Shown here piece by piece: positions 1 to 64,000 of a DNA stretch of 64,000 nt. How positions within the stretch are numbered: the first letter of the stretch is position 1; each line of letters starts with the position of its first letter. This DNA comes from Cupriavidus oxalaticus (lineage in GTDB: Bacteria > Pseudomonadota > Gammaproteobacteria > Burkholderiales > Burkholderiaceae): assembly GCF_004768545.1 (NCBI RefSeq), contig NZ_CP038640.1, positions 25,460-89,459 of the forward strand. The letters run 5' to 3'. The notes under the pieces were generated by a model, which did no database searches, was not told the DNA's origin, and saw only the letters and a program-made list of their open reading frames with translations. Both the position numbers and the translations under genes were made by a program.

Positions 1-220
1 CCATCGTTTCGCACTCGGCCTCGATCCCGAGGTCGCGCATCACTTCCATCGTGCGCTGGTTCGTGATGTGCGAGCGGGGCGTGCGCGAGGTGGTCGCGTA
101 TTTGCTGACGCACAGTGTCTTCACGCCATAGGTCGCGAGAAGCAAGGCCGAGGCGGCCCCGGCAGGACCGCTGCCGACGACGAGGACGTCGGTTTCGACG
201 GTGCTGGTGGGTTCGTTCAT
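1..220 (-). CDS. tfdB: Chlorophenol monooxygenase TfdB, N-terminal part (cut by window edge)
   Basis: Only the first 73 codons are inside the window; the gene runs off base 1. The start at 220 follows a good AGGAG at about 8 bases. The N terminus has the FAD/ADP-binding beta-alpha-beta motif VGSGPAGAA near residues 16-24 and the HITNQRTMEVMRDLG block, both also found in the complete TfdB of this window at 58227-60023. This family hydroxylates 2,4-dichlorophenol to 3,5-dichlorocatechol with NADPH and FAD in the cytoplasm. It is the last visible gene of the tfdD-C-E-F-B operon, 24 bases after tfdF. The family is clear; substrate preference is inferred from context. Confidence 0.85.
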   Translation of the reverse strand, partial: MNEPTSTVETDVLVVGSGPAGAASALLLATYGVKTLCVSKYATTSRTPRSHITNQRTMEVMRDLGIEAECETM

Positions 221-244
221 GAAGTCTCCTTGTTGGCAGGTTGT

Positions 245-1324
245 TCAGGCCGGCATCTCGCCGGCATGGGCGGCGCGCAGCAGGCGGGCGATGTCTTCGC
301 GGCGCGCAGGGCGCGGATTCGCGTAGGCATCGGCGAGCGCGCGCTCGGCGGCTTCGTCGATGCCGTCCGAGGGCATGCCGATCGCAGCCAGGGATGTCTT
401 TGGACAGGTGGCTTGCAGCAAGTCATGCAGGGCCGCGCCGGCGCCGCGCGAGGCCGGCGCGCCGAGGGCGGCCGCGACGCGTCCGAGCTCGGCAGGCGCG
501 GCCGCCTCGTTGAATGCCGCCACATGCGGCAGCAGCACGGCGTGCATCGGCCCATGGGGCAAATCGAAGCGGCCGCCGAGCACGTGGCAAAGCTTGTGGT
601 GCAGGCCCATCGAGACCATGCCCAGCACCGTCCCTGCCAGCCAGGCGGCGTAGAGCGTCTGCGCGCGTGCGGCGAGGTCGTCCGGCGAATCGACGGCGGC
701 CGGCAGTCCTTGCGCCATCGCCCGGATGCTTTCTTGCGCCAGCAGCATGGTGATCGGATTGCCGTCGGGCGCGTACATCGCCTCCACGGCGTGGGCGATC
801 GCGTTCATGCCGCTCGGGCCGGTGACCTCCGGCGGCAGCGAGCGCAGGTGCTGCGGGTCATAGAGCACGGTGCTGGGCAGCACACGGGGATCCCGGCCCG
901 TGCGCTTGACGCCGTCGGCGCTCAGGCCCCAGATGGGTGTCATCTCCGAGCCCGCATAGGTGGTCGGCAAGGCGAGGTAACGCATCCCGTGATGCAGCGC
1001 GAGCGCCTTGGCCAGTCCGATGGTCGAGCCGCCGCCGACCGCCACCAGCAGGTCCGCGTCGGCGTCCCGGACCACCTGCGCGGCGCGCTTCACCGTCGCT
1101 TCCGGCACGTGCATGACGGCGCCGTCATGGATGCCCGCGCCCCGCGCGCCGAGATCGCCGAGCACCCGGCCCGCCAGATCGTGCTGGTCCGGCGTGCAGA
1201 GCACCAGCGCCCGTCGCGCGTCCAGGCGCTCGACCTCCGCGAGGACCTGCCCGGTCGATCCGGCGCCGAAGACGACCCGGACCGGCCAGAAGCGCGCAAC
1301 GAAGTCATTCAGTTCGCCGTGCAT
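245..1324 (-). CDS. tfdF: Maleylacetate reductase (TfdF type)
   Basis: A 359-aa iron-type alcohol dehydrogenase superfamily protein of the length usual for maleylacetate reductases. The nucleotide-binding run VGGGSTIGLAK lies near residues 95-105, followed by the family block LPTTYAGSEMTPIWG, and a GLHHKLCHVLGG histidine-rich stretch lies in the second half. It reduces (chloro)maleylacetate to 3-oxoadipate with NAD(P)H, and can also remove a chlorine reductively; it is the last step of the chlorocatechol path. The start codon directly follows the tfdE stop (TGAATG), so translation is coupled. It is clearly related to the second copy at 60368-61432 but distinct in sequence and more GC-rich. 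Confidence 0.92.
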   Translation of the reverse strand: MHGELNDFVARFWPVRVVFGAGSTGQVLAEVERLDARRALVLCTPDQHDLAGRVLGDLGARGAGIHDGAVMHVPEATVKRAAQVVRDADADLLVAVGGGSTIGLAKALALHHGMRYLALPTTYAGSEMTPIWGLSADGVKRTGRDPRVLPSTVLYDPQHLRSLPPEVTGPSGMNAIAHAVEAMYAPDGNPITMLLAQESIRAMAQGLPAAVDSPDDLAARAQTLYAAWLAGTVLGMVSMGLHHKLCHVLGGRFDLPHGPMHAVLLPHVAAFNEAAAPAELGRVAAALGAPASRGAGAALHDLLQATCPKTSLAAIGMPSDGIDEAAERALADAYANPRPARREDIARLLRAAHAGEMPA

Positions 1325-2032
1325 TCAGGTCTCCAGCAGGCTTGCCGTGCCGAGGTCCAGGCCGCGCCGCGCCATGGCTGCGCGTGCCGTGTCGGTCGAA
1401 CCGAGATCGGCCAGGAAACCGTGGCCCGCGCCCTGCATCACGTGCAGGTCGATCGCGTTGTTCGCGCGGGCCTGCGCCTGCAGCCGCGAGAGGTTCTGCG
1501 GACCCAGCAGCGCGTCCTCGTCGCCGACGACGACCGTGTGCCGCGCCCGGACCTGCGGCAGATAGTCGAACGGGACGTCCAGCGGATCGCGGTTCTCGAG
1601 GCCCTGCGGAAAGGGGTAGTAGGCGACGAGGCGCGACACGACCTGCCGTCGCGCCAGCTCGAAGACGAAGAGCCCGCCGAGGCAGAAGCCCGCCACGCCG
1701 TCGATGCCCTGGCCGGCGATGAAGCCGATCAGTTCCTCGACGTAGGTGCGGTCTGCCAGTCGATGACGTCGCTGGAAGGCGGCCTCCCGCGTCGGCACGG
1801 CCAATTCGCCGAAGGGCGCGAACGGGTCCGCCAGGAGCACTTCGCTGGCACCCTGGGCCGCGAGGTACGCGGCATAGCCGCGATAGAAGGCATTGCAGCC
1901 GTAGATGTCCGGCAGCACGAGGAGGCGAGGGCCCCGGGTCGCGCCGGCGTAGCGCAGGGCGCAGATGGCACCGTCGATGCTCCCCGTGGAGGCGGTCTGC
2001 GGGAACAGCGCGGGAGCGGTGTCGTGGCACAT
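1325..2032 (-). CDS. tfdE: Dienelactone hydrolase (TfdE type)
   Basis: A 235-aa alpha/beta hydrolase of the dienelactone hydrolase family. The nucleophile elbow GFCLGG gives the catalytic Cys, GDEDALL supplies the acid and GAGHGF the His, matching the known Cys-Asp-His triad. It opens (chloro)dienelactone, made by TfdD, to (chloro)maleylacetate in the cytoplasm. It sits 21 bases after tfdC and abuts tfdF, inside a tight operon. It is well diverged from the second TfdE (61429-62133), for example in its N-terminal half, which fits independent acquisition of the two modules. Confidence 0.9.
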   Translation of the reverse strand: MCHDTAPALFPQTASTGSIDGAICALRYAGATRGPRLLVLPDIYGCNAFYRGYAAYLAAQGASEVLLADPFAPFGELAVPTREAAFQRRHRLADRTYVEELIGFIAGQGIDGVAGFCLGGLFVFELARRQVVSRLVAYYPFPQGLENRDPLDVPFDYLPQVRARHTVVVGDEDALLGPQNLSRLQAQARANNAIDLHVMQGAGHGFLADLGSTDTARAAMARRGLDLGTASLLET

Positions 2033-2053
2033 GGGCGGCAGCCTCTCGCGGTC

Positions 2054-2815
2054 TCAGCCGGGGGACTTCTCGATCACGAAGTCCAGCGTCATCGCCTGCA
2101 TGCCTTGCTCCATGGCCGGCGGCATCACGAGTTCGGGCTTGACGCCGTTGCAGCAGTCGCTGTCGACCCACTCGCCGCCTTCGAAGTAGTACTGCGTGGT
2201 CAGTGCCTCGAAGCCATCCTTGCGGATCTTGAAGTGCACGTGCGCGGGGCGCCAGGTGTGGCTTCCCATCATGGTGAGCAGGGCGCCGGTCGGTCCCTTG
2301 TTCGGGATCTGGTAGGGCGCCGGCAGCGTGGTCTGCACGCGCCATTGGCCCTGCGCGTCCGTGCGGACCTTGCCCCGGTAGTAGTCGACCGGCATGTCGC
2401 CGTGGTAGCCGCCGAAGCCGCTGTACCGGCCGTCCGGCGTGGAGTGCCAGATGTCGATGACCGCATCGCTGACGGCGCGCCCTGCATCGTCCTTGACGGT
2501 GCCATGCAGGAGCAGCGGCTTGTGGTCGTCGCTGTCGTAGGTCTTGAGCTTGCCGTCGACGAAGGGGGCTTCCTCCTTGAAGTAGGGCCCCTGGATGGCG
2601 GGCGCCGACCCGCGCGTGGCGGCCGCTTTGATCTCGACGATCGTGCTGTTGAGGAAGACATCGCAGAGCAGGCCCATCTCCTTGGCCTCGGCGACCTGCA
2701 TCATGTACATCACGCCCGCCCGGTACTCTGATTCGGTCACGTCGTGTTCGACCAGCACCTTGCGCACGGCCTCGATCATGGCGCTGGCGATCTCGTGGAC
2801 TCGGGGATTCGTCAT
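2054..2815 (-). CDS. tfdC: Chlorocatechol 1,2-dioxygenase (TfdC type)
   Basis: A 253-aa intradiol dioxygenase. The start at 2815 was chosen because MTNPRVHEIASAM begins the usual helical N-terminal dimer domain and the length then matches chlorocatechol dioxygenases (about 250-260 aa); the open frame itself extends upstream into tfdD. Fe(III) ligands are visible as the Tyr pair (DGRYSGF; DYYRGK) and the two His of RPAHVHFK. It cleaves chlorocatechols between the hydroxyls to chloro-cis,cis-muconates. It is second in the operon, 43 bases after tfdD. The second TfdC at the right window edge shares the DHKPLLxxGTVK and TTQYYFEGG blocks but is clearly a different allele. Confidence 0.93.
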   Translation of the reverse strand: MTNPRVHEIASAMIEAVRKVLVEHDVTESEYRAGVMYMMQVAEAKEMGLLCDVFLNSTIVEIKAAATRGSAPAIQGPYFKEEAPFVDGKLKTYDSDDHKPLLLHGTVKDDAGRAVSDAVIDIWHSTPDGRYSGFGGYHGDMPVDYYRGKVRTDAQGQWRVQTTLPAPYQIPNKGPTGALLTMMGSHTWRPAHVHFKIRKDGFEALTTQYYFEGGEWVDSDCCNGVKPELVMPPAMEQGMQAMTLDFVIEKSPG

Positions 2816-2858
2816 GGGGTTCTCTCTTGAAGAAGATGAATCGGATGGATGGAAGGTC

Positions 2859-4058
2859 TCAGGCGGCAGAGCGGCCGATGCGATGGGGCGCAGCGCGGGC
2901 GAAGCGCCGCACCTGGTTCTCGTCGAGCCGGATCCCGAGGCCCGGGCCTTCGGGGAGCCAGAGGGCGTGGTCCTTGTAGACCGCGGGGACTTCACACAGG
3001 TCTTCTTCGACCAGCAAGGGGCCGATGACTTCGCCCCCGTAGGGCAGCGCTTCGATCGAAGCAGCCAGCTGCATGTTGGCGGCCGTGCCGATCGAGGTCT
3101 CCAGGAAGGTGCCCATGTACACGTGCATGCCGCCGGCATTGGCGATGTCGGCCATGGCGCGCGCAGGGCGCATGCCGCCGGTCTTCATGATCTTCAGCGA
3201 CACGAGCCCGGCCGCGGCCCGCTTCACGACCTCGGTCGCGTCGTGCAGGGACTGCACGCCTTCGTCGATCAGCAGCATGCTGCGCGCCTGCCGGTTGATG
3301 CGGGCCATGGCATCGAGATTCCAGCGCGCGACGGGCTGCTCGATGATCTCGATGCCCGCCGCCTCGAGCGGCCCGAGCGCCCGCATCGTCGTCGGCTCGT
3401 CCCAGGCTTCGTTGGGATCGACGCGCAGGCTCGCCTTGCCCTCGAGCTCCTTGGCGATCGCCAGGGCGCGCCGCAGGTCCTGCGCCAGCGGCAGCGCGCC
3501 CATCTTCAGCTTGAAGGCGCCGGCCTTGCCCGCCTCCAGCATGCGCAAGGCCTCGTCGACCTCCTGCCGCACGTCGCCCGTCGCGAGCGGCCAGGCGACG
3601 CTGAGCCGGTCGCGAAAGCGGCCTCCGAGCAGGACGTGGATGGGCGCGTCGACGATCTTGCCGACCGCGTCCAGCAGCGCCATCTCGATGCCGGTCTTGG
3701 CGAAGGCGTTGCCGGCCACGCGAGCATGGAGCTTGGCCATGATGCGCGAGGCATCGAGCACGGGTTCGCCGACGACGAGCGGCGCCAGGTAGTGGTTGAT
3801 CGTGGCCTGGATCGCCTCGACGCTGTCGCCGCTCCACCAGGGGCCGCAGGGCGTGATGGACTCGCCGATCCCGACGACGCCGCCCTTCGTATGCAGGCGC
3901 ACGACCACGCTGCTCTGGTGTTTGGCGCCCAGGCGGGCGAACTGCTGGATGCGGCGCAGCGGCAGGTCGACGATCACCGTCTCGACCGCTTCGATCTCCG
4001 CCGCGCTGCGGTCGGCGCTGCTGTCTCGGCTGTCGGCAATGGCTTTTTCAGTGAGCAT
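2859..4058 (-). CDS. tfdD: Chloromuconate cycloisomerase (TfdD type)
   Basis: A 399-aa enolase-superfamily protein of the muconate cycloisomerase branch. Visible catalytic features in order are the KLK motif (AFKLKMG, base Lys), metal ligands in RVDPNEAWDE, IEIIEQP and LLIDEGVQS, and the second Lys in LKIMKTGG. It converts chloromuconate to dienelactone with loss of chloride. It is the first gene of this operon, transcribed away from the LysR gene across a 111-base spacer. The N terminus is about 20 residues longer than the 370-aa copy at 62208-63320; no closer ATG is available, and the Shine-Dalgarno is weak, so the true start is uncertain. Confidence 0.9.
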   Translation of the reverse strand: MLTEKAIADSRDSSADRSAAEIEAVETVIVDLPLRRIQQFARLGAKHQSSVVVRLHTKGGVVGIGESITPCGPWWSGDSVEAIQATINHYLAPLVVGEPVLDASRIMAKLHARVAGNAFAKTGIEMALLDAVGKIVDAPIHVLLGGRFRDRLSVAWPLATGDVRQEVDEALRMLEAGKAGAFKLKMGALPLAQDLRRALAIAKELEGKASLRVDPNEAWDEPTTMRALGPLEAAGIEIIEQPVARWNLDAMARINRQARSMLLIDEGVQSLHDATEVVKRAAAGLVSLKIMKTGGMRPARAMADIANAGGMHVYMGTFLETSIGTAANMQLAASIEALPYGGEVIGPLLVEEDLCEVPAVYKDHALWLPEGPGLGIRLDENQVRRFARAAPHRIGRSAA

Positions 4059-4169
4059 GCCGCCAGTCTAGAAATTCAGTGCCATATGGTCTAATACCTT
4101 CGATCAGCGCCAGCGATACGAGATCGGTATGGCTGCGCTGAGGCGGGGCCAGGGCACCAGGAGTGAAAA
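4059..4169. promoter_or_regulatory. Divergent tfdR/tfdD promoter with LysR-type box
   Basis: The spacer contains the perfect dyad ATAC-N7-GTAT at 4116-4130, which also fits T-N11-A. This is the recognition-site form known for CatR/ClcR/TfdR regulators. A further ATACC half-like element lies at 4094-4098 toward tfdD, where an activation site would be expected. I infer inducer-dependent activation of tfdDCEFB and autoregulation of the LysR gene. Confidence 0.75.
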
Positions 4170-5057
4170 ATGGAGTTTCGACAGCTTCGCTACTTCGTCG
4201 CTGCCGCGGAGGAGGGCAACGTCGGCGCGGCCGCCCGGCGGCTGCATATTTCGCAGCCCCCGGTCACGCGGCAGATCCATGCGCTCGAGCAGCATCTGGG
4301 CGTGTCCTTGTTCGAACGGAGCGCGCGCGGCGTGCAGCTCACGCCCGCCGGTGCCGCGTTTCTCGAAGATGCACGGCGCATGCTCGAACTGGGCCGGACC
4401 TCCGTCGATCGCTCGCGTGCCGCGAGCCGCGGTGAGATCGGCCAGCTCGACATCGGCTATCTCGGCACGGCGATCTACCAGACCGTTCCGGCGCTGCTCC
4501 ATGCTTTCACGCAGGCGGTCCCCGGCGCCACCGTCTCACTGGCCCTGATGTCCAAGGTCCGGCAGATCGAGGCGCTGCGCGCCGGCACGATCCATGTCGG
4601 TATCGGCCGCTTCTATCCGCAGGAGCCCGGCATCACCGTGGAGCACCTGCACTACGAGCGCCTGCACATCGCGGCGGGTTCGAGCGTGGCCCGCCCCCTG
4701 AGCCAGGACCCCAGCCTGCGACGGCTGCGCGGCGAGTCGCTCGTGCTCTTCCCCAAGGAGGGGCGGCCGAGCTTTGCCGACGAAGTGATCGCGCTGATGC
4801 GCCGAGCCGGCGTCGAGCCACGCGTCATGGCGATCGTCGAAGACGTCAACGCCGCCCTCGGGCTCGTGGCGGCGGGTGCCGGCGTGACGCTGGTCCCGTC
4901 GTCGGTGGCCGCGATTCGGCGGCCCTTCGTCCGGATGATGGAAATGACCGATGCGAGCGCCAAGGTGCCGGTCAGCCTGACCTACCTGACCGACTCTCGC
5001 GTACCGGTGCTTCGTGCATTCCTCGATGTGGCGAGACGCGCGAAGGGGCAGAAGTAG
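4170..5057 (+). CDS. tfdR: LysR-type activator of the chlorocatechol operon (TfdR/ClcR-like)
   Basis: A 295-aa LysR family regulator of standard length. The N-terminal winged helix-turn-helix spans about residues 1-60 (MEFRQLRYF..., GAAARRLHISQPPVTRQI), then a linker helix, then a substrate-binding domain containing the IDVGIGRF-like run HVGIGRFYP seen in CatR/ClcR/TfdR proteins. It is divergent from tfdD and faces the ATAC-N7-GTAT box. Known relatives respond to chloromuconates. The gene symbol is given by context; tfdS- or cbnR-like names would fit as well. Confidence 0.85.
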   Translation: MEFRQLRYFVAAAEEGNVGAAARRLHISQPPVTRQIHALEQHLGVSLFERSARGVQLTPAGAAFLEDARRMLELGRTSVDRSRAASRGEIGQLDIGYLGTAIYQTVPALLHAFTQAVPGATVSLALMSKVRQIEALRAGTIHVGIGRFYPQEPGITVEHLHYERLHIAAGSSVARPLSQDPSLRRLRGESLVLFPKEGRPSFADEVIALMRRAGVEPRVMAIVEDVNAALGLVAAGAGVTLVPSSVAAIRRPFVRMMEMTDASAKVPVSLTYLTDSRVPVLRAFLDVARRAKGQK

Positions 5058-5099
5058 GCGGGATGAGGCGTTGCATCGCAAACGCGCTACACTGGTTCG

Positions 5100-5381
5100 A
5101 TGAAGACTGCCAGCATTCCCTCCGTGCGCGTGGAACCCGAGTTTCGCGATGAGATCGAGCGGCTTCTGGGCGAGGGCGAATCCTTGTCGCAATTCGTCGA
5201 GGCCGCGGTGCGCGCATCTGCGCGGCAGCGAAAGAACCAGGCCGAATTCGTTGCCAGAGGGGTCAGTTCCCTGGCGAACGCAAGAAAGACCGGCGAATAC
5301 TTCGACGCTGGCGAAGTCATGCAGCGCCTTCGAAAGAAGCTCGACCTGGCGAAAACGCGGCGGGCGACCGCATCCCGTTGA
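5100..5381 (+). CDS. ParD/CopG-like antitoxin (YlcJ type)
   Basis: A 93-aa protein beginning MKTASIPSVRVEPEFRDEIE, a ribbon-helix-helix N terminus followed by a charged, disordered C terminus, as in ParD-like antitoxins. It overlaps the downstream toxin frame by four bases (TTGA at 5378-5381), typical of a toxin-antitoxin operon. The toxin is destroyed by the IS, so this antitoxin is now an orphan. It starts 42 bases after tfdR and is oriented with it. Confidence 0.75.
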   Translation: MKTASIPSVRVEPEFRDEIERLLGEGESLSQFVEAAVRASARQRKNQAEFVARGVSSLANARKTGEYFDAGEVMQRLRKKLDLAKTRRATASR

Positions 5382-5538
5382 CCTACGGGATACGCTTCAC
5401 GCGGCAAGCGCTCGAAGACCTGGAGCGTCTGTACGACTTCGTGCTCGAACGTGAGCTCCGTCGCGGAGGTGATCTGGCCTTCGCCGAGCGAGCGATCGAG
5501 GCCATCGAGAACGGGATCGCTGCATTGAGCTTTTCACC
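5378..5538 (+). pseudogene. ParE/RelE-like toxin, truncated by IS21-family element
   Basis: The frame begins with TTG overlapping the antitoxin stop. It encodes YGIRFTRQALEDLERLYDF, the start of the RelE/ParE fold. About 54 codons remain before the IS end at 5539; ParE toxins are normally about 95-105 aa. The reading frame runs on into the IS and stops at 5572. The C-terminal half is not found on the far side of the IS, so this is a deletion rather than a simple insertion. Confidence 0.8.
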
Positions 5539-5655
5539 TGTTGGCGCCGACCGAAAACTGAGCCACTTATGAGGGTTGTGCCGACCCAAAATTGAGCCAG
5601 GTGTTCAACCTACTCTGCTGTTTTTTTGTGCAGCAGAGGACGAGGAGTGATCACC

Positions 5656-7179
5656 ATGGACATGATTGGCAGGATCCGGCGTTTGCATGCCCGGAAGAAC
5701 AAATCGGAGCGCGAGATCTCGCGCATGACGGGGCTGTCGCGCAACACGGTTGCGAAGTGGCTGCACGGCGAGGTGGATGGCCCGCCGAAGTACCGGCGCG
5801 GGGAGCAGCCGAACAAGCTCACTGCGTTCCACGAGGCGCTCAGGCAGGCGTTGAAGGCCGACGCCCGGCGGCCCAAGCGCGAGCGTCGCACGGCCAAGGC
5901 GCTGTACGCCGAGATCAGGGGCGCTGGCTACGACGGTGGCTACACGCGGGTGACCGACTTCATCCGGGCGTGGCGCCAGGGCGAAGGTCAATCTGCGAGC
6001 GCCAACGCCTTCGTGCCGCTGGCCTTCGAGCTCGGCGAAGCCTTCCAGTTCGACTGGAGCGAGGAAGGGCTGGTGGTGGGCGGAATCTACTACCGCATGC
6101 AGGTCTCGCACATGAAGCTATGCGCTTCGCGGGCCTTCTGGCTGGTGGCCTATCCGAGCCAAGGCCATGAGATGTTGTTCGATGCCCATACCCGCAGCTT
6201 TGCAGCCCTGGGCGGCGTGGCCCGGCGCGGCATCTACGACAACATGAAGACCGCGGTGGACAAGGTCAAGAAGGGTAAGGGCCGGATCGTCAATGAGCGC
6301 TTCGCGACCATGTGTGCGCACTACCTGTACGACCCGGACTTCTGCAACGTCGCCAGCGGCTGGGAGAAGGGCGTCGTCGAGAAGAACGTGCAGGACAGCC
6401 GCCGGCGCATCTGGATCGACGCGGCCAAGCAGCGCTTCGGCAGCTTCAGCGAACTCAACGCCTGGCTGGGCCAGCGGTGCCGGGCGTTGTGGGACGAGGT
6501 GCGCCACCCCGAGCACGAGCAGTTCAGCGTGGCCGAGATGCTCGAACACGAGCGGGCGCATCTGATGCCCATGCCGGCGCCGTTCGATGGCTACGTCGAG
6601 AAGCCCGCGCGCGTGTCCAGCACCTGCCTGGTATCGGTGGCGCGCAACCGCTACTCGGTGCCGTGCGAGCTGTTCGGGCAAATGGTCAGCACCAGGCTGT
6701 ACCCGGGCAGCGTCGTCGTGGTGGCCAACGACCACATCGTCGCGCGCCACGACCGCCTGAGCAACGCCGGCGAGACGCGGTATGACTGGCAGCACTACAT
6801 CCCGCTGCTGCAGAGGAAGCCCGGCGCGCTGAGGAATGGCGCGCCGTTCGCCGACATGCCCGAGCCGCTGCAGAGGCTGCGCCGTGGGCTGCTGCGCAAC
6901 CCGGGCGGCGACCGCGTGATGGCGCAGGTGCTGGCCATCGTGCTGAGCGCCGGGCTGGACGCGGTGCTGGTGGCGGTGGAACTGGCGCTGGAGACCGGGC
7001 CGCCCGGCAAGGTGAGCGTGGAGCACGTGGTCAACGTGCTGGGGCGCCTGAATGCGGTGCCGATGCCGCAGACGGCTGCGACGCAGCTGAAGGTGAGCAC
7101 ACCGCCGCTGGCCAACACGGCGCGCTACGACAGCCTGCGTGCCGACAACGCCACCGAGGAGGCCGGCCATGACGCGTGA
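5656..7179 (+). CDS. istA: IS21-family transposase IstA
   Basis: A 507-aa transposase from the ATG at 5656, preceded by GAGGACGAGGAG; an in-frame upstream start at 5626 is possible. An N-terminal helix-turn-helix ([20 protein letters not shown], about residues 17-36) is followed by the DDE integrase core: [19 protein letters not shown] and [11 protein letters not shown] carry the three acidic residues. A C-terminal Mu-transposase-like domain contains [15 protein letters not shown]. It overlaps istB by 11 bases, implying translational coupling. The gene appears intact. Confidence 0.92.
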
Positions 7180-7978
7180 CGTGACGGTTGAACTCAAGGC
7201 GTTGCGTCTGCATGGCATGGCCGGCGCCTGGGCCGACCTGGTGGAGCAAGGAACGAACGCAGGGGTGGACTCCTCGCGCTGGTTGATCGAGCACTTGCTG
7301 CAGGCCGAGGGCACGGATCGCGCCATGCGCTCGGTCAGCCACCAGATGCACGCCGCGAAGTTCCCGGTGCATCGCGACATCGCCGGCTTCGACTTCGAGG
7401 TCTCGCCGGTAGATCGCAAGCTTGTGAGCACACTGGCCGCAACCAACTTCACAGACGACGCACACAACGTCGTGTTGGTGGGTGGGCCGGGCACGGGCAA
7501 GACGCATCTGGCCACGGCCATCGGCGTATCGGGCATCACCCGGCATGGCAAGCGCGTGCGGTTCTTCTCGACGGTCGACCTGGTCAATGCACTGGAGCAG
7601 GAGAAGGCGCAAGGCAAGGCCGGGCGCATTGCATTGAGCTTGCTGCGCATGGACCTCGTCATCCTGGACGAGTTGGGCTACCTGCCGTTCAGCCAGGCCG
7701 GCGGGGCGTTGCTGTTCCACCTGCTCAGTCGCCTGTATGAACACACCAGCGTGATGATCACGACCAACCTGGACTTCGCGGAGTGGTCCAGCGTGTTCGG
7801 CGACGCGAAGATGACCACCGCGTTGCTGGACCGGCTCACGCACCACTGCCACATCGTGGAGACGGGCAACGAGTCGATCCGCTTCAGCCGCAGTACGGCA
7901 GAGGCCAAGAAGCGCATCAAGGCGCGCGAGCAGGCCCGCAAGGGCAGCAAGTCCGAGCTGCCGCAGGACGACTTCTGA
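7169..7978 (+). CDS. istB: IS21-family helper ATPase IstB
   Basis: A 269-aa AAA+ ATPase of the DnaC/IstB type. The Walker [12 protein letters not shown] is at residues 105-115 and Walker [14 protein letters not shown] near 160-172, followed by [10 protein letters not shown] (sensor 1). It helps IstA choose a target and stimulates strand transfer. The start at 7169 overlaps the end of istA. It looks complete and functional. Confidence 0.92.
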
Positions 7979-8173
7979 AGCGGCGCCGCGCGGGGAAATC
8001 CGCTACGGGCTACGCCCTGCGCGGCTTCCCCCGCGCGCTCAACTCAACATCGAGGAGGTCAAAGAGCCAGGACAGACCTACACTTATCCACCGCCGGCCC
8101 TCTGAAGGCCGGCCCCCACCCCTGGCTCAATATTCGGTCGGCACGGTGGCTCAGATTTGGATCGGCGCCGACA

Positions 8174-8278
8174 CCCCAAGGCGATCAGAACCAACGGCCC
8201 GAGGCAGCAAGCCGAGGCGAGGATGGCGGCAAGCCCTCCAGTGAAGAGCGCGCCGCGCCCGGTTTTTGGTTCAGACAT
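8174..8278 (-). pseudogene. merT: merT fragment (mercuric transport protein N terminus)
   Basis: From the ATG at 8278 the minus strand encodes [20 protein letters not shown] and continues through ASACCLGPLVLIALG, the first transmembrane helix of MerT with its paired cysteines. The IS21 end at 8173 then interrupts it after about 35 codons; MerT is normally about 116 aa. The rest of merT and merP/merA/merD are absent from the window. Confidence 0.88.
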
Positions 8279-8349
8279 GCGCTTGTCCTTTCGAATTGAA
8301 ATTGGATAGCGTAACCTTACTTCCGTACTCATGTACGGAGTCAAGCGAT
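8279..8349. promoter_or_regulatory. Divergent mer operator/promoter
   Basis: The merR-merT spacer keeps the dyad GTACTCATGTACGGAGTCAA, and on the minus strand a TTGACTCCGTACATGAGTAC -35/operator followed by GTAAGGTTACGCTAT as the -10 region with the long spacer typical of MerR promoters. MerR would repress and, with Hg(II), activate leftward transcription, which now runs into the truncated merT and the IS21 element. Confidence 0.8.
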
Positions 8350-8784
8350 ATGGAAAACAATTTGGAGAACCTGACCATTGGCGTTTTCGCCAAGGCGGCC
8401 GGGGTCAATGTGGAGACCATCCGTTTCTATCAGCGCAAGGGCTTGTTGCTGGAGCCTGACAAGCCCTATGGCAGCATCCGCCGCTATGGCGAGGCGGATG
8501 TAACGCGGGTGCGCTTCGTGAAATCAGCCCAGCGGCTGGGCTTCAGCCTGGATGAGATCGCCGAGCTGCTGCGGCTGGAGGATGGCACCCATTGCGAGGA
8601 AGCCAGCAGTCTGGCCGAGCACAAGCTCAAGGACGTGCGCGAGAAAATGGCTGACCTGGCGCGCATGGAGGCCGTGCTGTCTGAGTTGGTGTGCGCCTGC
8701 CATGCGCGAAGGGGGAACGTTTCCTGCCCGCTGATCGCGTCACTACAGGGTGGAGCAAGCTTGGCAGGTTCGGCTATGCCTTAG
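8350..8784 (+). CDS. merR: Mercury-responsive regulator MerR
   Basis: A 144-aa full-length MerR with the N-terminal winged helix ([21 protein letters not shown]) and a long dimer helix. The Hg(II) ligands Cys82 (THCEE), Cys117 (VCACH) and Cys126 (NVSCPL) are all present. It starts opposite merT and ends just before the transposon terminal repeat at 8780. The regulator is intact but its structural operon is gone, so it no longer confers resistance by itself. Confidence 0.95.
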
Positions 8785-8817
8785 CGTGCTTTATTTTCCG
8801 TTTTCTGAGACGACCCC
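8780..8817 (-). repeat. 38-bp terminal inverted repeat of a Tn21/Tn501-type mer transposon
   Basis: Reading on the minus strand from 8817 gives GGGGTCGTCTCAGAAAACGG and on to GCACGCTAAG at 8780, the 38-bp end I know from Tn501/Tn21 mer transposons. It marks the merR-side border between the mer element and the plasmid backbone. The partner repeat is not in the window. Confidence 0.9.
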
Positions 8818-8896
8818 TGCCTCGCCGGAAGTGGCGATGCTCGAGAAAAAAAGCCGCCTCGATCTCGGGCGGCTCCAGGGGAGGGCAGGGGGGCGA
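8818..8896. terminator. trfA terminator with one dyad-repeat half unit
   Basis: The hairpin AGCCGCC (8852-8858)/GGCGGCT (8868-8874) is followed, in the minus direction of trfA, by a run of T at 8845-8852, a rho-independent terminator. It is preceded by TGGCGATGCTCGAG (8832-8844), the same end motif as the repeat arrays elsewhere on the plasmid. The mer transposon end lies directly next to it. Confidence 0.8.
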
Positions 8897-10117
8897 TCAC
8901 CGCTTGCAATGCACCAGGTCGTCGTTCACCCACGCACTTTCGACCAGGCCGTTTTCGCGCAGCTCGTCGCACGCTTCGCCTACCTGCTCGCGCCACTTCT
9001 TCGGCCGGGTGGAATCCGAGCCGCACATCAGCCGGAACGTCTCCAGCTTGAGCGGGTACGGCTCCTTGTGGGTGGCGAAGTAGTCGAACATGCGCCGCGC
9101 GGTGGGCGACAGCTTGCGGTACTTCTCCCACACGAATTTCGTGTAGTGGTCGCCGGCGAACAGCACCACGATTTCGGCGTCGATCTCGACCTGGCAGCGC
9201 GACGTGCGCTTGCCGCGATCCAGGACGCGGAAGCGCCGGATCAGCGACACCGATTCGAGCCGGCCGATGCGTTGGGATGAGAACTGCATGGCCGACGCCT
9301 GGAGCCGCGTCAGGCATTCCTCGGCCCTTGTGTAGTACCGACCGTTGATTGACCAGTCCAAGTCCTGGCAAAGCTCGTAGAACGTGAAGGAAACCGGCTC
9401 TCCGAGCGCGGTGCGCTTCGCGTACTCCAGCACCTGGGCGAATACCAGCTCGTCGTCGTCGGCGCGCAGCTCGATCCCGGTGTAGGTGATCTCCACGTCT
9501 TTGTTGACGTGGTAGATCGACTGGCCTTGCAGCGCGGCGCGCGGCACCTTCTTGTTGCGGACGGTGAAGATCGCCGACCGCCCGAAGTCGTTGGGCAGTG
9601 CCCGCATGTGATCCGGCCAGGGAGCCAGGTCGAACAGCGAGAGCTGCATGTCCTTGATCTGCTGCTTCGTGTGCTTGAGCAAGGCCGTCTGCTTGGCCTC
9701 GCTGACCTTCTCGGCCAGCTCACCGCCGGCCGTTCGCTTCTTGGTCGCCATCGCACTACTCCGTTTGTCCTGGGCCAGCGCGCCGATCTGCTCGGCCATC
9801 TTGTTCACGGCGGTGCGCGGTTCGGGCGGCAGGCCCATCGTGCGCGCAAGCTCGGCCGATTCCTGCGCCATGCGCTCGGATCGCTCGACGGCGGCACTTG
9901 CCGGCGTCGGTAGCTTCGGCGGCAAAGCCGCCTCGTTGTCGCCGGCCGTGGCCGGCAGCTCGAAGAGGGAACCGGCGGGGCGGAAGGCCCCGCCGGCGCT
10001 GCCCGAGTCCCTGCGAGCGGCGGCGGTACGGGCGGCAAGGTCGGTGGCGTCGGCTTCGCTAAGCCCGCCCTCGATGAGCTTGCGCCTGTATTCCTGCTCG
10101 TTGAACTCGTTCTGCAT
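8897..10117 (-). CDS. trfA: Replication initiator TrfA
   Basis: A 406-aa IncP replication initiator that binds the oriV iterons and recruits host DnaA/DnaB. As in RK2, an internal in-frame start at Met123 (MATKKRTAGG, position 9751) would give a 284-aa TrfA2; the long form has the extra N-terminal region (MQNEFNEQEYRRKLIEGGL). Two winged-helix domains are expected in the C-terminal two thirds (EPVSFTFYELCQDLDWSINGRYYTR...). It is transcribed with ssb from the promoter at 10506-10618 carrying a KorA operator and a KorB operator. The length fits IncP-1beta TrfA. Confidence 0.95.
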   Translation of the reverse strand: MQNEFNEQEYRRKLIEGGLSEADATDLAARTAAARRDSGSAGGAFRPAGSLFELPATAGDNEAALPPKLPTPASAAVERSERMAQESAELARTMGLPPEPRTAVNKMAEQIGALAQDKRSSAMATKKRTAGGELAEKVSEAKQTALLKHTKQQIKDMQLSLFDLAPWPDHMRALPNDFGRSAIFTVRNKKVPRAALQGQSIYHVNKDVEITYTGIELRADDDELVFAQVLEYAKRTALGEPVSFTFYELCQDLDWSINGRYYTRAEECLTRLQASAMQFSSQRIGRLESVSLIRRFRVLDRGKRTSRCQVEIDAEIVVLFAGDHYTKFVWEKYRKLSPTARRMFDYFATHKEPYPLKLETFRLMCGSDSTRPKKWREQVGEACDELRENGLVESAWVNDDLVHCKR

Positions 10118-10163
10118 CTAATCTCCCTCCTAGCATACTGCCCGGCCGTGGCCGGGCCTGGCC

Positions 10164-10505
10164 TTACTGGCCGCCGCCTGGCGCTTTGGTGTCCAGGTAT
10201 TCGATTTCCTCGGCGATGAAATCGAAGCCGTATTCGGTCTTGCCGTCCTTCTCGTACTTCGTCGGCTCGATGCGGCCCTGGACGAACACCTTGGAGCCTT
10301 TGCCCAGGTACTTGCCCGCGTTCTCGGCCAGGCCGCCGAACGACTTGATGCGGAAGAAGTCCGTCTGCTCCTGCTTCGCACCGGCTGCGTTGCGCCACAC
10401 GCGATTGACAGCCAGGTCGAAAACGGCGCGGGCGCTGTTTTCGCTATGGCGAACGTCGGTATCGCGGGTAAGATTACCGATAAACTGGAACAGGTTGTGG
10501 CTCAT
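10164..10505 (-). CDS. ssb: Plasmid single-stranded DNA-binding protein Ssb
   Basis: A 113-aa OB-fold SSB, shorter than chromosomal SSB because it lacks the long acidic tail, as known for IncP plasmids. It starts MSHNLFQFIGNLTRDTD and has GSKVFVQGRIEPTKYEKDGK. It coats single-stranded DNA during replication or transfer. It is first in the ssb-trfA operon, 46 bases before trfA. Confidence 0.92.
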   Translation of the reverse strand: MSHNLFQFIGNLTRDTDVRHSENSARAVFDLAVNRVWRNAAGAKQEQTDFFRIKSFGGLAENAGKYLGKGSKVFVQGRIEPTKYEKDGKTEYGFDFIAEEIEYLDTKAPGGGQ

Positions 10506-10537
10506 TCGTCATGCTCCTTTCGCTAATGGAGTCGTCA

Positions 10538-10549
10538 GTTTAGCTAAAC
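10538..10549. promoter_or_regulatory. KorA operator at the ssb-trfA promoter
   Basis: A perfect 12-bp palindrome GTTTAGCTAAAC, the KorA site known to control the IncP trfA promoter. Confidence 0.9.
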
Positions 10550-10569
10550 CTGCGTCCGTGGTCAAGAAC

Positions 10570-10582
10570 TTTAGCGGCTAAA
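10570..10582. promoter_or_regulatory. KorB operator in the trfA/trbA intergenic region
   Basis: A perfect 13-bp TTTAGCGGCTAAA. Its position between the divergent ssb-trfA and trbA genes fits co-repression of trfA by KorA and KorB and control of trbA. Confidence 0.9.
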
Positions 10583-10618
10583 ATTTTCTGCCGCCCGCAC
10601 CGAGAAGGCATACGGGCC

Positions 10619-10981
10619 TTGTACAACTACATCTTCTTCACGAACGTGCTCCGGCTGCTCGATGAGCGGCACATGACGAAAAAGGAGCTATCGGACAGGT
10701 CGGGGGTTTCGATCTCCTTCCTGTCCGATCTCACTACTGGCAAAGCCAACCCCTCCCTAAAGGTGATGGAGGACATTGCGCAGGCCCTTGAAACTCCCCT
10801 GCCGCTCCTGCTTGAATCGACCGACCTGGACAAAGAAGCCCTTGACACCCTGGCCGGCGGCAAGGCACCCCGAAGCCTGCCGCCAGGCTTCGAGCGCGTG
10901 GCGGCCGTGCTGCCAGAACACCAGGCGTTCATCGTCAAGAAGTGGGGCGAAGCGACAAGGAAGAAACTTAGAGGGAGTTGA
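10619..10981 (+). CDS. trbA: Transfer-gene repressor TrbA
   Basis: A 120-aa regulator starting with TTG at 10619 after GAGAAGG. The N-terminal helix-turn-helix (MTKKELSDRSGVSISFLSDL, about residues 19-38) is of the Cro/XRE type. The C-terminal block FERVAAVLPEHQAFIVKKW is shared with KorA (FERVTAVLPEHQAFIVKRW at 45118-45426) and partly with KlcB, the known KorA/TrbA dimerisation domain. TrbA represses tra and trb promoters. It is divergent from ssb and upstream of trbB. Confidence 0.93.
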   Translation: MYNYIFFTNVLRLLDERHMTKKELSDRSGVSISFLSDLTTGKANPSLKVMEDIAQALETPLPLLLESTDLDKEALDTLAGGKAPRSLPPGFERVAAVLPEHQAFIVKKWGEATRKKLRGS

Positions 10982-11290
10982 CGCCAGGATGTGAGAAGGG
11001 AAGGGAAGCGGCGCGGAACTGAGCCACAAGAGCCAGCCAAGTTTTAGCCGCTAAAGCCCGCCGGGGTGGCTCAACCCCCGGACAACCCATAACGCAAACG
11101 CCACGGGTTCGGCGCGAGGGCGCACGGAGCATGCGCCGCGTTGTCGCCTCTTTCGCCCCTGCAATCCGCGATGCAACGTCGCGGCCGAAGTCACCCTTGT
11201 GCGCTTCGGTGTTGCGGTCGAAATTAGTTCGGTATATCGTATGAACCTGTGTAGAATGCGCGAAACGCAACGGCATACAGGGCATACGGA
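10982..11290. promoter_or_regulatory. trbA-trbB intergenic region with KorB operator and trbB promoter
   Basis: Non-coding stretch of 309 bases. A perfect KorB operator TTTAGCCGCTAAA lies at 11043-11055. Close to trbB an AT-richer segment (TTCGGTATATCGTATGAACCTGTGTAGAATG, from about 11229) is the likely trbB promoter; the -10 is probably TAGAAT near 11253. No gene is visible in the GC-rich rest. Confidence 0.65.
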
Positions 11291-12253
11291 ATGACCGACC
11301 AGAAACCAGAACACAACAGCATCAAGGAACGGGCGAAGAAGAAGCTCGAACGCGACATGGGGCCGGAGCTGCTGGCCGCCCTCAACGATCCCAAGACCGT
11401 TGAAATCATGCTCAACGCGGACGGCAAGCTCTGGCTCGAACGCCTGGGCGAGCCGATGAAGTGCATCGGCACGCTGCGCGTCGCGCAGGCGCAAGCCATC
11501 ATCGAAACCATCGCGGGCTACCACGGCAAGGAAGTCACGCGCTCCAAGCCGATCCTGGAAGGCGAGCTGCCCCTTGATGGCAGTCGCTTCGCCGGCCAGC
11601 TCCCGCCGGTTGTGCCCGCACCCACCTTCGCCATTCGGAAGAAGGCCGTCGCCATCTTCACGCTCGATCAGTACGTCGAACGCGGAATCATGACCGCGCC
11701 GCAGCGCGAGGCATTGATTGCAGCGGTGCGCGCGCACCGGAACATCCTTGTGATCGGCGGCACCGGCTCGGGCAAGACCACGCTGGTGAACGCGATCATC
11801 AACGAGATGGTGATTCAAGACCCGACCGAGCGGGTTTTCATCATCGAGGACACCGGCGAAATCCAGTGCGCCGCCGAGAACTACGTCCAGTACCACACCA
11901 GCATCGACGTGAACATGACGGCGCTGCTGAAAACCACCCTCCGCATGCGCCCCGACCGAATCCTGGTCGGCGAGGTGCGCGGCCCCGAAGCCCTTGATCT
12001 GTTGATGGCCTGGAACACCGGGCACGAAGGAGGTGCTGCAACCCTGCACGCAAACAACGCCAAAGCTGGATTGGATCGGCTCGCCATGCTCATCAGCATG
12101 CACCCCGATTCCCCGAAACCCATTGAACCGCTTATCGGCGAGGCGGTTCACGTGGTTGTTCATATCGCCCGCGTCGAAGGCTCGCGGCGCATCCAGGAAA
12201 TCTTGGAGGTTTCCGGGTTCGCCAACGGCCAGTACATCACCAAAACCCTCTGA
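11291..12253 (+). CDS. trbB: TrbB, VirB11-type secretion ATPase
   Basis: A 320-aa hexameric traffic ATPase of the VirB11/PulE family. Walker A GGTGSGKTT is at residues 156-164, an Asp box (IEDTGEIQC) follows, and RPDRILVGEVRGPEALDLL is the Walker B/His-box region. It powers assembly of the IncP mating-pair apparatus at the cytoplasmic face of the inner membrane. First gene of the trb operon. Confidence 0.96.
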   Translation: MTDQKPEHNSIKERAKKKLERDMGPELLAALNDPKTVEIMLNADGKLWLERLGEPMKCIGTLRVAQAQAIIETIAGYHGKEVTRSKPILEGELPLDGSRFAGQLPPVVPAPTFAIRKKAVAIFTLDQYVERGIMTAPQREALIAAVRAHRNILVIGGTGSGKTTLVNAIINEMVIQDPTERVFIIEDTGEIQCAAENYVQYHTSIDVNMTALLKTTLRMRPDRILVGEVRGPEALDLLMAWNTGHEGGAATLHANNAKAGLDRLAMLISMHPDSPKPIEPLIGEAVHVVVHIARVEGSRRIQEILEVSGFANGQYITKTL

Positions 12254-12269
12254 CTAGGAGTTACGACCA

Positions 12270-12734
12270 ATGCAAGCAACCTTCCCGGCATTCCGCCTCA
12301 ACCGCAACGCCCTGTTCTACATGGGCCTCTTCGCCCTCCTGGCGTTCTTCCTGCTGGCCCCCCAGCACGCATTCGCCTCCGAGGGCACCGGCGGCTCTCT
12401 GCCGTATGAGAGCTGGCTGACCAACCTCCGCAACTCCGTCACCGGCCCGGTGGCCTTCGCGCTGTCGATCATCGGCATCGTGGTCGCCGGCGGCATCCTG
12501 ATCTTCGGCGGCGAACTCAACGGCTTCTTCCGCACGTTGATCTTCATCGTCCTGGTCATGGCCCTGCTGGTCGGCGCGCAGAACATGATGAGCACGTTCT
12601 TCGGCCGTGGCGCGGAAATCGCCGCCCTGACCGATGGCGCGCTGCACCAGGTCAAGGTCGCCGCGCTGGACGTGGCCGGCTTCCCCGGCGAAGCCGTCAT
12701 GCGCTGGGCCGAGCGCGGCCACATCGCGGGGTAA
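12270..12734 (+). CDS. trbC: TrbC, prepilin of the conjugative pilus
   Basis: A 154-aa VirB2-like prepilin. A long signal sequence ends near AFASEG (about residue 37), then come two hydrophobic helices ([20 protein letters not shown] and [16 protein letters not shown]). In RK2 the mature pilin is trimmed at both ends and cyclised by the TraF peptidase, which is encoded at 33669-34205. It starts 16 bases after trbB. Confidence 0.93.
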
Positions 12735-12737
12735 GTC

Positions 12738-13049
12738 ATGGCTCTGCGCGCGATCCCCATCCGTAGGGCCGGCAACCGAGAAAACCTGTTCATGGGCGGG
12801 GATCGTGAGCTGGTGATGTTCTCGGGCCTGCTGGCCGGCGCGCTGATTTTCAGCGCCCAAGAAGTGAGGGCAACGGTGTTCGGCATCGCCTTGTGGTTCG
12901 GCGCGCTCTTCGCGCTGCGCCTCATGGCGAAGGCCGATCCGAAGCTGCGACACGTGTACCTGCGGCACCGCCGGTACAAGCCGTACTACCCGGCTCGCAG
13001 CACGCCCTTCCGTGACAACACGCCGAGTCAAGGGAAGCAATACAAATGA
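12738..13049 (+). CDS. trbD: TrbD, VirB3-like membrane protein
   Basis: A 103-aa protein starting MALRAIPIRRAGNRENLFMG, with two adjacent hydrophobic helices in residues 30-75. It is the VirB3-type inner-membrane subunit associated with the TrbE ATPase. It overlaps the trbE start by four bases. Confidence 0.92.
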   Translation: MALRAIPIRRAGNRENLFMGGDRELVMFSGLLAGALIFSAQEVRATVFGIALWFGALFALRLMAKADPKLRHVYLRHRRYKPYYPARSTPFRDNTPSQGKQYK

Positions 13050-15604
13050 TCGAAGCAATCGCAATTGCCATTGCTGTGCTCGGTGCGGTTCTGTTGCTCA
13101 TCCTCTTTGCCCGCATCCGGGCTGTCGATGCCGAGCTGAAGCTCAAGAAGCATCGCGCCAAGGATGCCGGCCTGGCCGATCTGCTCAATTACGCCGCCGT
13201 GGTCGATGACGGCGTGATCGTGGGCAAGAACGGCTCCTTTATGGCCGCCTGGCTGTACAAGGGTGATGACAACGCCAGCAGCACCGAGGAACAGCGGGAA
13301 ATGGTGTCGTTCCGCATCAACCAGGCCCTGGCGGGCCTGGGGAACGGCTGGATGGTGCATGTCGATGCTGTGCGTCGGCCTGCGCCGAACTACTCGGAGC
13401 GGGGCGTGTCATCGTTCCCCGACTCCGTTTCCTTCGCCATTGACGAGGAACGCCGGCGCTTGTTCGAGGGCCTGGGCGCGATGTTCGAGGGCTACTTTGT
13501 CCTGACCGTCACGTGGTTCCCGCCAGTGCTGGCCCAGCGCAAGTTTGTCGAACTCATGTTCGATGACGATGCGGTGGCTCCCGACCATACGGCGCGCACT
13601 ACGGGCCTGATTGCGCAGTTCAAGCGCGAGATCACCAGCCTGGAATCGCGCCTGTCCTCGGCGGTCAAGATGACGCGCCTGCGCGGCCAAAAAGTCGTGT
13701 CGGAAGAGGGCAGGGAAGTCACGCACGATGACTTCCTGAGCTGGTTGCAGTTCTGCGTGACGGGCCTCCATCACCCGGTCATGCTGCCCAGCAATCCGAT
13801 GTACCTCGATGCGGTAATCGGCGGGCAAGAGCTGTGGGGCGGCGTCGTGCCCAAGATCGGGCGCAAGTTCATCCAGGTGGTCGCCATCGAAGGCTTCCCC
13901 TTGGAGTCAACGCCTGGGGTGCTCTCGGCCCTGGCCGAGCTGCCCAGCGAATACCGCTGGTCGAGCCGCTTCATCTTCATGGATCAGCACGAGTCCTTGA
14001 AGCACCTGGACAAGTTCCGCAAGAAGTGGAAGCAGAAGATTCGCGGCTTCTTCGATCAGGTGTTCAACACGAATACCGGCTCGATCAACCAGGACGCGGC
14101 CGCGATGGTCGGCGACGCCGAGGCGGCCATCGCCGAGGTCAACAGCGGCTTGGTGGCGGCCGGCTACTACACCAGCGTAGTCGTGCTGATGGACGAGGAT
14201 CGGGAGCGCCTGGCGGCCTCCGCGCTCCTGGTCGAGAAGGCCGTCAACCGCCTGGCCTTCGCGGCCCGTATCGAGACGATCAACACGCTCGATGCGTACC
14301 TGGGCAGCTTGCCCGGCCACGGCGTCGAGAACGTGCGCCGGCCGCTCATCAACACGATGAACCTGGCCGACCTGCTGCCGACAAGCTCGATCTGGACGGG
14401 CAGCGCCACGGCTCCGTGCCCGATGTACCCGCCGCTGTCGCCGGCGCTCATGCACTGCGTGACGGTGGGCGCTACGCCGTTCCGCCTGAACCTGCACGTG
14501 CGCGACCTGGGCCACACCTTCATGTTCGGCCCGACCGGCGCAGGCAAATCGACGCACCTGGGCATCATCGCCGCGCAGCTCCGTCGCTACGCCGGCATGT
14601 CGATCTACGCCTTCGACAAGGGCATGTCGATGTACCCACTCGCGGCCGGCATCCGCGCGGCCACGAAGGGCAAGAGCGGCCTGCATTTCACGGTGGCCGC
14701 CGACGATGACCGCCTGGCGTTCTGCCCGCTCCAGTTCCTCGAAACGAAGGGGGATAGGGCCTGGGCGATGGAGTGGATCGACACCATCCTGGCGTTGAAC
14801 GGCGTCAACACCACGCCGGCGCAGCGCAACGAGATCGGCAACGCGATCATGAGCATGCACGCCAGCGGCGCGCGCACGCTCTCCGAGTTCTCGGTGACGA
14901 TTCAGGACGAGGCGATCCGCGAGGCCATCAAGCAGTACACGGTGGACGGCTCGATGGGCCACCTGCTCGACGCCGAAGAGGACGGCCTGTCGCTGTCCGA
15001 CTTCACGGTGTTCGAGATCGAAGAGCTGATGAACCTGGGCGAGAAGTTCGCGCTGCCGGTGCTGCTCTACCTGTTCCGCCGCATCGAGCGCGCACTGAAA
15101 GGCCAGCCCTCCGTCATCATCCTGGACGAAGCCTGGTTGATGCTGGGCCACCCCGCGTTCCGCGCCAAGATCAGGGAATGGCTCAAGGTGCTGCGCAAGG
15201 CCAACTGCCTTGTGCTGATGGCGACGCAAAGCCTCTCCGACGCGGCCAACTCGGGCATCTTGGACGTGATCGTGGAATCGACCGCGACCAAGATTTTCCT
15301 GCCTAACGTCTACGCCAGGGATGAGGACACATCGGCGCTCTATCGCCGTATGGGCCTCAACGCGCGTCAGATCGAAATCCTGGCGACTGCCATTCCGAAG
15401 CGTCAGTACTACTACGTCTCGGAGAACGGCCGCCGTCTCTATGACCTTGCCCTGGGGCCGATGGCCCTGGCCTTCGTCGGTGCGTCCGACAAGGAATCGG
15501 TCGCCACCATCAAGAGCCTCGAAGCCAAGTTCGGCCACGAATGGGTGCATGAGTGGCTGGCCGGCCGTGGGCTGAATCTCAACGACTACCTGGAGGCCGC
15601 ATGA
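13046..15604 (+). CDS. trbE: TrbE, VirB4-type ATPase
   Basis: An 852-aa inner-membrane-associated ATPase. A hydrophobic N-terminal helix (residues 3-24) precedes the VirB4 domain. Walker A FGPTGAGKST is near residues 493-502 and Walker B SVIILDEAWLM near 689-699. It energises pilus biogenesis and substrate passage in the type IV secretion channel. Overlaps with trbD (ATGA) and trbF (ATGA) show coupled translation. Confidence 0.96.
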   Translation: MIEAIAIAIAVLGAVLLLILFARIRAVDAELKLKKHRAKDAGLADLLNYAAVVDDGVIVGKNGSFMAAWLYKGDDNASSTEEQREMVSFRINQALAGLGNGWMVHVDAVRRPAPNYSERGVSSFPDSVSFAIDEERRRLFEGLGAMFEGYFVLTVTWFPPVLAQRKFVELMFDDDAVAPDHTARTTGLIAQFKREITSLESRLSSAVKMTRLRGQKVVSEEGREVTHDDFLSWLQFCVTGLHHPVMLPSNPMYLDAVIGGQELWGGVVPKIGRKFIQVVAIEGFPLESTPGVLSALAELPSEYRWSSRFIFMDQHESLKHLDKFRKKWKQKIRGFFDQVFNTNTGSINQDAAAMVGDAEAAIAEVNSGLVAAGYYTSVVVLMDEDRERLAASALLVEKAVNRLAFAARIETINTLDAYLGSLPGHGVENVRRPLINTMNLADLLPTSSIWTGSATAPCPMYPPLSPALMHCVTVGATPFRLNLHVRDLGHTFMFGPTGAGKSTHLGIIAAQLRRYAGMSIYAFDKGMSMYPLAAGIRAATKGKSGLHFTVAADDDRLAFCPLQFLETKGDRAWAMEWIDTILALNGVNTTPAQRNEIGNAIMSMHASGARTLSEFSVTIQDEAIREAIKQYTVDGSMGHLLDAEEDGLSLSDFTVFEIEELMNLGEKFALPVLLYLFRRIERALKGQPSVIILDEAWLMLGHPAFRAKIREWLKVLRKANCLVLMATQSLSDAANSGILDVIVESTATKIFLPNVYARDEDTSALYRRMGLNARQIEILATAIPKRQYYYVSENGRRLYDLALGPMALAFVGASDKESVATIKSLEAKFGHEWVHEWLAGRGLNLNDYLEAA

Positions 15605-16383
15605 GCATCGCCGACACCCTCAAGGGCTTGATCTTCAAGAAGCCCGCCAACTCCGCCGAGCCGCGCGATCCGCGCCGCTCGAAGGAACCGCTCGCCGGCG
15701 GCCGCCGTGCGGGCGAGGCCGAGAACCCCTACCTGGCCGCGCGCCGCACCTGGAACGATCACGTGGGCAGCGTCGTCTCGCAGCGCCAAACCTGGCAGGT
15801 GATAGGCATCCTGTCGCTGTTGATCGCGCTGGCCGGCGTGGGTGGCGTGATCCACATCGGCAGCCAGTCGAAGTTCATCCCCTACGTGGTCGAGGTGGAC
15901 AAGCTGGGCCAGACGGTGGCCGCCGGCCCGGTGCAGGCCGCAGGGAAGGCCGATCCGCGTGTCATCCACGCCGCCGTTGCGGACTGGATGAGCTGCGCGC
16001 GCATGGTGTCGCCTGACGTGGCCTTGCAGCGCAAGTGCGTGTTCAAGGCGTACTCGATGCTCGCCCCCAACGATCCGGCGACGCCAAAGATGAACGAGTG
16101 GTTGAACGGCACGCCCGATTCCAGCCCGTTCAAGCGCGCCGAGAAGGAAATGGTCAGCGTCGAGATCAAGACCGTCATCCCGCAAACGCCCGACACCTGG
16201 CAAGTCGAGTGGGTGGAAACCACGCGCGACCGCCAAGGCACGCTGAAAGGTCAGCCCGTCACCTGGCGCGCGCTCGTGACTACCTACATCGCCGAGGTCA
16301 CGCCCAACACCACCGATGAGCAACTGCGGAACAACCCGTTGAGCATCTACGTGCGTGATTACTCCTGGTCCCGCATCCAATGA
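15601..16383 (+). CDS. trbF: TrbF, VirB8-like assembly factor
   Basis: A 260-aa protein; the start at 15601 (MSIADTLKGL) overlaps the trbE stop. It has a short cytoplasmic N terminus, a single membrane helix (VIGILSLLIALAGVGGVIHI, about residues 62-81) and a periplasmic VirB8 domain. It nucleates the mating-pair channel in the inner membrane. Confidence 0.93.
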   Translation: MSIADTLKGLIFKKPANSAEPRDPRRSKEPLAGGRRAGEAENPYLAARRTWNDHVGSVVSQRQTWQVIGILSLLIALAGVGGVIHIGSQSKFIPYVVEVDKLGQTVAAGPVQAAGKADPRVIHAAVADWMSCARMVSPDVALQRKCVFKAYSMLAPNDPATPKMNEWLNGTPDSSPFKRAEKEMVSVEIKTVIPQTPDTWQVEWVETTRDRQGTLKGQPVTWRALVTTYIAEVTPNTTDEQLRNNPLSIYVRDYSWSRIQ

Positions 16384-16400
16384 ATTCGAGGTCATCCACC

Positions 16401-17300
16401 ATGAAGAAAACCCTCTCCGCTTTGATCGTGGGCGCTGCTGTGGCGGTGCCCTCCCTGGCTCTGGCCGCCCCTGGCGACGACATTGCCGACAAGTATTTCA
16501 ACAAGACCAACCCGACGCTGACCGCTCAAGAGCGCGCGGCGCTCGCCATCGCCAAACGGTGGGAAGCGGGGTCGGCGACCGGCATCAAGCCGGTGGCCGG
16601 CTCGGGCGGTGCCATCAAGTTCGTGTACGGCGCGCAGCAGCCGAGCATCGTTTGCGCGGTGCTCCAGGTGTGCGACGTGGCCTTGCAGCCCGGCGAACAA
16701 GTGAACTCGATCAACCTGGGCGACACGGCCAGGTGGACGGTGGAACCGGCCATCACCGGCAGCGGCGCGACCGAGGTTCAGCACCTCATCATCAAGCCGA
16801 TGGACGTGGGCCTCGAAACCAGCCTGGTTGTGACCACGAACCGCCGCAGCTACCACTTCCGCCTGCGCTCGCATCGCACCGAGTACATGCCGCAAGTCTC
16901 GTTCACGTACCCCGAGGAAGCGCAAGCCAAGTGGGACGCGATCCAGCGCCGCGAGAAGCAGGAACGCACCGACAACACCCTGCCGGCGACGGGCGAGTAC
17001 CTGGGCGATCTCTCGTTCGACTATGAGCTGTCCGGGTCGGCGAGCTGGAAGCCTGTGCGCGTCTACAACGATGGCCGCAAGACCATCATCGAAATGCCCG
17101 GCACGATGCAGCAGACCGAAGCGCCGACGCTCCTGGTCGTGCGCAAAGAGGGCGGCTTGTTCACCGACGACGAAACGGTGCTGGTCAATTACCGCGTGCA
17201 GGGCAATCGCTACATCGTGGACACGGTGTTTGACCGCGCGATCCTGATTGCCGGTGTTGGCAGTAGCCAAGACCGCGTGACCATCAGCCGGAGGAAGTGA
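16401..17300 (+). CDS. trbG: TrbG, VirB9-like periplasmic/outer-membrane subunit
   Basis: A 299-aa protein; the start at 16401 is chosen because MKKTLSALIVGAAVAVPSLA is a classical signal peptide ending at ALA-APG, although an ATG at 16380 overlapping trbF also exists. The VirB9/CagX domain with beta-rich C terminus (RDRVTISRRK end) forms the outer-membrane core complex with TrbH and TrbI. Confidence 0.92.
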   Translation: MKKTLSALIVGAAVAVPSLALAAPGDDIADKYFNKTNPTLTAQERAALAIAKRWEAGSATGIKPVAGSGGAIKFVYGAQQPSIVCAVLQVCDVALQPGEQVNSINLGDTARWTVEPAITGSGATEVQHLIIKPMDVGLETSLVVTTNRRSYHFRLRSHRTEYMPQVSFTYPEEAQAKWDAIQRREKQERTDNTLPATGEYLGDLSFDYELSGSASWKPVRVYNDGRKTIIEMPGTMQQTEAPTLLVVRKEGGLFTDDETVLVNYRVQGNRYIVDTVFDRAILIAGVGSSQDRVTISRRK

Positions 17301-17302
17301 CC

Positions 17303-17791
17303 ATGCGCAAGATCGTCTCTCTCGCGCTGCTCGCCCTCGCCCTGGGCCTCGGCGGCTGCGCAACCACCAGCCAGTACGGCAACTTCGTCCAGTCGGCCGC
17401 GCTCGATCAGCAGAAGCTCGCCACCGACGCGGTGCAGCAGCTCGCCACGCTGTACGCGCCGGCGCGCACGCGCCTGGAGCTGCAACAGCCGACGCCCGAT
17501 CCGTTCGGCCAGGCGCTCGTCAAGTCGCTGCGCGACAAGGGCTATGCCCTCCTGGAGTACGCCCCGGCCGGCGCTTCCACGCAGGCCCCGGCCTCGGCGG
17601 CATCGCAGGCGAGCGCACCGGCCACCACGGCCGCGTCGGGCGGCCTGCCGTTGCGCTACGTGCTCGACCAGGCTGGCGACTCGAACCTGTACCGCCTGAC
17701 CTTGATGGTCGGCAATCAATCCATCACCCGCCCTTACCTGGCGCAAAACGGCACGTTCGCGCCGGCCGGGTACTGGGTGCGCAAGGAGTGA
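17303..17791 (+). CDS. trbH: TrbH, VirB7-like lipoprotein
   Basis: A 162-aa lipoprotein with start at 17303 after GGAGGAAG. The signal peptide ends in a lipobox LGLGGC (Cys about residue 20). A Pro/Ala/Ser-rich stretch follows near residues 90-115. It is the lipoprotein of the outer-membrane core complex. Confidence 0.9.
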   Translation: MRKIVSLALLALALGLGGCATTSQYGNFVQSAALDQQKLATDAVQQLATLYAPARTRLELQQPTPDPFGQALVKSLRDKGYALLEYAPAGASTQAPASAASQASAPATTAASGGLPLRYVLDQAGDSNLYRLTLMVGNQSITRPYLAQNGTFAPAGYWVRKE

Positions 17792-17795
17792 CGCC

Positions 17796-19217
17796 ATGAC
17801 AGAAAACGCCGATCAGATGGCACCTGACGCTTCGCCTGGCGAAGTGTCCAAGAAGGCGGGCGTCCGTCGCGTCAACAACATGCCCATGTACATCCTCGGC
17901 GGCGTCCTGCTGTCGTTCGTGCTGGTCATGGCCCTGGTCGCGGCGGATCGCGCGGCCAAGCAGAACGCGCCGGCGGACGGCCCCAAGGAGAAGGCCGGCA
18001 ACACGTCGATGTTCGCCAAGGAGATCGCAGGCGACAAGACCGGCGGCTTGATCGAGCCGGCAAGCCCGCTCAAGGTGCCCGACATGCCGACCGGCCCGGC
18101 GTCGGCTCCGCTGGAGATCGCGCGGCCGTCCAACCCGGACGCGCCGCCGGCCCCGCCGGCCAACCCCGGCAACCCGGGCCAGCCGGTGAACGACGACGAG
18201 GCCCAGCGCATCCGCATGGCGAAGATGCAGATGTTCGGCGAAGCCGTGAAGGCCAAGACCACCGTGCGCGTGGATGCCCCGCGTAGCAACGGCTCCGCGC
18301 CGGGTGGCCCGAGCACCTACACCGGCACGCCGCAGACGCGCGATGAAATGCTGAACCGCATCGCAGCGGTGCAGCAGCAAATCGACGCGCAGCGCAGCAA
18401 CGATCCGACCGCCGCCTATCAAGCACGCCTGGCGCAGATTCGCGGCATGGGCGTCGGTGGTGGCGGCGCGGCTCCGGCCGCCGGCGGCATGGGCGCGGGC
18501 GGTGCGCCGCAGCTCCTGCAAACCTCGACCAGCGGCGGCGGGCGCAACAGCATGGCGCAGTTCGGCCAAGGTGGGCAGGGCGACCGCTGGAAGCTGGATT
18601 CGCAGCCGGAAGCGCCGCGCACACCGTTCGAGCTGCGCGCGGGCTTCGTCGTGCCGGCCACGCTCATTTCGGGCATCAACTCCGATCTGCCGGGCCAAAT
18701 CATGGCCCAGGTCGCGCAGGACGTGTACGACACACCGACCGGCAAGCACCTGTTGATCCCGCAGGGATCGCGCCTCGTCGGCTCGTATTCGAGCGACGTG
18801 GCCTACGGCCAAGCGCGCGTGCTGGTTGCGTGGCAACGCATCGTGTTCCCCGATGGCAAGGCGATGGACATTGGCGCGATGCCAGGCGCGGACAGCGCGG
18901 GATACGCGGGCTTCCACGACCAGGTGAACAACCACTATGTGCGCCTGTTCGGCTCGGCCTTCCTCATGTCCGGCGTGACAGCAGGCATCACCTACAGCCA
19001 ACGCCAGAACCAGGCCACAAACACCTATGGCGCACCGAGCGCCAGCAGTGCCCTAAGCGAAGCCCTCGGCCAGCAGCTCGGCCAGGTTACGGCGCAACTC
19101 ATCGCCAAGAACCTGAGCATTTCGCCGACGCTGGAAATTCGGCCGGGGTATCGCTTCAACGTCGTGGTCACGAAGGACATGACGTTTTCCAAGCCGTACC
19201 GTTCCTTCGATTACTAA
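17796..19217 (+). CDS. trbI: TrbI, VirB10-like channel protein
   Basis: A 473-aa VirB10 family protein. A cytoplasmic N terminus precedes one membrane helix (MYILGGVLLSFVLVMALVAA, about residues 29-48), then a proline-rich periplasmic linker (about 85-130), a Gly-rich spacer (215-260) and the C-terminal beta-barrel domain (FVVPATLISGINSDLPGQI...). It spans both membranes and couples ATP energy to the outer-membrane core. Confidence 0.94.
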   Translation: MTENADQMAPDASPGEVSKKAGVRRVNNMPMYILGGVLLSFVLVMALVAADRAAKQNAPADGPKEKAGNTSMFAKEIAGDKTGGLIEPASPLKVPDMPTGPASAPLEIARPSNPDAPPAPPANPGNPGQPVNDDEAQRIRMAKMQMFGEAVKAKTTVRVDAPRSNGSAPGGPSTYTGTPQTRDEMLNRIAAVQQQIDAQRSNDPTAAYQARLAQIRGMGVGGGGAAPAAGGMGAGGAPQLLQTSTSGGGRNSMAQFGQGGQGDRWKLDSQPEAPRTPFELRAGFVVPATLISGINSDLPGQIMAQVAQDVYDTPTGKHLLIPQGSRLVGSYSSDVAYGQARVLVAWQRIVFPDGKAMDIGAMPGADSAGYAGFHDQVNNHYVRLFGSAFLMSGVTAGITYSQRQNQATNTYGAPSASSALSEALGQQLGQVTAQLIAKNLSISPTLEIRPGYRFNVVVTKDMTFSKPYRSFDY

Positions 19218-19237
19218 CGCCATAGGAGAAAAGCACC

Positions 19238-20002
19238 ATGAAGCCGAAGTTTTTAGCCGCTAAATTGGCCCTCGTCATTGCTGTTTCGAGCACGCTGGCG
19301 GTCACACCTGTGCAGGCTGGCATCCCCGTCATCGACGGCACCAACCTGTCGCAGAACATCATGACGGCCATCGAATCGGTGGCCCAGACGCTCAAGCAAA
19401 TTGAGCAGTACAGCACCCAGCTCCAGCAGTATCAAAACCAACTCCAGAACACGATGGCCCCGGCCGCGTATATCTGGGATCAGGCGCAATCGACCATCAA
19501 CGGGTTGATGAACGCGGTCAACACGCTGGATTACTACAAGACCCAACTCGGCAGCCTGGACAGCTACATCGGCAAGTTCCAGGACGTGAACTACTACAAG
19601 AACTCGCCGTGCTTTACGGCGGCAGGGTGCTCCGACGCGGAACGCGCAGCACTTCGGAATGTGGCCCAGCTCGCGAGCGAGTCGCAGAAGAAGGCCAACG
19701 ATGCCTTGTTCAAGGGCCTCGATAGGCAGCAAACGAATCTCACGGCCGATGCAGCGACGTTGCAGCGTCTTCAATCGGCAGCGCAGGGCGCGCAGGGCCA
19801 AATGCAGGCCATCGGCTACGCCAACCAGCTCGCCAGCCAGCAGGCCAACCAGCTCTTGCAGATTCGTGGCCTGCTGATCGCGCAGCAGAACGCGATGGCA
19901 ACCAAGATGCAGGCCGACGCCGACAAGGAAGCCCAGCAGGCGGCAGCGGCCGCACAACTGCGCCAGGGCAGCTACCGGGCCAGCCCGGCGCGCACCTGGT
20001 AA
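19238..20002 (+). CDS. trbJ: TrbJ, VirB5-like minor pilus protein
   Basis: A 254-aa secreted protein with a signal peptide ending near PVQAG (about residue 28) and Gln-rich helical repeats (QLQQYQNQLQNT), the VirB5/TrbJ family. Codons 5-9 (FLAAK) are formed by a perfect KorB operator at 19252-19264, inside the coding region. It localises to the pilus tip in related systems. Confidence 0.92.
   Translation: MKPKFLAAKLALVIAVSSTLAVTPVQAGIPVIDGTNLSQNIMTAIESVAQTLKQIEQYSTQLQQYQNQLQNTMAPAAYIWDQAQSTINGLMNAVNTLDYYKTQLGSLDSYIGKFQDVNYYKNSPCFTAAGCSDAERAALRNVAQLASESQKKANDALFKGLDRQQTNLTADAATLQRLQSAAQGAQGQMQAIGYANQLASQQANQLLQIRGLLIAQQNAMATKMQADADKEAQQAAAAAQLRQGSYRASPARTW
19252..19264. promoter_or_regulatory. 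Intragenic KorB operator in trbJ
   Basis: A perfect TTTAGCCGCTAAA overlapping codons near the start of trbJ. Intragenic KorB sites occur in IncP plasmids and act as ParB-type partition/spreading sites rather than promoters. Confidence 0.88.
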
Positions 20003-20011
20003 GGGGGATTC

Positions 20012-20239
20012 ATGAAAGCAATCAAGGCTCTGTCCTTGGCCTCGGCCGCCCTCGTGGCGGCCTTGGTCGCCGGCTGCGACAACAAGCCGGCCACGGCCCC
20101 CATGCCGGAAGTGAACGACGAGAACTGCAAGCCCGAGAACATCGCCAAGATCGAGGACAAGGGCGTCCAGCAGGCTTTTTCGTCGCTGTGCTTGCGTCGT
20201 GGTGGGGATTTCAAGCCCAGCCCGAAACGCGAATGGTGA
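20012..20239 (+). CDS. trbK: TrbK, entry-exclusion lipoprotein
   Basis: A 75-aa lipoprotein with lipobox LVAGC (Cys near residue 22). A short periplasmic domain carries two further Cys (ENCKPENI; SLCLRRGGDF). TrbK blocks entry of related IncP plasmids at the recipient surface. It lies between trbJ and trbL as in RK2/R751. Confidence 0.92.
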   Translation: MKAIKALSLASAALVAALVAGCDNKPATAPMPEVNDENCKPENIAKIEDKGVQQAFSSLCLRRGGDFKPSPKREW

Positions 20240-20249
20240 GGTGCTGACG

Positions 20250-21968
20250 ATGAGAATGCCAGCCAATCTAAAAACCCTCGCCCTGCCGCTGTTCGTCTGG
20301 CTGGCGTTCTTCGCGGTCGATGCCCACGCGGCCATCGACAACGCCGGCGTGTTCGATAGCGTGCTGGATCGCTACCAGGCCGCCGCGAGCGGCTGGGCCG
20401 GTGTCATCACCACGGCCGCAACCTGGCTCTTCTGGACGCTGGTTGTGATCTCGATGGTCTGGACGTTCGGCATGATGGCCTTGCGCAAGGCCGACATTGG
20501 CGAGTTCTTCGCGGAGTTCGTCCGCTTCACGATCTTTACCGGCTTCTTCTGGTGGGCGCTAACCAACGGCCCTAACTTCGCCTCGTCCATCTATGCGTCG
20601 TTGCGGCAGCTCGCCGGCAACGCGACGGGCCTGGGCAATGCTCTGTCGCCCTCGGGCATCGTGGACGTGGGCTTTGCGATCTTCGACAAGGTGATGGATC
20701 AGTCCTCGGTGTGGTCGCCGGTGGACAGCATGGCCGGCATCCTCATGGCCGTGGCGATCCTGGTCATCCTGGCCCTGGTCGGTGTGAATATGCTTCTGCT
20801 GCTCGCGTCGGGCTGGGTGCTCGCCTACGGCGGCGTGTTCTTCCTCGGCTTCGGTGGTTCGCGCTGGACTTCCGACATGGCGATCAACTACTACAAGGTC
20901 GTCCTGGGCGTGGCCGCGCAGCTCTTCGCAATGGTGCTCCTGGTGGGCATCGGCAAGACCTTCCTCGATGACTACTACTCGCGCATGAGCGCCGGCATCA
21001 GCCTCAAGGAAATGGGCGTGATGCTGATCGTCGTCATCATCCTCTTGGCGTTGGTCAACAAGATTCCGCCGCTCATCGCCGGGATCATCACCGGCGCGAG
21101 CGTGGGCGGTGCCGGCATCGGCCAGTTCGGTGCAGGTGCTGCGTTGGGTGCCGCAGGCATGGCAGCAGCAGCGGCCGCGACCGGCGGCGCCGCTCTGGCC
21201 GCCGGCGCAGCCTCGGCCGCCGGTGGTGCCTCTGCCGTCATGGCCGCCTTCTCGAAGGCCAATGAGAACGTGTCGGCAGGCACGGACGTTATGTCGGCCT
21301 TCTCGGGCGGCGGCAGCTCGGGCGGCGGTGCGGGCGGCGGCGGCGACGCCGGCACCGGCAGCACGCCCTTCGCTCAGGCTGCGGGCTTTAGCGGCAGCTC
21401 CGGCGGTGGCTCTTCGTCGGGTGGCGGCAGCCCCTCGACCGGCAGCAGCTCGGGCAGCTCGAAGGGCGGCGATAAGGGCGGCGGCAAAGCCGACGCCGGC
21501 GGCCAGGGCAGCAGCTCGACGGCCAGCACCGGCAGCAGTGCCGACAAGGCCGCCAAGAACGAACCCAAGCCCGCCGGCGGGGCAGGGCAAGGGCAGCAGG
21601 CCGCACCGGGCAGCACCGGCCCCGGCTTGCTCGCATCGGCCGCATCGGCCCTCGGCACGGCCGGCCGCATCGCCGCCGACGCCGGCGCGAACTTGGCGAA
21701 GGGAACCGCCGATGTTGCCAAGGCCAAAGCCGCGAGCCTGCGCGAAGCCGCAGCCGAGCGGATCGCCGACACCACTGGCGGAAAGATCGCCGCCGCGATC
21801 AAGGCGCAAGGAAGCGGCACGGCCGAGAACATCGACGTGCCCGACCAGCAGCCCGCGCCGAGCTTCGGCGACAACAGCCTGGCAGGCGGCCCTGCCGATG
21901 CCGATCCCGAGTCCGAAGTAGCTGCGTTCGCCAACCGCGAGCAAGGCCGCGACGGCACAACTGCGTAA
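20250..21968 (+). CDS. trbL: TrbL, VirB6-like polytopic membrane protein
   Basis: A 572-aa protein; start at 20250 (MRMPANLKTLALPLFVW). The N-terminal half has several membrane helices typical of VirB6/TrbL. The C-terminal half, from about residue 290, is a low-complexity Gly/Ser/Ala-rich tail with long GGGSS-type runs. It is the inner-membrane channel component. The low-complexity tail is normal for the family. Confidence 0.93.
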   Translation: MRMPANLKTLALPLFVWLAFFAVDAHAAIDNAGVFDSVLDRYQAAASGWAGVITTAATWLFWTLVVISMVWTFGMMALRKADIGEFFAEFVRFTIFTGFFWWALTNGPNFASSIYASLRQLAGNATGLGNALSPSGIVDVGFAIFDKVMDQSSVWSPVDSMAGILMAVAILVILALVGVNMLLLLASGWVLAYGGVFFLGFGGSRWTSDMAINYYKVVLGVAAQLFAMVLLVGIGKTFLDDYYSRMSAGISLKEMGVMLIVVIILLALVNKIPPLIAGIITGASVGGAGIGQFGAGAALGAAGMAAAAAATGGAALAAGAASAAGGASAVMAAFSKANENVSAGTDVMSAFSGGGSSGGGAGGGGDAGTGSTPFAQAAGFSGSSGGGSSSGGGSPSTGSSSGSSKGGDKGGGKADAGGQGSSSTASTGSSADKAAKNEPKPAGGAGQGQQAAPGSTGPGLLASAASALGTAGRIAADAGANLAKGTADVAKAKAASLREAAAERIADTTGGKIAAAIKAQGSGTAENIDVPDQQPAPSFGDNSLAGGPADADPESEVAAFANREQGRDGTTA

Positions 21969-21985
21969 CCAAGGAGAGTCCAACC

Positions 21986-22573
21986 ATGAAGAAGAAACTG
22001 TTTGCCCTGGCCGCCCTCGTGGCAGCCCTCGGATCGACCGCCGGCACGGCCAGCGCGCAAGACGTGCTGACCGGCGACACGCGCCTGGCCTGCGAGGCGA
22101 TCCTGTGCCTGTCGTCGGGCACGCGCCCGAGCGAATGCACGCCGTCGCTGTCGCGGTACTTCAACATCACGAAGCGCAAGCTGTCGGACACGATCCGCGC
22201 CCGCCTGAACTTCCTCCAGCTTTGCCCGGTGGCGAGCCAGACGCCGGAAATGCAGTCGCTCGTGTCGGCGATCTCGCGCGGCGCTGGCCGGTGCGACGCG
22301 CAGTCGCTGAACTCGACGTTGGTGATGTGGACGGGCGGCTACGACGATGGGCGCACGTACATCAGCAACCAGTTGCCTGACTACTGCGGGGCCTACACCG
22401 GCCACGCCTACACCGACTTCGCCAGCAGCGGCACGCTGCCGCGCTATGTCGGGACGCCAGAGCGGGGCGGGTATTGGGTCGAAGCGCGCGACTATGACCG
22501 CGCCTTGGCCGAGTACAACGAACGCATCCGGCGCGAGGACGAAGAGCGCCGCCGTCAGTCCTGGCTGAACTGA
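21986..22573 (+). CDS. trbM: TrbM, conjugal transfer protein
   Basis: A 195-aa secreted protein with a signal peptide (MKKKLFALAALVAALGSTAG, cleaved near ASAQD). Six Cys are visible (CEAILCLSSG, SECTPS, LCPV, RCDAQ, YCGAY), suggesting disulfides in the periplasm. It belongs to the TrbM/KikA family, whose biochemical role is not defined. Confidence 0.9.
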   Translation: MKKKLFALAALVAALGSTAGTASAQDVLTGDTRLACEAILCLSSGTRPSECTPSLSRYFNITKRKLSDTIRARLNFLQLCPVASQTPEMQSLVSAISRGAGRCDAQSLNSTLVMWTGGYDDGRTYISNQLPDYCGAYTGHAYTDFASSGTLPRYVGTPERGGYWVEARDYDRALAEYNERIRREDEERRRQSWLN

Positions 22574-22586
22574 GGGAGGGGAGGGC

Positions 22587-23222
22587 ATGCCGTTCTTCGC
22601 CGATCTGCCGCCGCAGCTCCAGGAGCGCGTCGTCTGCTCGATCTCGGCCGCCGTCAAGTACGAGGTGCCGGTCAACATCGTGTTGGCCGTCGCCGAGAAA
22701 GAGGGCGGCAAGCCGGGCCAGTGGGTGCGCAACTCGAATGGCACGCATGACGTTGGCCCGATGCAGTTCAACACCGCGTACCTGGGCGACCTGGCCCGAT
22801 ACGGCATCACGGCGAACGATGTGGCGGCTGCCGGCTGCTACTCGTTCGACCTGGCCGCCTGGCGGCTGCGGATGCACATCCGCAACGACAAGGGCGACCT
22901 CTGGACGAAGGCGGCGAACTACCACTCGCGCACGCCGCAGTACAACGCGGTGTACCGGGCCGACTTGATGCGCAAGGCGTCGAAGTGGGCCGATTGGCTC
23001 GAAGCTCGGTTCGTCACGCTTGACGTGACGAAGGCCGGGGCCACGCCCTCGACGCCCAGCCAGCCCGCGACGGTGGCCCAGCGGGCGACGCCGGCGGCCA
23101 GGCCGGCACCAGCACCCCAGCAGGCCGCCCCAGCGGCCGCAGCAGCTCGCAGCGTGTCGGTGGCCGGCTACGTGCCCCGCACGGTGTCTTTCAACACTTC
23201 ACGCGAGGGGTCGGCCGAGTAG
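22587..23222 (+). CDS. trbN: TrbN, lytic transglycosylase
   Basis: A 211-aa SLT-like murein transglycosylase. The catalytic Glu is in VAEKEGGKPGQW (Glu37 or Glu39), and VGPMQFN is the family motif. A Pro/Ala-rich C terminus follows. It would open peptidoglycan locally for the conjugation channel. No clear signal peptide is seen. Confidence 0.9.
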   Translation: MPFFADLPPQLQERVVCSISAAVKYEVPVNIVLAVAEKEGGKPGQWVRNSNGTHDVGPMQFNTAYLGDLARYGITANDVAAAGCYSFDLAAWRLRMHIRNDKGDLWTKAANYHSRTPQYNAVYRADLMRKASKWADWLEARFVTLDVTKAGATPSTPSQPATVAQRATPAARPAPAPQQAAPAAAAARSVSVAGYVPRTVSFNTSREGSAE

Positions 23223-23236
23223 GCCGGCTCTTCCGA

Positions 23237-23249
23237 TTTAGCGGCTAAA
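23237..23249. promoter_or_regulatory. KorB operator upstream of trbO
   Basis: A perfect TTTAGCGGCTAAA ending one base before the trbO ATG. Confidence 0.88.
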
Positions 23250-23250
23250 C

Positions 23251-23517
23251 ATGGACAAATTCCACGCCTTCATGATGCGGTACACGCTGGGCGTCGGCCG
23301 GTTGCTTCAAGCCTATTGCAAGTGGGCGGAAGGGCAGGCCAAGAACCAGCTCGATTTGCTTCTGCTGGGCCTCGGCCCGATCTTCGCCTTGGGCCTTCTG
23401 CTGTGGGCGCTGCCGGCGTGGATCGGCAAGCCCATCGCCTTCGTGCTCTCACTGCCAGCGCTCTACATCATCTTCCTGGTGCTGCGCGCCTACGCGATTC
23501 GCGGGGGCCGGCGCTGA
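23251..23517 (+). CDS. trbO: TrbO, small membrane protein
   Basis: An 88-aa protein with two hydrophobic segments (LLGLGPIFALGLLLWALPAW and PIAFVLSLPALYIIFLVLRA). It overlaps trbP by one base. Its function is unknown and in RK2 it is not essential for transfer. It starts right behind a KorB operator. Confidence 0.85.
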   Translation: MDKFHAFMMRYTLGVGRLLQAYCKWAEGQAKNQLDLLLLGLGPIFALGLLLWALPAWIGKPIAFVLSLPALYIIFLVLRAYAIRGGRR

Positions 23518-24215
23518 TGAAGGCCCTGCGGATTCCTGATGGAACCGTCGAAGCGTTGAAGTGGCTCGCACTGGTTCTCATGACCGGCGATCACGTCAAC
23601 AAGTACCTGTTCAACGCGACGCTGCCGGTGCTGTTCGAGGCCGGCCGCGTGGCGCTCCCCCTTTTCGTGTTCGTCCTGGCCTACAACCTGGCCCGGCCGG
23701 GCACGCTCGAACGCGGCGTGTACGGCCGCACCATGTCGCGCCTGGCGATGTTCGGCGCGCTGGCCTCCGTGCCCTTCGTGGCCCTCGGCGGCCTGTACGC
23801 CGGTTGGTGGCCGCTCAACGTGATGTTCACGCTGCTGGTCGTCACGGCCACGGCTTACCTGGTCGAACGTGGCGGCAAGCTGCACCTGGCGGCCGCCGGC
23901 GTGGTGTTCCTGGTCGGCGGCAGCTCGGTCGAATATTGGTGGCCGGCCGTGGCTTTCGGCCTGGCGGTGTGGTCGTACACGCGCCGGCCGAGCTGGGCCG
24001 CCGCGGCGGTCGCGGTGCTGGCCTGCGCGGCCCTGTGGTTCGTCAATCGCAACCTGTGGGCCTTGGCAGCCCTGCCGGTGCTCTTCCTGGCCTCGCGGGT
24101 GGATGTGCGCGTGCCGCGCCTGCGCTGGGCCTTCTACGCCTATTACCCGCTGCACCTGGCCTCGCTCTGGTTGATCCGCATCCCCATGAGCAAGGCCGGC
24201 TACCTGTTCTTCTGA
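23517..24215 (+). CDS. trbP: TrbP, TraX-like pilin modification protein
   Basis: A 232-aa polytopic membrane protein; the start at 23517 overlaps the trbO stop (TGATGA). It belongs to the TraX family (MTGDHVNKYLF, FYAYYPLHLASLWLI motifs), membrane acyltransferases that acetylate F pilin. At least six hydrophobic helices are visible. A larger open frame starting further left in the trbO region is not used. Confidence 0.88.
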   Translation: MKALRIPDGTVEALKWLALVLMTGDHVNKYLFNATLPVLFEAGRVALPLFVFVLAYNLARPGTLERGVYGRTMSRLAMFGALASVPFVALGGLYAGWWPLNVMFTLLVVTATAYLVERGGKLHLAAAGVVFLVGGSSVEYWWPAVAFGLAVWSYTRRPSWAAAAVAVLACAALWFVNRNLWALAALPVLFLASRVDVRVPRLRWAFYAYYPLHLASLWLIRIPMSKAGYLFF

Positions 24216-24230
24216 TTGGAGTCCTGCCCC

Positions 24231-24662
24231 ATGCGAAAACCCGTTCTTCTGGCCCTCTCTCTGGCGTTCCTGGTCAGCGCGCAAAGCGCACTGGCCGCCG
24301 GCGACGCCGGCAACTTCGGCACGCCGATCAAGTCCGGCGTATCGGTGTCCTTCCCCGACAGCAGCGCGACATTCCAGCCGACGCCAGAGGCCCTGGAGCT
24401 GCTGGCCGACGCTAGGAATGCGGCGATCATCTACATCAGCGGGCGCACCAGCACACTACGGCCCAGCGCGGCCGATGAGGCCCTTGCACTACGCCGTGCG
24501 CTCTCGGCCAGGTCGTACTTGGTGGCGCGCGGCGTCTCGCCGCTCAAGATCATGGTGAACTTCGCATCGGCCGCCGATTTCGTGGCAGACAACTCGACGG
24601 CCGAGGGCCGGCGCGAGAACCAGCGCGTGGACATTGAGGTGGTCTACATCCCCACCTACTGA
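24231..24662 (+). CDS. upf30.5: OmpA-like periplasmic protein (Upf30.5)
   Basis: A 143-aa protein; start at 24231 gives a clean signal peptide (MRKPVLLALSLAFLVSAQ... cleaved at ALA-AGD). The mature part resembles the OmpA peptidoglycan-binding fold (FQPTPEALELLADARNA, RALSARSYLVARGVSPLKI, ENQRVDIEV). It ends the trb operon in IncP-1 plasmids. Its role is unknown; anchoring to the cell wall is an inference. Confidence 0.85.
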   Translation: MRKPVLLALSLAFLVSAQSALAAGDAGNFGTPIKSGVSVSFPDSSATFQPTPEALELLADARNAAIIYISGRTSTLRPSAADEALALRRALSARSYLVARGVSPLKIMVNFASAADFVADNSTAEGRRENQRVDIEVVYIPTY

Positions 24663-24669
24663 GCGATCC

Positions 24670-24785
24670 GGCATCGCCATTCCTGGCGGTGCTGCAGGTC
24701 GCTCCAGCAGCTTCGCATCGTCGGCTCTGACGATGCAGGCCCGGCCGGCTTCCCTTGACAGCATCGCCATTTCTGACGATGCTGG
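24670..24785. repeat. Array of three CATCGYC...GRCGATG dyads (upf30.5-upf31.0)
   Basis: Units at 24670-24698 (GGCATCGCCATTCCTGGCGGTGCTGCAGG-like), 24715-24739 and 24761-24785. Each is an imperfect dyad of about 20-28 bases ending in GATGC. The array fills the 154-base space between two genes transcribed in the same direction. Confidence 0.8.
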
Positions 24786-24816
24786 CCAAGTCCCGATTTA
24801 CTCCAGGAAGAAGGCC

Positions 24817-25491
24817 ATGAGATACCCCGGCGGCAAGGGCGGTGCCGGCGTCTACCAGACGATCATCAACAACATCCCGCCTCACGACACGTACATCGAA
24901 ACGCACCTGGGCGGCGGCAACATCCTGGAGCGCAAGCGGCCCGCTGCCCGCAGCGTCGGCATCGACGTTGATCCCGAGGTGATCGAGGTCTGGCAGCAGC
25001 TCGACGTGCCCGGCCTGGAGCTGCACCACGGCGACGCCGTGGCCTGGCTGGAGTCCCACCAGTTCACCGGCTCCGAGTTCGTCTACGCCGATCCGCCCTA
25101 CGTGATGGACAGCCGGCGCGGCGGCAAGCTATACCGCCACGAATACGACGACGCCGACCACGTGCGGCTGCTCGACGTGCTGGCCGGCTTGCCGTGCGCG
25201 GTGATGGTGTCGGGCTACAGCTCAACGATCTATGACAGCTCTCCCTTGGCGTCATGGAGAACCATCGACTTCAACGCGATGACGCGCGGCGGCATCGCTA
25301 TCGAACGGCTGTGGATGAACTACCCCGAGCCGGCCGAGCTGCACGATCTGCGCTACCTCGGCAGCAACTTCCGCGAGCGCGAGCGCATCAAGCGGAAGAA
25401 AGCCCGCTGGCAAGCGAAGCTCGCCAAGCTCGATCCGCTGGAGCGGGCGGCGATCATGGAATGCCTGCGCGAGCTGGAGGCGGCCGAGTAG
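24817..25491 (+). CDS. upf31.0: DNA adenine methyltransferase (Upf31.0)
   Basis: A 224-aa class D12 (Dam-like) N6-adenine methyltransferase; the start at 24817 gives MRYPGGKGGAGVYQTI, the usual N-terminal AdoMet motif. ETHLGGGNILERK forms the FxGxG-type site and YADPPYVMD the catalytic DPPY. No matching endonuclease is visible, so it is an orphan methylase, possibly protecting the plasmid on entry into new hosts. The gene is a known IncP-1 backbone member with unproven function. Confidence 0.9.
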   Translation: MRYPGGKGGAGVYQTIINNIPPHDTYIETHLGGGNILERKRPAARSVGIDVDPEVIEVWQQLDVPGLELHHGDAVAWLESHQFTGSEFVYADPPYVMDSRRGGKLYRHEYDDADHVRLLDVLAGLPCAVMVSGYSSTIYDSSPLASWRTIDFNAMTRGGIAIERLWMNYPEPAELHDLRYLGSNFRERERIKRKKARWQAKLAKLDPLERAAIMECLRELEAAE

Positions 25492-25492
25492 G

Positions 25493-26344
25493 TCACGCCT
25501 GCGCCTGGTTGTGCAGCGCCCATACGCGCTTGACCTGGCTTTCACTGCACCCGGCCAGCCTGGCCGTCTCTGGAATGCTGTGGCCTGCGCTGCGCAGCGC
25601 CACGATGCGTTCATGCACCTTTGTGTTGGCCTTGCGGCCGGTGTAGCGGCCGGCGTCCTTCGCCAGCTCGACGCCCTGCCGCTGCCGCTCGCGGCGATCC
25701 TCGTAGTCGTCGCGGGCCATCTGCAACGCCAGCTTCAAAAGCATGTCCTGGATCGACTCCAGCACCACCTTTGCCACGCCCTTCGCCTCGGCGGCCAGGT
25801 CGGATAGATCGACCACGCCAGGGACAGCCAGGCGCGCGCCCTGGGCGCGGATCGAGGCCACGAGGCGTTCGGCCTCGGGCAGCGGCAGGCGGCTGATGCG
25901 GTCGATCTTCTCCGCAACGACGACTTCACCGGGTTGCAGGTCGCCGATCATGCGCAGCAGCTCGGCGCGATCGGCGCGAGCGCCCGAAGCCTTCTCGCGG
26001 TAGATGCCGGCGACGTAGAAGCCGGCGGCCCTGGTGCTCTCCACGATGGCGGCCTGCCTGGTCAAGTCCTGCTCGTCGGTGCTGACGCGCAAGTAGATGC
26101 GCGCGACCTTGAAAGCGACGCCGGCGGCCTGGTGCTCGGTCGGCGTCCGCATGATGCGGTCGGCACCTTCGACCAGGCCATCGCCGCCGACGCGCAGCGG
26201 TGGCGTCTTGGCGAGCGCCTGGCGCGCTGCGCGTGACTGGCGCGGCATGGCCGCAATCTGTGTTTCCTGGGCGGTGCGCGGCGTGATGATCGCGCTGCGC
26301 TTCGCCTTGGTCTTGCCTGGGAAGTAGCCGTTGCGGCTGGTCAT
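25493..26344 (-). CDS. parA: ParA serine resolvase (multimer resolution)
   Basis: A 283-aa serine recombinase with an N-terminal extension of about 77 residues before the catalytic domain. The nucleophile is Ser88 in YLRVSTDEQD; the Arg-rich active site DRISRLP follows, and a C-terminal helix-turn-helix (SIPETARLAGCSESQVKRVW) binds DNA. It resolves plasmid multimers and stabilises inheritance in IncP plasmids. It converges on upf31.0, with one base between their stops. parB/C/D/E of the RK2 par operon are absent, as in IncP-1beta. Confidence 0.93.
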   Translation of the reverse strand: MTSRNGYFPGKTKAKRSAIITPRTAQETQIAAMPRQSRAARQALAKTPPLRVGGDGLVEGADRIMRTPTEHQAAGVAFKVARIYLRVSTDEQDLTRQAAIVESTRAAGFYVAGIYREKASGARADRAELLRMIGDLQPGEVVVAEKIDRISRLPLPEAERLVASIRAQGARLAVPGVVDLSDLAAEAKGVAKVVLESIQDMLLKLALQMARDDYEDRRERQRQGVELAKDAGRYTGRKANTKVHERIVALRSAGHSIPETARLAGCSESQVKRVWALHNQAQA

Positions 26345-26467
26345 GGGTTCCTCCGGTCATTTTGGGTATACGCAAAGTGTCCGGTCATGCTACCCCCGGC
26401 CAAAAAGGCCGTCATGCGATTTATCTTGGCCGGGTCGTTATTGGCGGGTCTAAATGGCCGCTCCGTG

Positions 26468-26690
26468 GATCTCATCGCCAGAAATGGCGATGCGAGATCC
26501 AGGGCAGGGCGGCCGCCATCGTCAGACCTGGCGATGGTCGACGCCGGCGCGCATCGTCGGATGTGGCGATGCGAGCTCGAGGTCGGTGGCCACCGCCGGC
26601 GACCTGGTGCCATCGTCGGCAATGGCGATGCTGCAGCTCGACGTGCGCGGCCTGGTCGTCTCGGCATCGTCGGATGCGGCGATGCTCGAG
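26468..26690. repeat. Array of five CATCGYC...GRCGATG dyads (parA-traC)
   Basis: Units at 26468-26499 (core CATCGCCAGAAATGGCGATG), 26516-26540, 26551-26579, 26610-26640 and 26662-26690. The last ends GATGCTCGAG and leads directly into the terminator at 26706-26728, the same arrangement as at 40843-40893 and at 8832-8874. Confidence 0.85.
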
Positions 26691-26705
26691 CGAGGCGAAA
26701 AAAAA

Positions 26706-26728
26706 CCGCCTCGGGGTGTCCGAGGCGG
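26706..26728 (-). terminator. Terminator downstream of traC
   Basis: The stem CCGCCTCGG/CCGAGGCGG with a 5-base loop is followed on the minus strand by a run of T (26697-26705). It would end the leftward tra transcript after traC. Confidence 0.8.
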
Positions 26729-26832
26729 CAAGTCTGCATGCGGTTCAGGGAGGAAGAAACCGCGCCGGCGATCAGGGAGGAAAACCGCGCGGCCTGATGT
26801 GCAGCTCGGCCACTTTAGCCGGATTTTTCGAC

Positions 26833-29800
26833 TTATCCGATGCGAGCGGCCCGCCGTGGGCGCTGCTCGATCTGCTGTTGCTTTTTCTCGACGTGCTTCT
26901 GCTCCTGGTGCTGCTGCTCGTCGCGCTGCACCTGGCTGATGGCCGCGCCGATCTGCCGCTTCACGCCCTCGATGCCCAGCTCGCTCTTGTGCGCCAAGTC
27001 GTTGAAGTCGGTGTGCTGCTTCATCGTGGACAGCGCCGCGATCTGCGCGCCGCTCAACATCGACGCCTTGAGCTTGGCCGCCTCGTCGCCGGCCAGCTCG
27101 ACCTTGCCGGCGGCGGCGTCGGCAAGGCGCTGCTCGGCGCGCAGGTGGGTCTTGAAGCTGTCGGGCGTGATGGCGGGCAAGTCGCGCGGGTAGGTGTTCT
27201 CGGCCGGCGCGAAGATCGGGAAGATCGCCTTGCCGCCCACGGCCTGGGCGGCCGCCTCGGCCTTCTCCCGGCCGGGGTTGTTGCCGTGGGTCATGACCAG
27301 GTGCCGGTCGTCGTCGCCGGCGATGATGATCGGCTTGTCCGGGAACTTGGCGTGCAGCGCCTTCGCCACGGCCTCAAGGTTGCCGCTGTCGAAGGCGGCG
27401 ACCGTGGCGTGGCCCACGGCCTCGGCCACCTGGGCCGCCGTGGCGTAGCCCTCCGAGATCACCAGCGCCGGCGCGGCCGCCAGGGCGTCCATGCCGCCGA
27501 CCGGGTGGAAGCATCCTTCCTTCTTCGAGTCCTTGGCGAACCGCTTAGTGCCGTCCTCCTGGATGTATTGCATCGTCCATTGCTTGCCCTCTGCGTCGAA
27601 GGCCGGGATGTAGGTCTTCTGGCCTTCGCGGTCGGTCATCACGCCGGCCTGCGCCTGGATGCCTTTGGCTTGCAGGTAGGGCGTCGGCTGCTCGATGGGC
27701 ACGAGGTCGGCCATCTGCCGACCGACGCGCTGCGCGGTGGCCTCCTGGGCCTTGTCCTGCTCGACGGCTCGCTGTGCCAGCTTCTCGGCCGCCTCGGCCT
27801 GGAGCTTGGCCTTCTCCTGGTCGCTCAAGGCGTAGCCCTTGCTCTTCCAGGTAATGTCCGTGCCGGTCTTGTTGTTGATGATCCGCCCGGCCGGGTGCCC
27901 GTCCAGGTGGCCCACGTAGAAGCCATCGAGCGCGCCCTTCTTGCCGCCCTCGACCGGCACGCGGTGCCGCTTGCCATCCATGATCGGGTGATCGCCCTGG
28001 GCGTTGCTGCCGGTGAACAGGCCGGCGCTGCGCATGGCCTCGGCGAACTCTTCCCTTGGCGTCATCGCTGGCCCTTGCTGGGCCTGCACGTTCTCGGGCT
28101 TCCAGCGTTCGAGCTTCGCCGCGTCGGCGCGCGGGCCGACATACCAGGACTTCGCGGCCTTGTCCCAAAGCGCGCCGGCGGCCTTGGCCGCGTTGCGCTG
28201 CTCGTAGGGCACGGCCAGGTACTGGCGGGCCTGCTGGGCCTGCTGCGCGGGCTTCTGCGCCTCGCCCTGGGCTTCGGGTGCCGGCTGGGCCGAACGCGGC
28301 TCTACGGCCGCTGTAGCGGCTCCCTGCGCCCATTTGGCGAAGGGAGCGGCATCGGTGCCCGGCGGCACGTACCAGGACTGTTGCTGCCGATCCCAACGCG
28401 CCCCGAGGCTCTTGGCCTCGTCCTTCTCCTTGTACGGCACGTTGATGTACTGCCGTTCGGGCTTCTCGGCCTGCGGCTGCGCCTGCTGCCGCTCGCGTTC
28501 CTGGCGCTCCAGCTCGGCCGCGCGGCGCTGCGCGTCGCTGTCGTTGAGCATGGCCGACGCCTCGGCGGTCTTGCGTGCCTCTTTAGCGGCTGAAATGTCC
28601 TCTTCGGTCGCGTTGGGGTCGCGCCGTACACGCTCTTCCTGCACGCGGGCCAGCTTGGCGGCGCGCTCGTGCTGGTTGTCGGTGCCCAGCGCATCGACCA
28701 GGTGCAGGCGCTCGGTCAGAGCCTCGGCCTGGCCCTCGGTGCGGGTGCCGGCGACGAAGGCAAAGGCGTCCTCGCCGAACTGCGCATCGGCCTTGCGCGC
28801 GTAGACCTGGAACGCCTGCGGCTCGATGCCGGCCTGGGCGGCATCGACGGTCTGGCCGTCCTGCTCGGCCACGCCGACGATGCGCAGCTCTCCGCTCCAG
28901 TCGGGCGGCAGCTCAACGCCAAGGTGTTGACGGGTCGCGTCGGCGAACGCCTGGCCGTCGATCTCGCCGGCGGCGAGCTGCCGGCGCGCGGCGGCGGCCT
29001 GCTCGATGCCCTGCACCGCGTCGGCAGGATGGGCGGCCAGCAGGGCGGCCGCCTGGTCGTTGGTCGGTGGGGTCATGTTCGCCTCCTGGTCTGCGACGGC
29101 CGCTTGCTGCTGGGTCAGCGCCGGCAGGGCCATCAACTGGTCGGGCGCGTAGTTGTTCAGCTCGTCCAGGCTGCGAACCTGGTGGGGTTCACCGTCCTGG
29201 TCGTGGAACGCAAAGATGCGCTGGCCGTCGCTCCACCTGGCTTCGGCGTCGATGCTCGACACGATCTGTTCGCCGTGCTGCTGGAGCTGCTGCGCGAGGT
29301 GGAGCTGTTCGGCCATGTTGGCGAACTCTTGCGCCAAGCCCTTGCGCTCCAGGTAGGCGTTGTCGGTGTCGGTGTGGCTCGGGTCGATGCCGAACACCGG
29401 CGACAGCCGGTCATGCGCGACCGCGTAGAACTGCTCGGGATCGGTGCCGGTGATGCTGCCCACGGTTTCGAGGCCACGGCTGCGCAAGGCGTCTTCCAGG
29501 GTGTCGCCCTGGAATGCCTGGTAGTGGCTGAAAGACACGTCCGGGTTGTCCAGGACTTCGGCAATGTCCACGGCCAGGGCCTGGGCCACGGCTTCGTCCT
29601 GGGCCTGGCTCTGCTGCTGGTCTTGCTCCTGAACCTGCTTCTGCTCGAAGGCCAGCACGTAGTCGTGAATCTTCTCGGCATCGGCGGCCGCGCGGAACAC
29701 CTCCAGCGGCTCGTCTTGCAGCGCCTTGATCCACGAACCCACATAGGCGGCGTGCTGGCCCGGATCGTGGCCGATGCCCAGCTCGTCGCCGACGATCATG

Positions 29801-31179
29801 GAAGCGATTTCGGCGCGCAGCTCTTCCTTGGCGTACCCCTCGCTCCCGAACGGGTGCGCCAGGTCGCGGTCAAGGCGCGAAGCGTGGCCCGTCCAGTGGC
29901 CCAGCTCGTGCAGCGCGGTCGCGTAGTAGCGGTCGGAGCTGGGGAACTGGCCGCGCTCCGGCAGGGTGATGCTGTCGGTCGAAGGGCGGTAGAACGCCCG
30001 ATCACCGGCGGCGTGGGTGATCGTCGCGCCCGAGGCTTTCAGGATGTGCTCGGCGCGCTCGACGGCGTTCCAAGTCTGTTCCTTCTTCGGCTGGAGCGGC
30101 GGCAGGCCGTCGATCTGCTCGCCGTTGAACACGGTCGCAAAGAACACGCGCGGCCGCTCCAGCATGACGGTTTCCTTGACCGGCTGGCCCTTCGCATCGA
30201 GGACGGGCCGGCCGCTGTCGTCCAGCTTGTCTTGCTCTTCGCTGAACTTCCAGTATTGAACCGGCGTGCCTTTCTCGCCCTTGCGAACCTGCGCGCCCAC
30301 GGCGGCGGCCTGCTTGTAGGTCATCCAGCGCGCATCGCTGCGGCCCTGGGCCATCAGGTGGATGGCGTTGATCCCTTTGTACCGCTTGCCGGTGGTCGGG
30401 TTCATCGGCAGGTAGGCGTTGGGTTCGCCCGGCTCCCACGGCTTTTGCCACGGTGCGGTGCCGGCCTTGAGCTGCTCGATCAGCTTTTCGGCCACGACTT
30501 CGTGAAACGGCTTCTTCGGCTCCATGTTCTCGTCCCTTCGGAATAGCTCGTTGAACTGAGGGAAGTTCTGCTGTGTCCGGGAACGGTCGCGCAGGCCCTG
30601 GGCGACCATGCACACGATGTTGTGCAGGTCGTCGGCCTGCATGGGCCGCACGCGGGCGATGCAGGTTTCCGTGAATGACTGTTGGCCGCGCTGCTGCACC
30701 TGGTCGGCGACCTGGTGCTGGCTCGGCTCGATGCCCTCGCAGTGCAGGGCAAACACTTCCTCGGCGCGCACGTCCAGGGACTGGCCGGCATAGCGCCGGT
30801 TCACGTCATCCCATAGCGGCTTGAGGGTGGGTTCGTTGCGGGCGGCCGCCAGGCCGTCCAGCAAGGCGCGCTTCTCGCCCGGCGCGAAGGTGTTGGCCCC
30901 GTAGTGGCCTAGCACCTCGTGCCGCAGCGTCATCAGTAGGTCGCCGGCGCTCTCGACGTTCTGCAAGGGCACGTCCACGCGGCCACGGTAGGCGCGGCCG
31001 GCGTGCAGCGTCTCCTTGGGCACGTAGCCGCCCTTCATGTCGGCCGGCACCTCGGCCGCTCGCGGCCCGTACAGCTCGGCCGCGTCCTCGCGGAACTTGT
31101 AGGCCAGCTCCAGCGCGCCGGGGTAGTCGCGGACGAAAGCCCGCGTCACCCCTTGCGCCTCGGCTTTCGTGATCGGCAT
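26833..31179 (-). CDS. traC: TraC DNA primase with ArdC-like domain
   Basis: A 1448-aa transfer primase, the long form known from IncP-1beta (RK2 TraC1 is about 1061 aa). An N-terminal zincin-like stretch precedes an ArdC domain from about Met219 (PFHEVVAEKLIEQLKAGTAPW), with a metalloprotease-like HELGHWTGH near 421-429. Two copies of the short repeat (K/A)SLGARWD..SWYVPPG and KAAGALWDKAAKSWYVGP lie near 935 and 1010. The Toprim primase core is C-terminal (LVISEGYATAAQ near 1240, IIIAGDDDRH near 1287). It makes primers on transferred single strands and is itself delivered to recipients. An internal start at 30525, preceded by GGGACGAG, could give a shorter TraC2. Confidence 0.94.
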   Translation of the reverse strand: MPITKAEAQGVTRAFVRDYPGALELAYKFREDAAELYGPRAAEVPADMKGGYVPKETLHAGRAYRGRVDVPLQNVESAGDLLMTLRHEVLGHYGANTFAPGEKRALLDGLAAARNEPTLKPLWDDVNRRYAGQSLDVRAEEVFALHCEGIEPSQHQVADQVQQRGQQSFTETCIARVRPMQADDLHNIVCMVAQGLRDRSRTQQNFPQFNELFRRDENMEPKKPFHEVVAEKLIEQLKAGTAPWQKPWEPGEPNAYLPMNPTTGKRYKGINAIHLMAQGRSDARWMTYKQAAAVGAQVRKGEKGTPVQYWKFSEEQDKLDDSGRPVLDAKGQPVKETVMLERPRVFFATVFNGEQIDGLPPLQPKKEQTWNAVERAEHILKASGATITHAAGDRAFYRPSTDSITLPERGQFPSSDRYYATALHELGHWTGHASRLDRDLAHPFGSEGYAKEELRAEIASMIVGDELGIGHDPGQHAAYVGSWIKALQDEPLEVFRAAADAEKIHDYVLAFEQKQVQEQDQQQSQAQDEAVAQALAVDIAEVLDNPDVSFSHYQAFQGDTLEDALRSRGLETVGSITGTDPEQFYAVAHDRLSPVFGIDPSHTDTDNAYLERKGLAQEFANMAEQLHLAQQLQQHGEQIVSSIDAEARWSDGQRIFAFHDQDGEPHQVRSLDELNNYAPDQLMALPALTQQQAAVADQEANMTPPTNDQAAALLAAHPADAVQGIEQAAAARRQLAAGEIDGQAFADATRQHLGVELPPDWSGELRIVGVAEQDGQTVDAAQAGIEPQAFQVYARKADAQFGEDAFAFVAGTRTEGQAEALTERLHLVDALGTDNQHERAAKLARVQEERVRRDPNATEEDISAAKEARKTAEASAMLNDSDAQRRAAELERQERERQQAQPQAEKPERQYINVPYKEKDEAKSLGARWDRQQQSWYVPPGTDAAPFAKWAQGAATAAVEPRSAQPAPEAQGEAQKPAQQAQQARQYLAVPYEQRNAAKAAGALWDKAAKSWYVGPRADAAKLERWKPENVQAQQGPAMTPREEFAEAMRSAGLFTGSNAQGDHPIMDGKRHRVPVEGGKKGALDGFYVGHLDGHPAGRIINNKTGTDITWKSKGYALSDQEKAKLQAEAAEKLAQRAVEQDKAQEATAQRVGRQMADLVPIEQPTPYLQAKGIQAQAGVMTDREGQKTYIPAFDAEGKQWTMQYIQEDGTKRFAKDSKKEGCFHPVGGMDALAAAPALVISEGYATAAQVAEAVGHATVAAFDSGNLEAVAKALHAKFPDKPIIIAGDDDRHLVMTHGNNPGREKAEAAAQAVGGKAIFPIFAPAENTYPRDLPAITPDSFKTHLRAEQRLADAAAGKVELAGDEAAKLKASMLSGAQIAALSTMKQHTDFNDLAHKSELGIEGVKRQIGAAISQVQRDEQQHQEQKHVEKKQQQIEQRPRRAARIG

Positions 31180-31182
31180 GGG

Positions 31183-31572
31183 TCAGCCCTCCGACGCCTT
31201 GCGCGCGGCGGCCTGGGCAACCGTCTCGCCGGGCCGCAGGTCGTACAGCTCGCGGGCGTTCGTGGTGGTGATGAACGGCGGGATGTCGGCGCTCGGGCCT
31301 TCGTCGTCCAGGAATGCCGGCTCCAGCGCGCCATCGACTTCCACCAGGTCGTCGCCGCTCGCGGCGGCGTCCTGCTCGGACAGCGCGTCCTCCACGAACG
31401 CGCCCACGCGCTCGGCTTCGTCGGGGTCGAACTCGACCTGGAAGCCGGGCGTCAGCGCGTCGGCCATCTTCTCGCGCACGGCCTCGCGGCCGGCGGCGTC
31501 GTCGTCAACCGGCGGCAGGACGGCCAGCGGCTCGTCGTGGGCGGCGGTGTTGGTGGTGGTTTGCTCGTTCAT
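31183..31572 (-). CDS. traD: TraD, small transfer protein
   Basis: A 129-aa acidic protein between traE and traC, spaced 21 and 3 bases. It is rich in Asp/Glu and lacks membrane helices. It is a known IncP tra gene with no assigned biochemical role; the assignment rests on position and similarity recalled from RK2/R751. Confidence 0.8.
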
Positions 31573-31593
31573 GGTCGATCTCCTTCGCTGTGG

Positions 31594-33657
31594 TCATTCG
31601 GATGCCGGGCCGTTGCGGCCCTTGCTGTAGTCGGGCCGACCCTTGAGGTCGGGGTAGGTCTGCTTGCATGTGGGGAAGTTGCTGCAACCCCACCAGAATT
31701 GCCCCTTCTTCTTGCTCGGCCGGCGCGACAAGCCGCTGCCGCAGGCCATGCACTTGTGAAGGGATGACACCGGCGCGGCTTCCTTGCCGCCGGCGATGGT
31801 CACGGCTCCGCTGTTGGCCTTCGCCACCTGGTCGCGGATGAACGTCTCTTGCTTCGTGATGAAGGCGTCCAGGGCGGCCGTGCCCTGCTCGACGCCTTTC
31901 AGCATCCGCTCGTAGAGCGCGGTCAGCACCGGGCTTTTCACAACCTCGGGCAGCGCGTCGATGACGCTGCGGCCGAGGGTCGTGCTGATGATCTGCTTGC
32001 CTTTGACGGCCAGGAACTCGCGCCGCTTCAACTCGGAAATGATCGACGCACGGGTGGCCGACGTGCCGATGCCGTCGCCCTCGCGCAGCATCTTCTTGTG
32101 CTCGGCATCGCTGACGAACTTGTGGATGTTCTCCATCGCGCGGATCAGCGTGCCCTCGGTAAAGCGCGCTGGCGGCTTCGTCTTGGCGTCCTTGCGGGTG
32201 GCGTCCGTGCAGGTCACGGCGTCGCCCTGGGCCATCGACGGCAGGGCCTGCGTGCCGCTGTCGTCGTCCTCGTCCTTCTCGCCTTCCTCGTCGGCCTGGC
32301 TGTACACGTCACGCCAGCCGTTGCGCGTGACTACCTTGCCGCTCGCGGCGAAGTTCTCGCCCGCGATCTCGACGCCCACGGTGGTCTGCATGTACTCGTG
32401 CAGCGGGTAGAACTGCGCCAGGTAGGCGCGCACGATCAGGTCGTAGATGTTGCGCTCGCGCTCGCTGAGGGCGGCCTTGCTGCCCTTCTGCATGGTCGGC
32501 ACGATGCCGTGGTGCGCGGTGATCTTCGAGTCGTCCCACGTCTTGGACTTGATACGCGGATCGGCACCATCGACCAGGCCGGCCAGTTCGGGGTTGACGT
32601 GCTTGATCGCCTCCAGCACGCGCGGCGCGTCGGCGTGCTGCGACTCCGGCAGGTAGGCGCAGTCGGTGCGCGGGTACGAGGTCAGCTTGTGCGTCTCGTA
32701 GAGCGCCTGGCAGGTGTTCAGCACGTCCTCGGCGCTGTAGCCGAACTTGGCCGAGGCCAGTGCCGTAATGTCGGACAGGGCGAAGGCCAGCGGCTGGTTC
32801 TGCTTCTTGGCCTCCTGTTTGTACGCGGCGATGGTGCCCGGCTGGCCCTTGACGGCGGCCACCAGGGCGTCGGCGACGGCGGTATCGACAAGGCGGCCTT
32901 CGCTGTCCAGACCGGCTTGATCCTCCTTCGCCTTCCATGCGGCGGCGAAGCTGCCGCCGGCGTGCTGCACCACCGCCCGGATGGTGTGGTACGGCACGGC
33001 CTTGAATGCCTCGATCTCGCGGTCGCGGGCGACCACGAGGGCCAGCGTCGGCGTCTGCACGCGGCCCACGGTCAGCAGGGCGCGCGAGCCGCCGCGCTGC
33101 GCGCGCAGCGTGTACGCGCGGCTGAGGTTCATGCCGATCAGCCAGTCGGCGCGCTGCCGCCCGCGTGCAGCGTCGGCCCAGCCTGCATAGGTGGTGTTCT
33201 CCTTCAACGCGGCCAGGCCGCGCTTGACGGAAACGGAGTCCTGCGCGCTCACCCAAAAGCGGCGCACCGGCTTGCTGTTGCGGAAGTGCTCCAGCACTTC
33301 GTCAACCAGCAACTGGCCTTCGCGGTCGGGGTCGCCGGCGTTGACGATCTCCTTGGCCTCCTTGAGCAGCTTGCCGATCACGGCGAGCTGCTTCTTCGCG
33401 TCGTCCTTGGGCTTGAGAATCCAGCTCTCGGGGATGATGGGCAGCTCATCGACGCGCCAGACCTTCTTGCCGGACTGGCCGCGCGGCACGTCATCGGGCG
33501 TGTACTCGTCGGGGTCGGCCTGTTCGAGCATGTGCCCGAAGCACCAGGTCACTTTGTCGGTGCCGCACTCGATGAAGCCGTCGCCCTTGCCGGTCGCGCC
33601 CAGCTCGCCGGCGATGGCCTTGGCGACGGACGGCTTTTCTGCGATGAAAAGGCGCAT
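31594..33657 (-). CDS. traE: TraE, topoisomerase III-like protein
   Basis: A 687-aa type IA topoisomerase. The N-terminal Toprim domain starts MRLFIAEKPSVAKAIAGELG and includes NAGDPDREGQLLVDEVL. The catalytic Tyr is in LTSYPRTDCAYLPES near residue 325. A C-terminal four-Cys zinc ribbon is visible (CMACGSGLSRRPS...WWGCSNFPTC). It may untangle strands during transfer; it is dispensable for RK2 transfer. Confidence 0.94.
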   Translation of the reverse strand: MRLFIAEKPSVAKAIAGELGATGKGDGFIECGTDKVTWCFGHMLEQADPDEYTPDDVPRGQSGKKVWRVDELPIIPESWILKPKDDAKKQLAVIGKLLKEAKEIVNAGDPDREGQLLVDEVLEHFRNSKPVRRFWVSAQDSVSVKRGLAALKENTTYAGWADAARGRQRADWLIGMNLSRAYTLRAQRGGSRALLTVGRVQTPTLALVVARDREIEAFKAVPYHTIRAVVQHAGGSFAAAWKAKEDQAGLDSEGRLVDTAVADALVAAVKGQPGTIAAYKQEAKKQNQPLAFALSDITALASAKFGYSAEDVLNTCQALYETHKLTSYPRTDCAYLPESQHADAPRVLEAIKHVNPELAGLVDGADPRIKSKTWDDSKITAHHGIVPTMQKGSKAALSERERNIYDLIVRAYLAQFYPLHEYMQTTVGVEIAGENFAASGKVVTRNGWRDVYSQADEEGEKDEDDDSGTQALPSMAQGDAVTCTDATRKDAKTKPPARFTEGTLIRAMENIHKFVSDAEHKKMLREGDGIGTSATRASIISELKRREFLAVKGKQIISTTLGRSVIDALPEVVKSPVLTALYERMLKGVEQGTAALDAFITKQETFIRDQVAKANSGAVTIAGGKEAAPVSSLHKCMACGSGLSRRPSKKKGQFWWGCSNFPTCKQTYPDLKGRPDYSKGRNGPASE

Positions 33658-33668
33658 GGTGTGTCTCC

Positions 33669-34205
33669 CTACCAGGTGATGACCGGACGGATCACGGTCT
33701 TGATTTGCGAACGATTGATCGGGCCGAAGTAGCGGCCGTCGAAGGATGTGGCGCTCACGTCCGACATAAGCAGCACCTCGGAATTGCCGAGCGTGTAGCT
33801 GTTGGACTGATAGCGCGGCAGCGGCCGACCGGCCTTGTCGGCCTTGATCGGCGCGCTGAGGGGCAGCAGCTCGCCGTTGACGCGCACGCCGTCATCGGCG
33901 ACGGCGACGGCATCGTCTTTAGCGGCTAAAACGCGCTTCATCATGTAGCCGTAGCCGCCCTGGCAGAAGCCGGCCCCGATGTAGCCCCTCTCCTTGGCGT
34001 CATCGAACACGCCGAGCTGCGGCGGGCAGAAGAGGACGTAGGCCCCCTTCTCCACCGGCGCGCTGCTCGTCCAGTACAGGCCGACCGGAATGCTCTTGGT
34101 GGTGTTCACGCGGGCACCGGCGGCATAGCCGCCGGCGGCCAGCAGCAGGGCGGCCACGCCCGCGATGACGACGCCTGCCGCGATGCGTTTCAGGATGCGG
34201 CTCAT
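33669..34205 (-). CDS. traF: TraF, pilin-processing/cyclising peptidase
   Basis: A 178-aa membrane-anchored protease of the signal peptidase I clan; start at 34205 overlaps the traG stop. One N-terminal membrane helix is followed by the catalytic residues Ser38 (TTKSIPVGLYW), Lys90 (YMMKRVLAAK) and Asp156 (TSFDGRYFGP), each one position after the RK2 TraF triad. It cleaves and cyclises TrbC pilin. A perfect KorB operator lies within the gene at 33918-33930. Confidence 0.94.
   Translation of the reverse strand: MSRILKRIAAGVVIAGVAALLLAAGGYAAGARVNTTKSIPVGLYWTSSAPVEKGAYVLFCPPQLGVFDDAKERGYIGAGFCQGGYGYMMKRVLAAKDDAVAVADDGVRVNGELLPLSAPIKADKAGRPLPRYQSNSYTLGNSEVLLMSDVSATSFDGRYFGPINRSQIKTVIRPVITW
33918..33930. 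promoter_or_regulatory. Intragenic KorB operator in traF
   Basis: A perfect TTTAGCGGCTAAA inside traF, encoding part of VLAAKDD. It is far from a promoter and probably serves KorB in partition or spreading. Confidence 0.85.
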
Positions 34206-36115
34206 ATCGTGATGCCCTCCCCTTCCGTCTCGGCCTGTGCGACGGCGCGCAGGCGGTCGCTGACCTTGGGCGCAGGGATCGCGGCGCGTGCCGAGAACAC
34301 TGGGTCTTTGAAGTACAGGGGTTGCTTGCCGTAGATCGCCGGGTAGCCCGCGACGTAGATCACCATGTCGCCGGCTTCTTCGATCTCGCCCTGGGCGTTC
34401 TTCTTTGGCCCCGGCATGCGCAGGCATTCGTCGGGCGTCAGCAAGGGCCGCTGCACTTCCTGGTAAGTGCGCGACACCTGGCCCAGCATCGCCGCCGTGC
34501 GGCGGCCGCTGGTCGTGATCTGCTCCTTCACCACGGTGGTCTGCCCGGTGAGGCGGGACAGGTGTTCGGCCGTCTCGACGCGGTTGGGCGGGTAGGCGTT
34601 CTGCACGTGGCAGTTCGACGTGATGCTTTCGTCGTGGCCGTAGCCCGTCTCGCGGCTCTTGAGCTGGTTAATGTCCTGGCAGATGAGGTAGCACTTGATG
34701 CCGTAGCCGGCCACGAAGGCCAGCGACTCTTGCATGATCTCCAGCTTCCCGAGGCTCGGGAACTCGTCCAGCATCATCAAGAGCCGGTGCTTGTAGTGCG
34801 CCACCGGCCGGCCGCCCTCGAAGTCCATCTTGTCGGCCAGCAGGCGCACGATCATGTTCACCATGACGCGCACCAGCGGCCGCAGGCGGGCCTTATCGTT
34901 GGGCTGGGTGACAATGTAGAGGCTTACCGGGTCGTCCTCGTGCATCAACTGCTTGATGCGGAAGTCCGACCGGCTGACGTTGCGGGCCACCACGGGGTCG
35001 CGGTACAGGGCCAGGTACGACTTGGCCGTGGACAGCACCGATCCGGCTTCTTCCTCGGGCCGATCCATCATGTCGCGGGCCGCCGAGCCGATGGCGTGAT
35101 GGTTCTGGCCGTCTACGTGCCCGTAGGTCGCCATTTCCATCCAAAGCTCGCCAATGTCCCGGTTCGGGTCGGCCAGCATCGCATCGACGGACGGCAGCGT
35201 GGCGGTGCCGCCATCGTCCTTGGCCTTGTACAGCGCGTGCAGGATCACGCCGACCAGGAGCGCGAAGGCGGTCTTCTGCCAGTGCGAGTCCAGGCCCTTG
35301 CCGTCCGGGTCAACGATCAGCGTGGCAAGGTTCTGCACGTCACCCACCTCGTATTCGGTGCCGAGGCGGATTTCGTCCAGCGGATTCCAGCAGACGCCGC
35401 CCGAGGTGCTGGCCGGCTCGAAGCGCAGCACCTTGTTCTTGGCGTGCTTCTGCCGCCAGCCGGCGGTCAAGGCCCACAACTCGCCCTTCAAGTCGGTGAT
35501 GACGCTGCTCGCGCCCCACGACAGCAGCGTGGGCACCACCAGGCCGACGCCCTTGCCCGAGCGCGTGGGCGCGTAGGTCAGCACGTGCTCGGGGCCGCTG
35601 TGCCGCAGGTAGAAGAAATTGCCGTCCTTGTCCTGCCAGCCGCCCACGTACACGCCGGTAGCCGTGGGTGCGGCCTTGCCGGTGACGATCTCCAGGACGT
35701 TGCGCTCGCGTGGCAGCAGGCCGGCCGCCTGAATGTCCTTCTTCTCGGCCCAGCGGGCCGAGCCGTGCAGGTACTCGTTCGCCTTCGAGCTGTTGGACGT
35801 GACGACCTTCGCCACGGCCACGCCCAGCAGGCCCACGGTCGAAACCAGCATCCCCATGCTGCCGGCCTTCATGATCTCGTCCGGGTACTGGCTGTACCAC
35901 TTGTACGTCCAGTGCAGGATCGACCAGGGCGCGTACACGTGGCCCACGTTGGGGCCGAGGGTCGCGTGATAGGCGAACGTGTGGGCGAAGAACTGCGTCG
36001 CGGCCTGGAGGCCGCCGACCATCGAGGCCGCGCCCAGCACCGGCAGCAGCTTGCTCGGCTTCGGTTTGGCGGTTCGGACTTGCGGCCCTACCGCGTTGTT
36101 CATCTTGATCTTCAT
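34202..36115 (-). CDS. traG: TraG, coupling protein (VirD4 type)
   Basis: A 637-aa type IV coupling protein. N-terminal membrane helices precede Walker A APTRSGKGVGLVVP near residue 183-196 and Walker B LLMMLDEFPSLG near 443-454. It links the TraI relaxosome to the Trb channel at the inner membrane. It overlaps traI and traF by four bases each. Full family length. Confidence 0.95.
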   Translation of the reverse strand: MKIKMNNAVGPQVRTAKPKPSKLLPVLGAASMVGGLQAATQFFAHTFAYHATLGPNVGHVYAPWSILHWTYKWYSQYPDEIMKAGSMGMLVSTVGLLGVAVAKVVTSNSSKANEYLHGSARWAEKKDIQAAGLLPRERNVLEIVTGKAAPTATGVYVGGWQDKDGNFFYLRHSGPEHVLTYAPTRSGKGVGLVVPTLLSWGASSVITDLKGELWALTAGWRQKHAKNKVLRFEPASTSGGVCWNPLDEIRLGTEYEVGDVQNLATLIVDPDGKGLDSHWQKTAFALLVGVILHALYKAKDDGGTATLPSVDAMLADPNRDIGELWMEMATYGHVDGQNHHAIGSAARDMMDRPEEEAGSVLSTAKSYLALYRDPVVARNVSRSDFRIKQLMHEDDPVSLYIVTQPNDKARLRPLVRVMVNMIVRLLADKMDFEGGRPVAHYKHRLLMMLDEFPSLGKLEIMQESLAFVAGYGIKCYLICQDINQLKSRETGYGHDESITSNCHVQNAYPPNRVETAEHLSRLTGQTTVVKEQITTSGRRTAAMLGQVSRTYQEVQRPLLTPDECLRMPGPKKNAQGEIEEAGDMVIYVAGYPAIYGKQPLYFKDPVFSARAAIPAPKVSDRLRAVAQAETEGEGITI

Positions 36116-38352
36116 CTACTCCTTCCTTTCGACGTTTTGATGGAGCCTTTCGCGGTGATCGAGACGGCATCGCCGACCGCGATGCGCGTCAAGCGCCGGG
36201 CCGTGGCCTGGTCGATGGGCATAACCATGACCTCATCACCTCGTTTCAAGAGGGCCAGCGCCTGGCCCTCGATAGTCCTGGTGCCCTGGAACGTGAGCGC
36301 ACCATCACCGGCAGTATATCGGGAATGCTTCGGTATATCGAAACCTTTTAGGCGCTTTGCCTCGCGTTCGGCGATGTACTTGTCGGCGGCGGCGACGCCC
36401 GGCGGCGTCTGGCCTACTCCTGTTCCTGGCCGAGAAATTCCCCGTCGCAGTGCGTGATCTGGTTGGGTTCCTTGCTGCTCCACGTGACGAGGAACATCAC
36501 GCGGCAATAGCACTTCACTTCCGCCGGCGATGCGAACCACACCGAGTTCGGACAGTGCTCGCAAACGGTGCTGGCTTTGGGGCGGCGGTTTTCTTCCAAG
36601 GCGTCCAACGTCGGGCTTCCGGTGGACGGTGGCGGCGTGAAGGCCGGCGTCGGCGCGGTCGCCTCGGCCGGCGGCTGGCCGGCCGTCGCCTGCTCGGGCG
36701 ACGGCTGCGGCTCCGGTAGCGTGCTGGTCGGCAGCGGGCCGCTGTCCAGGGCCGCCAGCGCCGCGTCCAGTTCGTCCTCGATGCTCTGGTCTTTCGGTTC
36801 GCTCATGGGTGTTCTCCTTGTTCAAAAGCGCCTGCCGCCGGCTCTCAAGAGCCGGATCGGTGAAGGTGATGGGTAGCTGGGAATCGACGGCGGCGCGGAT
36901 CATCTGCGCCTTGAACTCCACCGTGCCGTTGACGGTGATGCGGTTGCCGTAGCGTTGCATCGCCAGGCGCAGGGCTTCTTGCAGCCCTTCGCGCGTGGCC
37001 TCGCGGGAGACTTGCAGGCGGTCACCGTCATCGCGCACGGCGCTCATGCCGGCGCGGAAGATGATCGTCCCCTTCTTCGTGATGTTGTCCACCGCCGGCG
37101 CGTGGCCGGGCTTCGCCTGGCCCTCGCCCCGGATGGTGTTGCCCTTGAGGCCCTGGGCCGCCTCGCGGGCGCGCAGGGCGGCCAGGGCGTCGGCGCCGCC
37201 GTGCTGCGCCTCCTTCTTGAGCCAGTCGGCCCACGTGCGCCGGCTGTGCTCGGCGTAGAGGGCCGTGCGCTCCTGCTGGAACTGCTTGTTGATCGCCTGG
37301 AGTTCGCTGCGCAGGGCCTTGCTCGCCTGGGCGTACAGCAGCTTCTTGTTCGCGCGGCCCTCGCCGACCACCTTAATCGTGGCGCGGCGCAGGCGGTTCG
37401 ACCTCTTGGCCGCCTCGATCAGCCGATCCTTGCGATGCCGGGCGCGCTCCAGGGCCTGGGCGCGCGCCGTGGTCAAGCTCTGCTGCTCGGCCTTGTACTT
37501 CGCGTACAGCTCCACGGTGTTGACGCGAAGGCGGATGGGGTCTTTGCGGTACTGCCGCTTCGCGGTGGTTTGCGCCTGCCGTTCGGGCGAAGCCTCGAAC
37601 GGGCCAAGCCGCGCCTCCAGGCTCGGCTTGGAAAGGTCGCGGGCTACTGTGCTCGCCTTCACCATCGTTCCGTCGCCGGCCTCGAACACGAGGCCATTGG
37701 CGCGGACGCGCAGCTCCATTCCGTTGTCCCGCATGACCTGGTGCAGTTCCTGCCAGGACTGCGCGCCCTTGATCTCGTCCAGGCACTCGCGCTTGATCCA
37801 GCCGACCAGGCTTTCAACGCCGGCATGCCGCTCCATGTCGGCGGCCCGGCCCTCCGCGCCGCGCTTGCGCGGCTCGTGGTTGTCGCGCTCCAGGCCGTAG
37901 TCGCGCTCCAGGGCCGTGCAGAGTTCCGCCAGCGCCCGGTGCGGGTAGTACGGCTCGTGCATCGTGTGCCGCGTCGGGTGAATCTTGTTGATGGCGATGT
38001 GGATGTGCAGGTTGTCGGTGTCGTTGTGGACGGCACTGATTCGCTGATGCTCGCCATAACCCAGCCCGACGCAGATGCGTTCCTCAATCGCGCGCAAGGT
38101 GTCGGCGCTGGGCTGCTCGCCGGCCCGGAAGCTGACGATCAGGTGGTAGGTCTTGTCGCCCTTCGCGCGGGTGTTCGTGTGCTGGGTCGCCAGCACCTCC
38201 GTGATGGCGTCCTGGATGGAACCGGCTTCGCAGTTCGTCGCCTGCACGTGGCCCAGCCGGTGGTCTTTGCTTTGGGCGTCGGTGATGTAGTTCGCCAGGC
38301 CCGCGAAGTCGCTCTTGCCAAGCGAGCGCATCGGCACGTGCTTGGCGATCAT
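36112..38352 (-). CDS. traI: TraI, relaxase (MOBP)
   Basis: A 746-aa relaxase. The strand-transfer Tyr is Tyr22 (LANYITDAQ), as in RK2 TraI, and motif III HNDTDNLHIHIAINK gives His109, His116 and His118 for the metal site. It nicks oriT at 38897/38898 with TraJ and stays on the 5' end. The C-terminal part holds the DNA-stabilising and binding region; traH is nested there in another frame. It starts just downstream of a KorB operator. Confidence 0.95.
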   Translation of the reverse strand: MIAKHVPMRSLGKSDFAGLANYITDAQSKDHRLGHVQATNCEAGSIQDAITEVLATQHTNTRAKGDKTYHLIVSFRAGEQPSADTLRAIEERICVGLGYGEHQRISAVHNDTDNLHIHIAINKIHPTRHTMHEPYYPHRALAELCTALERDYGLERDNHEPRKRGAEGRAADMERHAGVESLVGWIKRECLDEIKGAQSWQELHQVMRDNGMELRVRANGLVFEAGDGTMVKASTVARDLSKPSLEARLGPFEASPERQAQTTAKRQYRKDPIRLRVNTVELYAKYKAEQQSLTTARAQALERARHRKDRLIEAAKRSNRLRRATIKVVGEGRANKKLLYAQASKALRSELQAINKQFQQERTALYAEHSRRTWADWLKKEAQHGGADALAALRAREAAQGLKGNTIRGEGQAKPGHAPAVDNITKKGTIIFRAGMSAVRDDGDRLQVSREATREGLQEALRLAMQRYGNRITVNGTVEFKAQMIRAAVDSQLPITFTDPALESRRQALLNKENTHERTERPEHRGRTGRGAGGPGQRPAADQHATGAAAVARAGDGRPAAGRGDRADAGLHAATVHRKPDVGRLGRKPPPQSQHRLRALSELGVVRIAGGSEVLLPRDVPRHVEQQGTQPDHALRRGISRPGTGVGQTPPGVAAADKYIAEREAKRLKGFDIPKHSRYTAGDGALTFQGTRTIEGQALALLKRGDEVMVMPIDQATARRLTRIAVGDAVSITAKGSIKTSKGRSR
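36414..36806 (-). CDS. traH: TraH, nested within traI in another frame
   Basis: A 130-aa acidic, Pro-rich protein fully overlapping traI in a different reading frame, as known for RK2, where TraH stabilises the relaxosome. The start at 36806 (MSEPKDQSIEDEL) follows an AAGGAGAAC. A Cys/His cluster is visible in the C-terminal third (CEHCPNSVW, VKCYCRVMF). The overlap is real coding in both frames. Confidence 0.85.
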   Translation of the reverse strand: MSEPKDQSIEDELDAALAALDSGPLPTSTLPEPQPSPEQATAGQPPAEATAPTPAFTPPPSTGSPTLDALEENRRPKASTVCEHCPNSVWFASPAEVKCYCRVMFLVTWSSKEPNQITHCDGEFLGQEQE

Positions 38353-38369
38353 GGCCGCCCCTCCGGCTT

Positions 38370-38382
38370 TTTAGCCGCTAAA
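38370..38382. promoter_or_regulatory. KorB operator between traJ and traI
   Basis: A perfect TTTAGCCGCTAAA in the 34-base gap between the traJ stop and the traI start. Confidence 0.87.
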
Positions 38383-38386
38383 GAAG

Positions 38387-38761
38387 TCAAGGCTCGGCCC
38401 TCGGCTGAACCACGGCCTTCATGATCCGGCTCATTTCGTCCTGGGTGGCCTCGATCCGGCCCAGCAGGGCCAGGATGGTCGCCTCGCCGAACTGGAGCGT
38501 TCGCACGTCATCGGTCAGCCAGAGCTTGAGCAGGCCGCCAAGGCGGCCAAGGTCGCCGTTGACGCGCACCAGCTCGCGCACGTGCTGGTAGTCCATGACG
38601 CCCTTGATCTGGTAGCCCTGGCCCACGTCGCGCAGATAGCGCGCCACGCTGACGCCCGCCCTCTTGGCGTTCGCCTCGATCTCGTCTTTCTCTTCGGGGA
38701 ACACCGGCACCCGCAGGTGCTGCCGCCGCCGGCGGCCGTGTTCCTTTTCGTCGTTCTCCAT
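38387..38761 (-). CDS. traJ: TraJ, oriT-binding relaxosome protein
   Basis: A 124-aa DNA-binding protein of the ribbon-helix-helix MobC/TraJ kind (RRQHLRVPVFPEEKDEIEANA). In RK2, TraJ binds the inverted repeat of oriT and loads TraI. It is the first gene of the leftward tra operon beside oriT. Confidence 0.92.
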   Translation of the reverse strand: MENDEKEHGRRRRQHLRVPVFPEEKDEIEANAKRAGVSVARYLRDVGQGYQIKGVMDYQHVRELVRVNGDLGRLGGLLKLWLTDDVRTLQFGEATILALLGRIEATQDEMSRIMKAVVQPRAEP

Positions 38762-39134
38762 GCCTCGCCTCGTCTCTCATGCCGGCGGTAGCCGGCTGCC
38801 TCGCAGAGCAGGATGACCCGTTGAGCGCCCCCGGCGCGAATAAGGGACAGTGAAGATAGATAACCGGCTCGCCGGTTAGCTAACTTCACACATCCTGCCC
38901 GCCTTACGGCGTTAATAACACCAAGGAAAGTCTACACCAGCCATTACGATTTATCCGCAACTATCGCGCTATCAGGCCGCAAAAGCAGCAACGGATATAG
39001 CGAAAACCGCCACAATGGCCCATAATGCCGCTATCGAAGCGTGCCAATGCACGCCGATAGCGGACTTTTTGCGTTTCCGTAGCGCCGCTTAGTAGCGTTA
39101 CATTTGCGATGAGAGGATTAGATGGACGAACACG
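38762..39134. other. oriT: oriT and divergent tra promoters
   Basis: A 373-base non-coding region between the divergent traJ and traK. It contains the TraJ-type inverted repeat TAACCGGCTCGCCGGTTA (about 38860-38877) and the IncP nick sequence CATCCTGC, with cleavage expected between G38897 and C38898. GCCTTACGGCGTTAATAACA and ACCAAGGAAAGTCTACAC follow, as in RK2 oriT. The AT-rich part near traK (about 38945-39120), with TATCG repeats, holds the traK promoter. Transfer would leave with the traK side or the traJ side depending on nick polarity; the tra genes to the left enter last by analogy with RK2. Confidence 0.93.
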
Positions 39135-39533
39135 ATGCCAAAGACCTACCCCGAAGAGCTGGCTGAATGGGTGAAGGGACGGGAAGCCAAGAAGCCGCGC
39201 CAGGACAAGCACGTGGTCGCGTTCCTGGCCGTCAAGAGCGACGTTCAAGCGGCGCTCGATGCGGGCTATGCGATGAAAACGATCTGGGAGCACATGAAGG
39301 AAACCGGCCGGCTGCGCTGTCGGTACGAAACCTTCACCCAGCACGTGAAGCGGTACATCAAGGCCGCGCCGGTAGCTTCCCCGCCGCCTCCCGCCACTCC
39401 CCCGGACAGCCAGCCCAAGGGCGCGAAGCCCGAGCCGAAGGCCGCCCCGCCGGCCTCGGAATCCAAGAGTGAGCCGCCCAAGATCGGCGGCTTCACGTTT
39501 GATGCGACTCCAAAGAAAGAGGATTTACTGTAA
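39135..39533 (+). CDS. traK: TraK, oriT-binding protein
   Basis: A 132-aa basic protein starting MPKTYPEELAEWVKGREAKK. RK2 TraK binds the leader side of oriT and wraps it. The C-terminal third is Pro/Lys-rich (PPPPATPPDSQPKGAKPEPK). It overlaps traL by one stop/start (TAATG). Confidence 0.9.
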   Translation: MPKTYPEELAEWVKGREAKKPRQDKHVVAFLAVKSDVQAALDAGYAMKTIWEHMKETGRLRCRYETFTQHVKRYIKAAPVASPPPPATPPDSQPKGAKPEPKAAPPASESKSEPPKIGGFTFDATPKKEDLL

Positions 39534-40258
39534 TGGCGAAAATTCACATGGTTCTGCAAGGCAAGGGCGGCGTCGGCAAGTCGATGATCGCGGCCACCAT
39601 CGCGCAGTACAAAGCCGGCAAGGGACAGAAGCCGCTTTGCATCGACACCGATCCGGTGAACGCGACGTTCGAGGGCTACAAAGCCCTCAACGTGCGCCGG
39701 CTCAACATCATGGACGGCGACGAGATCAACACCCGGAATTTCGACGCCCTGGTCGAGATGATCGCGTCGGCCGAGGGCGACGTCATCATCGACAACGGGG
39801 CCAGCTCGTTCGTGCCGCTGTCGCACTACCTCATCAGCAACCAGGTGCCGGCGCTGCTCCAGGACATGGGCCACGAACTCGTGGTGCATACGGTCGTCAC
39901 CGGCGGCCAGGCCCTGGTGGACACGGTGAGCGGCTTCGCCCAGCTCGCCAGCCAGTTCCCGGCCGAATGCCTGTTCGTGGTCTGGCTGAACCCGTATTGG
40001 GGGCCAATCGAGCACGAGGGCAAGGGGTTCGAGCAGTTGAAGGCGTACACGACCAACAAGGGCCGTGTGTCCGCCATCATCCAGATTCCGGCGCTGAAAG
40101 AGGAAACCTACGGCCGCGACTTCGCCGAAATGCTCCAGGATCGGCGCACCTTCGATGAGGCCCTGGCCGATTCGGCGCTCACGATCATGACGCGGCAGCG
40201 GCTCAAGATCGTGAAAACCCAGCTCTTCGCCCAGCTCGAAAACGCGGCGGTGCTCTGA
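39533..40258 (+). CDS. traL: TraL, ParA/MinD-like ATPase
   Basis: A 241-aa P-loop ATPase with the deviant Walker A GKGGVGKS (residues 10-17). It is known to raise transfer efficiency in some hosts. It sits between traK and traM with overlapping stop/start codons on both sides. Confidence 0.9.
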   Translation: MAKIHMVLQGKGGVGKSMIAATIAQYKAGKGQKPLCIDTDPVNATFEGYKALNVRRLNIMDGDEINTRNFDALVEMIASAEGDVIIDNGASSFVPLSHYLISNQVPALLQDMGHELVVHTVVTGGQALVDTVSGFAQLASQFPAECLFVVWLNPYWGPIEHEGKGFEQLKAYTTNKGRVSAIIQIPALKEETYGRDFAEMLQDRRTFDEALADSALTIMTRQRLKIVKTQLFAQLENAAVL

Positions 40259-40698
40259 TGGCGGCCGACGACAAGATCGAGGAGCTGATACGGGAGATCG
40301 CGGCCAAGCACGGCATCGCCGTGGGCCGCGACGATCCGATCTTGATCCTCCAGACCATCAACATGAAGCTGATGCAGGACAGCGCATCGGCCCAGCAGGA
40401 AATCTTGGACGCCTTCAAGTCGGAACTGGAGTCCATCGCCCACCGATGGGGTGATGACGCCAAGGGAAAGGCGGAAAGGACGCTCAACGCGGCGTTGGCG
40501 GCCAGCAAGGACGCCATGACGCGGGGAATGCAGGAGGGCGCGAAGGCGGCCGCCGAGGCCGTGCGGCGTGAGGTTGAGGCGGTGACGGCGCAGCTCGTCG
40601 CGCCGATCCGCGAGGCGCGGCGCGTCGCCATGATGAACATGGTCGCGGCCGGCATGGCGGTCGTGGCCGCCGGCCTGGCCCTGTGGGCCTCGCTGTAG
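40258..40698 (+). CDS. traM: TraM, accessory transfer protein
   Basis: A 146-aa protein with a helical, Ala/Glu-rich body (residues 45-115) and one C-terminal hydrophobic helix (MMNMVAAGMAVVAAGLALWA). It is the last gene of the traKLM operon. Function in IncP transfer is accessory. Its codons for DDAKGKAE carry one copy of the GACGCCAAGGGAA motif. Confidence 0.88.
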   Translation: MAADDKIEELIREIAAKHGIAVGRDDPILILQTINMKLMQDSASAQQEILDAFKSELESIAHRWGDDAKGKAERTLNAALAASKDAMTRGMQEGAKAAAEAVRREVEAVTAQLVAPIREARRVAMMNMVAAGMAVVAAGLALWASL

Positions 40699-40869
40699 AT
40701 GGCGATGCGGGATCTCATCGTCAGAACTGGCGATGGTCGACCGCGCCGGCGGCATCGCCAGGTTCGGCGATGCTGGCCAGCTCCCGGCATCGTCGCTTGT
40801 GACGATGCTGCAGGATGATTCCACCAGGCCCTCGGCGGGCCTCCCTCGCCAGAAATGGCGATGCTCGAG
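40698..40869. repeat. Array of CATCGYC...GRCGATG dyads (traM-kfrC)
   Basis: A half unit at 40698-40713 is followed by units at 40714-40739, 40751-40775, 40786-40814 and 40843-40869. The array fills the space between the convergent traM and kfrC, ending GATGCTCGAG at the terminator. Confidence 0.85.
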
Positions 40870-40875
40870 AAAAAA

Positions 40876-40893
40876 GCCCGGCGACCGCCGGGC
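40876..40893. terminator. Bidirectional terminator between traM and kfrC
   Basis: The stem GCCCGGC/GCCGGGC is flanked by AAAAAA on the left and TTTTTAT on the right, so it can end both converging transcripts. Confidence 0.85.
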
Positions 40894-40900
40894 TTCGTTT

Positions 40901-41554
40901 TTATGCGGGCCTGGCTGACAGGCCCAAGGACTGCGATCTCCCTGGCCGCTCCTGGGCCTGGGATTGCTTGCGCTCCTGCTCCTGCTTGCGCATCAGCAGC
41001 TCATGCCGGCGGGCGGCCTCGCGCATGGCATCCCAATCGGAAGCCAGCTCGGGGTTCTCGGCGCGCATCTTGCGCGTCGCCAGCTCTTCGATCTTCGGCG
41101 AGTGCAGGCCCATGCCTTCCTTGATCTCGCGGACGGCCTCCAGGCGCGCGTGAAGCGTCTGCAAGCGGGCCTGCTGCTGCGCCTGCTGGTTCTGCCAGGC
41201 TCGCTTAGAGCCGGGCAAGGAAAGCCGGCCAGGCGCGGACGCCTGGGTCTGCTGCAAACGGGCCTGCTGCCGGTCGATCAGGTTTTCTAGCCTGTCCTCG
41301 ATGTGCTCCACCTGGTCGTGCTTGGCCTGCACGTAGAGCGCCAGGGTTTCGGGGTAGGACTGCTCGACCGGGGCCGCCTCTAGGGTGGCCTGCTGCTCGA
41401 TCTCGGCCGCCTGGGCGGCCTCCAGCAAGTCGGCTCCGGTGTCCTCGCGCGAAGCGCCGAAGGCGGCACCGCCGAGGGTGGCCGGCGCGCTGACGCGGGC
41501 CGGCTTGGTGGCGCGGCTCTCGGTGCCGCTGCCGGGGATGGTGAGTCGTTTCAA
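40901..41554 (-). CDS. kfrC: KfrC
   Basis: A 217-aa, Gln/Glu/Arg-rich, strongly helical protein (coiled-coil stretch near residues 75-145 with repeated QQ/QAR) matching the IncP-1 KfrC protein. With KfrA and KfrB it aids plasmid stability, forming filament-like assemblies. It is the promoter-distal kfr gene, 28 bases after kfrB, with a KorB operator in front. Confidence 0.82.
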   Translation of the reverse strand: MKRLTIPGSGTESRATKPARVSAPATLGGAAFGASREDTGADLLEAAQAAEIEQQATLEAAPVEQSYPETLALYVQAKHDQVEHIEDRLENLIDRQQARLQQTQASAPGRLSLPGSKRAWQNQQAQQQARLQTLHARLEAVREIKEGMGLHSPKIEELATRKMRAENPELASDWDAMREAARRHELLMRKQEQERKQSQAQERPGRSQSLGLSARPA

Positions 41555-41568
41555 GGGCGTGCCTCCTT

Positions 41569-41581
41569 TTTAGCCGCTAAA
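41569..41581. promoter_or_regulatory. KorB operator between kfrB and kfrC
   Basis: A perfect TTTAGCCGCTAAA in the short gap before kfrC. Confidence 0.87.
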
Positions 41582-41582
41582 G

Positions 41583-41930
41583 CTACATGGAGCGCCCCCG
41601 CGTCAGTTTCGGGGCCTCTGCGGCGACTGCCGCCTTGCCCTGGGCGTTGTAGCTGATGCTCTTTGCGCTCCCAATTTCAGGTACTTTATCGAAATCTGAC
41701 CGAGCGTGCATGACAAAGTTCTTGCCGATCTGCTGGTACACGTTGGTGGCGTCGGCATGAACGATCACGCCGGCGTGGGTCTGCTTCTTGTCGGCCGCTT
41801 GGGCCGTGTACAGGTTGTAGATGCCGGGCTTCAACGCGCCCGCCTTGTCTACTTTCTGATTCGTCCAAGCGCCGTCCTTTTCGGCCTGAACGATGCGTTG
41901 ACCGTTCATGACCAAGAGGCGTTCTTTCAT
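41583..41930 (-). CDS. kfrB: KfrB
   Basis: A 115-aa protein starting MKERLLVMNGQRIVQAEKDG, matching the IncP-1 KfrB (upf54.4) proteins, which have a KfrB-domain thought to mediate protein contacts between KfrA and KfrC. The region YNLYTAQAADKKQTHAGVIVHAD is the domain core. It is transcribed between kfrA and kfrC, but a terminator sits between it and kfrA. Confidence 0.82.
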   Translation of the reverse strand: MKERLLVMNGQRIVQAEKDGAWTNQKVDKAGALKPGIYNLYTAQAADKKQTHAGVIVHADATNVYQQIGKNFVMHARSDFDKVPEIGSAKSISYNAQGKAAVAAEAPKLTRGRSM

Positions 41931-42003
41931 CGGGCACTCCTATGGTTGCCGTAGTTCTCAAAAGGGTGATGGTGGCCCCATGCAAGCCGCGCTCCAACAA
42001 AAA

Positions 42004-42031
42004 AGCCGACCTCGGCAAAGCGAGGCCGGCT
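42004..42031 (-). terminator. Terminator after kfrA
   Basis: The hairpin AGCCGACCTCG/CGAGGCCGGCT (one mismatch) with loop GCAAAG is followed on the minus strand by a T run (41998-42004). Confidence 0.78.
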
Positions 42032-42100
42032 CTTCCCAGCGGCCGGGTTGTGCGTTTTGTCAGGGTTCCAGGGTAATTTTAAGGAAAACCAACCGATTTA

Positions 42101-43132
42101 TCAGGTCTTTTTGCGTCCGCCGCTGGTCGGATCGGCCGCCCGGCCTTGCGCCATGACGGTTTCCAGGGCCTCCAGCCGGCCGCGAAGCCCGGCCGCTTCC
42201 TCGCGGGCCTGGGCAGCGTCGCGCTTCGCCTGGTCGCGCTCGCCCTGGGCGGCGGTCAGCCGCTCGGCCTGGCGGTGTGCCTCGGCCGCCATCGCCTTGC
42301 GCTGCTCCTGGTGGGCCTGCTCGGCCGCCTCGGCCTTGGCCTGCACCTTCACCAGCTCCGCGCGCACCTGGTCGCGCTCGGCGGCGGCCGCCTCGGTGGC
42401 CTTCCGCTGCTCGGCCTGAGCGGCGCGCGCCTGGTCGGTCGCCTGGTTCGCCCGCTCCAGGTCGGCACGCAGCTCGCCGGCGCGGCGCTCGATCTCGGCG
42501 GTACGGCTGTTCGCGGCCGCGAGGTCGGCCCGCAGGGCCTCCACCTGGTCGGCGCTGGCCGTGGCCCTCTCCTGGGCCTTGTCGCGCTCTGCGCGCGCCT
42601 GGCGGGCTTCCTGATGGGCGTGATCCAGCTCCGTGCGCAGCTCGCCGGCCCTGGCCTCGGCCGTGGCCGCGCGCTCGCTGGTCGCCGCGAGCTTGCCGCG
42701 CAGCTCGTCGGCCTCGCCCTTGGCGGCCGCCTCGACGGCCTCCAGGGCCGCGATGCGGGCCTTGGCCTCGTCCAGCTCGCCGGTGAGCTGGTCGGCCAGC
42801 TCTGCGGCTTCCTGGCGCGCTGCTTCCGTCTCCTGGCGCACGGCCTCCAGCGCCTCGCGCTCGGCGGCCAGGCGGTTGTTCGCCATTTCCAGCGCCACGG
42901 CCCACAAGTCGCCGCCCAGCTCGGCCAGCTTGTCAGTGATCGCCTGCGGTGCCGGCTCGCGGATCGGGGCGGCCTGGCTGGCCTTGCGTGCGCGCCACTC
43001 GTTCATCGCCTCGCTGATGGTGGTGAAGCTGCCGCTGCCGAGCTGCTTGCGCACGTTCGCCAGCGTGGGGTTCTGGCCGGCCGCGTCCAGTTCGTCGGCC
43101 ACCGCAAATATCTGCTCCTTCGAGATCGCCAT
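42101..43132 (-). CDS. kfrA: KfrA, coiled-coil DNA-binding protein
   Basis: A 343-aa protein. The start at 43132 (MAISKEQIFAVADEL) was chosen over the upstream one because it gives the KfrA N-terminal DNA-binding domain directly (ANVRKQLGSGSFTTISEAMNEW). Residues 75-330 form one long Ala/Glu/Arg-rich coiled coil. It represses itself and supports plasmid stability. Its likely operator is the perfect 14-bp inverted repeat at 43152-43190. Confidence 0.93.
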   Translation of the reverse strand: MAISKEQIFAVADELDAAGQNPTLANVRKQLGSGSFTTISEAMNEWRARKASQAAPIREPAPQAITDKLAELGGDLWAVALEMANNRLAAEREALEAVRQETEAARQEAAELADQLTGELDEAKARIAALEAVEAAAKGEADELRGKLAATSERAATAEARAGELRTELDHAHQEARQARAERDKAQERATASADQVEALRADLAAANSRTAEIERRAGELRADLERANQATDQARAAQAEQRKATEAAAAERDQVRAELVKVQAKAEAAEQAHQEQRKAMAAEAHRQAERLTAAQGERDQAKRDAAQAREEAAGLRGRLEALETVMAQGRAADPTSGGRKKT

Positions 43133-43151
43133 GTCGGGCCTCCTTTGGCCG

Positions 43152-43190
43152 GTTGTATGTTGTAGCGTGAAGCATACTACAACATACAAC
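43152..43190. promoter_or_regulatory. KfrA operator at the kfrA promoter
   Basis: A perfect inverted repeat GTTGTATGTTGTAG (43152-43165) and CTACAACATACAAC (43177-43190) separated by 11 bases, just upstream of kfrA. This fits the autoregulatory KfrA site. Confidence 0.82.
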
Positions 43191-43202
43191 ACTACGCAAG
43201 CG

Positions 43203-43231
43203 GTTTAGCTGAACTTTTTTTAGCGGCTAAA
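43203..43231. promoter_or_regulatory. Degenerate KorA site and KorB operator upstream of kfrA
   Basis: GTTTAGCTGAAC (one mismatch to the KorA site) at 43203-43214 and a perfect KorB site TTTAGCGGCTAAA at 43219-43231. They probably repress kfrA together with KfrA itself. Confidence 0.8.
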
Positions 43232-43240
43232 ACGCGGGCA

Positions 43241-43266
43241 AAAAAAGCCCCGCTCGATGGCGGGGC
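43241..43266 (-). terminator. Terminator of the korA-incC-korB operon
   Basis: The stem GCCCCGC (43247-43253)/GCGGGGC (43260-43266) is followed on the minus strand by a T run at 43240-43246, downstream of korB. Confidence 0.82.
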
Positions 43267-43310
43267 GATGGGTGGGGGTCGGTGGTCGGCGATGCCCGGC
43301 GCTGGGCGTG

Positions 43311-44360
43311 TCAGCCCTCCAGCAGCGCGACAAGCTGCACGGTGCCAAGGTCGGCCTCGAACTCCTGGCCGTCATCCTCGTATTTGAGCCAGGCCCAGCC
43401 CTCGGCCGGGGGCCGGCGGTTGAGGATCAGCCGTGCCGGCCGGTCGTCGTGCTTGACCTGGATGATGGCCTTCTTGAGCTTGTCGGGGTCGGCCTCCTTC
43501 GGCTCCTTCTTCCCCTTGGCGTCATCATCCTGCGGCCCCTGCTCGCCGTCGCCGGCCTCGGCGTCGGTCTTGCCGGTCAGCGCATCGACGGTGTTGGGAT
43601 CACGGTCGCCGTCCTCGTGACTGCGCTTGTCCTCCAGGAACTCGCGCAGCAGCTTCACCGAGCCGCGCGTCAGCTCCTGGCTGTCGTCGGCCAGCCAGGC
43701 GGCCACCTCGTCGGGGTTCTTCTTGTAGGCCGTCACCAGCTCGTTGATGACAGTCACGTCCTTGCCCCGGCCGCTATTGAACGCCTCGGCAATGGGTTCG
43801 GGCAAGTCCAGCAGCGTGACGTGCTGCGTGACGAAGGCCGGCGACTTGCCGATCTCCTTGGCGATCTCGCCCTTCTTCTTGCCCTTCGCCAGCTCGCGGC
43901 CGATGAAGTCGGCGATCTCACGCGCCGTCAGCTCGTTGCGTTGCAGGTTCTCGATAACCTGGTCGGCCTCGTTGTAGTCGTTGTCGATGAAGGCCGGGAT
44001 CGTGGTCTTGTGCGCCCACTTCGAGCCGCGATAGCGCCGCGCGCCGTGGTTGATGAGGTAGCGCCCCGGTGCGTCCGGGTTCTCGCGCACGCTGATGGGC
44101 GACTTCACGCCGCGCGCTTTGATCGTCTCGCCGATCTCCGCGATGCTCTCCGGCGAGAAGCCGGGGTTGTCGGCCGTGCGCGGCTGGTGCGGGTCTTCGT
44201 CGATCAGGTCAAGCGGCAGCTCCTGCGGGCCTGCGCCGCCGGCGTTGGCCGCCGGCTGCTCGTTCAGCAGGCCGGCCAGGTCGCCCAGCCCGTCCAGGCC
44301 CAGCCCGGACGATTGCGGCTTGTCCTGCTCCTTCTTCTTGGCGTTGGTCTTGGCGCTCAT
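43311..44360 (-). CDS. korB: KorB, ParB-type partition protein and global repressor
   Basis: A 349-aa ParB family protein. The start at 44360 (MSAKTNAKKKEQDK) overlaps incC by four bases; an open frame extends upstream inside incC. The ParB CTP-binding N domain has ELPLDLIDEDPHQPR and GARRYRGS; the helix-turn-helix IAKEIGKSPAFVTQHVTLLDLP reads TTTAGCSGCTAAA operators; a C-terminal SH3-like dimer domain ends the protein. It silences transfer, replication and stability operons and works with IncC for partition. Confidence 0.96.
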   Translation of the reverse strand: MSAKTNAKKKEQDKPQSSGLGLDGLGDLAGLLNEQPAANAGGAGPQELPLDLIDEDPHQPRTADNPGFSPESIAEIGETIKARGVKSPISVRENPDAPGRYLINHGARRYRGSKWAHKTTIPAFIDNDYNEADQVIENLQRNELTAREIADFIGRELAKGKKKGEIAKEIGKSPAFVTQHVTLLDLPEPIAEAFNSGRGKDVTVINELVTAYKKNPDEVAAWLADDSQELTRGSVKLLREFLEDKRSHEDGDRDPNTVDALTGKTDAEAGDGEQGPQDDDAKGKKEPKEADPDKLKKAIIQVKHDDRPARLILNRRPPAEGWAWLKYEDDGQEFEADLGTVQLVALLEG

Positions 44361-45439
44361 TGCGCGATCTCCATCTTCGTGAACACGTAATCCGCCAGCG
44401 CACGCACCTCCTGGGTGGCCTTCCGCGCGGCGGTCTTCTTGATCTTCCACACCGGCATCTGCTCGCCCAGCGCCTCGGCGATGCTGTCACGCGCGCCGAT
44501 GCTGAACGGCAAGATGAGCTGCGGGTATGCCTGCTGCAACGTCGCCAGGTTGTTGACGTGGCGCGGCTTCCGCGCGTCCACCTTGTTCGGCACCATGCCG
44601 AGGAAGCGCAGCTTGGGGTTCTGCTTGCGCAGGTTGCTGATGACCGCGACCATCTTCTTCATGCCCTGCAAGCTGTACGCCTCCATTTCGATGGGCGACA
44701 GCATGTAGTCGGCCGTCAGCACGGCCGCCGTCATGGCGACGCCAAGGGAGGGGGCCGTGTCGATCAGGCACACGTCGAAGAACTCGCCCAGCGCGGCCAC
44801 ACTGGCCCGCAGCGCGGCGGCCGCCTGGGAAAGCTCCATCTTGTCCAGGTTCGCCAGGTTGGCGTCTGCCGCGATCAGCGCCAGGCCGTCATCCTCCCGG
44901 TCAGCGAACCAGGCGCGCAGCTCGTCGCCGCCGGCGGTGAACATGCGACTGGCGGGATAGCCCGAGTCGTGGCCGGCCAGCGTCCAGCTCGCATTGCCCT
45001 GGGTGTCCAGGTCGATCACTGCAACCCGAAGGCCGCGCTCCTGGAAGTCGAACGCCAGGTGGCAGGTTGCGAACGTCTTGCCTTGACCGCCTTTCTGAAT
45101 TGCCGTGACCAGTGTTTTCATGAGTTGGGTTCCTGTTTCCTCTTTCCCTTGGCGTCGGCTTCCCAACGCTTGACGATGAACGCTTGATGCTCCGGCAGTA
45201 CCGCCGTCACCCGCTCGAAGCCCTGCGGGAGCACTTCCCCCGCCACTGCCCACACGCGGCTGACCGCTTGCGATACCGCCCCCTTGGTCAGCCCCAGCGA
45301 GGCCACAAACTCGGCCTGGGGCCTTCCATCGACCAGCACGCCGCGCGCTATGTCGATGGTCTGTTGCCCGATCTCCAGGCCCTTGATCGCCGCCTGGAAT
45401 TGGGCTTCGGTTAGCCGTTTCTTCATGGAGAACACCCAT
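44357..45439 (-). CDS. incC: IncC, ParA-type partition ATPase (long form; IncC2 from 45121)
   Basis: Two forms as in RK2: IncC1 (360 aa) from 45439, whose N-terminal 106 residues are read from korA sequence in another frame, and IncC2 (254 aa) from the internal ATG at 45121. IncC2 starts MKTLVTAIQKGGQGKT with the deviant Walker A at residues 10-16, and VCLIDTAPSLG is Walker B-like. It segregates plasmids with KorB and boosts KorB repression. The N-terminal segment is Gly/Arg-rich, consistent with its overlapping code. Confidence 0.93.
   Translation of the reverse strand: MGVLHEETANRSPIPGGDQGPGDRATDHRHSARRAGRWKAPGRVCGLAGADQGGGIASGQPRVGSGGGSAPAGLRAGDGGTAGASSVHRQALGSRRQGKEETGTQLMKTLVTAIQKGGQGKTFATCHLAFDFQERGLRVAVIDLDTQGNASWTLAGHDSGYPASRMFTAGGDELRAWFADREDDGLALIAADANLANLDKMELSQAAAALRASVAALGEFFDVCLIDTAPSLGVAMTAAVLTADYMLSPIEMEAYSLQGMKKMVAVISNLRKQNPKLRFLGMVPNKVDARKPRHVNNLATLQQAYPQLILPFSIGARDSIAEALGEQMPVWKIKKTAARKATQEVRALADYVFTKMEIAQ
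45118..45426 (-). CDS. korA: KorA, global transcriptional repressor
   Basis: A 102-aa repressor; start at 45426 (MKKRLTEAQFQAAI) gives the family length, although the frame opens upstream. The helix-turn-helix AEFVASLGLTKGAVSQAVSRVW recognises GTTTAGCTAAAC sites. The C-terminal FERVTAVLPEHQAFIVKRW is the dimer domain shared with TrbA. The gene overlaps IncC1 in another frame and leads the korA-incC-korB operon, which it represses. Confidence 0.95.
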   Translation of the reverse strand: MKKRLTEAQFQAAIKGLEIGQQTIDIARGVLVDGRPQAEFVASLGLTKGAVSQAVSRVWAVAGEVLPQGFERVTAVLPEHQAFIVKRWEADAKGKRKQEPNS

Positions 45440-45499
45440 ATAAACTCCACACCCGGTTGTTGAACAAAAGGCGGTGCCAGCCGCCGACCATGTGCAGAA

Positions 45500-45544
45500 G
45501 TTTAGCTAAACTCGCCGCCCGCGTCAAGCGTTTTAGCGGCTAAA
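45500..45544. promoter_or_regulatory. korA promoter operators (KorA and KorB)
   Basis: A perfect KorA site GTTTAGCTAAAC at 45500-45511 and a perfect KorB site TTTAGCGGCTAAA at 45532-45544, between kleF and korA. Both proteins would repress the central control operon. Confidence 0.9.
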
Positions 45545-45862
45545 AATGGGCGCGTGATCTTCTTTCTTGGCGTTCAACCTGGCCGCGTCAGCGGCACTCA
45601 TGAAGAACGTCATCAGCGGGCCGACCGTGCGGCTCGAACCGTTGGCAAAGCACACGTCGAACTGACCGCCGGCGGTGTGCGGATCGACGCCTTCCACCAG
45701 TCGCCAGGGGTCAAGGCCCCATTCCTCGGATTGCGCGCTGTACCAATAGGCCGGCGCATCGCCGTTCAAGTCGCTGGCCGCGTACTCGCGCACCAGGACG
45801 GCCACCCGGCCGGTGTTCGGCTCCACGAATCCCGGCGGGTAGGGTAGGGTCTGTTTTTTCAT
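45533..45862 (-). CDS. kleF: KleF
   Basis: A 109-aa protein starting MKKQTLPYPPGFVEPNTGRV, last gene of the kle operon and next to korA as in R751. No membrane segment or known catalytic motif is visible; the fold looks mixed alpha/beta (VAVLVREYA, WGLDPWRLVEG). Function unknown; kle genes affect maintenance in some hosts. The stop codon lies inside the KorB operator. Confidence 0.82.
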   Translation of the reverse strand: MKKQTLPYPPGFVEPNTGRVAVLVREYAASDLNGDAPAYWYSAQSEEWGLDPWRLVEGVDPHTAGGQFDVCFANGSSRTVGPLMTFFMSAADAARLNAKKEDHAPIFSR

Positions 45863-45863
45863 G

Positions 45864-46190
45864 TCAAAGCCCCTTCGGCTTGTAGATCGAAACGAAGTAG
45901 GTGATCGCGGTCAGCACCGCGAAGTACGCCAGGAACGACCAACCGGCATACACGCCAGGCGTGTTCCAGTGGTAGAGCATCCGCACGAACTGGAAGAAGG
46001 TGGCAATCGACAGCACCCACTTGAGGATCGGCCAGACCAGCACGGTCGCCACCCATACGAACTTGACCAGGCCGGCCAGCAGGCCAGCACCGGGGGCCTT
46101 GTTGGGGGCAGCAGACGCGGCGGCAGGCTCCACCGGCGCGGGCGCGGCGGGCTGCTCGATCTCCTTGGGGAACTTGATGATGTTGGACAT
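45864..46190 (-). CDS. kleE: KleE, membrane protein
   Basis: A 108-aa protein; start at 46190 gives the IncP KleE N terminus MSNIIKFPKEIEQPAAPAP. A Pro/Ala-rich N-terminal third is followed by two hydrophobic segments (FVWVATVLVWPILKWVLSI and YAGWSFLAYFAVLTAITYFV). It abuts kleF with one base between. Function unknown. Confidence 0.85.
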   Translation of the reverse strand: MSNIIKFPKEIEQPAAPAPVEPAAASAAPNKAPGAGLLAGLVKFVWVATVLVWPILKWVLSIATFFQFVRMLYHWNTPGVYAGWSFLAYFAVLTAITYFVSIYKPKGL

Positions 46191-46398
46191 AGCTTGACCC
46201 TCCACGCGCTTACGTGTTGAATGCTGGGTGCTCCCACTCGGAAGCATGGTTACGGTGTGCCAGCACCAGGCCAAGCGCCCCGGATCACTCCGGGGCGTTC
46301 CTCCACCTGGGGCCGCCCTTGATCTTGCCTCGGCTCACGCAATACTCCTTCTTGGCGTCCTCGATAGGCCCGGCCGTTGCCGACCGGGCCATGTGCTC
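46191..46398. other. kleA-kleE spacer with hairpins
   Basis: No gene is seen. A strong dyad CGCCCCGG/CCGGGGCG lies at about 46276-46297 and a GGCCCGG...CCGGGCC dyad near 46370-46392. They lack T runs, so they may be mRNA-processing or attenuating structures rather than full terminators. Confidence 0.4.
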
Positions 46399-46635
46399 TT
46401 ACCAGCCGGCCCGGCGCTTGGCCTGCTCGACGGCTTCCATCGACCAATGGCCCTTGGCCTGCCCCTCCAGGGAGCATCCGGCGAAGTACGCCTTGCCGCG
46501 CAGTTCCTCGGCTTTGCACACCAGCTCGGCCGCCTCGGCCATCATGGCCGCGATCTCGTCACGGCGGGCCGGGAAGTCGGTCGCTGCCGCGCCCTCCAGC
46601 TCGTCAATCCAGGGCATAATCTTGTTGTCGCTCAT
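46399..46635 (-). CDS. kleA: KleA
   Basis: A 78-aa acidic helical protein; start at 46635 (MSDNKIMPWIDELEG) follows AAAGTCCG. It matches the IncP KleA/KleC family, which influences maintenance but has no known enzyme activity. It leads the kle operon behind KorC, KorA-like and KorB sites. Only one member of the family is present, as expected for the beta subgroup. Confidence 0.85.
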   Translation of the reverse strand: MSDNKIMPWIDELEGAAATDFPARRDEIAAMMAEAAELVCKAEELRGKAYFAGCSLEGQAKGHWSMEAVEQAKRRAGW

Positions 46636-46689
46636 CGGACTTTCTCCGGTAGTTGACCTGGGCAATGTGCCCGGCCTTCAAGTGCTATA

Positions 46690-46777
46690 TTAGGGCAAAA
46701 TGCCCTAACCTGTCAAGCACTTTAGCTAAACTTTTTTCGCTTTACCGGAATCCGAAGGCTAAACTTTAGCCGCTAAA
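46690..46777. promoter_or_regulatory. kleA promoter: KorC, KorA and KorB operators
   Basis: The KorC dyad TTAGGGCAAAATGCCCTAA is at 46690-46708, a KorA-like CTTTAGCTAAAC at 46720-46731 and a perfect KorB site TTTAGCCGCTAAA at 46765-46777. The same three-operator layout is repeated in front of klcA. Confidence 0.88.
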
Positions 46778-46792
46778 ACCTTTCCCTTGGCG

Positions 46793-47050
46793 TCAATCCT
46801 CTTTCCAGATCACGCCCAGCCCGGCCTGGTCGCACAGGATCGCCCATGCCGCATAGGGAATCGGGGTGTCCTCGCCGATCCAGCGGCGGATCGTGCGGTC
46901 GCCCTTCGCGCCCAGCCCCAGCGCCTTCGCGGCCTTGCTGCCGCTGAACCCGGCCAGGCGCAGCACCTCTCGGACTTCCTCGCCGGTCGGTTGCGCCCAG
47001 CGTTCGGCCGGCTTCAAGCACTCCAGCCGGATATTGGCGTCGTTCGTCAT
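46793..47050 (-). CDS. korC: KorC, transcriptional repressor of kle/klc
   Basis: An 85-aa repressor whose C-terminal two thirds form a helix-turn-helix (VREVLRLAGFSGSKAAKALGLGAKGDRTIRRWIG). It binds the TAGGGCA-type dyads in front of kleA and klcA. It is 16 bases downstream of klcB. The stop overlaps a CCTTGGCGTC motif copy. Confidence 0.92.
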   Translation of the reverse strand: MTNDANIRLECLKPAERWAQPTGEEVREVLRLAGFSGSKAAKALGLGAKGDRTIRRWIGEDTPIPYAAWAILCDQAGLGVIWKED

Positions 47051-47066
47051 TCGTTCGTTCTCCTGG

Positions 47067-48275
47067 TCAAGTGATAAGCCGCAACTGGTCGAAGCCGTAG
47101 ATCGACTGGATGCAGCTCGGGTCTGAATCGACCACGCGCCGGCCTGCGCGATTGGTCTTGTACGTTACCGGCCTGTCGTCGTGCGCCCACACCTGGCGGG
47201 TGTCGGGATGCACCTTCACGATGATGATGCGCTTGCCGATGTAGCGGTCGAAAACCGGGTGATGGACGCTCACGATCTCGCACCGCTGGCCGGGCTTGAA
47301 CTCCACCAGGTCGGCCGGGCCTCCATCGCCATTCCTGGCGATGCTGCAGGTTGCCGCGCTCGCTCGCGGCATCGTTGTTTCCGGCGATACAGGCCCGCCC
47401 TCGCCCGGCTCGGCATCGTCGGCTTTGACGATGCTGCAGGTCATCGTCGTTTCTGGCGATGCGGGATCTCGCTCCGGGCCTGCGCCGGTGATTTTTCCCT
47501 TGGCGTCCAACCCGGCGGCCCTGGCCGCCTTGATCCTGGTCGCGGCCTCGGCCGCCCAGCGCCTGGCGATGAAGGCCCGATGCGAGGGCAGCACCACATC
47601 GACCAGGACGAACCCCGGCGGCACCAGGACGGTCGCCGGTGCGCGCCGCGCCGGCGGCTCCAAGCCGGCCAGCCAAGCGGGCAGGGGAGCATCGGCCAGG
47701 CGGTCGCGGTAGCTGGCCTCGACCATCACCGGGCGCTTCTTCTCGGCTCGCTGCGCAGCCAGGATGCCGCGCGCAACCTCGTCCACCGTCATGCAGCCCT
47801 GCGCCGTGTCGAAGTGCGAGCGGTAGCCCGTTTCGGAGATAAACGGCCTGTCCAGGTCGATGACGTGGAACTGGAAGTGGGCACCCAGCGGCCCGCCGTA
47901 GCCGGCCTCGTACTCCACCAGGGCGCGCATGTCGCCATCCGCGACCAGGAACTGGCCGCGCTGGCCCCACAAGGGCACGTCGCCAGGCACCGCCGCGCAA
48001 TGGCGCTCGATGACCTGGCCGGGCGCGTCGTGGTCGGCCATGCTGCCCACGTGCGTTCCGCCGTTCATCTTCCAGATGACGGCCTCGTATCGGTCGCTGG
48101 CCGCCTCGGCGGCCGCACCGTCACCGCGCATGATCGCCGCGTCGATCTCCACCACGGCCGCCACGGCGGCGGCCAGCAGCTCGTCGCGGTCGGTGGGCAG
48201 CTCGGCCAGCAGCTCGGCCGCCGGCGCGTTCCAGTCCTGGCCCGGCTGGGCCGGCGTCTTGCGTTTCTTCGCCAT
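47067..48275 (-). CDS. klcB: KlcB, carrying an in-frame block of dyad repeats
   Basis: A 402-aa protein (start at 48275, MAKKRKTPAQPGQDW). A central FVLVDVVLPSHRAFIARRW block resembles the KorA/TrbA C-terminal dimer domain. Residues of about 269-318, encoded at 47323-47471, come from four units of the plasmid's dyad-repeat family (PETTMTCSIVKADDAE, PETTMPRASAATCSIARNGD), read without a stop or frameshift. Function is unknown; it belongs to the klcA-klcB-korC operon. Confidence 0.85.
   Translation of the reverse strand: MAKKRKTPAQPGQDWNAPAAELLAELPTDRDELLAAAVAAVVEIDAAIMRGDGAAAEAASDRYEAVIWKMNGGTHVGSMADHDAPGQVIERHCAAVPGDVPLWGQRGQFLVADGDMRALVEYEAGYGGPLGAHFQFHVIDLDRPFISETGYRSHFDTAQGCMTVDEVARGILAAQRAEKKRPVMVEASYRDRLADAPLPAWLAGLEPPARRAPATVLVPPGFVLVDVVLPSHRAFIARRWAAEAATRIKAARAAGLDAKGKITGAGPERDPASPETTMTCSIVKADDAEPGEGGPVSPETTMPRASAATCSIARNGDGGPADLVEFKPGQRCEIVSVHHPVFDRYIGKRIIIVKVHPDTRQVWAHDDRPVTYKTNRAGRRVVDSDPSCIQSIYGFDQLRLIT
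47323..47471. repeat. Four dyad repeats inside klcB
   Basis: Units at 47323-47350 (CCATCGCCATTCCTGGCGATG core), 47368-47393, 47411-47440 and 47441-47471. They are the same family as the arrays at 24670, 26468 and 40698, but here they are translated as part of KlcB. Confidence 0.85.
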
Positions 48276-48281
48276 CGGCCG

Positions 48282-48296
48282 GCCCCTCAAGTGTCA
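48282..48296. other. Solitary TrfA iteron-like site
   Basis: GCCCCTCAAGTGTCA matches the oriV iterons exactly over 15 bases. It lies between klcB and the 72-aa gene, about 1.4 kb from the next iteron at 49717, and forms the stop codon region of the 72-aa gene. Confidence 0.75.
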
Positions 48297-48505
48297 GCAC
48301 GCCGCCACGCGATCACGTCGCGGGCTTCGTAGCCGTGGCGCTTGCAGTCGTCGCAGAATCCCGAGCTGAACCCCTTGTGGTTCGTGCCGATCCATGCGGC
48401 CGGCTTGCCGCATTCGTGGCCGTAGGTGCCCGGCTCGGCGTTGTGGCACTTGCCGTCCGTCGCGTAGCTGTTCGTCGGTGCCTGGGGAGCGTTGTTCCTG
48501 GTCAT
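48287..48505 (-). CDS. Small Cys-rich protein, possible zinc ribbon
   Basis: A 72-aa protein (start at 48505, MTRNNAPQAPTNSYATDGKC, after GGAGGCGACC). Four Cys in two pairs, KCHNAEPGTYGHECGKPA and GFCDDCKRHGYEARD, suggest a zinc-binding fold. It lies between klcA and klcB and is probably co-transcribed. I do not recognise a named IncP gene with certainty. Confidence 0.7.
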   Translation of the reverse strand: MTRNNAPQAPTNSYATDGKCHNAEPGTYGHECGKPAAWIGTNHKGFSSGFCDDCKRHGYEARDVIAWRRADT

Positions 48506-48520
48506 GGTCGCCTCCTGGAA

Positions 48521-48540
48521 GCCCCGGCCGAAGCCGGGGC
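48521..48540. other. Strong hairpin between klcA and the 72-aa gene
   Basis: A perfect 8-bp stem GCCCCGGC/GCCGGGGC with loop CGAA and no T run; it may stabilise or attenuate the klc mRNA. Confidence 0.5.
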
Positions 48541-48549
48541 CGCCCCTCA

Positions 48550-48978
48550 TCAGTCAATAGCCCGGTAGATCGCGGCCGCCTCGGCGTGGCTGGCTGCGAA
48601 GCCGCGCAGGAAGTGATAGCGGTCGATCAGGGCATCGCCGGCGTCCGTGTCGGCGGCCTCGGCCGCGAGCTGACCCAGCGCGAACAGGGTTGCGACAATG
48701 CCGGCGGCGTCGGCCGACAACTCGCCTCGGAAGCCGTTGCCGTCCACCTCGATCTCCAGGCGGTCGGCCAGGTCGGGGGCCATGTAAAAACCGCCGTCCG
48801 ACAAGGTGTAGTAGTGCCAATACGCGCCGCTGTAGCGTTCGCAGAGCCGGCGAAGCCAGGCATACACCAGGGCCTCGCCGCGCATCATCAGACGCGGGCC
48901 GAAGTAGGCGGGCAGGAAGTCGAGGCGCTGGGCCTCGGCGACCAGGGAAGCGGTAACGGGTTGCTCTTGGGTGTTCAT
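48550..48978 (-). CDS. klcA: KlcA, antirestriction protein
   Basis: A 142-aa ArdB/KlcA family protein. It has the typical blocks FLPAYFGPRLMMRGEALVYAWL, SGAYWHYYTLSDGGFYMAP and ELSADAAGIVATLFAL. Members relieve type I restriction of incoming plasmids without mimicking DNA. It is the first gene of the klcA-(72 aa)-klcB-korC operon. Confidence 0.94.
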   Translation of the reverse strand: MNTQEQPVTASLVAEAQRLDFLPAYFGPRLMMRGEALVYAWLRRLCERYSGAYWHYYTLSDGGFYMAPDLADRLEIEVDGNGFRGELSADAAGIVATLFALGQLAAEAADTDAGDALIDRYHFLRGFAASHAEAAAIYRAID

Positions 48979-49032
48979 CGGACTTTCTCCGGTAGTTGAC
49001 CTGGGCGAAATGCCCGGCCTTCAAGTGCTATA

Positions 49033-49088
49033 TTAGGGCAAAATGTCCTAATCGTCAAGCACTTTAGCTAAACGTTTTAGCCGCTAAA
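49033..49088. promoter_or_regulatory. klcA promoter: KorC, KorA and KorB operators
   Basis: A KorC-type dyad TTAGGGCAAAATGTCCTAA at 49033-49051 (one mismatch), a KorA-like CTTTAGCTAAAC at 49062-49073 and a perfect KorB site TTTAGCCGCTAAA at 49076-49088. The layout duplicates the kleA promoter. Confidence 0.88.
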
Positions 49089-49150
49089 CCTTGCCCTTTC
49101 CCTTGGCGTGCATTACAATGTAATTCACGAACCCAACCGGAGAACCAATC

Positions 49151-49414
49151 ATGGCTGCAAACCAGCTCGTACAAACGCGCATCGACGGCGCGATCAAGGA
49201 AGAAGCGGCGGCCGTCCTGGCCGCGATGGGCCTTACCGTGTCCGACGCGGTGCGGCTGCTGCTCACGAAGGTGGCCCAGGACAAGGCGCTGCCCTTCGAG
49301 CCGCTGATTCCGAACGCCACCACCATCGAGGCGATGAAGGAAGCCCGCAAGGGCAAGCTGCCGCGCTTCGCCACCGTCAACGATCTGATGGCCGATCTGC
49401 ATGCGGCAGATTGA
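49151..49414 (+). CDS. DinJ/RelB-type antitoxin
   Basis: An 87-aa protein starting MAANQLVQTRIDGAIKEEAA, a ribbon-helix-helix RelB/DinJ N terminus with MGLTVSDAVRLLLTKVAQDKALPFEP, and a C-terminal toxin-binding tail. It is transcribed opposite to klcA and overlaps the toxin by 14 bases. The promoter would lie in 49089-49150, next to the klcA operators. Confidence 0.88.
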   Translation: MAANQLVQTRIDGAIKEEAAAVLAAMGLTVSDAVRLLLTKVAQDKALPFEPLIPNATTIEAMKEARKGKLPRFATVNDLMADLHAAD

Positions 49415-49682
49415 GCGCACCGGCCAGTTCAAGCGCGACTACAAGCGCGAGGCGAAAGGGCAGCACCGGGCCACGCTCGACGCCGACCTGGTGCCCGTCC
49501 TGGTCGCGCTCGCCGACGACCAGCCGCTGGAACCTCGGCACCGCGACCACGCGCTGACCGGGGACTGGAAGGATCACCGGGATTGCCACGTCAAGCCCGA
49601 CCTGGTGCTGATCTACCAGAAGCCCGACGCCGACACGCTGCGCCTGGTGCGCCTCGGCTCTCACTCCGAACTCGGCTTGTGA
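49401..49682 (+). CDS. YafQ/RelE-type mRNA interferase toxin
   Basis: A 93-aa toxin of the YafQ branch of the RelE superfamily (FKRDYKREAKGQHRATLD, LTGDWKDHRDCHVKPDLVLIYQ, LRLVRLGSHSELGL). Conserved His and the final LVRLGSHSELF-type motif for catalysis are visible. With the antitoxin it forms a post-segregational killing pair beside oriV. Confidence 0.9.
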   Translation: MRQIERTGQFKRDYKREAKGQHRATLDADLVPVLVALADDQPLEPRHRDHALTGDWKDHRDCHVKPDLVLIYQKPDADTLRLVRLGSHSELGL

Positions 49683-50690
49683 TCGGCGCGGGCCTGGCCC
49701 CGCGTCTCACGTTTCATTGACACTTGAGGGGCGCTTTCCGCGCCACCGGCCGAGCTGGCCGACCCCCTTCCTTGGCGTAAAACCTGCGGCGGTGGAGCTG
49801 CTGCGATGCTTGAGGATCGCGCGGCCGGTCGAACCGCGGCGACCTGGTTGGGGAGTGTGAGGGGGCTTTGCCCCCTCGCAAGCTCTCGAACTTACTGCCT
49901 TCCGCCAGGCGCTTGCGCCTGGCTCTCCTAAGCCGTAGCGCCGAAGGCGCTCCATTGTGGGGTGAGGCCGCAAGGCGGCCGAGGGGCGTAGCCCCTGGGG
50001 GGATGGGAGGCCGCTTGCGGCCGGGTGGGATCGAGAAGGGGGGTTTCCCCCCTTCGGCGGCCGGTCATGCTGCGCGGTAGCTTGGGCCGTGTTGCCGTTT
50101 TTTTCGCCAGCCTCTGGTTAAAACTACCTGGTTATATAAAAAGGTTATAAAGACGGTTAAAAACCTGGTTAGCATGACCGAAAAACGCGCGTAAACCGTT
50201 GTCACGCCAAGGAAAAGCGCGAAGAGGCCGCCCCTCAAGTGTCAATGGATAAGCCCCCCATGTGTCAATACGCTGCCCCTCAAGTGTCAAGAACCGCGCC
50301 CCTCAAGTGTCAGTAGGGCCGCCCCTCAAGTGTCAATACCGGGGCAGGGTTCCTAACAGGGTTATCCACAACTTCGGTGGATAACTCCATGCCGATCAGG
50401 CACTTAGGCCGCCTCGGCGGCCGCCTGGACGGCTCGACCAGGCCGAAATCGGCCGCTGCCCCCCAAGTGTCAACATCGCGCCGGCCCCGCTGCCCCTCAA
50501 GTGTCAACGTCAGGGCTGCGCCGGCCGGCCTCGGCCGACTTGTCCCGAAACTGTCCACAACGGCCGCGCCGGTGGGGCAGGGCAGGGAAGGCCCCGGAAA
50601 CGGGCCAGGAAGGCCCGTCAGGGCCGCAAAGCCCAGCGGCGAGGGCCACCGGCCCGGTGAGGGGTCTCCTCGTTTTCAGTGCAATAAGTG
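49683..50690. other. oriV: Vegetative replication origin oriV
   Basis: Non-coding. TrfA iterons (GCCCCTCAAGTGTCA type) occur singly at 49717-49732 (reversed), then as a cluster at 50230-50247, 50254-50270 (degenerate), 50275-50290, 50298-50312 and 50321-50338, then at 50458-50474 (degenerate) and 50492-50508. A DnaA box TTATCCACA is at 50362-50370 with a second dyad partner GGTGGATAA at 50377-50385. An AT-rich stretch with GGTTATATAAAAAGGTTATA lies at 50128-50160. The arrangement matches IncP oriV. Seven hairpins occupy 49859-50055. Confidence 0.92.
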
Positions 50691-50914
50691 ACGGTACGAA
50701 AAGCTAGCACTGGCGCGGAGGTGGTGTTGGTAGATCGTTGATTTCATTGACTTTCCTGTTCACTTTCAAATCTGCGATTCGTGGCGTCAAACCGTGGTCG
50801 GTTTCATCCATTGGTGCCAGTTATCGATGCATTTGGCCGCGAAGGCAGGATTTGGTCAGCATAGCGGTCAACCGGGAAGCGAAACACACCCCGCAAGTTG
50901 ATGCTCTCCAGCCT
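50691..50914. other. Non-coding DNA between oriV and the Tn3-family element
   Basis: No gene, operator or repeat is seen. The GC content drops after about 50690, so the backbone probably ends near there and this is foreign flanking DNA. Confidence 0.4.
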
Positions 50915-50964
50915 GGGGTTCTACGCCGGAACCCCAGAAAATTCCGTCATTCCACATTGTGAAC
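50915..50964 (+). repeat. Left terminal inverted repeat of the Tn3-family element
   Basis: Begins GGGGTTCTACGCCGGAACCC and contains the Tn3-like CCCAGAAAATTCCGTC block. The first 21 bases form a perfect 7-bp dyad (GGGGTTC/GAACCCC). Confidence 0.88.
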
Positions 50965-51002
50965 GTCAATCGGTTTGTTGCCTGACGTGCCGAGCGAGTA
51001 AC

Positions 51003-52694
51003 TCAGTCGGTAAATGCCTGCCCGAACTGCCGTGCCCGCTTTACATCGTCGGTATGCAAGTAAATCGACGTGGTCGAAATCGACGCGTGACGCAGGTTAT
51101 CTCGTACGGCGCTCAGCTCAACCCCTCTGGCGATCGCGTGGGTCGCATGGGTGTGCCGCATCCAGTGCGGAGAGGCCCGATGCAGCTTTTCAGCCAGCAC
51201 CGGATGGTCGTTCTTGATAATCTGCGCGACGAGCCGAAAAAACCGGCGCATGACTTCCCACAGCCGCAAGGGCTTGATGCCGGCATCGGCGTCGTCAAGG
51301 CTGCCAATCAGGGACGTGGTCGGATTCCAGTGAGCACGGCTGACAGGAAGCCCCCGCTCCTGCAGATATCGGTCCAGCGCTGTGCGCGCTAGGGGTGTCA
51401 GGGTAACGCGGGCTGGCTTGCCGCCCTTGCCGACCACGTGCAGCCAGTGATCACCGGCTGCGTCGACTTCGATGCTGCGCAGTGTGGCGTCAGCCAGTTC
51501 GCTGATCCGCAGTCCCGTTGCGTAGCCGAAATCCAGCATGAACCGCAACCGTTGCGCAGCGGGCGCCTGCCAGCCGTACGACCACTCGAGCCCGTTGGCG
51601 ATGGTGCGCGTCAGCATCCATTCTCCTTCGGTGAAAGCGTGCGAGGTTTCAAGAGCCATGGCGCGCTTGCTGCCGCGTACCTTGATGCCGGAGAATGGGT
51701 TGGCCACGACGTAGCGCTGCTCGACCAGCCAGCGGAACATGGCGCTGAGCACGGCAAGCGCATGCGCAATCGAACGGGCCGAGAGGTTGTCGACAAACGG
51801 GCGCCAGTCCGTTGATGTGCGCGGCCGCGGTGGCCCGACCCAGCGTTCTCGCGGTGTAGGTCTGCGCAGAAACGCCCTGTAGTCGGTGGCATCCCGGGTG
51901 GTCAGCGAAGACAGCGCCTTGCCGCGAGCAACGATGCCCCAGAGAATCAGCCGTTCGGCTTCCTTGCGGTAGGCCCGCTGCGTGGCCGGGGATTCGTGCA
52001 ACGCGAGCCATGCCTGGATAGCGTCGTAATCGTTGTCGACGCCGAGGATGCAGGCCGACACCGGTGCGCGGAAGGCGCCGGCGGATCCGTCGATCTCGTG
52101 CGGTAGCCGTAGTTGCTCCCAAGGCGTCACGACTGACTGCCGATCCGCGATGATCAGTGCGCGGGCCCGCTCCGTGAGCGCCGGGTACGCGGCAAAGAAG
52201 GCCTCGATCCTTCTTGCACTGGCCGGCCCGAGACCCGGAATGACGGTCCACCACTGCCGGCGACGCGGAATCCGTACCGTGAGATCGGCCAGGGTCCGGA
52301 TGCCGGCCGCGTGCAGGGTGCGGGCAGCGCGATTCGGCAGCCAGTGCGCAATGTCGTCGCCGATCTGCGGAGCTGGCGCAGGCATGATGCGCAGTAGCTC
52401 GACAGCCTGCGTGGTGGCGCGCGCATGATGCATACGCTTTTGGGCCGGGCATTCGAACAGCGTGGCCAGATCTGCCCGCTGTCGGTTACGGGCATAAAGT
52501 GCCAGTTGCCGGCGGATCTGGCCGATGACGCCGCGGGCTGACTGGCTGTGGCTGAGCCGATCTTGCATGTACCGGTGTGCCGCCTCACGCGAGGATGCGC
52601 CCTCGTACCAGGCACGCAGCGCTGCCAGTGCATCAGCATCAGGAAAGTCGGTCGGGATGTCGGCGGCGGACGGGCTCGTGGGGCGCGTTTTCAT
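51003..52694 (-). CDS. Tyrosine recombinase of the Tn3-family element (resolvase role)
   Basis: A 563-aa tyrosine recombinase, much longer than TnpI of Tn4430 (about 280 aa) or TnpS. Residues 1-200 carry an unusual N-terminal part with a helix-hairpin-helix (VIPGLGPASARRIEAFFA near 155-172). A core-binding domain follows (AIQAWLALHESPATQRAYRKEAERL), then the catalytic domain with Arg near 395 (ATGLRISELAD), HxxR near 509-512 (HWMRHTHAT) and Tyr near 543 (SIYLHTDD). It is divergent from tnpA, and the 143-base gap holds a loxP-like core. I infer it resolves cointegrates in place of a serine TnpR. Confidence 0.85.
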   Translation of the reverse strand: MKTRPTSPSAADIPTDFPDADALAALRAWYEGASSREAAHRYMQDRLSHSQSARGVIGQIRRQLALYARNRQRADLATLFECPAQKRMHHARATTQAVELLRIMPAPAPQIGDDIAHWLPNRAARTLHAAGIRTLADLTVRIPRRRQWWTVIPGLGPASARRIEAFFAAYPALTERARALIIADRQSVVTPWEQLRLPHEIDGSAGAFRAPVSACILGVDNDYDAIQAWLALHESPATQRAYRKEAERLILWGIVARGKALSSLTTRDATDYRAFLRRPTPRERWVGPPRPRTSTDWRPFVDNLSARSIAHALAVLSAMFRWLVEQRYVVANPFSGIKVRGSKRAMALETSHAFTEGEWMLTRTIANGLEWSYGWQAPAAQRLRFMLDFGYATGLRISELADATLRSIEVDAAGDHWLHVVGKGGKPARVTLTPLARTALDRYLQERGLPVSRAHWNPTTSLIGSLDDADAGIKPLRLWEVMRRFFRLVAQIIKNDHPVLAEKLHRASPHWMRHTHATHAIARGVELSAVRDNLRHASISTTSIYLHTDDVKRARQFGQAFTD

Positions 52695-52723
52695 GTCATC
52701 GAGTTTAATATGGAAACAATGCC

Positions 52724-52749
52724 ACAGAGATAATAAAGCTTATCTCTGT
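52724..52749. other. Putative core recombination site
   Basis: Perfect 10-bp inverted repeat ACAGAGATAA/TTATCTCTGT separated by the 6-base spacer TAAAGC, located between the divergent recombinase and transposase genes. The arm-spacer-arm geometry is that of dif/loxP-type cores for tyrosine recombinases. Confidence 0.72.
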
Positions 52750-52837
52750 AGAATGCGGGAGTTCAATATTTCTGTCGTACCCCATGTCGTGATATCACAA
52801 AATTGAAGGATCTGACGTTGCGTGGAGAGGATGGTCG

Positions 52838-55800
52838 ATGATCAACAAGAATAAGCTGCTCAGCGTCTTTTCCGACGCCGAACAGGAAGCCCTGTATGGC
52901 CTGCCTGATTTCGACGATGCGCAGCGGCTGGAATACCTGGCATTGACCGAATCCGAACTGGCGCTCGCCAGTAGCCGGCCCTCCATACCCGCGCAGGTCT
53001 ATTGCATCTTGCAGATTGGCTACTTCAAGTCCAAGCACGCCTTCTTCCGCTTCGATTGGGACGAGGTTGAGGACGATTACGATTTCGTGTTGAGCCGCTA
53101 TTTCCACGGCGAGCCGTTCGAACGCAAGCCGATCACCCGGCACGAGTACTACGCCCAGCGCGAACAGATCGCTGAACTGTACGGCTATCGACCGTGGGTG
53201 GCCGCCTTCCTGCCGCAACTCATGCAGCAGGCCGCGCAGATCGTACGTCGCGACGTGACACCGGGATTCGTCGCCGCCGAGCTCATCGTGTGGCTCAATG
53301 AGCACAAGATGATCCGGCCCGGCTACACGACCTTGCAAGAGCTAGTCAGCGAAGCCCTGTCCGTCGAACGTCGGCGGCTGGGCGACCTGCTCACCGGCGT
53401 ATTGGACGAATTGACCCAAACCGCGCTAGACCAACTTCTGGTGCGCGATGATACTCTGTCGAAACTGGCGGCGCTGAAACAGGATGCCAAGAATTTCGGC
53501 TGGCGTCAGATGGTCCGCGAACGCGAAAAGCGCGGCACGCTGCAGCCGTTGCACGAAATCGCCAGGACGCTGCTGCCCCGGCTGGATATCTCGCAGCAGA
53601 ACGTGCTGTACTACGCAAGCCTGGCGAACTTCTATACCGTCCACGACCTGCGCAACCTGAAGGCGGATCAGGCGCAGCTCTACCTGCTGTGTTACGCCTG
53701 GGTGCGCTTCCGACAGCTCACCGACAACCTGGTCGATGCGATGGCCTTCCACATGAAGCAGCTCGAGGAAGAAAGCAGCGCGGGCGCGAAACAGTCACTC
53801 ATCGCCGAGCAAGTAAAACGCCATCGGGAAACGCCGCAGATCGGCCGCCTGTTGTCGCTCTATGTGGACGACAGCGTAGCCGATCCGACGCCGTTCGGCG
53901 AGGTGCGTCAGCGCGCCTATAAAATCATGGCCAAAGATGTGCTACAAAACACGGCGCAACGCATGACGGTCAAGCCGCTGAGTCAACTGGCACTACACTG
54001 GTTGGCGGTGGACGGCCTAGCCAAACGTATTCGCCGTCACCTGCGCCCCTTGTACGTCGAGCTCGACTTCGTCGGCACCTCCCCAGACAACCCGTGGCTC
54101 GCGGCGCTGGCTTGGGTCAAGGGGGCCTTCGCCAAACAGCAGCGCCTGTCACAACGACCGCTCGCCGAATGTCCCGCGGCCACGCTGCCGAAGCGCCTGC
54201 GACCGTACCTGCTGATCTTCGGCGCTGATGGTCAGCCGACCGGTTTGCACGCCGATCGCTACGAATTCTGGTTGTACCGCCAGATCCGGAAGCGCTTCCA
54301 GTCGGGAGAGATCTATCTCGACGACAGTCTGCAACATCGTCACTTCTCCGACGAGCTTGTTTCGATGAACGAGAAGGCCGACGCGCTGGCGCAGATGGAG
54401 ATCCCGTTCCTGCAGCAGCCAATCGATGCCCAACTCGATGCGTTAGCGGCCGAGTTGCATGCACAATGGCTGGCCTTCAACCGAGAGCTGAAACAGGGCA
54501 AGCTTACGCACCTGGAATACGACAAGGATACGCAGAAGCTGATTTGGCGCAAACCGAAAACCGAGAACCAGAAGGTGCGTGAGCAGGCATTCTACGAGCA
54601 ACTGCCATTCTGCGATGTTGCCGACGTGTTCCGCTTCGTCAACGGCCAGTGCCAGTTCCTGTCGGCGCTGACGCCATTGCAGCCGCGCTACGCGAAGAAG
54701 GTAGCGGACGCCGATAGCCTGATGGCGGTTATCATCGCTCAGGCAATGAACCATGGCAACCATGTCATGGCGCGCACCAGCGACATTCCGTACCACGTTC
54801 TGGATAGCACCTACCAGCAGTATCTGCGTCAGGCGACGCTGCATGCGGCCAACGACTGCATCAGCAACGCCATCGCCGCGCTGCCGATCTTCCCGTACTA
54901 CTCGTTCGATCTCGATGCGCTGTACAGCGCCGTCGATGGGCAGAAATTCGGCGTCGAGCGACCGACCGTGAAGGCGCGTTACTCGCGCAAATACTTCGGA
55001 CGAGGCAAAGGCGTCGTCGCCTACACGCTGCTGTGCAATCATGTCCCGTTGAACGGCTACCTAATCGGCGCGCACGAGTACGAGGCGCATCACGTGTTCG
55101 ACATCTGGTATCGCAACACGTCGGATATAGTGCCGACTGCGATCACCGGCGACATGCACAGCATCAACAAAGCCAACTTCGCTATCCTGTATTGGTTCGG
55201 GTTGCGCTTCGAGCCTCGCTTCACAAACCTCGATGACCAGTTGCAGGAATTGTATTGTATCGACGACCCGGCGCTGTACGAGAAATGCCTGATTCAGCCG
55301 ATCGGACAAATCGATCGGCAGCTCATCACCAGTGAGAAGACAAATATCGATCAGATCGTCGCCACGCTGGGCCTCAAAGAGATCACGCAGGGCTCGCTGA
55401 TCCGCAAACTATGTACGTACTCGCAGGAAAACCCGACACGTCGCGCGATTTTTGAGTTCGATAAGCTCATTCGTACCATCTACACGTTGCGTTACCTGCG
55501 CGACCCGCAGCTCGAGCGAAACGTGCATCGCTCCCAAAACCGCCTCGAGTCTTACCATCAGCTTCGTTCGACCATCGCCCAGGTCGGCGGCAAGAAGGAA
55601 TTGACCGGCCGCACCGACATCGAAATCGAGATCAGCAACCAGTGCGCCCGGCTGATCGCCAACGTCATCATTTTTTACAACTCGGCGATTCTGTCGCATC
55701 TACTGACGAAATGGGAGGCCAGTGGCAACGCCAAGGCGCTGGCGCGGCTTACGCAGATATCACCGGCAGCCTGGCGGCATATCCTTTTGAACGGGCACTA

Positions 55801-55864
55801 CACTTTTCAAAGCGACAACAAAATCGACCTGGACGCGCTCATTGCAGGGCTCGAATTGGAGTGA
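52838..55864 (+). CDS. tnpA: Tn3-family transposase TnpA
   Basis: A 1008-aa Tn3-family transposase of full length. The N-terminal DUF4158-like part (MINKNKLLSVFSDAEQEALY) precedes the catalytic domain with Asp700 (YSAVDGQKFG), Asp772 (ITGDMHSINKAN) and Glu904 (NRLESYHQLR). It acts on the 50-bp ends to produce replicative cointegrates. An AGAGGATGG lies before the start. It appears intact. Confidence 0.94.
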   Translation: MINKNKLLSVFSDAEQEALYGLPDFDDAQRLEYLALTESELALASSRPSIPAQVYCILQIGYFKSKHAFFRFDWDEVEDDYDFVLSRYFHGEPFERKPITRHEYYAQREQIAELYGYRPWVAAFLPQLMQQAAQIVRRDVTPGFVAAELIVWLNEHKMIRPGYTTLQELVSEALSVERRRLGDLLTGVLDELTQTALDQLLVRDDTLSKLAALKQDAKNFGWRQMVREREKRGTLQPLHEIARTLLPRLDISQQNVLYYASLANFYTVHDLRNLKADQAQLYLLCYAWVRFRQLTDNLVDAMAFHMKQLEEESSAGAKQSLIAEQVKRHRETPQIGRLLSLYVDDSVADPTPFGEVRQRAYKIMAKDVLQNTAQRMTVKPLSQLALHWLAVDGLAKRIRRHLRPLYVELDFVGTSPDNPWLAALAWVKGAFAKQQRLSQRPLAECPAATLPKRLRPYLLIFGADGQPTGLHADRYEFWLYRQIRKRFQSGEIYLDDSLQHRHFSDELVSMNEKADALAQMEIPFLQQPIDAQLDALAAELHAQWLAFNRELKQGKLTHLEYDKDTQKLIWRKPKTENQKVREQAFYEQLPFCDVADVFRFVNGQCQFLSALTPLQPRYAKKVADADSLMAVIIAQAMNHGNHVMARTSDIPYHVLDSTYQQYLRQATLHAANDCISNAIAALPIFPYYSFDLDALYSAVDGQKFGVERPTVKARYSRKYFGRGKGVVAYTLLCNHVPLNGYLIGAHEYEAHHVFDIWYRNTSDIVPTAITGDMHSINKANFAILYWFGLRFEPRFTNLDDQLQELYCIDDPALYEKCLIQPIGQIDRQLITSEKTNIDQIVATLGLKEITQGSLIRKLCTYSQENPTRRAIFEFDKLIRTIYTLRYLRDPQLERNVHRSQNRLESYHQLRSTIAQVGGKKELTGRTDIEIEISNQCARLIANVIIFYNSAILSHLLTKWEASGNAKALARLTQISPAAWRHILLNGHYTFQSDNKIDLDALIAGLELE

Positions 55865-55920
55865 TCGAATTTTCGGCGGTTCTGGCTTGGAATCCCTTAT
55901 TCCTGTTACGGTGGAATACG

Positions 55921-56223
55921 ATGCCACAACCAGGTAATCCTTTACCCCCAGCCGTGGTCAACACCTGGCGACTGAGCGTCGGCACGTCGCTGTTCGTGAT
56001 CGATATCCTGGCCGACGGCAGCTGGCGACCGGCGTATATTGCGCCAAAGCGGCTGGGTGGCTGGACGATGGATGTGTTGCCGAACATGCCGCCGACGTTA
56101 GTCGATATCGCTCCCTCGGTACGCACCTGGGCGCGACAGTACGGCGCGAATGTAACGAACCGGCGCACGCCGGCGCGCCGGTTTCCCGCGCAAACCGCTT
56201 CTTCGAACAGGACGCCAGAATGA
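55921..56223 (+). CDS. Passenger protein 1, unknown function
   Basis: A 100-aa protein, first of three same-strand genes after tnpA. It starts MPQPGNPLPPAVVNTWRLSV and contains WRPAYIAPKRLGGWTMDVLP; the last 20 residues are basic. No signal peptide or known motif is visible. It overlaps the next gene by four bases (ATGA), so they are co-translated. Not recognised. Confidence 0.6.
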   Translation: MPQPGNPLPPAVVNTWRLSVGTSLFVIDILADGSWRPAYIAPKRLGGWTMDVLPNMPPTLVDIAPSVRTWARQYGANVTNRRTPARRFPAQTASSNRTPE

Positions 56224-56483
56224 ACATGCTGAAACGTCGTCTCGATGCGACAGACGAAAAGCTGCAGGAGCTGAAAACAGCCCGCAAAGCGGCAGCTAAG
56301 GCGCAGCGCCAGCAGGTCAAGCAAACGCGCGCGGATCGCGAGCGAAAGATCATGCTGGCCGGCGAGGCGTTGCTGCGGCGTGTCGATCGCGGCGAGTGGG
56401 ATGAAGCCGATTTCCGCGCGATGATGGACGATTATCTGTCGCGGCCCGCCGATCGCGCGCTGTTCGAGCTCGACGATGTATAG
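56220..56483 (+). CDS. Passenger protein 2, small coiled-coil protein
   Basis: An 87-aa protein, highly charged and helical (residues 1-45 rich in Lys/Arg/Gln, a coiled coil), with an acidic C terminus (EWDEADFRAMMDDYLSRP). It overlaps passenger 1. The composition suggests a protein partner or nucleic-acid-binding role, but no family is recognised. Confidence 0.62.
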   Translation: MNMLKRRLDATDEKLQELKTARKAAAKAQRQQVKQTRADRERKIMLAGEALLRRVDRGEWDEADFRAMMDDYLSRPADRALFELDDV

Positions 56484-56559
56484 CCTTTGATGTTCGACGT
56501 CGACGCACCGCACAGCCAGGTCGGCAAATGTTGATTTGATTCACGATGAAGGATGCCCG

Positions 56560-57132
56560 ATGCTGCCAACGCTCCGCATGAACCGGAATTTTGTCGAGGC
56601 CTTGCTGGCCGAGCGCGCGCCCTGCTTTGCGATGGGACTCGTGGCCGAGGGCCAGACGCACTATGCTTGCCTGGCACTGCGGCCGGTGGATGACATTCCG
56701 AACGACGTAACACGCAGCGGTTTCAACTTTGGCCACTCGATACGCGGCACCGACGACTTCGAGGTCGTACACTTCGGCTTAGAGTTTTACGGCTACCGCA
56801 TCTTCAATGCGCTGATCAATCCGAGCAACTTCATCGCCAGGACAATCCTGTCGCACATGGTCGACACGAAGGCGTTTTTCTTCTTCGCGGTCAACCCGTC
56901 AGGCGGTGTGACGGTGTTCAAGTCCGGCATCGGTGAATGCAGCCTGGACAGCATCGAGTCTAATCTCGAGCGGATACTGCGCTCGAGCACGTCCGATGCT
57001 CAGTACGACGCGGCGCTGACAACGTTCAGCGACCATCCAGATCCGGTCGGGCCGATGCTGCACTGGGTTTGCCGGGACTGCGAAGATTGTCTCGACCTGT
57101 CCCACAATGTAATCGAACTGGGCCCCGCGTAA
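56560..57132 (+). CDS. Passenger protein 3, unknown function
   Basis: A 190-aa protein; the ATG at 56560 follows AAGGATG, with an alternative in-frame start at 56536. It has an alternating hydrophobic, beta-rich pattern (FAMGLVAEGQTHYACLALRP, FEVVHFGLEFYGYRIFNALI) and a C-terminal Cys pair (WVCRDCEDCLDLS). No signal peptide. It ends 88 bases before the right terminal repeat. Not recognised; I think similar proteins accompany mobile DNA in Burkholderiales, but cannot verify this. Confidence 0.62.
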   Translation: MLPTLRMNRNFVEALLAERAPCFAMGLVAEGQTHYACLALRPVDDIPNDVTRSGFNFGHSIRGTDDFEVVHFGLEFYGYRIFNALINPSNFIARTILSHMVDTKAFFFFAVNPSGGVTVFKSGIGECSLDSIESNLERILRSSTSDAQYDAALTTFSDHPDPVGPMLHWVCRDCEDCLDLSHNVIELGPA

Positions 57133-57219
57133 CGGTCCTGATGGTCCGTGTGACCGAGACCGTCATGTCACTCACCGGACGTCGCTCCAACATTCTTCGG
57201 CTGGAATAAGCCGATTAAT

Positions 57220-57269
57220 GTTCACAATGTGGAACGACGGAATTTTCTGGGGTTCCGGCGTAGATCCCC
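57220..57269 (-). repeat. Right terminal inverted repeat of the Tn3-family element
   Basis: Read on the minus strand it starts GGGGATCTACGCCGGAACCC and matches the left repeat except at positions 5 and 35 in the first 50 bases. Confidence 0.88.
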
Positions 57270-57296
57270 ATCCTTTTGATGCGGAATCTGGCGCTT

Positions 57297-57670
57297 TCAT
57301 CCCGCCGCGTCCGTGAGGCCCAGACGCATCCGATAGTCCCCGAGCAACTGCTGCTCGTCGAACTGCGCTGTGAGCTTCGTCAGATCGGCGGTCAGCGATT
57401 CACGTGCTTCGCGCAGCCGCGTCAGTTCAGTCGCCTCAGTCCTCGCGGTGTTAGCAGCGCATCGTGCTCGGCCTTGGTGCGTGCGTGGTCGGCGAGCGAC
57501 TGGTTCAACGTATTCTGTAACTACTTGCTGTGCGCTTGCAGCTCGCGTAGATGCCTTGTCGCGACGCCGGCTTCGGCGACGAGCCGCGCGCTTTCTCTGT
57601 TCAACTGGGTTATTTCATTTTGCTTGACGATCAGCGTTTGGTTCACCTGGCGCAGTTCAGCCTGCAGTTA
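57297..57670 (-). pseudogene. KfrA-like coiled-coil gene, C-terminal remnant
   Basis: The minus strand encodes ELRQVNQTLIVKQNEITQLN, RLVAEAGVATRHLRELQAHS, a stop, LNQSLADHARTKAEHDALL, then after a frameshift LTRLREARESLTADLTKLTA and LLGDYRMRLGLTDAAG with a stop at 57297-57299. This is the heptad-rich C terminus of a KfrA_N-type protein, broken by at least one nonsense and one frameshift change and cut by the junction at about 57670. It is unrelated to the intact kfrA in detail. Confidence 0.65.
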
Positions 57671-57873
57671 CTGAACCCCCAGCATCCTTGGCAGCGCGGG
57701 TCGAATGAAAATGCGAACGGGCTATCGAGACATCCCCAACGGCACCTACATTTCGGTGTACCAATTGGCTACTCAATACCGTGGCGAGGCGGCTGGATGG
57801 GCGACCGAGGAAAACCCTGAACCACGGAACGCCCGCCGAACGATTTCAGCAAACTGTTGCATCCACCGGTTGA
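57665..57873 (+). pseudogene. IS30-family transposase C-terminal remnant
   Basis: PQHPWQRGSNENANGL at about 57676-57723 matches the catalytic-Glu block of IS30 transposases (PhsPWQRGsNENtNGLlR). After a frameshift, RPRKTLNHGTPAERFQQTVA, then STG and a stop at 57871-57873, matches the family's C terminus. No intact frame or terminal repeats are visible. Confidence 0.7.
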
Positions 57874-58226
57874 ATCCGCACGAGCAAGCGGTCATTCAAA
57901 TGACAGTAATGTAGATCGTGTCGTCGACATTGCAATCAAGCGCTCTTTTTTCAACGTTGGCTGCACCGGCCCGTCGTCTGCTCACGTGCTTAATAGCATC
58001 ATCAGCAAGGCGGTCGACACCGGTACGAACTTCCCAAATTAGATGATCTGCAGTTACGTCCGGTCCAGAAAACACGTCACGTCGTTGCGCACCGCCTTGC
58101 CTTAATCGCGCGACAACCTTCCCGCGTCGCCACACGCCATCTCACGCTGCGCAAGATCACGCTTCCCCTCCCGCAACCCGAGGTGAGCGCTTCCGTCTCA
58201 CCTCGAATAGATCGCGACGCCACTCC
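57874..58226. other. Non-coding stretch downstream of tfdB
   Basis: I see no gene, terminator with a T run or operator in these 353 bases. It is lower in GC than the backbone. Confidence 0.4.
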
Positions 58227-60023
58227 TTATATAGCTCGAGACGTAACGCGCAGCGCGCTCGACCTCTCTGACTGGCGTCCGAGGATCCGCCTCATGGCGG
58301 ACACGAGGTCGCCTGCCGCATCGGCCGGCAAGGACGTCGCCCGATAGGCGACGTGGAAATCCGGCCGCACCAGGATGGCGCCGGTGTCGATGATCTCGGA
58401 AATTCTCGCGAAGTCGCCGTAATGATCCTCGTAGGCCTGGCCAGGCCCAATGATGCGCACCGTCACTGCCACCCCGAGTTGCCGGCTCACGGCCGCCGCG
58501 GCATCCTGCCAGGCTGCGCCGCCAATCCCGGTAAAGAGAGTGAAGTTGCCCTTCCCGCAGAGATCCTTTGTTGAGATACGGTGTCCATCACCACTCGCAT
58601 AGACCCAGACATGCGGCATGGGCGCTCCAGGCCGCGTCGACGCCTGGTGATAGAGCTCGACGTCGCGGAAGACTTCGTCCGGCGAATTGTCTGCCACGAT
58701 CGCGGGACTGTCGTAACGCTGATTCATTTCGACGCCGTGGGCGTTGTAAACGTAATTGGTCCCGGCGATGGCCTCGCGTAACCGCGTGCGCTGCGCTTGC
58801 GCCTCGGGCCCAGGTTCCTTGCGGCGAGCCATGTTGCTCTTCATCTCGTCGGCGCTCTTGGCCTGCGGCAACCCCAGAGCCATCGCGATCGGCGGGAAAT
58901 CCTCAAGCGACTTGTTCGCCCTGCAGACCACCTGCTTCGCGATCGGCGCCCGCTCGATCGTGTAGGTGTCCAGCAGGCTCTCGTCGGCCGTGCCGTTCAG
59001 CACCATGGCGATCTTCCAGGCGAGATTGAAGCTGTCCTGGATGGAGGTGTTTGAGCCGAGTCCGTTGGTCGGCGGATGCCGGTGGACCGCGTCGCCGGCG
59101 CAGAAGACCCGTCCTTGCTGCAACCGGGTCGCGTACATGTCGTTGACCGTCCAGGTCGAGATGCCCTCAATTTTCAGCGGCACGCTGTCATCGCCGATCA
59201 GATTGTGGACGATGCGGCGGGCGAAGGATTCCGAGATCTCCGGCGGGCCCTGCTCGACGTCGTACCCCCAGATCGCCAGCCATTTGTTCCACGGCCGGAC
59301 CATGCGCACCACGCCGATGCCGAGACCGCCGATATCGGAGCCGGGCTGGATGACCCAGTAAAGGACCGATGGACGATGCGCGACGTAGCGGTCGAGATCA
59401 GCCTCGAACAGCAAGTTGATGGAACCGGACTTGCCCATGGTACCTTCGAGCGGCAGGTCCAGGTCTGACACGACGCGGCTGTTGGCGCCGTCGGCGCCGA
59501 TCAGATATTTCGACCGGACGGTAAACTCTTCGCCATTCAGACGATCGCGCAAGCGCGACGACACGCCGTCAGCATCCTGTTCGTGTCCAAGATACTCTGT
59601 GTCGAAGCGCACCTTGCAGCCGTCGAGTGCGGCCGACTTGACGAGAATCGGCTCGAGATAGTTCTGTGGCAGGTCGCACATGGAGGTCGGCGAACATTCG
59701 TCGTAATCGGCGCGCCGGCGAACATCCGTCCCCCAGGTGCGAATCCGACCGAACTCCTCGCCGGCCAACGAGGCGCAGATGGTGTTCTCGCCCATTAGGT
59801 CATTCGGCGCGGCGTAGAGGCGGGCTTCAGCTTCGAGACCGAGATCACGCAGGATCTCCATTGTGCGTTGGTTGGTGATGTGGGCACGCGGCGTCGGAGC
59901 CGTCCAGTTGTACTTGTTAATGAGCATCGTCCTGACACCGTATCGCGCAAGCAGTGCCCCCGCCGAAGCGCCCGCCGGCCCGGTGCCAACGACCAGCACG
60001 TCGGTTTCGATCGTCAATGCCAT
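58227..60023 (-). CDS. tfdB: 2,4-Dichlorophenol hydroxylase TfdB (pJP4 module-I type)
   Basis: A 598-aa FAD monooxygenase; start at 60023 (MALTIETDVLVVGTG) after GGAGGAAG. The FAD motif GTGPAG is at residues 13-18 and the second FAD motif GRVFCAGDAVHRHPP lies near 305-320. It hydroxylates 2,4-dichlorophenol to 3,5-dichlorocatechol with NADPH. I recognise the N terminus and the length as the TfdB of pJP4. It is the last gene of the second tfd operon but is separated from tfdF by an IS21 remnant. Confidence 0.95.
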   Translation of the reverse strand: MALTIETDVLVVGTGPAGASAGALLARYGVRTMLINKYNWTAPTPRAHITNQRTMEILRDLGLEAEARLYAAPNDLMGENTICASLAGEEFGRIRTWGTDVRRRADYDECSPTSMCDLPQNYLEPILVKSAALDGCKVRFDTEYLGHEQDADGVSSRLRDRLNGEEFTVRSKYLIGADGANSRVVSDLDLPLEGTMGKSGSINLLFEADLDRYVAHRPSVLYWVIQPGSDIGGLGIGVVRMVRPWNKWLAIWGYDVEQGPPEISESFARRIVHNLIGDDSVPLKIEGISTWTVNDMYATRLQQGRVFCAGDAVHRHPPTNGLGSNTSIQDSFNLAWKIAMVLNGTADESLLDTYTIERAPIAKQVVCRANKSLEDFPPIAMALGLPQAKSADEMKSNMARRKEPGPEAQAQRTRLREAIAGTNYVYNAHGVEMNQRYDSPAIVADNSPDEVFRDVELYHQASTRPGAPMPHVWVYASGDGHRISTKDLCGKGNFTLFTGIGGAAWQDAAAAVSRQLGVAVTVRIIGPGQAYEDHYGDFARISEIIDTGAILVRPDFHVAYRATSLPADAAGDLVSAMRRILGRQSERSSALRVTSRAI

Positions 60024-60367
60024 GTCTTCCTCCGTCAATTGTTATGTCTCTCTCTTTGTGAGAAGAAACAGGGATTGTTCATCTCGCGTTCGGCCAAGTC
60101 GATTTTTTAAACTTCACCGTCTTTAACGCGCGATGAATAGTAAGGCTGAAGAGCCTTTGTTGCGCGCAAAGTAAAAATGAGCCACTTCGCGCAAAGAAAA
60201 TCCGAGCCACCTCCAGTACAGTCGGCCTTTTTCGCGCGAAGGCTGGCGATGCTCCACAAGGAACAGTGGATGCAAATTCATGTGCTTCGCTTTAGCTTGA
60301 AGACCCGATGTCGACTTTGGAACGGGCTCTTCACCGCTACCGTACTAAACGCGGAGTGCAGGTCACA
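60024..60367. other. tfdF-tfdB spacer with IS21-family end remnant
   Basis: A 344-base spacer. At 60158 an IS21-like end begins (TGTTGCGCGCAAAGTAAAAA, then TGAGCCACTT and CGAGCCACC), and at 60249 a frame starts MLHKEQWMQIHVLR, the opening of an IstA-type transposase that loses similarity after about 14 codons. No right end is visible. A promoter for tfdB may lie in the AT-rich part 60030-60130. Confidence 0.6.
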
Positions 60368-61432
60368 TTATTTGAAATCCGGTCTTCGCCCACGAAACGC
60401 ATTGACTAACAATGTTTCCAATGCGTCCGATTCCAGCGGACGCGGATTCGGATATTGGTCCCTTAGCGCGAGGTCGCGTACCCTCGGAATATCTTCAGGC
60501 CGCATACCGATTTCGGCGAGACTGAGTGGTGCTCCAGCATTTCTGGCGAGATCATATAGCGCGCTCGGGACGTCACTACTGCCGGCGACTTCCTGAAGCA
60601 GTCGCTCAGCTGGCGCGGCGTACGGCAGATTGTATGCCAGTGCGTGTGGTAGTACGATTGCATGTGTCTCCGCGTGGGGAAGATTAAGGGTTCCCCCAAG
60701 CGTGTGGCAGAGTTTGTGATGTAGCCCCATGCCCAAGTGGCACAGTGCAGTGCCACACATCCATGCCCCAAAAAGGGCATCCGTACGCGCTTCGGCGTCA
60801 GTCGGCTTTGCCACCAGGCGCGGGATTGCATCGAACAAGGCGCATATGCCCTGCTTACACATGGTCTCGAGAACGGGATTGAGGTCGGCCGAGTACAGAC
60901 CTTCTGCGGCGTGAGCGATCGCATTCAAGGCGCTCGTCACCGAGATAGCAAGCGGCAAATCGACCGTGAGCAATGGATCATAAATCACGGTCTTCGGTAG
61001 CACCTTGGGGTCGCGGCCGGTCCTCTTCATTCCGCCTTCCGTGACACCCCAAATGGTAGTCATTTCACTACCGGCATAGGTCGTTGGTATAACCAGACTT
61101 GGGACGTCAAGGTTCATCGAAAGGATTTTTGCGAGTCCGGTGGTCGATCCTCCCCCGATCGCGATGATTGAGTCGGCGTCAGTATCGTTAAAAGCCCGCT
61201 CGGCTTTCTGGATGACGTCGACGGGAACATGCATCGTCGCGCCATCGAAATATCCAGCTACCCTGTCACCTATCGGACGGACGATATCCTTCGCTAACTC
61301 GCGTTGTTCCGGGCTGCTTAATACCAAGGGCCGGCGTGCGCCAAGGCGTCCTATTTCATCTGGCAATGCAGAAGCAGTGCCCGCCCCGAAGACGACCCTC
61401 GGGCTCAGGTAGTCAAGCGTGAACTTCTTCAT
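60368..61432 (-). CDS. tfdF: Maleylacetate reductase TfdF (pJP4 module-I type)
   Basis: A 354-aa iron-type alcohol dehydrogenase family maleylacetate reductase. IAIGGGSTTGLAKIL is the NAD(P)H-binding run, followed by VIPTTYAGSEMTTIWG and GLHHKLCHTLGG. It makes 3-oxoadipate from (chloro)maleylacetate. It overlaps tfdE by four bases. The protein matches what I remember of pJP4 TfdF. Confidence 0.94.
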   Translation of the reverse strand: MKKFTLDYLSPRVVFGAGTASALPDEIGRLGARRPLVLSSPEQRELAKDIVRPIGDRVAGYFDGATMHVPVDVIQKAERAFNDTDADSIIAIGGGSTTGLAKILSMNLDVPSLVIPTTYAGSEMTTIWGVTEGGMKRTGRDPKVLPKTVIYDPLLTVDLPLAISVTSALNAIAHAAEGLYSADLNPVLETMCKQGICALFDAIPRLVAKPTDAEARTDALFGAWMCGTALCHLGMGLHHKLCHTLGGTLNLPHAETHAIVLPHALAYNLPYAAPAERLLQEVAGSSDVPSALYDLARNAGAPLSLAEIGMRPEDIPRVRDLALRDQYPNPRPLESDALETLLVNAFRGRRPDFK

Positions 61433-62133
61433 GAAGGGTCCTTCAACATTGCAAGCAGTTCGAGCGTCCGAGCATTGGCCACAGTTGTCGCCGCCTGATC
61501 GAAATTTGGGCTGGATGACCGTGCAAATGAATGCCCCACTGGATACCAGTGCAGACTCAGATTTTTGTTTCGACCGAAATGCTCTTCGAGAATGCTACGG
61601 GCCTCTTCTGTGACATAGTGATCTTTGGTACCCATGTGGAACATCGCCGGTCGTGTAATAGCTGGCACCAGTGAGACCTTTTTTTCAAGTCCCACGCCGT
61701 AATAGCCGATTGAGCAATCGGCCAATGATCGCGCCGCCACATCAAACGCCAGCGCACCTCCCAGGCAGTACCCGACTACAGCGACACGACCGTTCGAGAA
61801 AGGGAGCGCACGAGCGTATTCAATGGCGCATGAAAGGTCATTGACTCCTGCCTCCATGTCAAAGTCGCGAAACAACGCAAGCGCCTGTTCCCGTTCCGAT
61901 GGTACGTTTGCATCAAGCTCGATATTCGGCGCCTGTCTCCAGTACAGATCCGGACACACGCAACCAAAGCCCGCACCAACGAGCCATTCCACGGTTTCTC
62001 TTATGAAAGGCGTGATCCCGAAAATCTCCTGCGCGATCACGACGATGGGTGCGGAGTCCGTCGTCGGCTTTCCGAGGTAGGCACCAAAGCGACCACCCGA
62101 GCGCGACGTGATCTCAACGCCGTCTGATAACAT
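61429..62133 (-). CDS. tfdE: Dienelactone hydrolase TfdE (pJP4 module-I type)
   Basis: A 234-aa alpha/beta hydrolase; start at 62133 (MLSDGVEITSRSGG). The catalytic Cys is in VVGYCLGG, the acid in MGTKDHYV and the His in YPVGHSFAR. It hydrolyses chlorodienelactone to chloromaleylacetate. It overlaps tfdF and follows tfdD by 74 bases. Confidence 0.94.
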   Translation of the reverse strand: MLSDGVEITSRSGGRFGAYLGKPTTDSAPIVVIAQEIFGITPFIRETVEWLVGAGFGCVCPDLYWRQAPNIELDANVPSEREQALALFRDFDMEAGVNDLSCAIEYARALPFSNGRVAVVGYCLGGALAFDVAARSLADCSIGYYGVGLEKKVSLVPAITRPAMFHMGTKDHYVTEEARSILEEHFGRNKNLSLHWYPVGHSFARSSSPNFDQAATTVANARTLELLAMLKDPS

Positions 62134-62207
62134 ATTTAGTCTCCAGTTACACATGCGCAGTTGCATTCGAGGCGATCCACAGCCGCGGCCTGCGCTGCGC
62201 GTTTTGC

Positions 62208-63320
62208 CTAGCTGACGCGTGCGTATTGGCGCACCTTGTCCTCGTCAAGCGTCATGCCGTGACCTACGCCAGTGGGAACCTGCAGTTCGTAATCCCGGAT
62301 CTCGAGTGGCTCGTGGCTCAGCGTGTCTGCCAACACGAAGGGACCGATCAGTTCGCAACCGAACGGAAGCGATGGAACCGTAGAATAGAGCTGAAGTGCA
62401 ACCGATGTGCCGATCGTCGAGTCAAGCATTGTTCCGCCATACGATGCAATCCCGCTTGCTTCCGCGACCGCTGCTATCTTTTGCGTCGCCGAGACCCCTC
62501 CCATGTTGCAAAGCTTCAGCGAAAAGACATCCACACTTCGGTCGCGCGCGAGATCGAATGCCGAGGCCAACGTACTCAGGCTCTCATCGGCCATGATGGC
62601 CACGCGGTTGTTGTCGGAGAGCCGCCTCAACGCTTGCGTATTTTCGCGGCCGACCGGCTGTTCGATGAGTTCCACGCCAAGCGCCTCCAGTTCAGGAATG
62701 TAGACGGACGCCACTTGCTCGTCCCAAGCCTGATTCACGTCAACGCGAAGGTAGGCCTTCGATCCGAGACTATTTGACAAAGCCTCCATATGGATGAGAT
62801 CGTCTTGGGGCGACCGGAAGCCAAGCTTGACTTTGAAGCGATTGTGTCGTCGTCTTTCAATCATCTCGACGGCAGAATCGAGATCGCGTTTCGTATCTCC
62901 GCTCGCCAATGTCCAGGCAATCGGAATCGCACTGCGCAACGGCCCGCCAAGTAACTCGGCGATCGATACGCCTAACGCTCGAGCTTTGAGATCCAGTAAC
63001 GCCATCTCGACCGCAGCCTTTGCAGAGGCGTTTCCGGTGACGGCACGCGCCATGGTTTGCAGTGCACCTGAAACGTTGAACGCATCAGTTCCGAGGAGGT
63101 GGGGCGCGAGATACCGTTCCACGATGATCTTGATCGTCTCCGCACACTCTGCGCTCCAGACGGGACCACCAACGCTTCCACCCTCGCCGACACCAACGAG
63201 CCCCTCCGAATACACCCGGACGATAACGTAGCTCTGCTGGTGCACGGTAGTGATCGACATCTGGATCGGCCGCTTGGTCGGCACATCCACGATCACTGCT
63301 TCAATCGCGTCAATCTTCAC
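62208..63320 (-). CDS. tfdD: Chloromuconate cycloisomerase TfdD (pJP4 module-I type)
   Basis: A 370-aa enolase-superfamily enzyme. NRFKVKLGF holds the base Lys; RVDVNQAWDE, VELIEQPVG and IMADESLST the metal ligands; FSLKLCNMGG the second Lys. It overlaps tfdC by four bases. It cyclises chloromuconate to dienelactone with chloride loss. Confidence 0.95.
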   Translation of the reverse strand: MKIDAIEAVIVDVPTKRPIQMSITTVHQQSYVIVRVYSEGLVGVGEGGSVGGPVWSAECAETIKIIVERYLAPHLLGTDAFNVSGALQTMARAVTGNASAKAAVEMALLDLKARALGVSIAELLGGPLRSAIPIAWTLASGDTKRDLDSAVEMIERRRHNRFKVKLGFRSPQDDLIHMEALSNSLGSKAYLRVDVNQAWDEQVASVYIPELEALGVELIEQPVGRENTQALRRLSDNNRVAIMADESLSTLASAFDLARDRSVDVFSLKLCNMGGVSATQKIAAVAEASGIASYGGTMLDSTIGTSVALQLYSTVPSLPFGCELIGPFVLADTLSHEPLEIRDYELQVPTGVGHGMTLDEDKVRQYARVS

Positions 63321-64000
63321 GGGTTTGCCCCCGCCTGCGCACGCGCGGGCTCGATAACGAAGTTGATGTTCATCAGGCGGACACCCTCTTCCACAATATC
63401 GGGAGTAATCAGACTAGACTGGACGCCGTTGCAACAGTCGTCCGTGATCCAATCTCCACCTTCGAAGTAGTACTGCGTGGTCAACGTTTCATATCCCGGC
63501 GCCTTCACCTTGAAATGTACATGAGCGGGACGCCACGAGTGACCACCCATGGTTTCGAGCAATGCGCCCGTGGGACCCTGATCCGGGATCTGATACGGCA
63601 CCGGCATCGTTGTGCGCACGCGGAAGCTGCCATCGGTGCCCACCCTGAGCTTCCCTCGATAAAAATCAGTCGGGATGTCGTCATGGAAACCGCTGTACTT
63701 CCCATCGGGCGTCGAATGCCAGACATCAATCGTCACGTCCTCGACAACGCTCCCGTCGACCGCTTTGACCGTTCCCTGGATAAGCAAAGGCTTGTGGTCG
63801 TCCGTGTCGTAAGTCTTGAGCCGGTCATCGACCAGAGGGGCGTCGTCGCGATAGTAGGGTCCCTCGATAGCAGGCGTTGAACCTTCGCTAATACGAGCCT
63901 TCGTCGCAGCCACGGTGCTATTGAAAAAAACATCGCAAAGAAGAGCGGTTTCACGCTGTTCGGCTACTTGCATGAGGTAATGAACCGCAGTTCGGTATTC
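63317..64000 (-). CDS. tfdC: Chlorocatechol 1,2-dioxygenase TfdC (pJP4 module-I type), N terminus cut by window edge
   Basis: The last 227 codons of an intradiol dioxygenase; about 28 N-terminal residues lie outside the window. Iron ligands are visible as Tyr in GKYSGF and FYRGK and the His pair in RPAHVHFK; TTQYYFEGGDW follows. It opens chlorocatechol to chloromuconate. First known gene of the tfdC-D-E-F-B operon; its regulator (tfdT in pJP4) would be beyond the window. Confidence 0.94.
   Translation of the reverse strand, partial: EYRTAVHYLMQVAEQRETALLCDVFFNSTVAATKARISEGSTPAIEGPYYRDDAPLVDDRLKTYDTDDHKPLLIQGTVKAVDGSVVEDVTIDVWHSTPDGKYSGFHDDIPTDFYRGKLRVGTDGSFRVRTTMPVPYQIPDQGPTGALLETMGGHSWRPAHVHFKVKAPGYETLTTQYYFEGGDWITDDCCNGVQSSLITPDIVEEGVRLMNINFVIEPARAQAGANP

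Follow-up and report, generated by a model that had tools for sequence, protein, structure and literature searches.

The window analysed here is a 64,000-nucleotide stretch of Cupriavidus oxalaticus contig NZ_CP038640.1, and positions 50915-57269 form a complete Tn3-family transposon of 6,355 bp, whose termini read GGGGTTCT...AGATCCCC at 50915 / 57269. It contains the following features:

50915..50980, plus strand: left terminal inverted repeat, beginning GGGGTTCTACGCCGGAACCCC (repeat search and flank reading)
51003..52694, minus strand: tyrosine recombinase of the TnpR (Tn4401) subgroup, 563 aa (profiles, alignment and structural model)
52695..52837, no strand: divergent intergenic region, a putative res by its likely role, containing the core below and expected to hold both promoters
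52724..52749, no strand: predicted crossover core, arms 52724-52733 / 52740-52749, spacer 52734-52739 (palindrome scan and comparison)
52838..55864, plus strand: TnpA, Tn3-family DDE transposase, 1008 aa (profile matches and Tn4401 alignment)
55921..56223, plus strand: passenger ORF 1, hypothetical protein (start as annotated in relatives)
56220..56483, plus strand: passenger ORF 2, hypothetical protein, 87 aa (Kri1 at 17.5 bits, below the cut-off of 25.2)
56560..57132, plus strand: passenger ORF 3, hypothetical protein, 190 aa (annotation)
57204..57269, minus strand: right terminal inverted repeat, beginning GGGGATCTACGCCGGAACCCC on the minus strand (repeat search and flank reading)

Ends, transposase and copies of the element

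A previous reading of this DNA from its letters alone (the sequence-only reading) had described intact ends and a full-length TnpA with Asp700/Asp772/Glu904, and both descriptions were borne out. The inverted repeats end in GGGG and have arms of 66 nt with 91% complementarity (50914-50979 / 57205-57270). TnpA matched NF033527 (851.6 bits, cut-off 500), PF01526 (374.9 bits) and PF13700, alignment with Tn4401 TnpA placed D700, D772 and E904, and Tn4430 TnpA was matched in the PDB (E 4.7e-25). Family searches returned no match for passenger ORF 1 from 55954 on or for ORF 3, and none for ORF 2 other than the sub-threshold Kri1 hit. Likewise, in a search for a TnpT-like helper with family profiles, as distinct from TnpT itself, these three small ORFs gave no match above curated cut-offs.

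Using sequence search we detected the full-length element in 14 plasmid records, including pJP4, at 100.0% identity (rounded), with eight records, pJP4 among them, sharing the top bit score and six scoring slightly lower. Flanks were read for 14 full copies, and six of these have perfect 5-bp target duplications (2/6 plus 4/8). The copy in the window has no 5-bp duplication (flanks AGCCT / ATCCT), and in the pJP4 copy (NZ_AY365053) the left flank is TGAAA as opposed to AGCCT, while the right flank is ATCCT in both. The three G4 copies have one base different. Because the 6,355-bp unit recurs in 14 plasmid records and shows these duplications, the element is beyond chance. TnpA, the GGGG-ended repeats and the 5-bp duplications are those of the Tn3 family, and at the sequence level the anatomy, the catalytic residues and transposition with target duplication are all supported.

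The recombinase belongs to the Tn4401 TnpR class

The recombinase has a helical N-terminus with a DUF3701/HhH region (101-191), a core-binding part and a catalytic domain (about 346-560), with scores of 86.2 bits for PF12482 (DUF3701) and 66 bits for PF00589. As the sequence-only reading had claimed, it is divergent from tnpA and carries the Arg, HxxR and Tyr motifs: R396, K423, H510, R513, H536 and Y545 are invariant across 32 aligned sequences, that from the window included. Family profile searches matched tyrosine recombinase/integrase families and DUF3701, and no serine resolvase family. The structural model has a mean pLDDT of 64.4, with most of residues 182-350 and the C-terminus 538-563, which includes Y545, below 50. 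In a fold search with the whole model, as opposed to the N-terminal domain folded alone, at least a fifth of the rows cover only residues 346-559. Any part played by the N-terminal domain is putative.

Tn4401 is the transposon that spreads the KPC carbapenemase gene blaKPC. Compared with its pEC4365 copy, TnpA is 84% identical, the recombinase is 64% identical to Tn4401 TnpR over 562 residues, and the recombinase gene adjoins tnpA in the same divergent order. Furthermore, Tn4401 has an AATAA-N6-TTATC core, whose distance to the recombinase start, 42 nt on the upstream side, equals that in the window element. However, the window element lacks blaKPC and IS21-type cargo, carries the three small hypothetical genes instead, and has a more perfect palindrome. 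With a DUF3701 plus a catalytic domain, and a divergent, adjacent Tn4401-like tnpA, it is a Tn4401-type element. The same domain order defines the TnpR subgroup in the section of Smyshlyaev et al. 2021 on these enzymes (PMC8138268), namely an N-terminal DUF3701 with HhH followed by core-binding and catalytic domains. That section ranks the class among the commonest of its kind across bacterial genomes and reads this abundance as a sign of the role of Tn4401; it gives no recombination site.

The protein class is therefore already described, which bears on the view of the sequence-only reading that a distinct, previously unseen resolution module may be present. In favour of that view, the three-type scheme for Tn3 resolvases in PMC7157771 (serine TnpR, TnpI and TnpS+TnpT) holds no DUF3701 tyrosine recombinase, and its main text does not list Tn4401. 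Against it, the TnpR subgroup in the part of PMC8138268 cited above names Tn4401 TnpR, and a 2010 paper had already commented on the association in pJP4 (PMC2842291, in the passage concerned). The protein and gene-order search that had been proposed found an identical recombinase in pJP4 and an identical layout in Tn4401. The 563-aa length had been thought unusual, yet Tn4401 TnpR is longer still at 571 aa, and Tn3-family elements were thus already known to carry long tyrosine recombinases; the supposedly unusual helix-hairpin-helix region is the known domain DUF3701. For the protein class the idea of an unseen module is already refuted, and overall we regard it as very improbable; what stands is a module of tyrosine rather than serine type, with a likely site between the divergent genes.

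The recombinase lacks a serine catalytic domain and so differs from the serine TnpR of Tn3/Tn21. TnpI of Tn4430/Tn5401 (IRS) is a tyrosine recombinase with an inverted-repeat core beside its gene, like the window element, but is much shorter, has accessory DR1/DR2 repeats where none could be established in the gap here, and combines resolution with regulation, a double role that can only be proposed for the window element. In the account of PMC7157771, TnpI is colinear with tnpA and its site lies upstream of the recombinase, whereas the genes here diverge. TnpS+TnpT of Tn4651/TnXax1 (rst) is likewise described there as a tyrosine recombinase system divergent around an inverted-repeat site; however, tnpS diverges from the gene of a helper protein, tnpT, and here the recombinase diverges from tnpA.

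Near-identical transposases can carry another module. The Tn3 elements of pCT14 and pAKD4 have TnpAs 86% and 85% identical to that of the window, with a serine resolvase (PF00239, 154-156 bits) colinear with tnpA, and a Lelliottia TnpA is 87% identical with no resolvase annotated beside it. PMC2842291, in the passage concerned, calls the pJP4 transposase IS1071, an identity that we rejected, judging by these three close relatives and not by IS1071 TnpA itself. The TnpA tree that the sequence-only reading had called for has nine rows, one starred branch (the window with L030) and a long-branch warning, and does not show which resolvase type arose first.

A conserved palindrome is the probable crossover site

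A 26-bp palindrome (10+6+10), ACAGAGATAA-N6-TTATCTCTGT, is centred 42 nt 5' of the recombinase start codon. A core of GATAA-N6-TTATC (≤1 mismatch) lies upstream of the recombinase in 78 of 86 genes compared, and in 53 of these 78 cases its distance to the predicted start is 42 nt. The outer arms covary, and the spacer varies in sequence with its length fixed at 6, save for a 5-nt spacer in L081. Covariation does not extend to all arm positions: the value at position 10 was reached by 96 of 1000 shuffles, and at some arm positions slid arms pair equally well or better. Among the eight genes with no recognisable core, at least four (L041, L044, L045 and L047) are truncated or diverged at the 5' end, an apparent right half remains in L032 and L094, and L081 has its 5-nt-spaced core. 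Two distant homologues, L022 and L023, were left out of the 86 genes, and the palindrome scan detected no site of this sort in either. In Tn4401 itself the core deviates at one position, the arms pair poorly, and the scan favoured another place. The best accessory half-site of the TnpI IRS kind in the gap matched 8/10, a value that 198 of 2000 shuffles also reached. The comparison shows by sequence that the site is conserved and covaries, with a fixed place next to the recombinase gene, and the palindrome at 52724-52749 is probably the crossover site. The open-access literature searched, as far as its accessible text extends, describes neither a resolution assay for this class nor a site defined for it, and the parts of PMC9330008, PMC8430219, PMC13367494, PMC3414803, PMC11495026, PMC7930500 and PMC8725868 concerned offer nothing useful on the site.

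The position of the site, together with a TAAACT-like box shortly 5' of the ATG in most loci inspected, means that it should overlap the recombinase promoter. This would also suit a palindrome that is only an operator, bound by the recombinase or some other protein to repress the gene, with crossover elsewhere or with an inactive recombinase and resolution by RecA. However, arms of ~10-11 bp around a spacer of fixed length and variable sequence are typical of a tyrosine-recombinase core, the catalytic residues are invariant, and the scan of the 143-bp gap found this palindrome alone (arms >5 bp, spacer ≤12), making an operator-only role unlikely. We consider it highly likely that the element is a Tn4401-type Tn3-family transposon whose tyrosine recombinase resolves at 52724-52749.

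The recombinase and its site also occur apart from Tn3 transposases

In 60 of 80 genome loci with the recombinase there was no Tn3 TnpA match >100 bits in the DNA examined, and the same was true nearby for 53 of 56 relatives of <70% identity; since most such relatives have no nearby tnpA match, the link between recombinase and transposon is not obligatory. The gene and site also adjoin an unrelated transposase just 21% identical (L018 type), and look like one portable block. These observations would fit a recombinase that is the integrase of a separate, autonomous mobile element, lodged in a Tn3 transposon by insertion. However, in the window type the recombinase lies inside the terminal repeats and moves with tnpA in the 14 plasmid records, and a further copy of the site that could serve as the other boundary was not found, so that we judge an inserted integrase improbable, and slightly more so than an operator-only palindrome.

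An integrative element with attL/attR was likewise not supported: loci inspected by eye showed no clear half-site 3' of the stop codon, and exact cores away from recombinase starts were rare. Leaving aside L002, L003 and L011, where the element is present again, these were L022:4575 (a distant-homologue locus), L039:16339 and L052:13707, the latter two with spacers that do not match those at the recombinase sites of their own loci. The window's own genome has three exact cores, the other two with different arms and in 3-kb stretches without a significant recombinase match. A search for a partner gene of stand-alone recombinases (the 60 of 80 genome loci plus L019, L020 and L021; ORFs ≥120 codons within 6 kb) found no neighbour family common to more than seven of the 63 loci.

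Proposed mechanism and implications

The crossover position, binding, resolution activity and autoregulation are steps that we infer in the following model. TnpA would paste and copy the element between replicons, giving cointegrates in which two copies lie in direct orientation, with 5-bp duplications of the target; the divergent tyrosine recombinase (TnpR/YR subgroup, DUF3701) would then resolve these cointegrates. Two recombinase molecules would bind the inverted arms of 52724-52749 on each copy, and four would synapse both sites, with strand exchange via Y545 across the spacer 52734-52739, as in Cre, Xer and TnpI. With the palindrome a short distance 5' of the recombinase gene, the bound enzyme would also be expected to switch off the promoter of that gene and might do the same to the tnpA promoter. 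RecA-dependent resolution could alternatively be the source of the separate plasmid copies.

More tentatively, and at somewhat less than even probability taken as a whole, this would be a fourth Tn3 resolvase type in the form of a portable cassette, consisting of the gene with its own 26-bp palindrome and a left boundary at the palindrome. Unrelated transposases would have adopted it, near-identical TnpAs would carry either the cassette or a serine resolvase, and the stand-alone form in Burkholderiaceae could resolve replicon dimers or fusions like Cre or Xer.

Our contribution is the probable crossover palindrome, drawn from the comparison of relatives; with a specific 26-bp candidate, and a catabolic plasmid copy available, the mechanism becomes directly testable. 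Furthermore, because no transposase was detected close to many relatives of 'Tn4401 resolvase TnpR', counting all of them as Tn4401 would overstate the spread of this transposon.

The transposon and its movement

The transposon extends from 50915 to 57269 (6,355 bp) and is bounded by terminal inverted repeats of 66 nt that are 91% complementary, starting with GGGGTTCT at the left end and, on the opposite strand, GGGGATCT at the right end. The sequence-only reading had described these ends, a full-length TnpA with D700, D772 and E904, and a divergent recombinase, and all of these were found. TnpA is an ordinary Tn3 transposase, and the element is arranged as follows.

51003-52694, minus strand, recombinase gene
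52695-52837, 143-bp gap between the recombinase gene and tnpA
52838-55864, plus strand, tnpA
right of tnpA, inside the element, three small ORFs

One of these ORFs, at 56560-57132, encodes a hypothetical 190-aa passenger protein, with plasmid relatives that are 40-47% identical in Methylomonas, Acaryochloris and Pseudomonas amygdali.

Fourteen plasmid records contain the full-length element with an identity of 100.0% (rounded), eight of which, including pJP4, gave the top bit score and six a slightly lower one, while a fifteenth record covered 82% of it. We inspected the flanks of 14 full copies (window, pJP4, four genome loci and eight plasmid copies). Perfect 5-bp duplications were observed in 2 of the first 6 and in 4 of the 8 plasmid copies, with none at the window copy (AGCCT left versus ATCCT right). 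Three of them belong to a single strain, Burkholderia vietnamiensis G4, each on a different plasmid and one base off the window copy. The element thus transposes, and separate replicons each gain a copy.

The right flank ATCCT (57270 onwards) is common to the window, pJP4 and two genome loci (L029 and L048), with unlike left flanks except that pJP4 and L029 agree, which hints that the region was rearranged or that the tfd side moved jointly. The 6.6 kb at 56478-63118, which include the transposon's right end and neighbouring tfd-type genes, have a second, inverted copy at 99.96% identity on the strain's own plasmid contig (C7:2725-9365), where a third terminal repeat lies at C7:8574-8638. On the left, the flank is identical (100%) to plasmid pAKD15 up to 50916, a match that extends into the gene annotated there as IS1071 transposase. 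The opposite end of the pAKD15 IS1071 copy matches 50661-50766 in inverted orientation at 94%. From sequence, the transposon seems to be inserted in a piece of IS1071 (50661-50914).

The recombinase belongs to a known class

Relatives of the recombinase at about 64% (tblastn against plasmids) carry the annotation 'Tn3-like element Tn4401 family resolvase TnpR'. The Tn4401 copy on pEC4365 has the same divergent layout, with 64% and 84% pairwise identity to the window recombinase and TnpA, respectively, and a recombinase of 571 aa. In contrast, TnpAs of pAKD4 and pCT14 are 85-86% identical to that of the window but accompany a colinear serine resolvase. Smyshlyaev et al. 2021 (PMC8138268) define a TnpR subgroup that names Tn4401 TnpR as its member and is marked by DUF3701 and a helix-hairpin-helix at the N-terminus; in the open-access literature searched, only this paper uses the name DUF3701. 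The recombinase length and helix-hairpin-helix N-terminus, earlier taken as unusual, are therefore no longer surprising, as Tn4401 has a counterpart of similar length in the same class and the N-terminus is the DUF3701 of this subgroup. A 2020 study of Tn3 toxin-antitoxin genes lists three resolvase types, with TnpI in only three elements, and does not mention Tn4401 in its main text (PMC7157771), and the JMP134 genome paper already remarks on an integrase adjoining a Tn3 transposase on pJP4 (PMC2842291). Both the element and the recombinase class are already known.

The recombinase has DUF3701 at residues 101-191 together with a catalytic domain of the tyrosine recombinase type, and R396, K423, H510, R513, H536 and Y545 are invariant in an alignment of 32 sequences. 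Its AlphaFold model (mean pLDDT 64.4) is fairly confident for residues of about 20-180, a helical N-terminus, and of about 350-520, the catalytic domain, and poor in the core-binding part and last 25 residues. The modelled catalytic domain matches Tn1549 integrase, XerA, Cre, XerH and lambda integrase.

A conserved palindrome precedes the recombinase gene

The gap contains one clear palindrome at 52724-52749, formed of ACAGAGATAA, the spacer TAAAGC (plus strand) and TTATCTCTGT. We compared 86 recombinase genes: besides the window gene, these were five plasmid genes (L018-L021, L026) and the best 80 of 434 genome relatives, with the window's own element present in 5 of these 80 loci (L027, L028, L029, L038, L048). 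Searching up to 300 bp upstream for GATAA-N6-TTATC, with no more than one of the ten core letters mismatched, detected a core in 78 of the 86 (exact in 74). In 53 of those 78, the predicted start lies 42 nt downstream of the core centre. Across the 1.36 Mb of compared loci, just 78 exact cores are present. By these limits it was unrecognised in eight genes (L032, L041, L044, L045, L047, L080, L081, L094), although by eye L032 and L094 retain a right half and L081 has a core with a 5-nt spacer. Two distant homologues outside the 86 (L022, L023; 32-36%), excluded ahead of the count, showed no such site. Second exact cores with different spacers lie at L039:16339 and L052:13707, less than 10 kb from a recombinase, with no recombinase match found at either.

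Among the 72 distinct site sequences there are 29 different spacers and double changes at several arm positions. Arm positions 6-11 are Watson-Crick paired in 0.62 of cells versus 0.46 when shuffled (maximum 0.53, 1000 shuffles), an excess not readable as a probability because relatedness survives shuffling of the site sequences. Position 10 alone did not pair above chance (observed value reached in 96 of 1000 shuffles). When the arms were slid, pairing weakened at the majority of positions but not everywhere, position 6 being better at a slide of -2. The site of Tn4401 itself is weak, mismatched at one core letter and paired at few arm positions.

Gene and palindrome recur as a block in different settings

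DNA homology between differently placed recombinase genes often has one limit at the palindrome's outer edge and the other soon after the stop codon. Of 206 pairs, which are not independent, 111 have the left break 12-20 nt outside the site centre, or 86 of 161 without identical window copies; in the rest of these 161 it is nearer the centre or gene-side (41) or further out (34). The block adjoins a Tn4401-like TnpA and, elsewhere, an unrelated transposase accompanied by tnpC, its TnpA having 21% identity to that of the window. This second transposon type (L018, L031, L033) also includes a 401-aa hypothetical protein, and homology among its copies stops about 1,780 nt past the recombinase start.

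Scanning 8-kb flanks with four query TnpAs, from which a transposase farther off or too distant would escape, identified a divergent tnpA within 400 bp in 8 of 80 genome loci, a match above 100 bits elsewhere in the flank in 12, only weak matches in 2 and none in 58, of which 45 have at least 4 kb of sequence on both sides. Some 'lone' genes (L019, L050, L051, L056, L057) end, by eye, near a stretch like the L018 transposon end, so they may be parts of larger transposons. Some genomes hold more than one lone copy; a single contig contains both L075 and L096, which overlap and point in opposite directions, and in L057 a second gene lies on the opposite strand, with a span that starts about 1.9 kb past the first gene's start.

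Proposed mechanism

TnpA would most likely generate cointegrates, which the recombinase would most likely resolve by strand exchange across the 6-bp palindrome spacer, with two molecules bound per site. As a TAAACT-like box comes after the palindrome in most of the loci inspected, recombinase bound there should also dampen expression from its own promoter. Sequence comparison shows the element's anatomy, its movement and the conservation of the site, and from these the binding, crossover and regulation are inferred. The predicted site and the cassette behaviour of the block are the parts worth testing.
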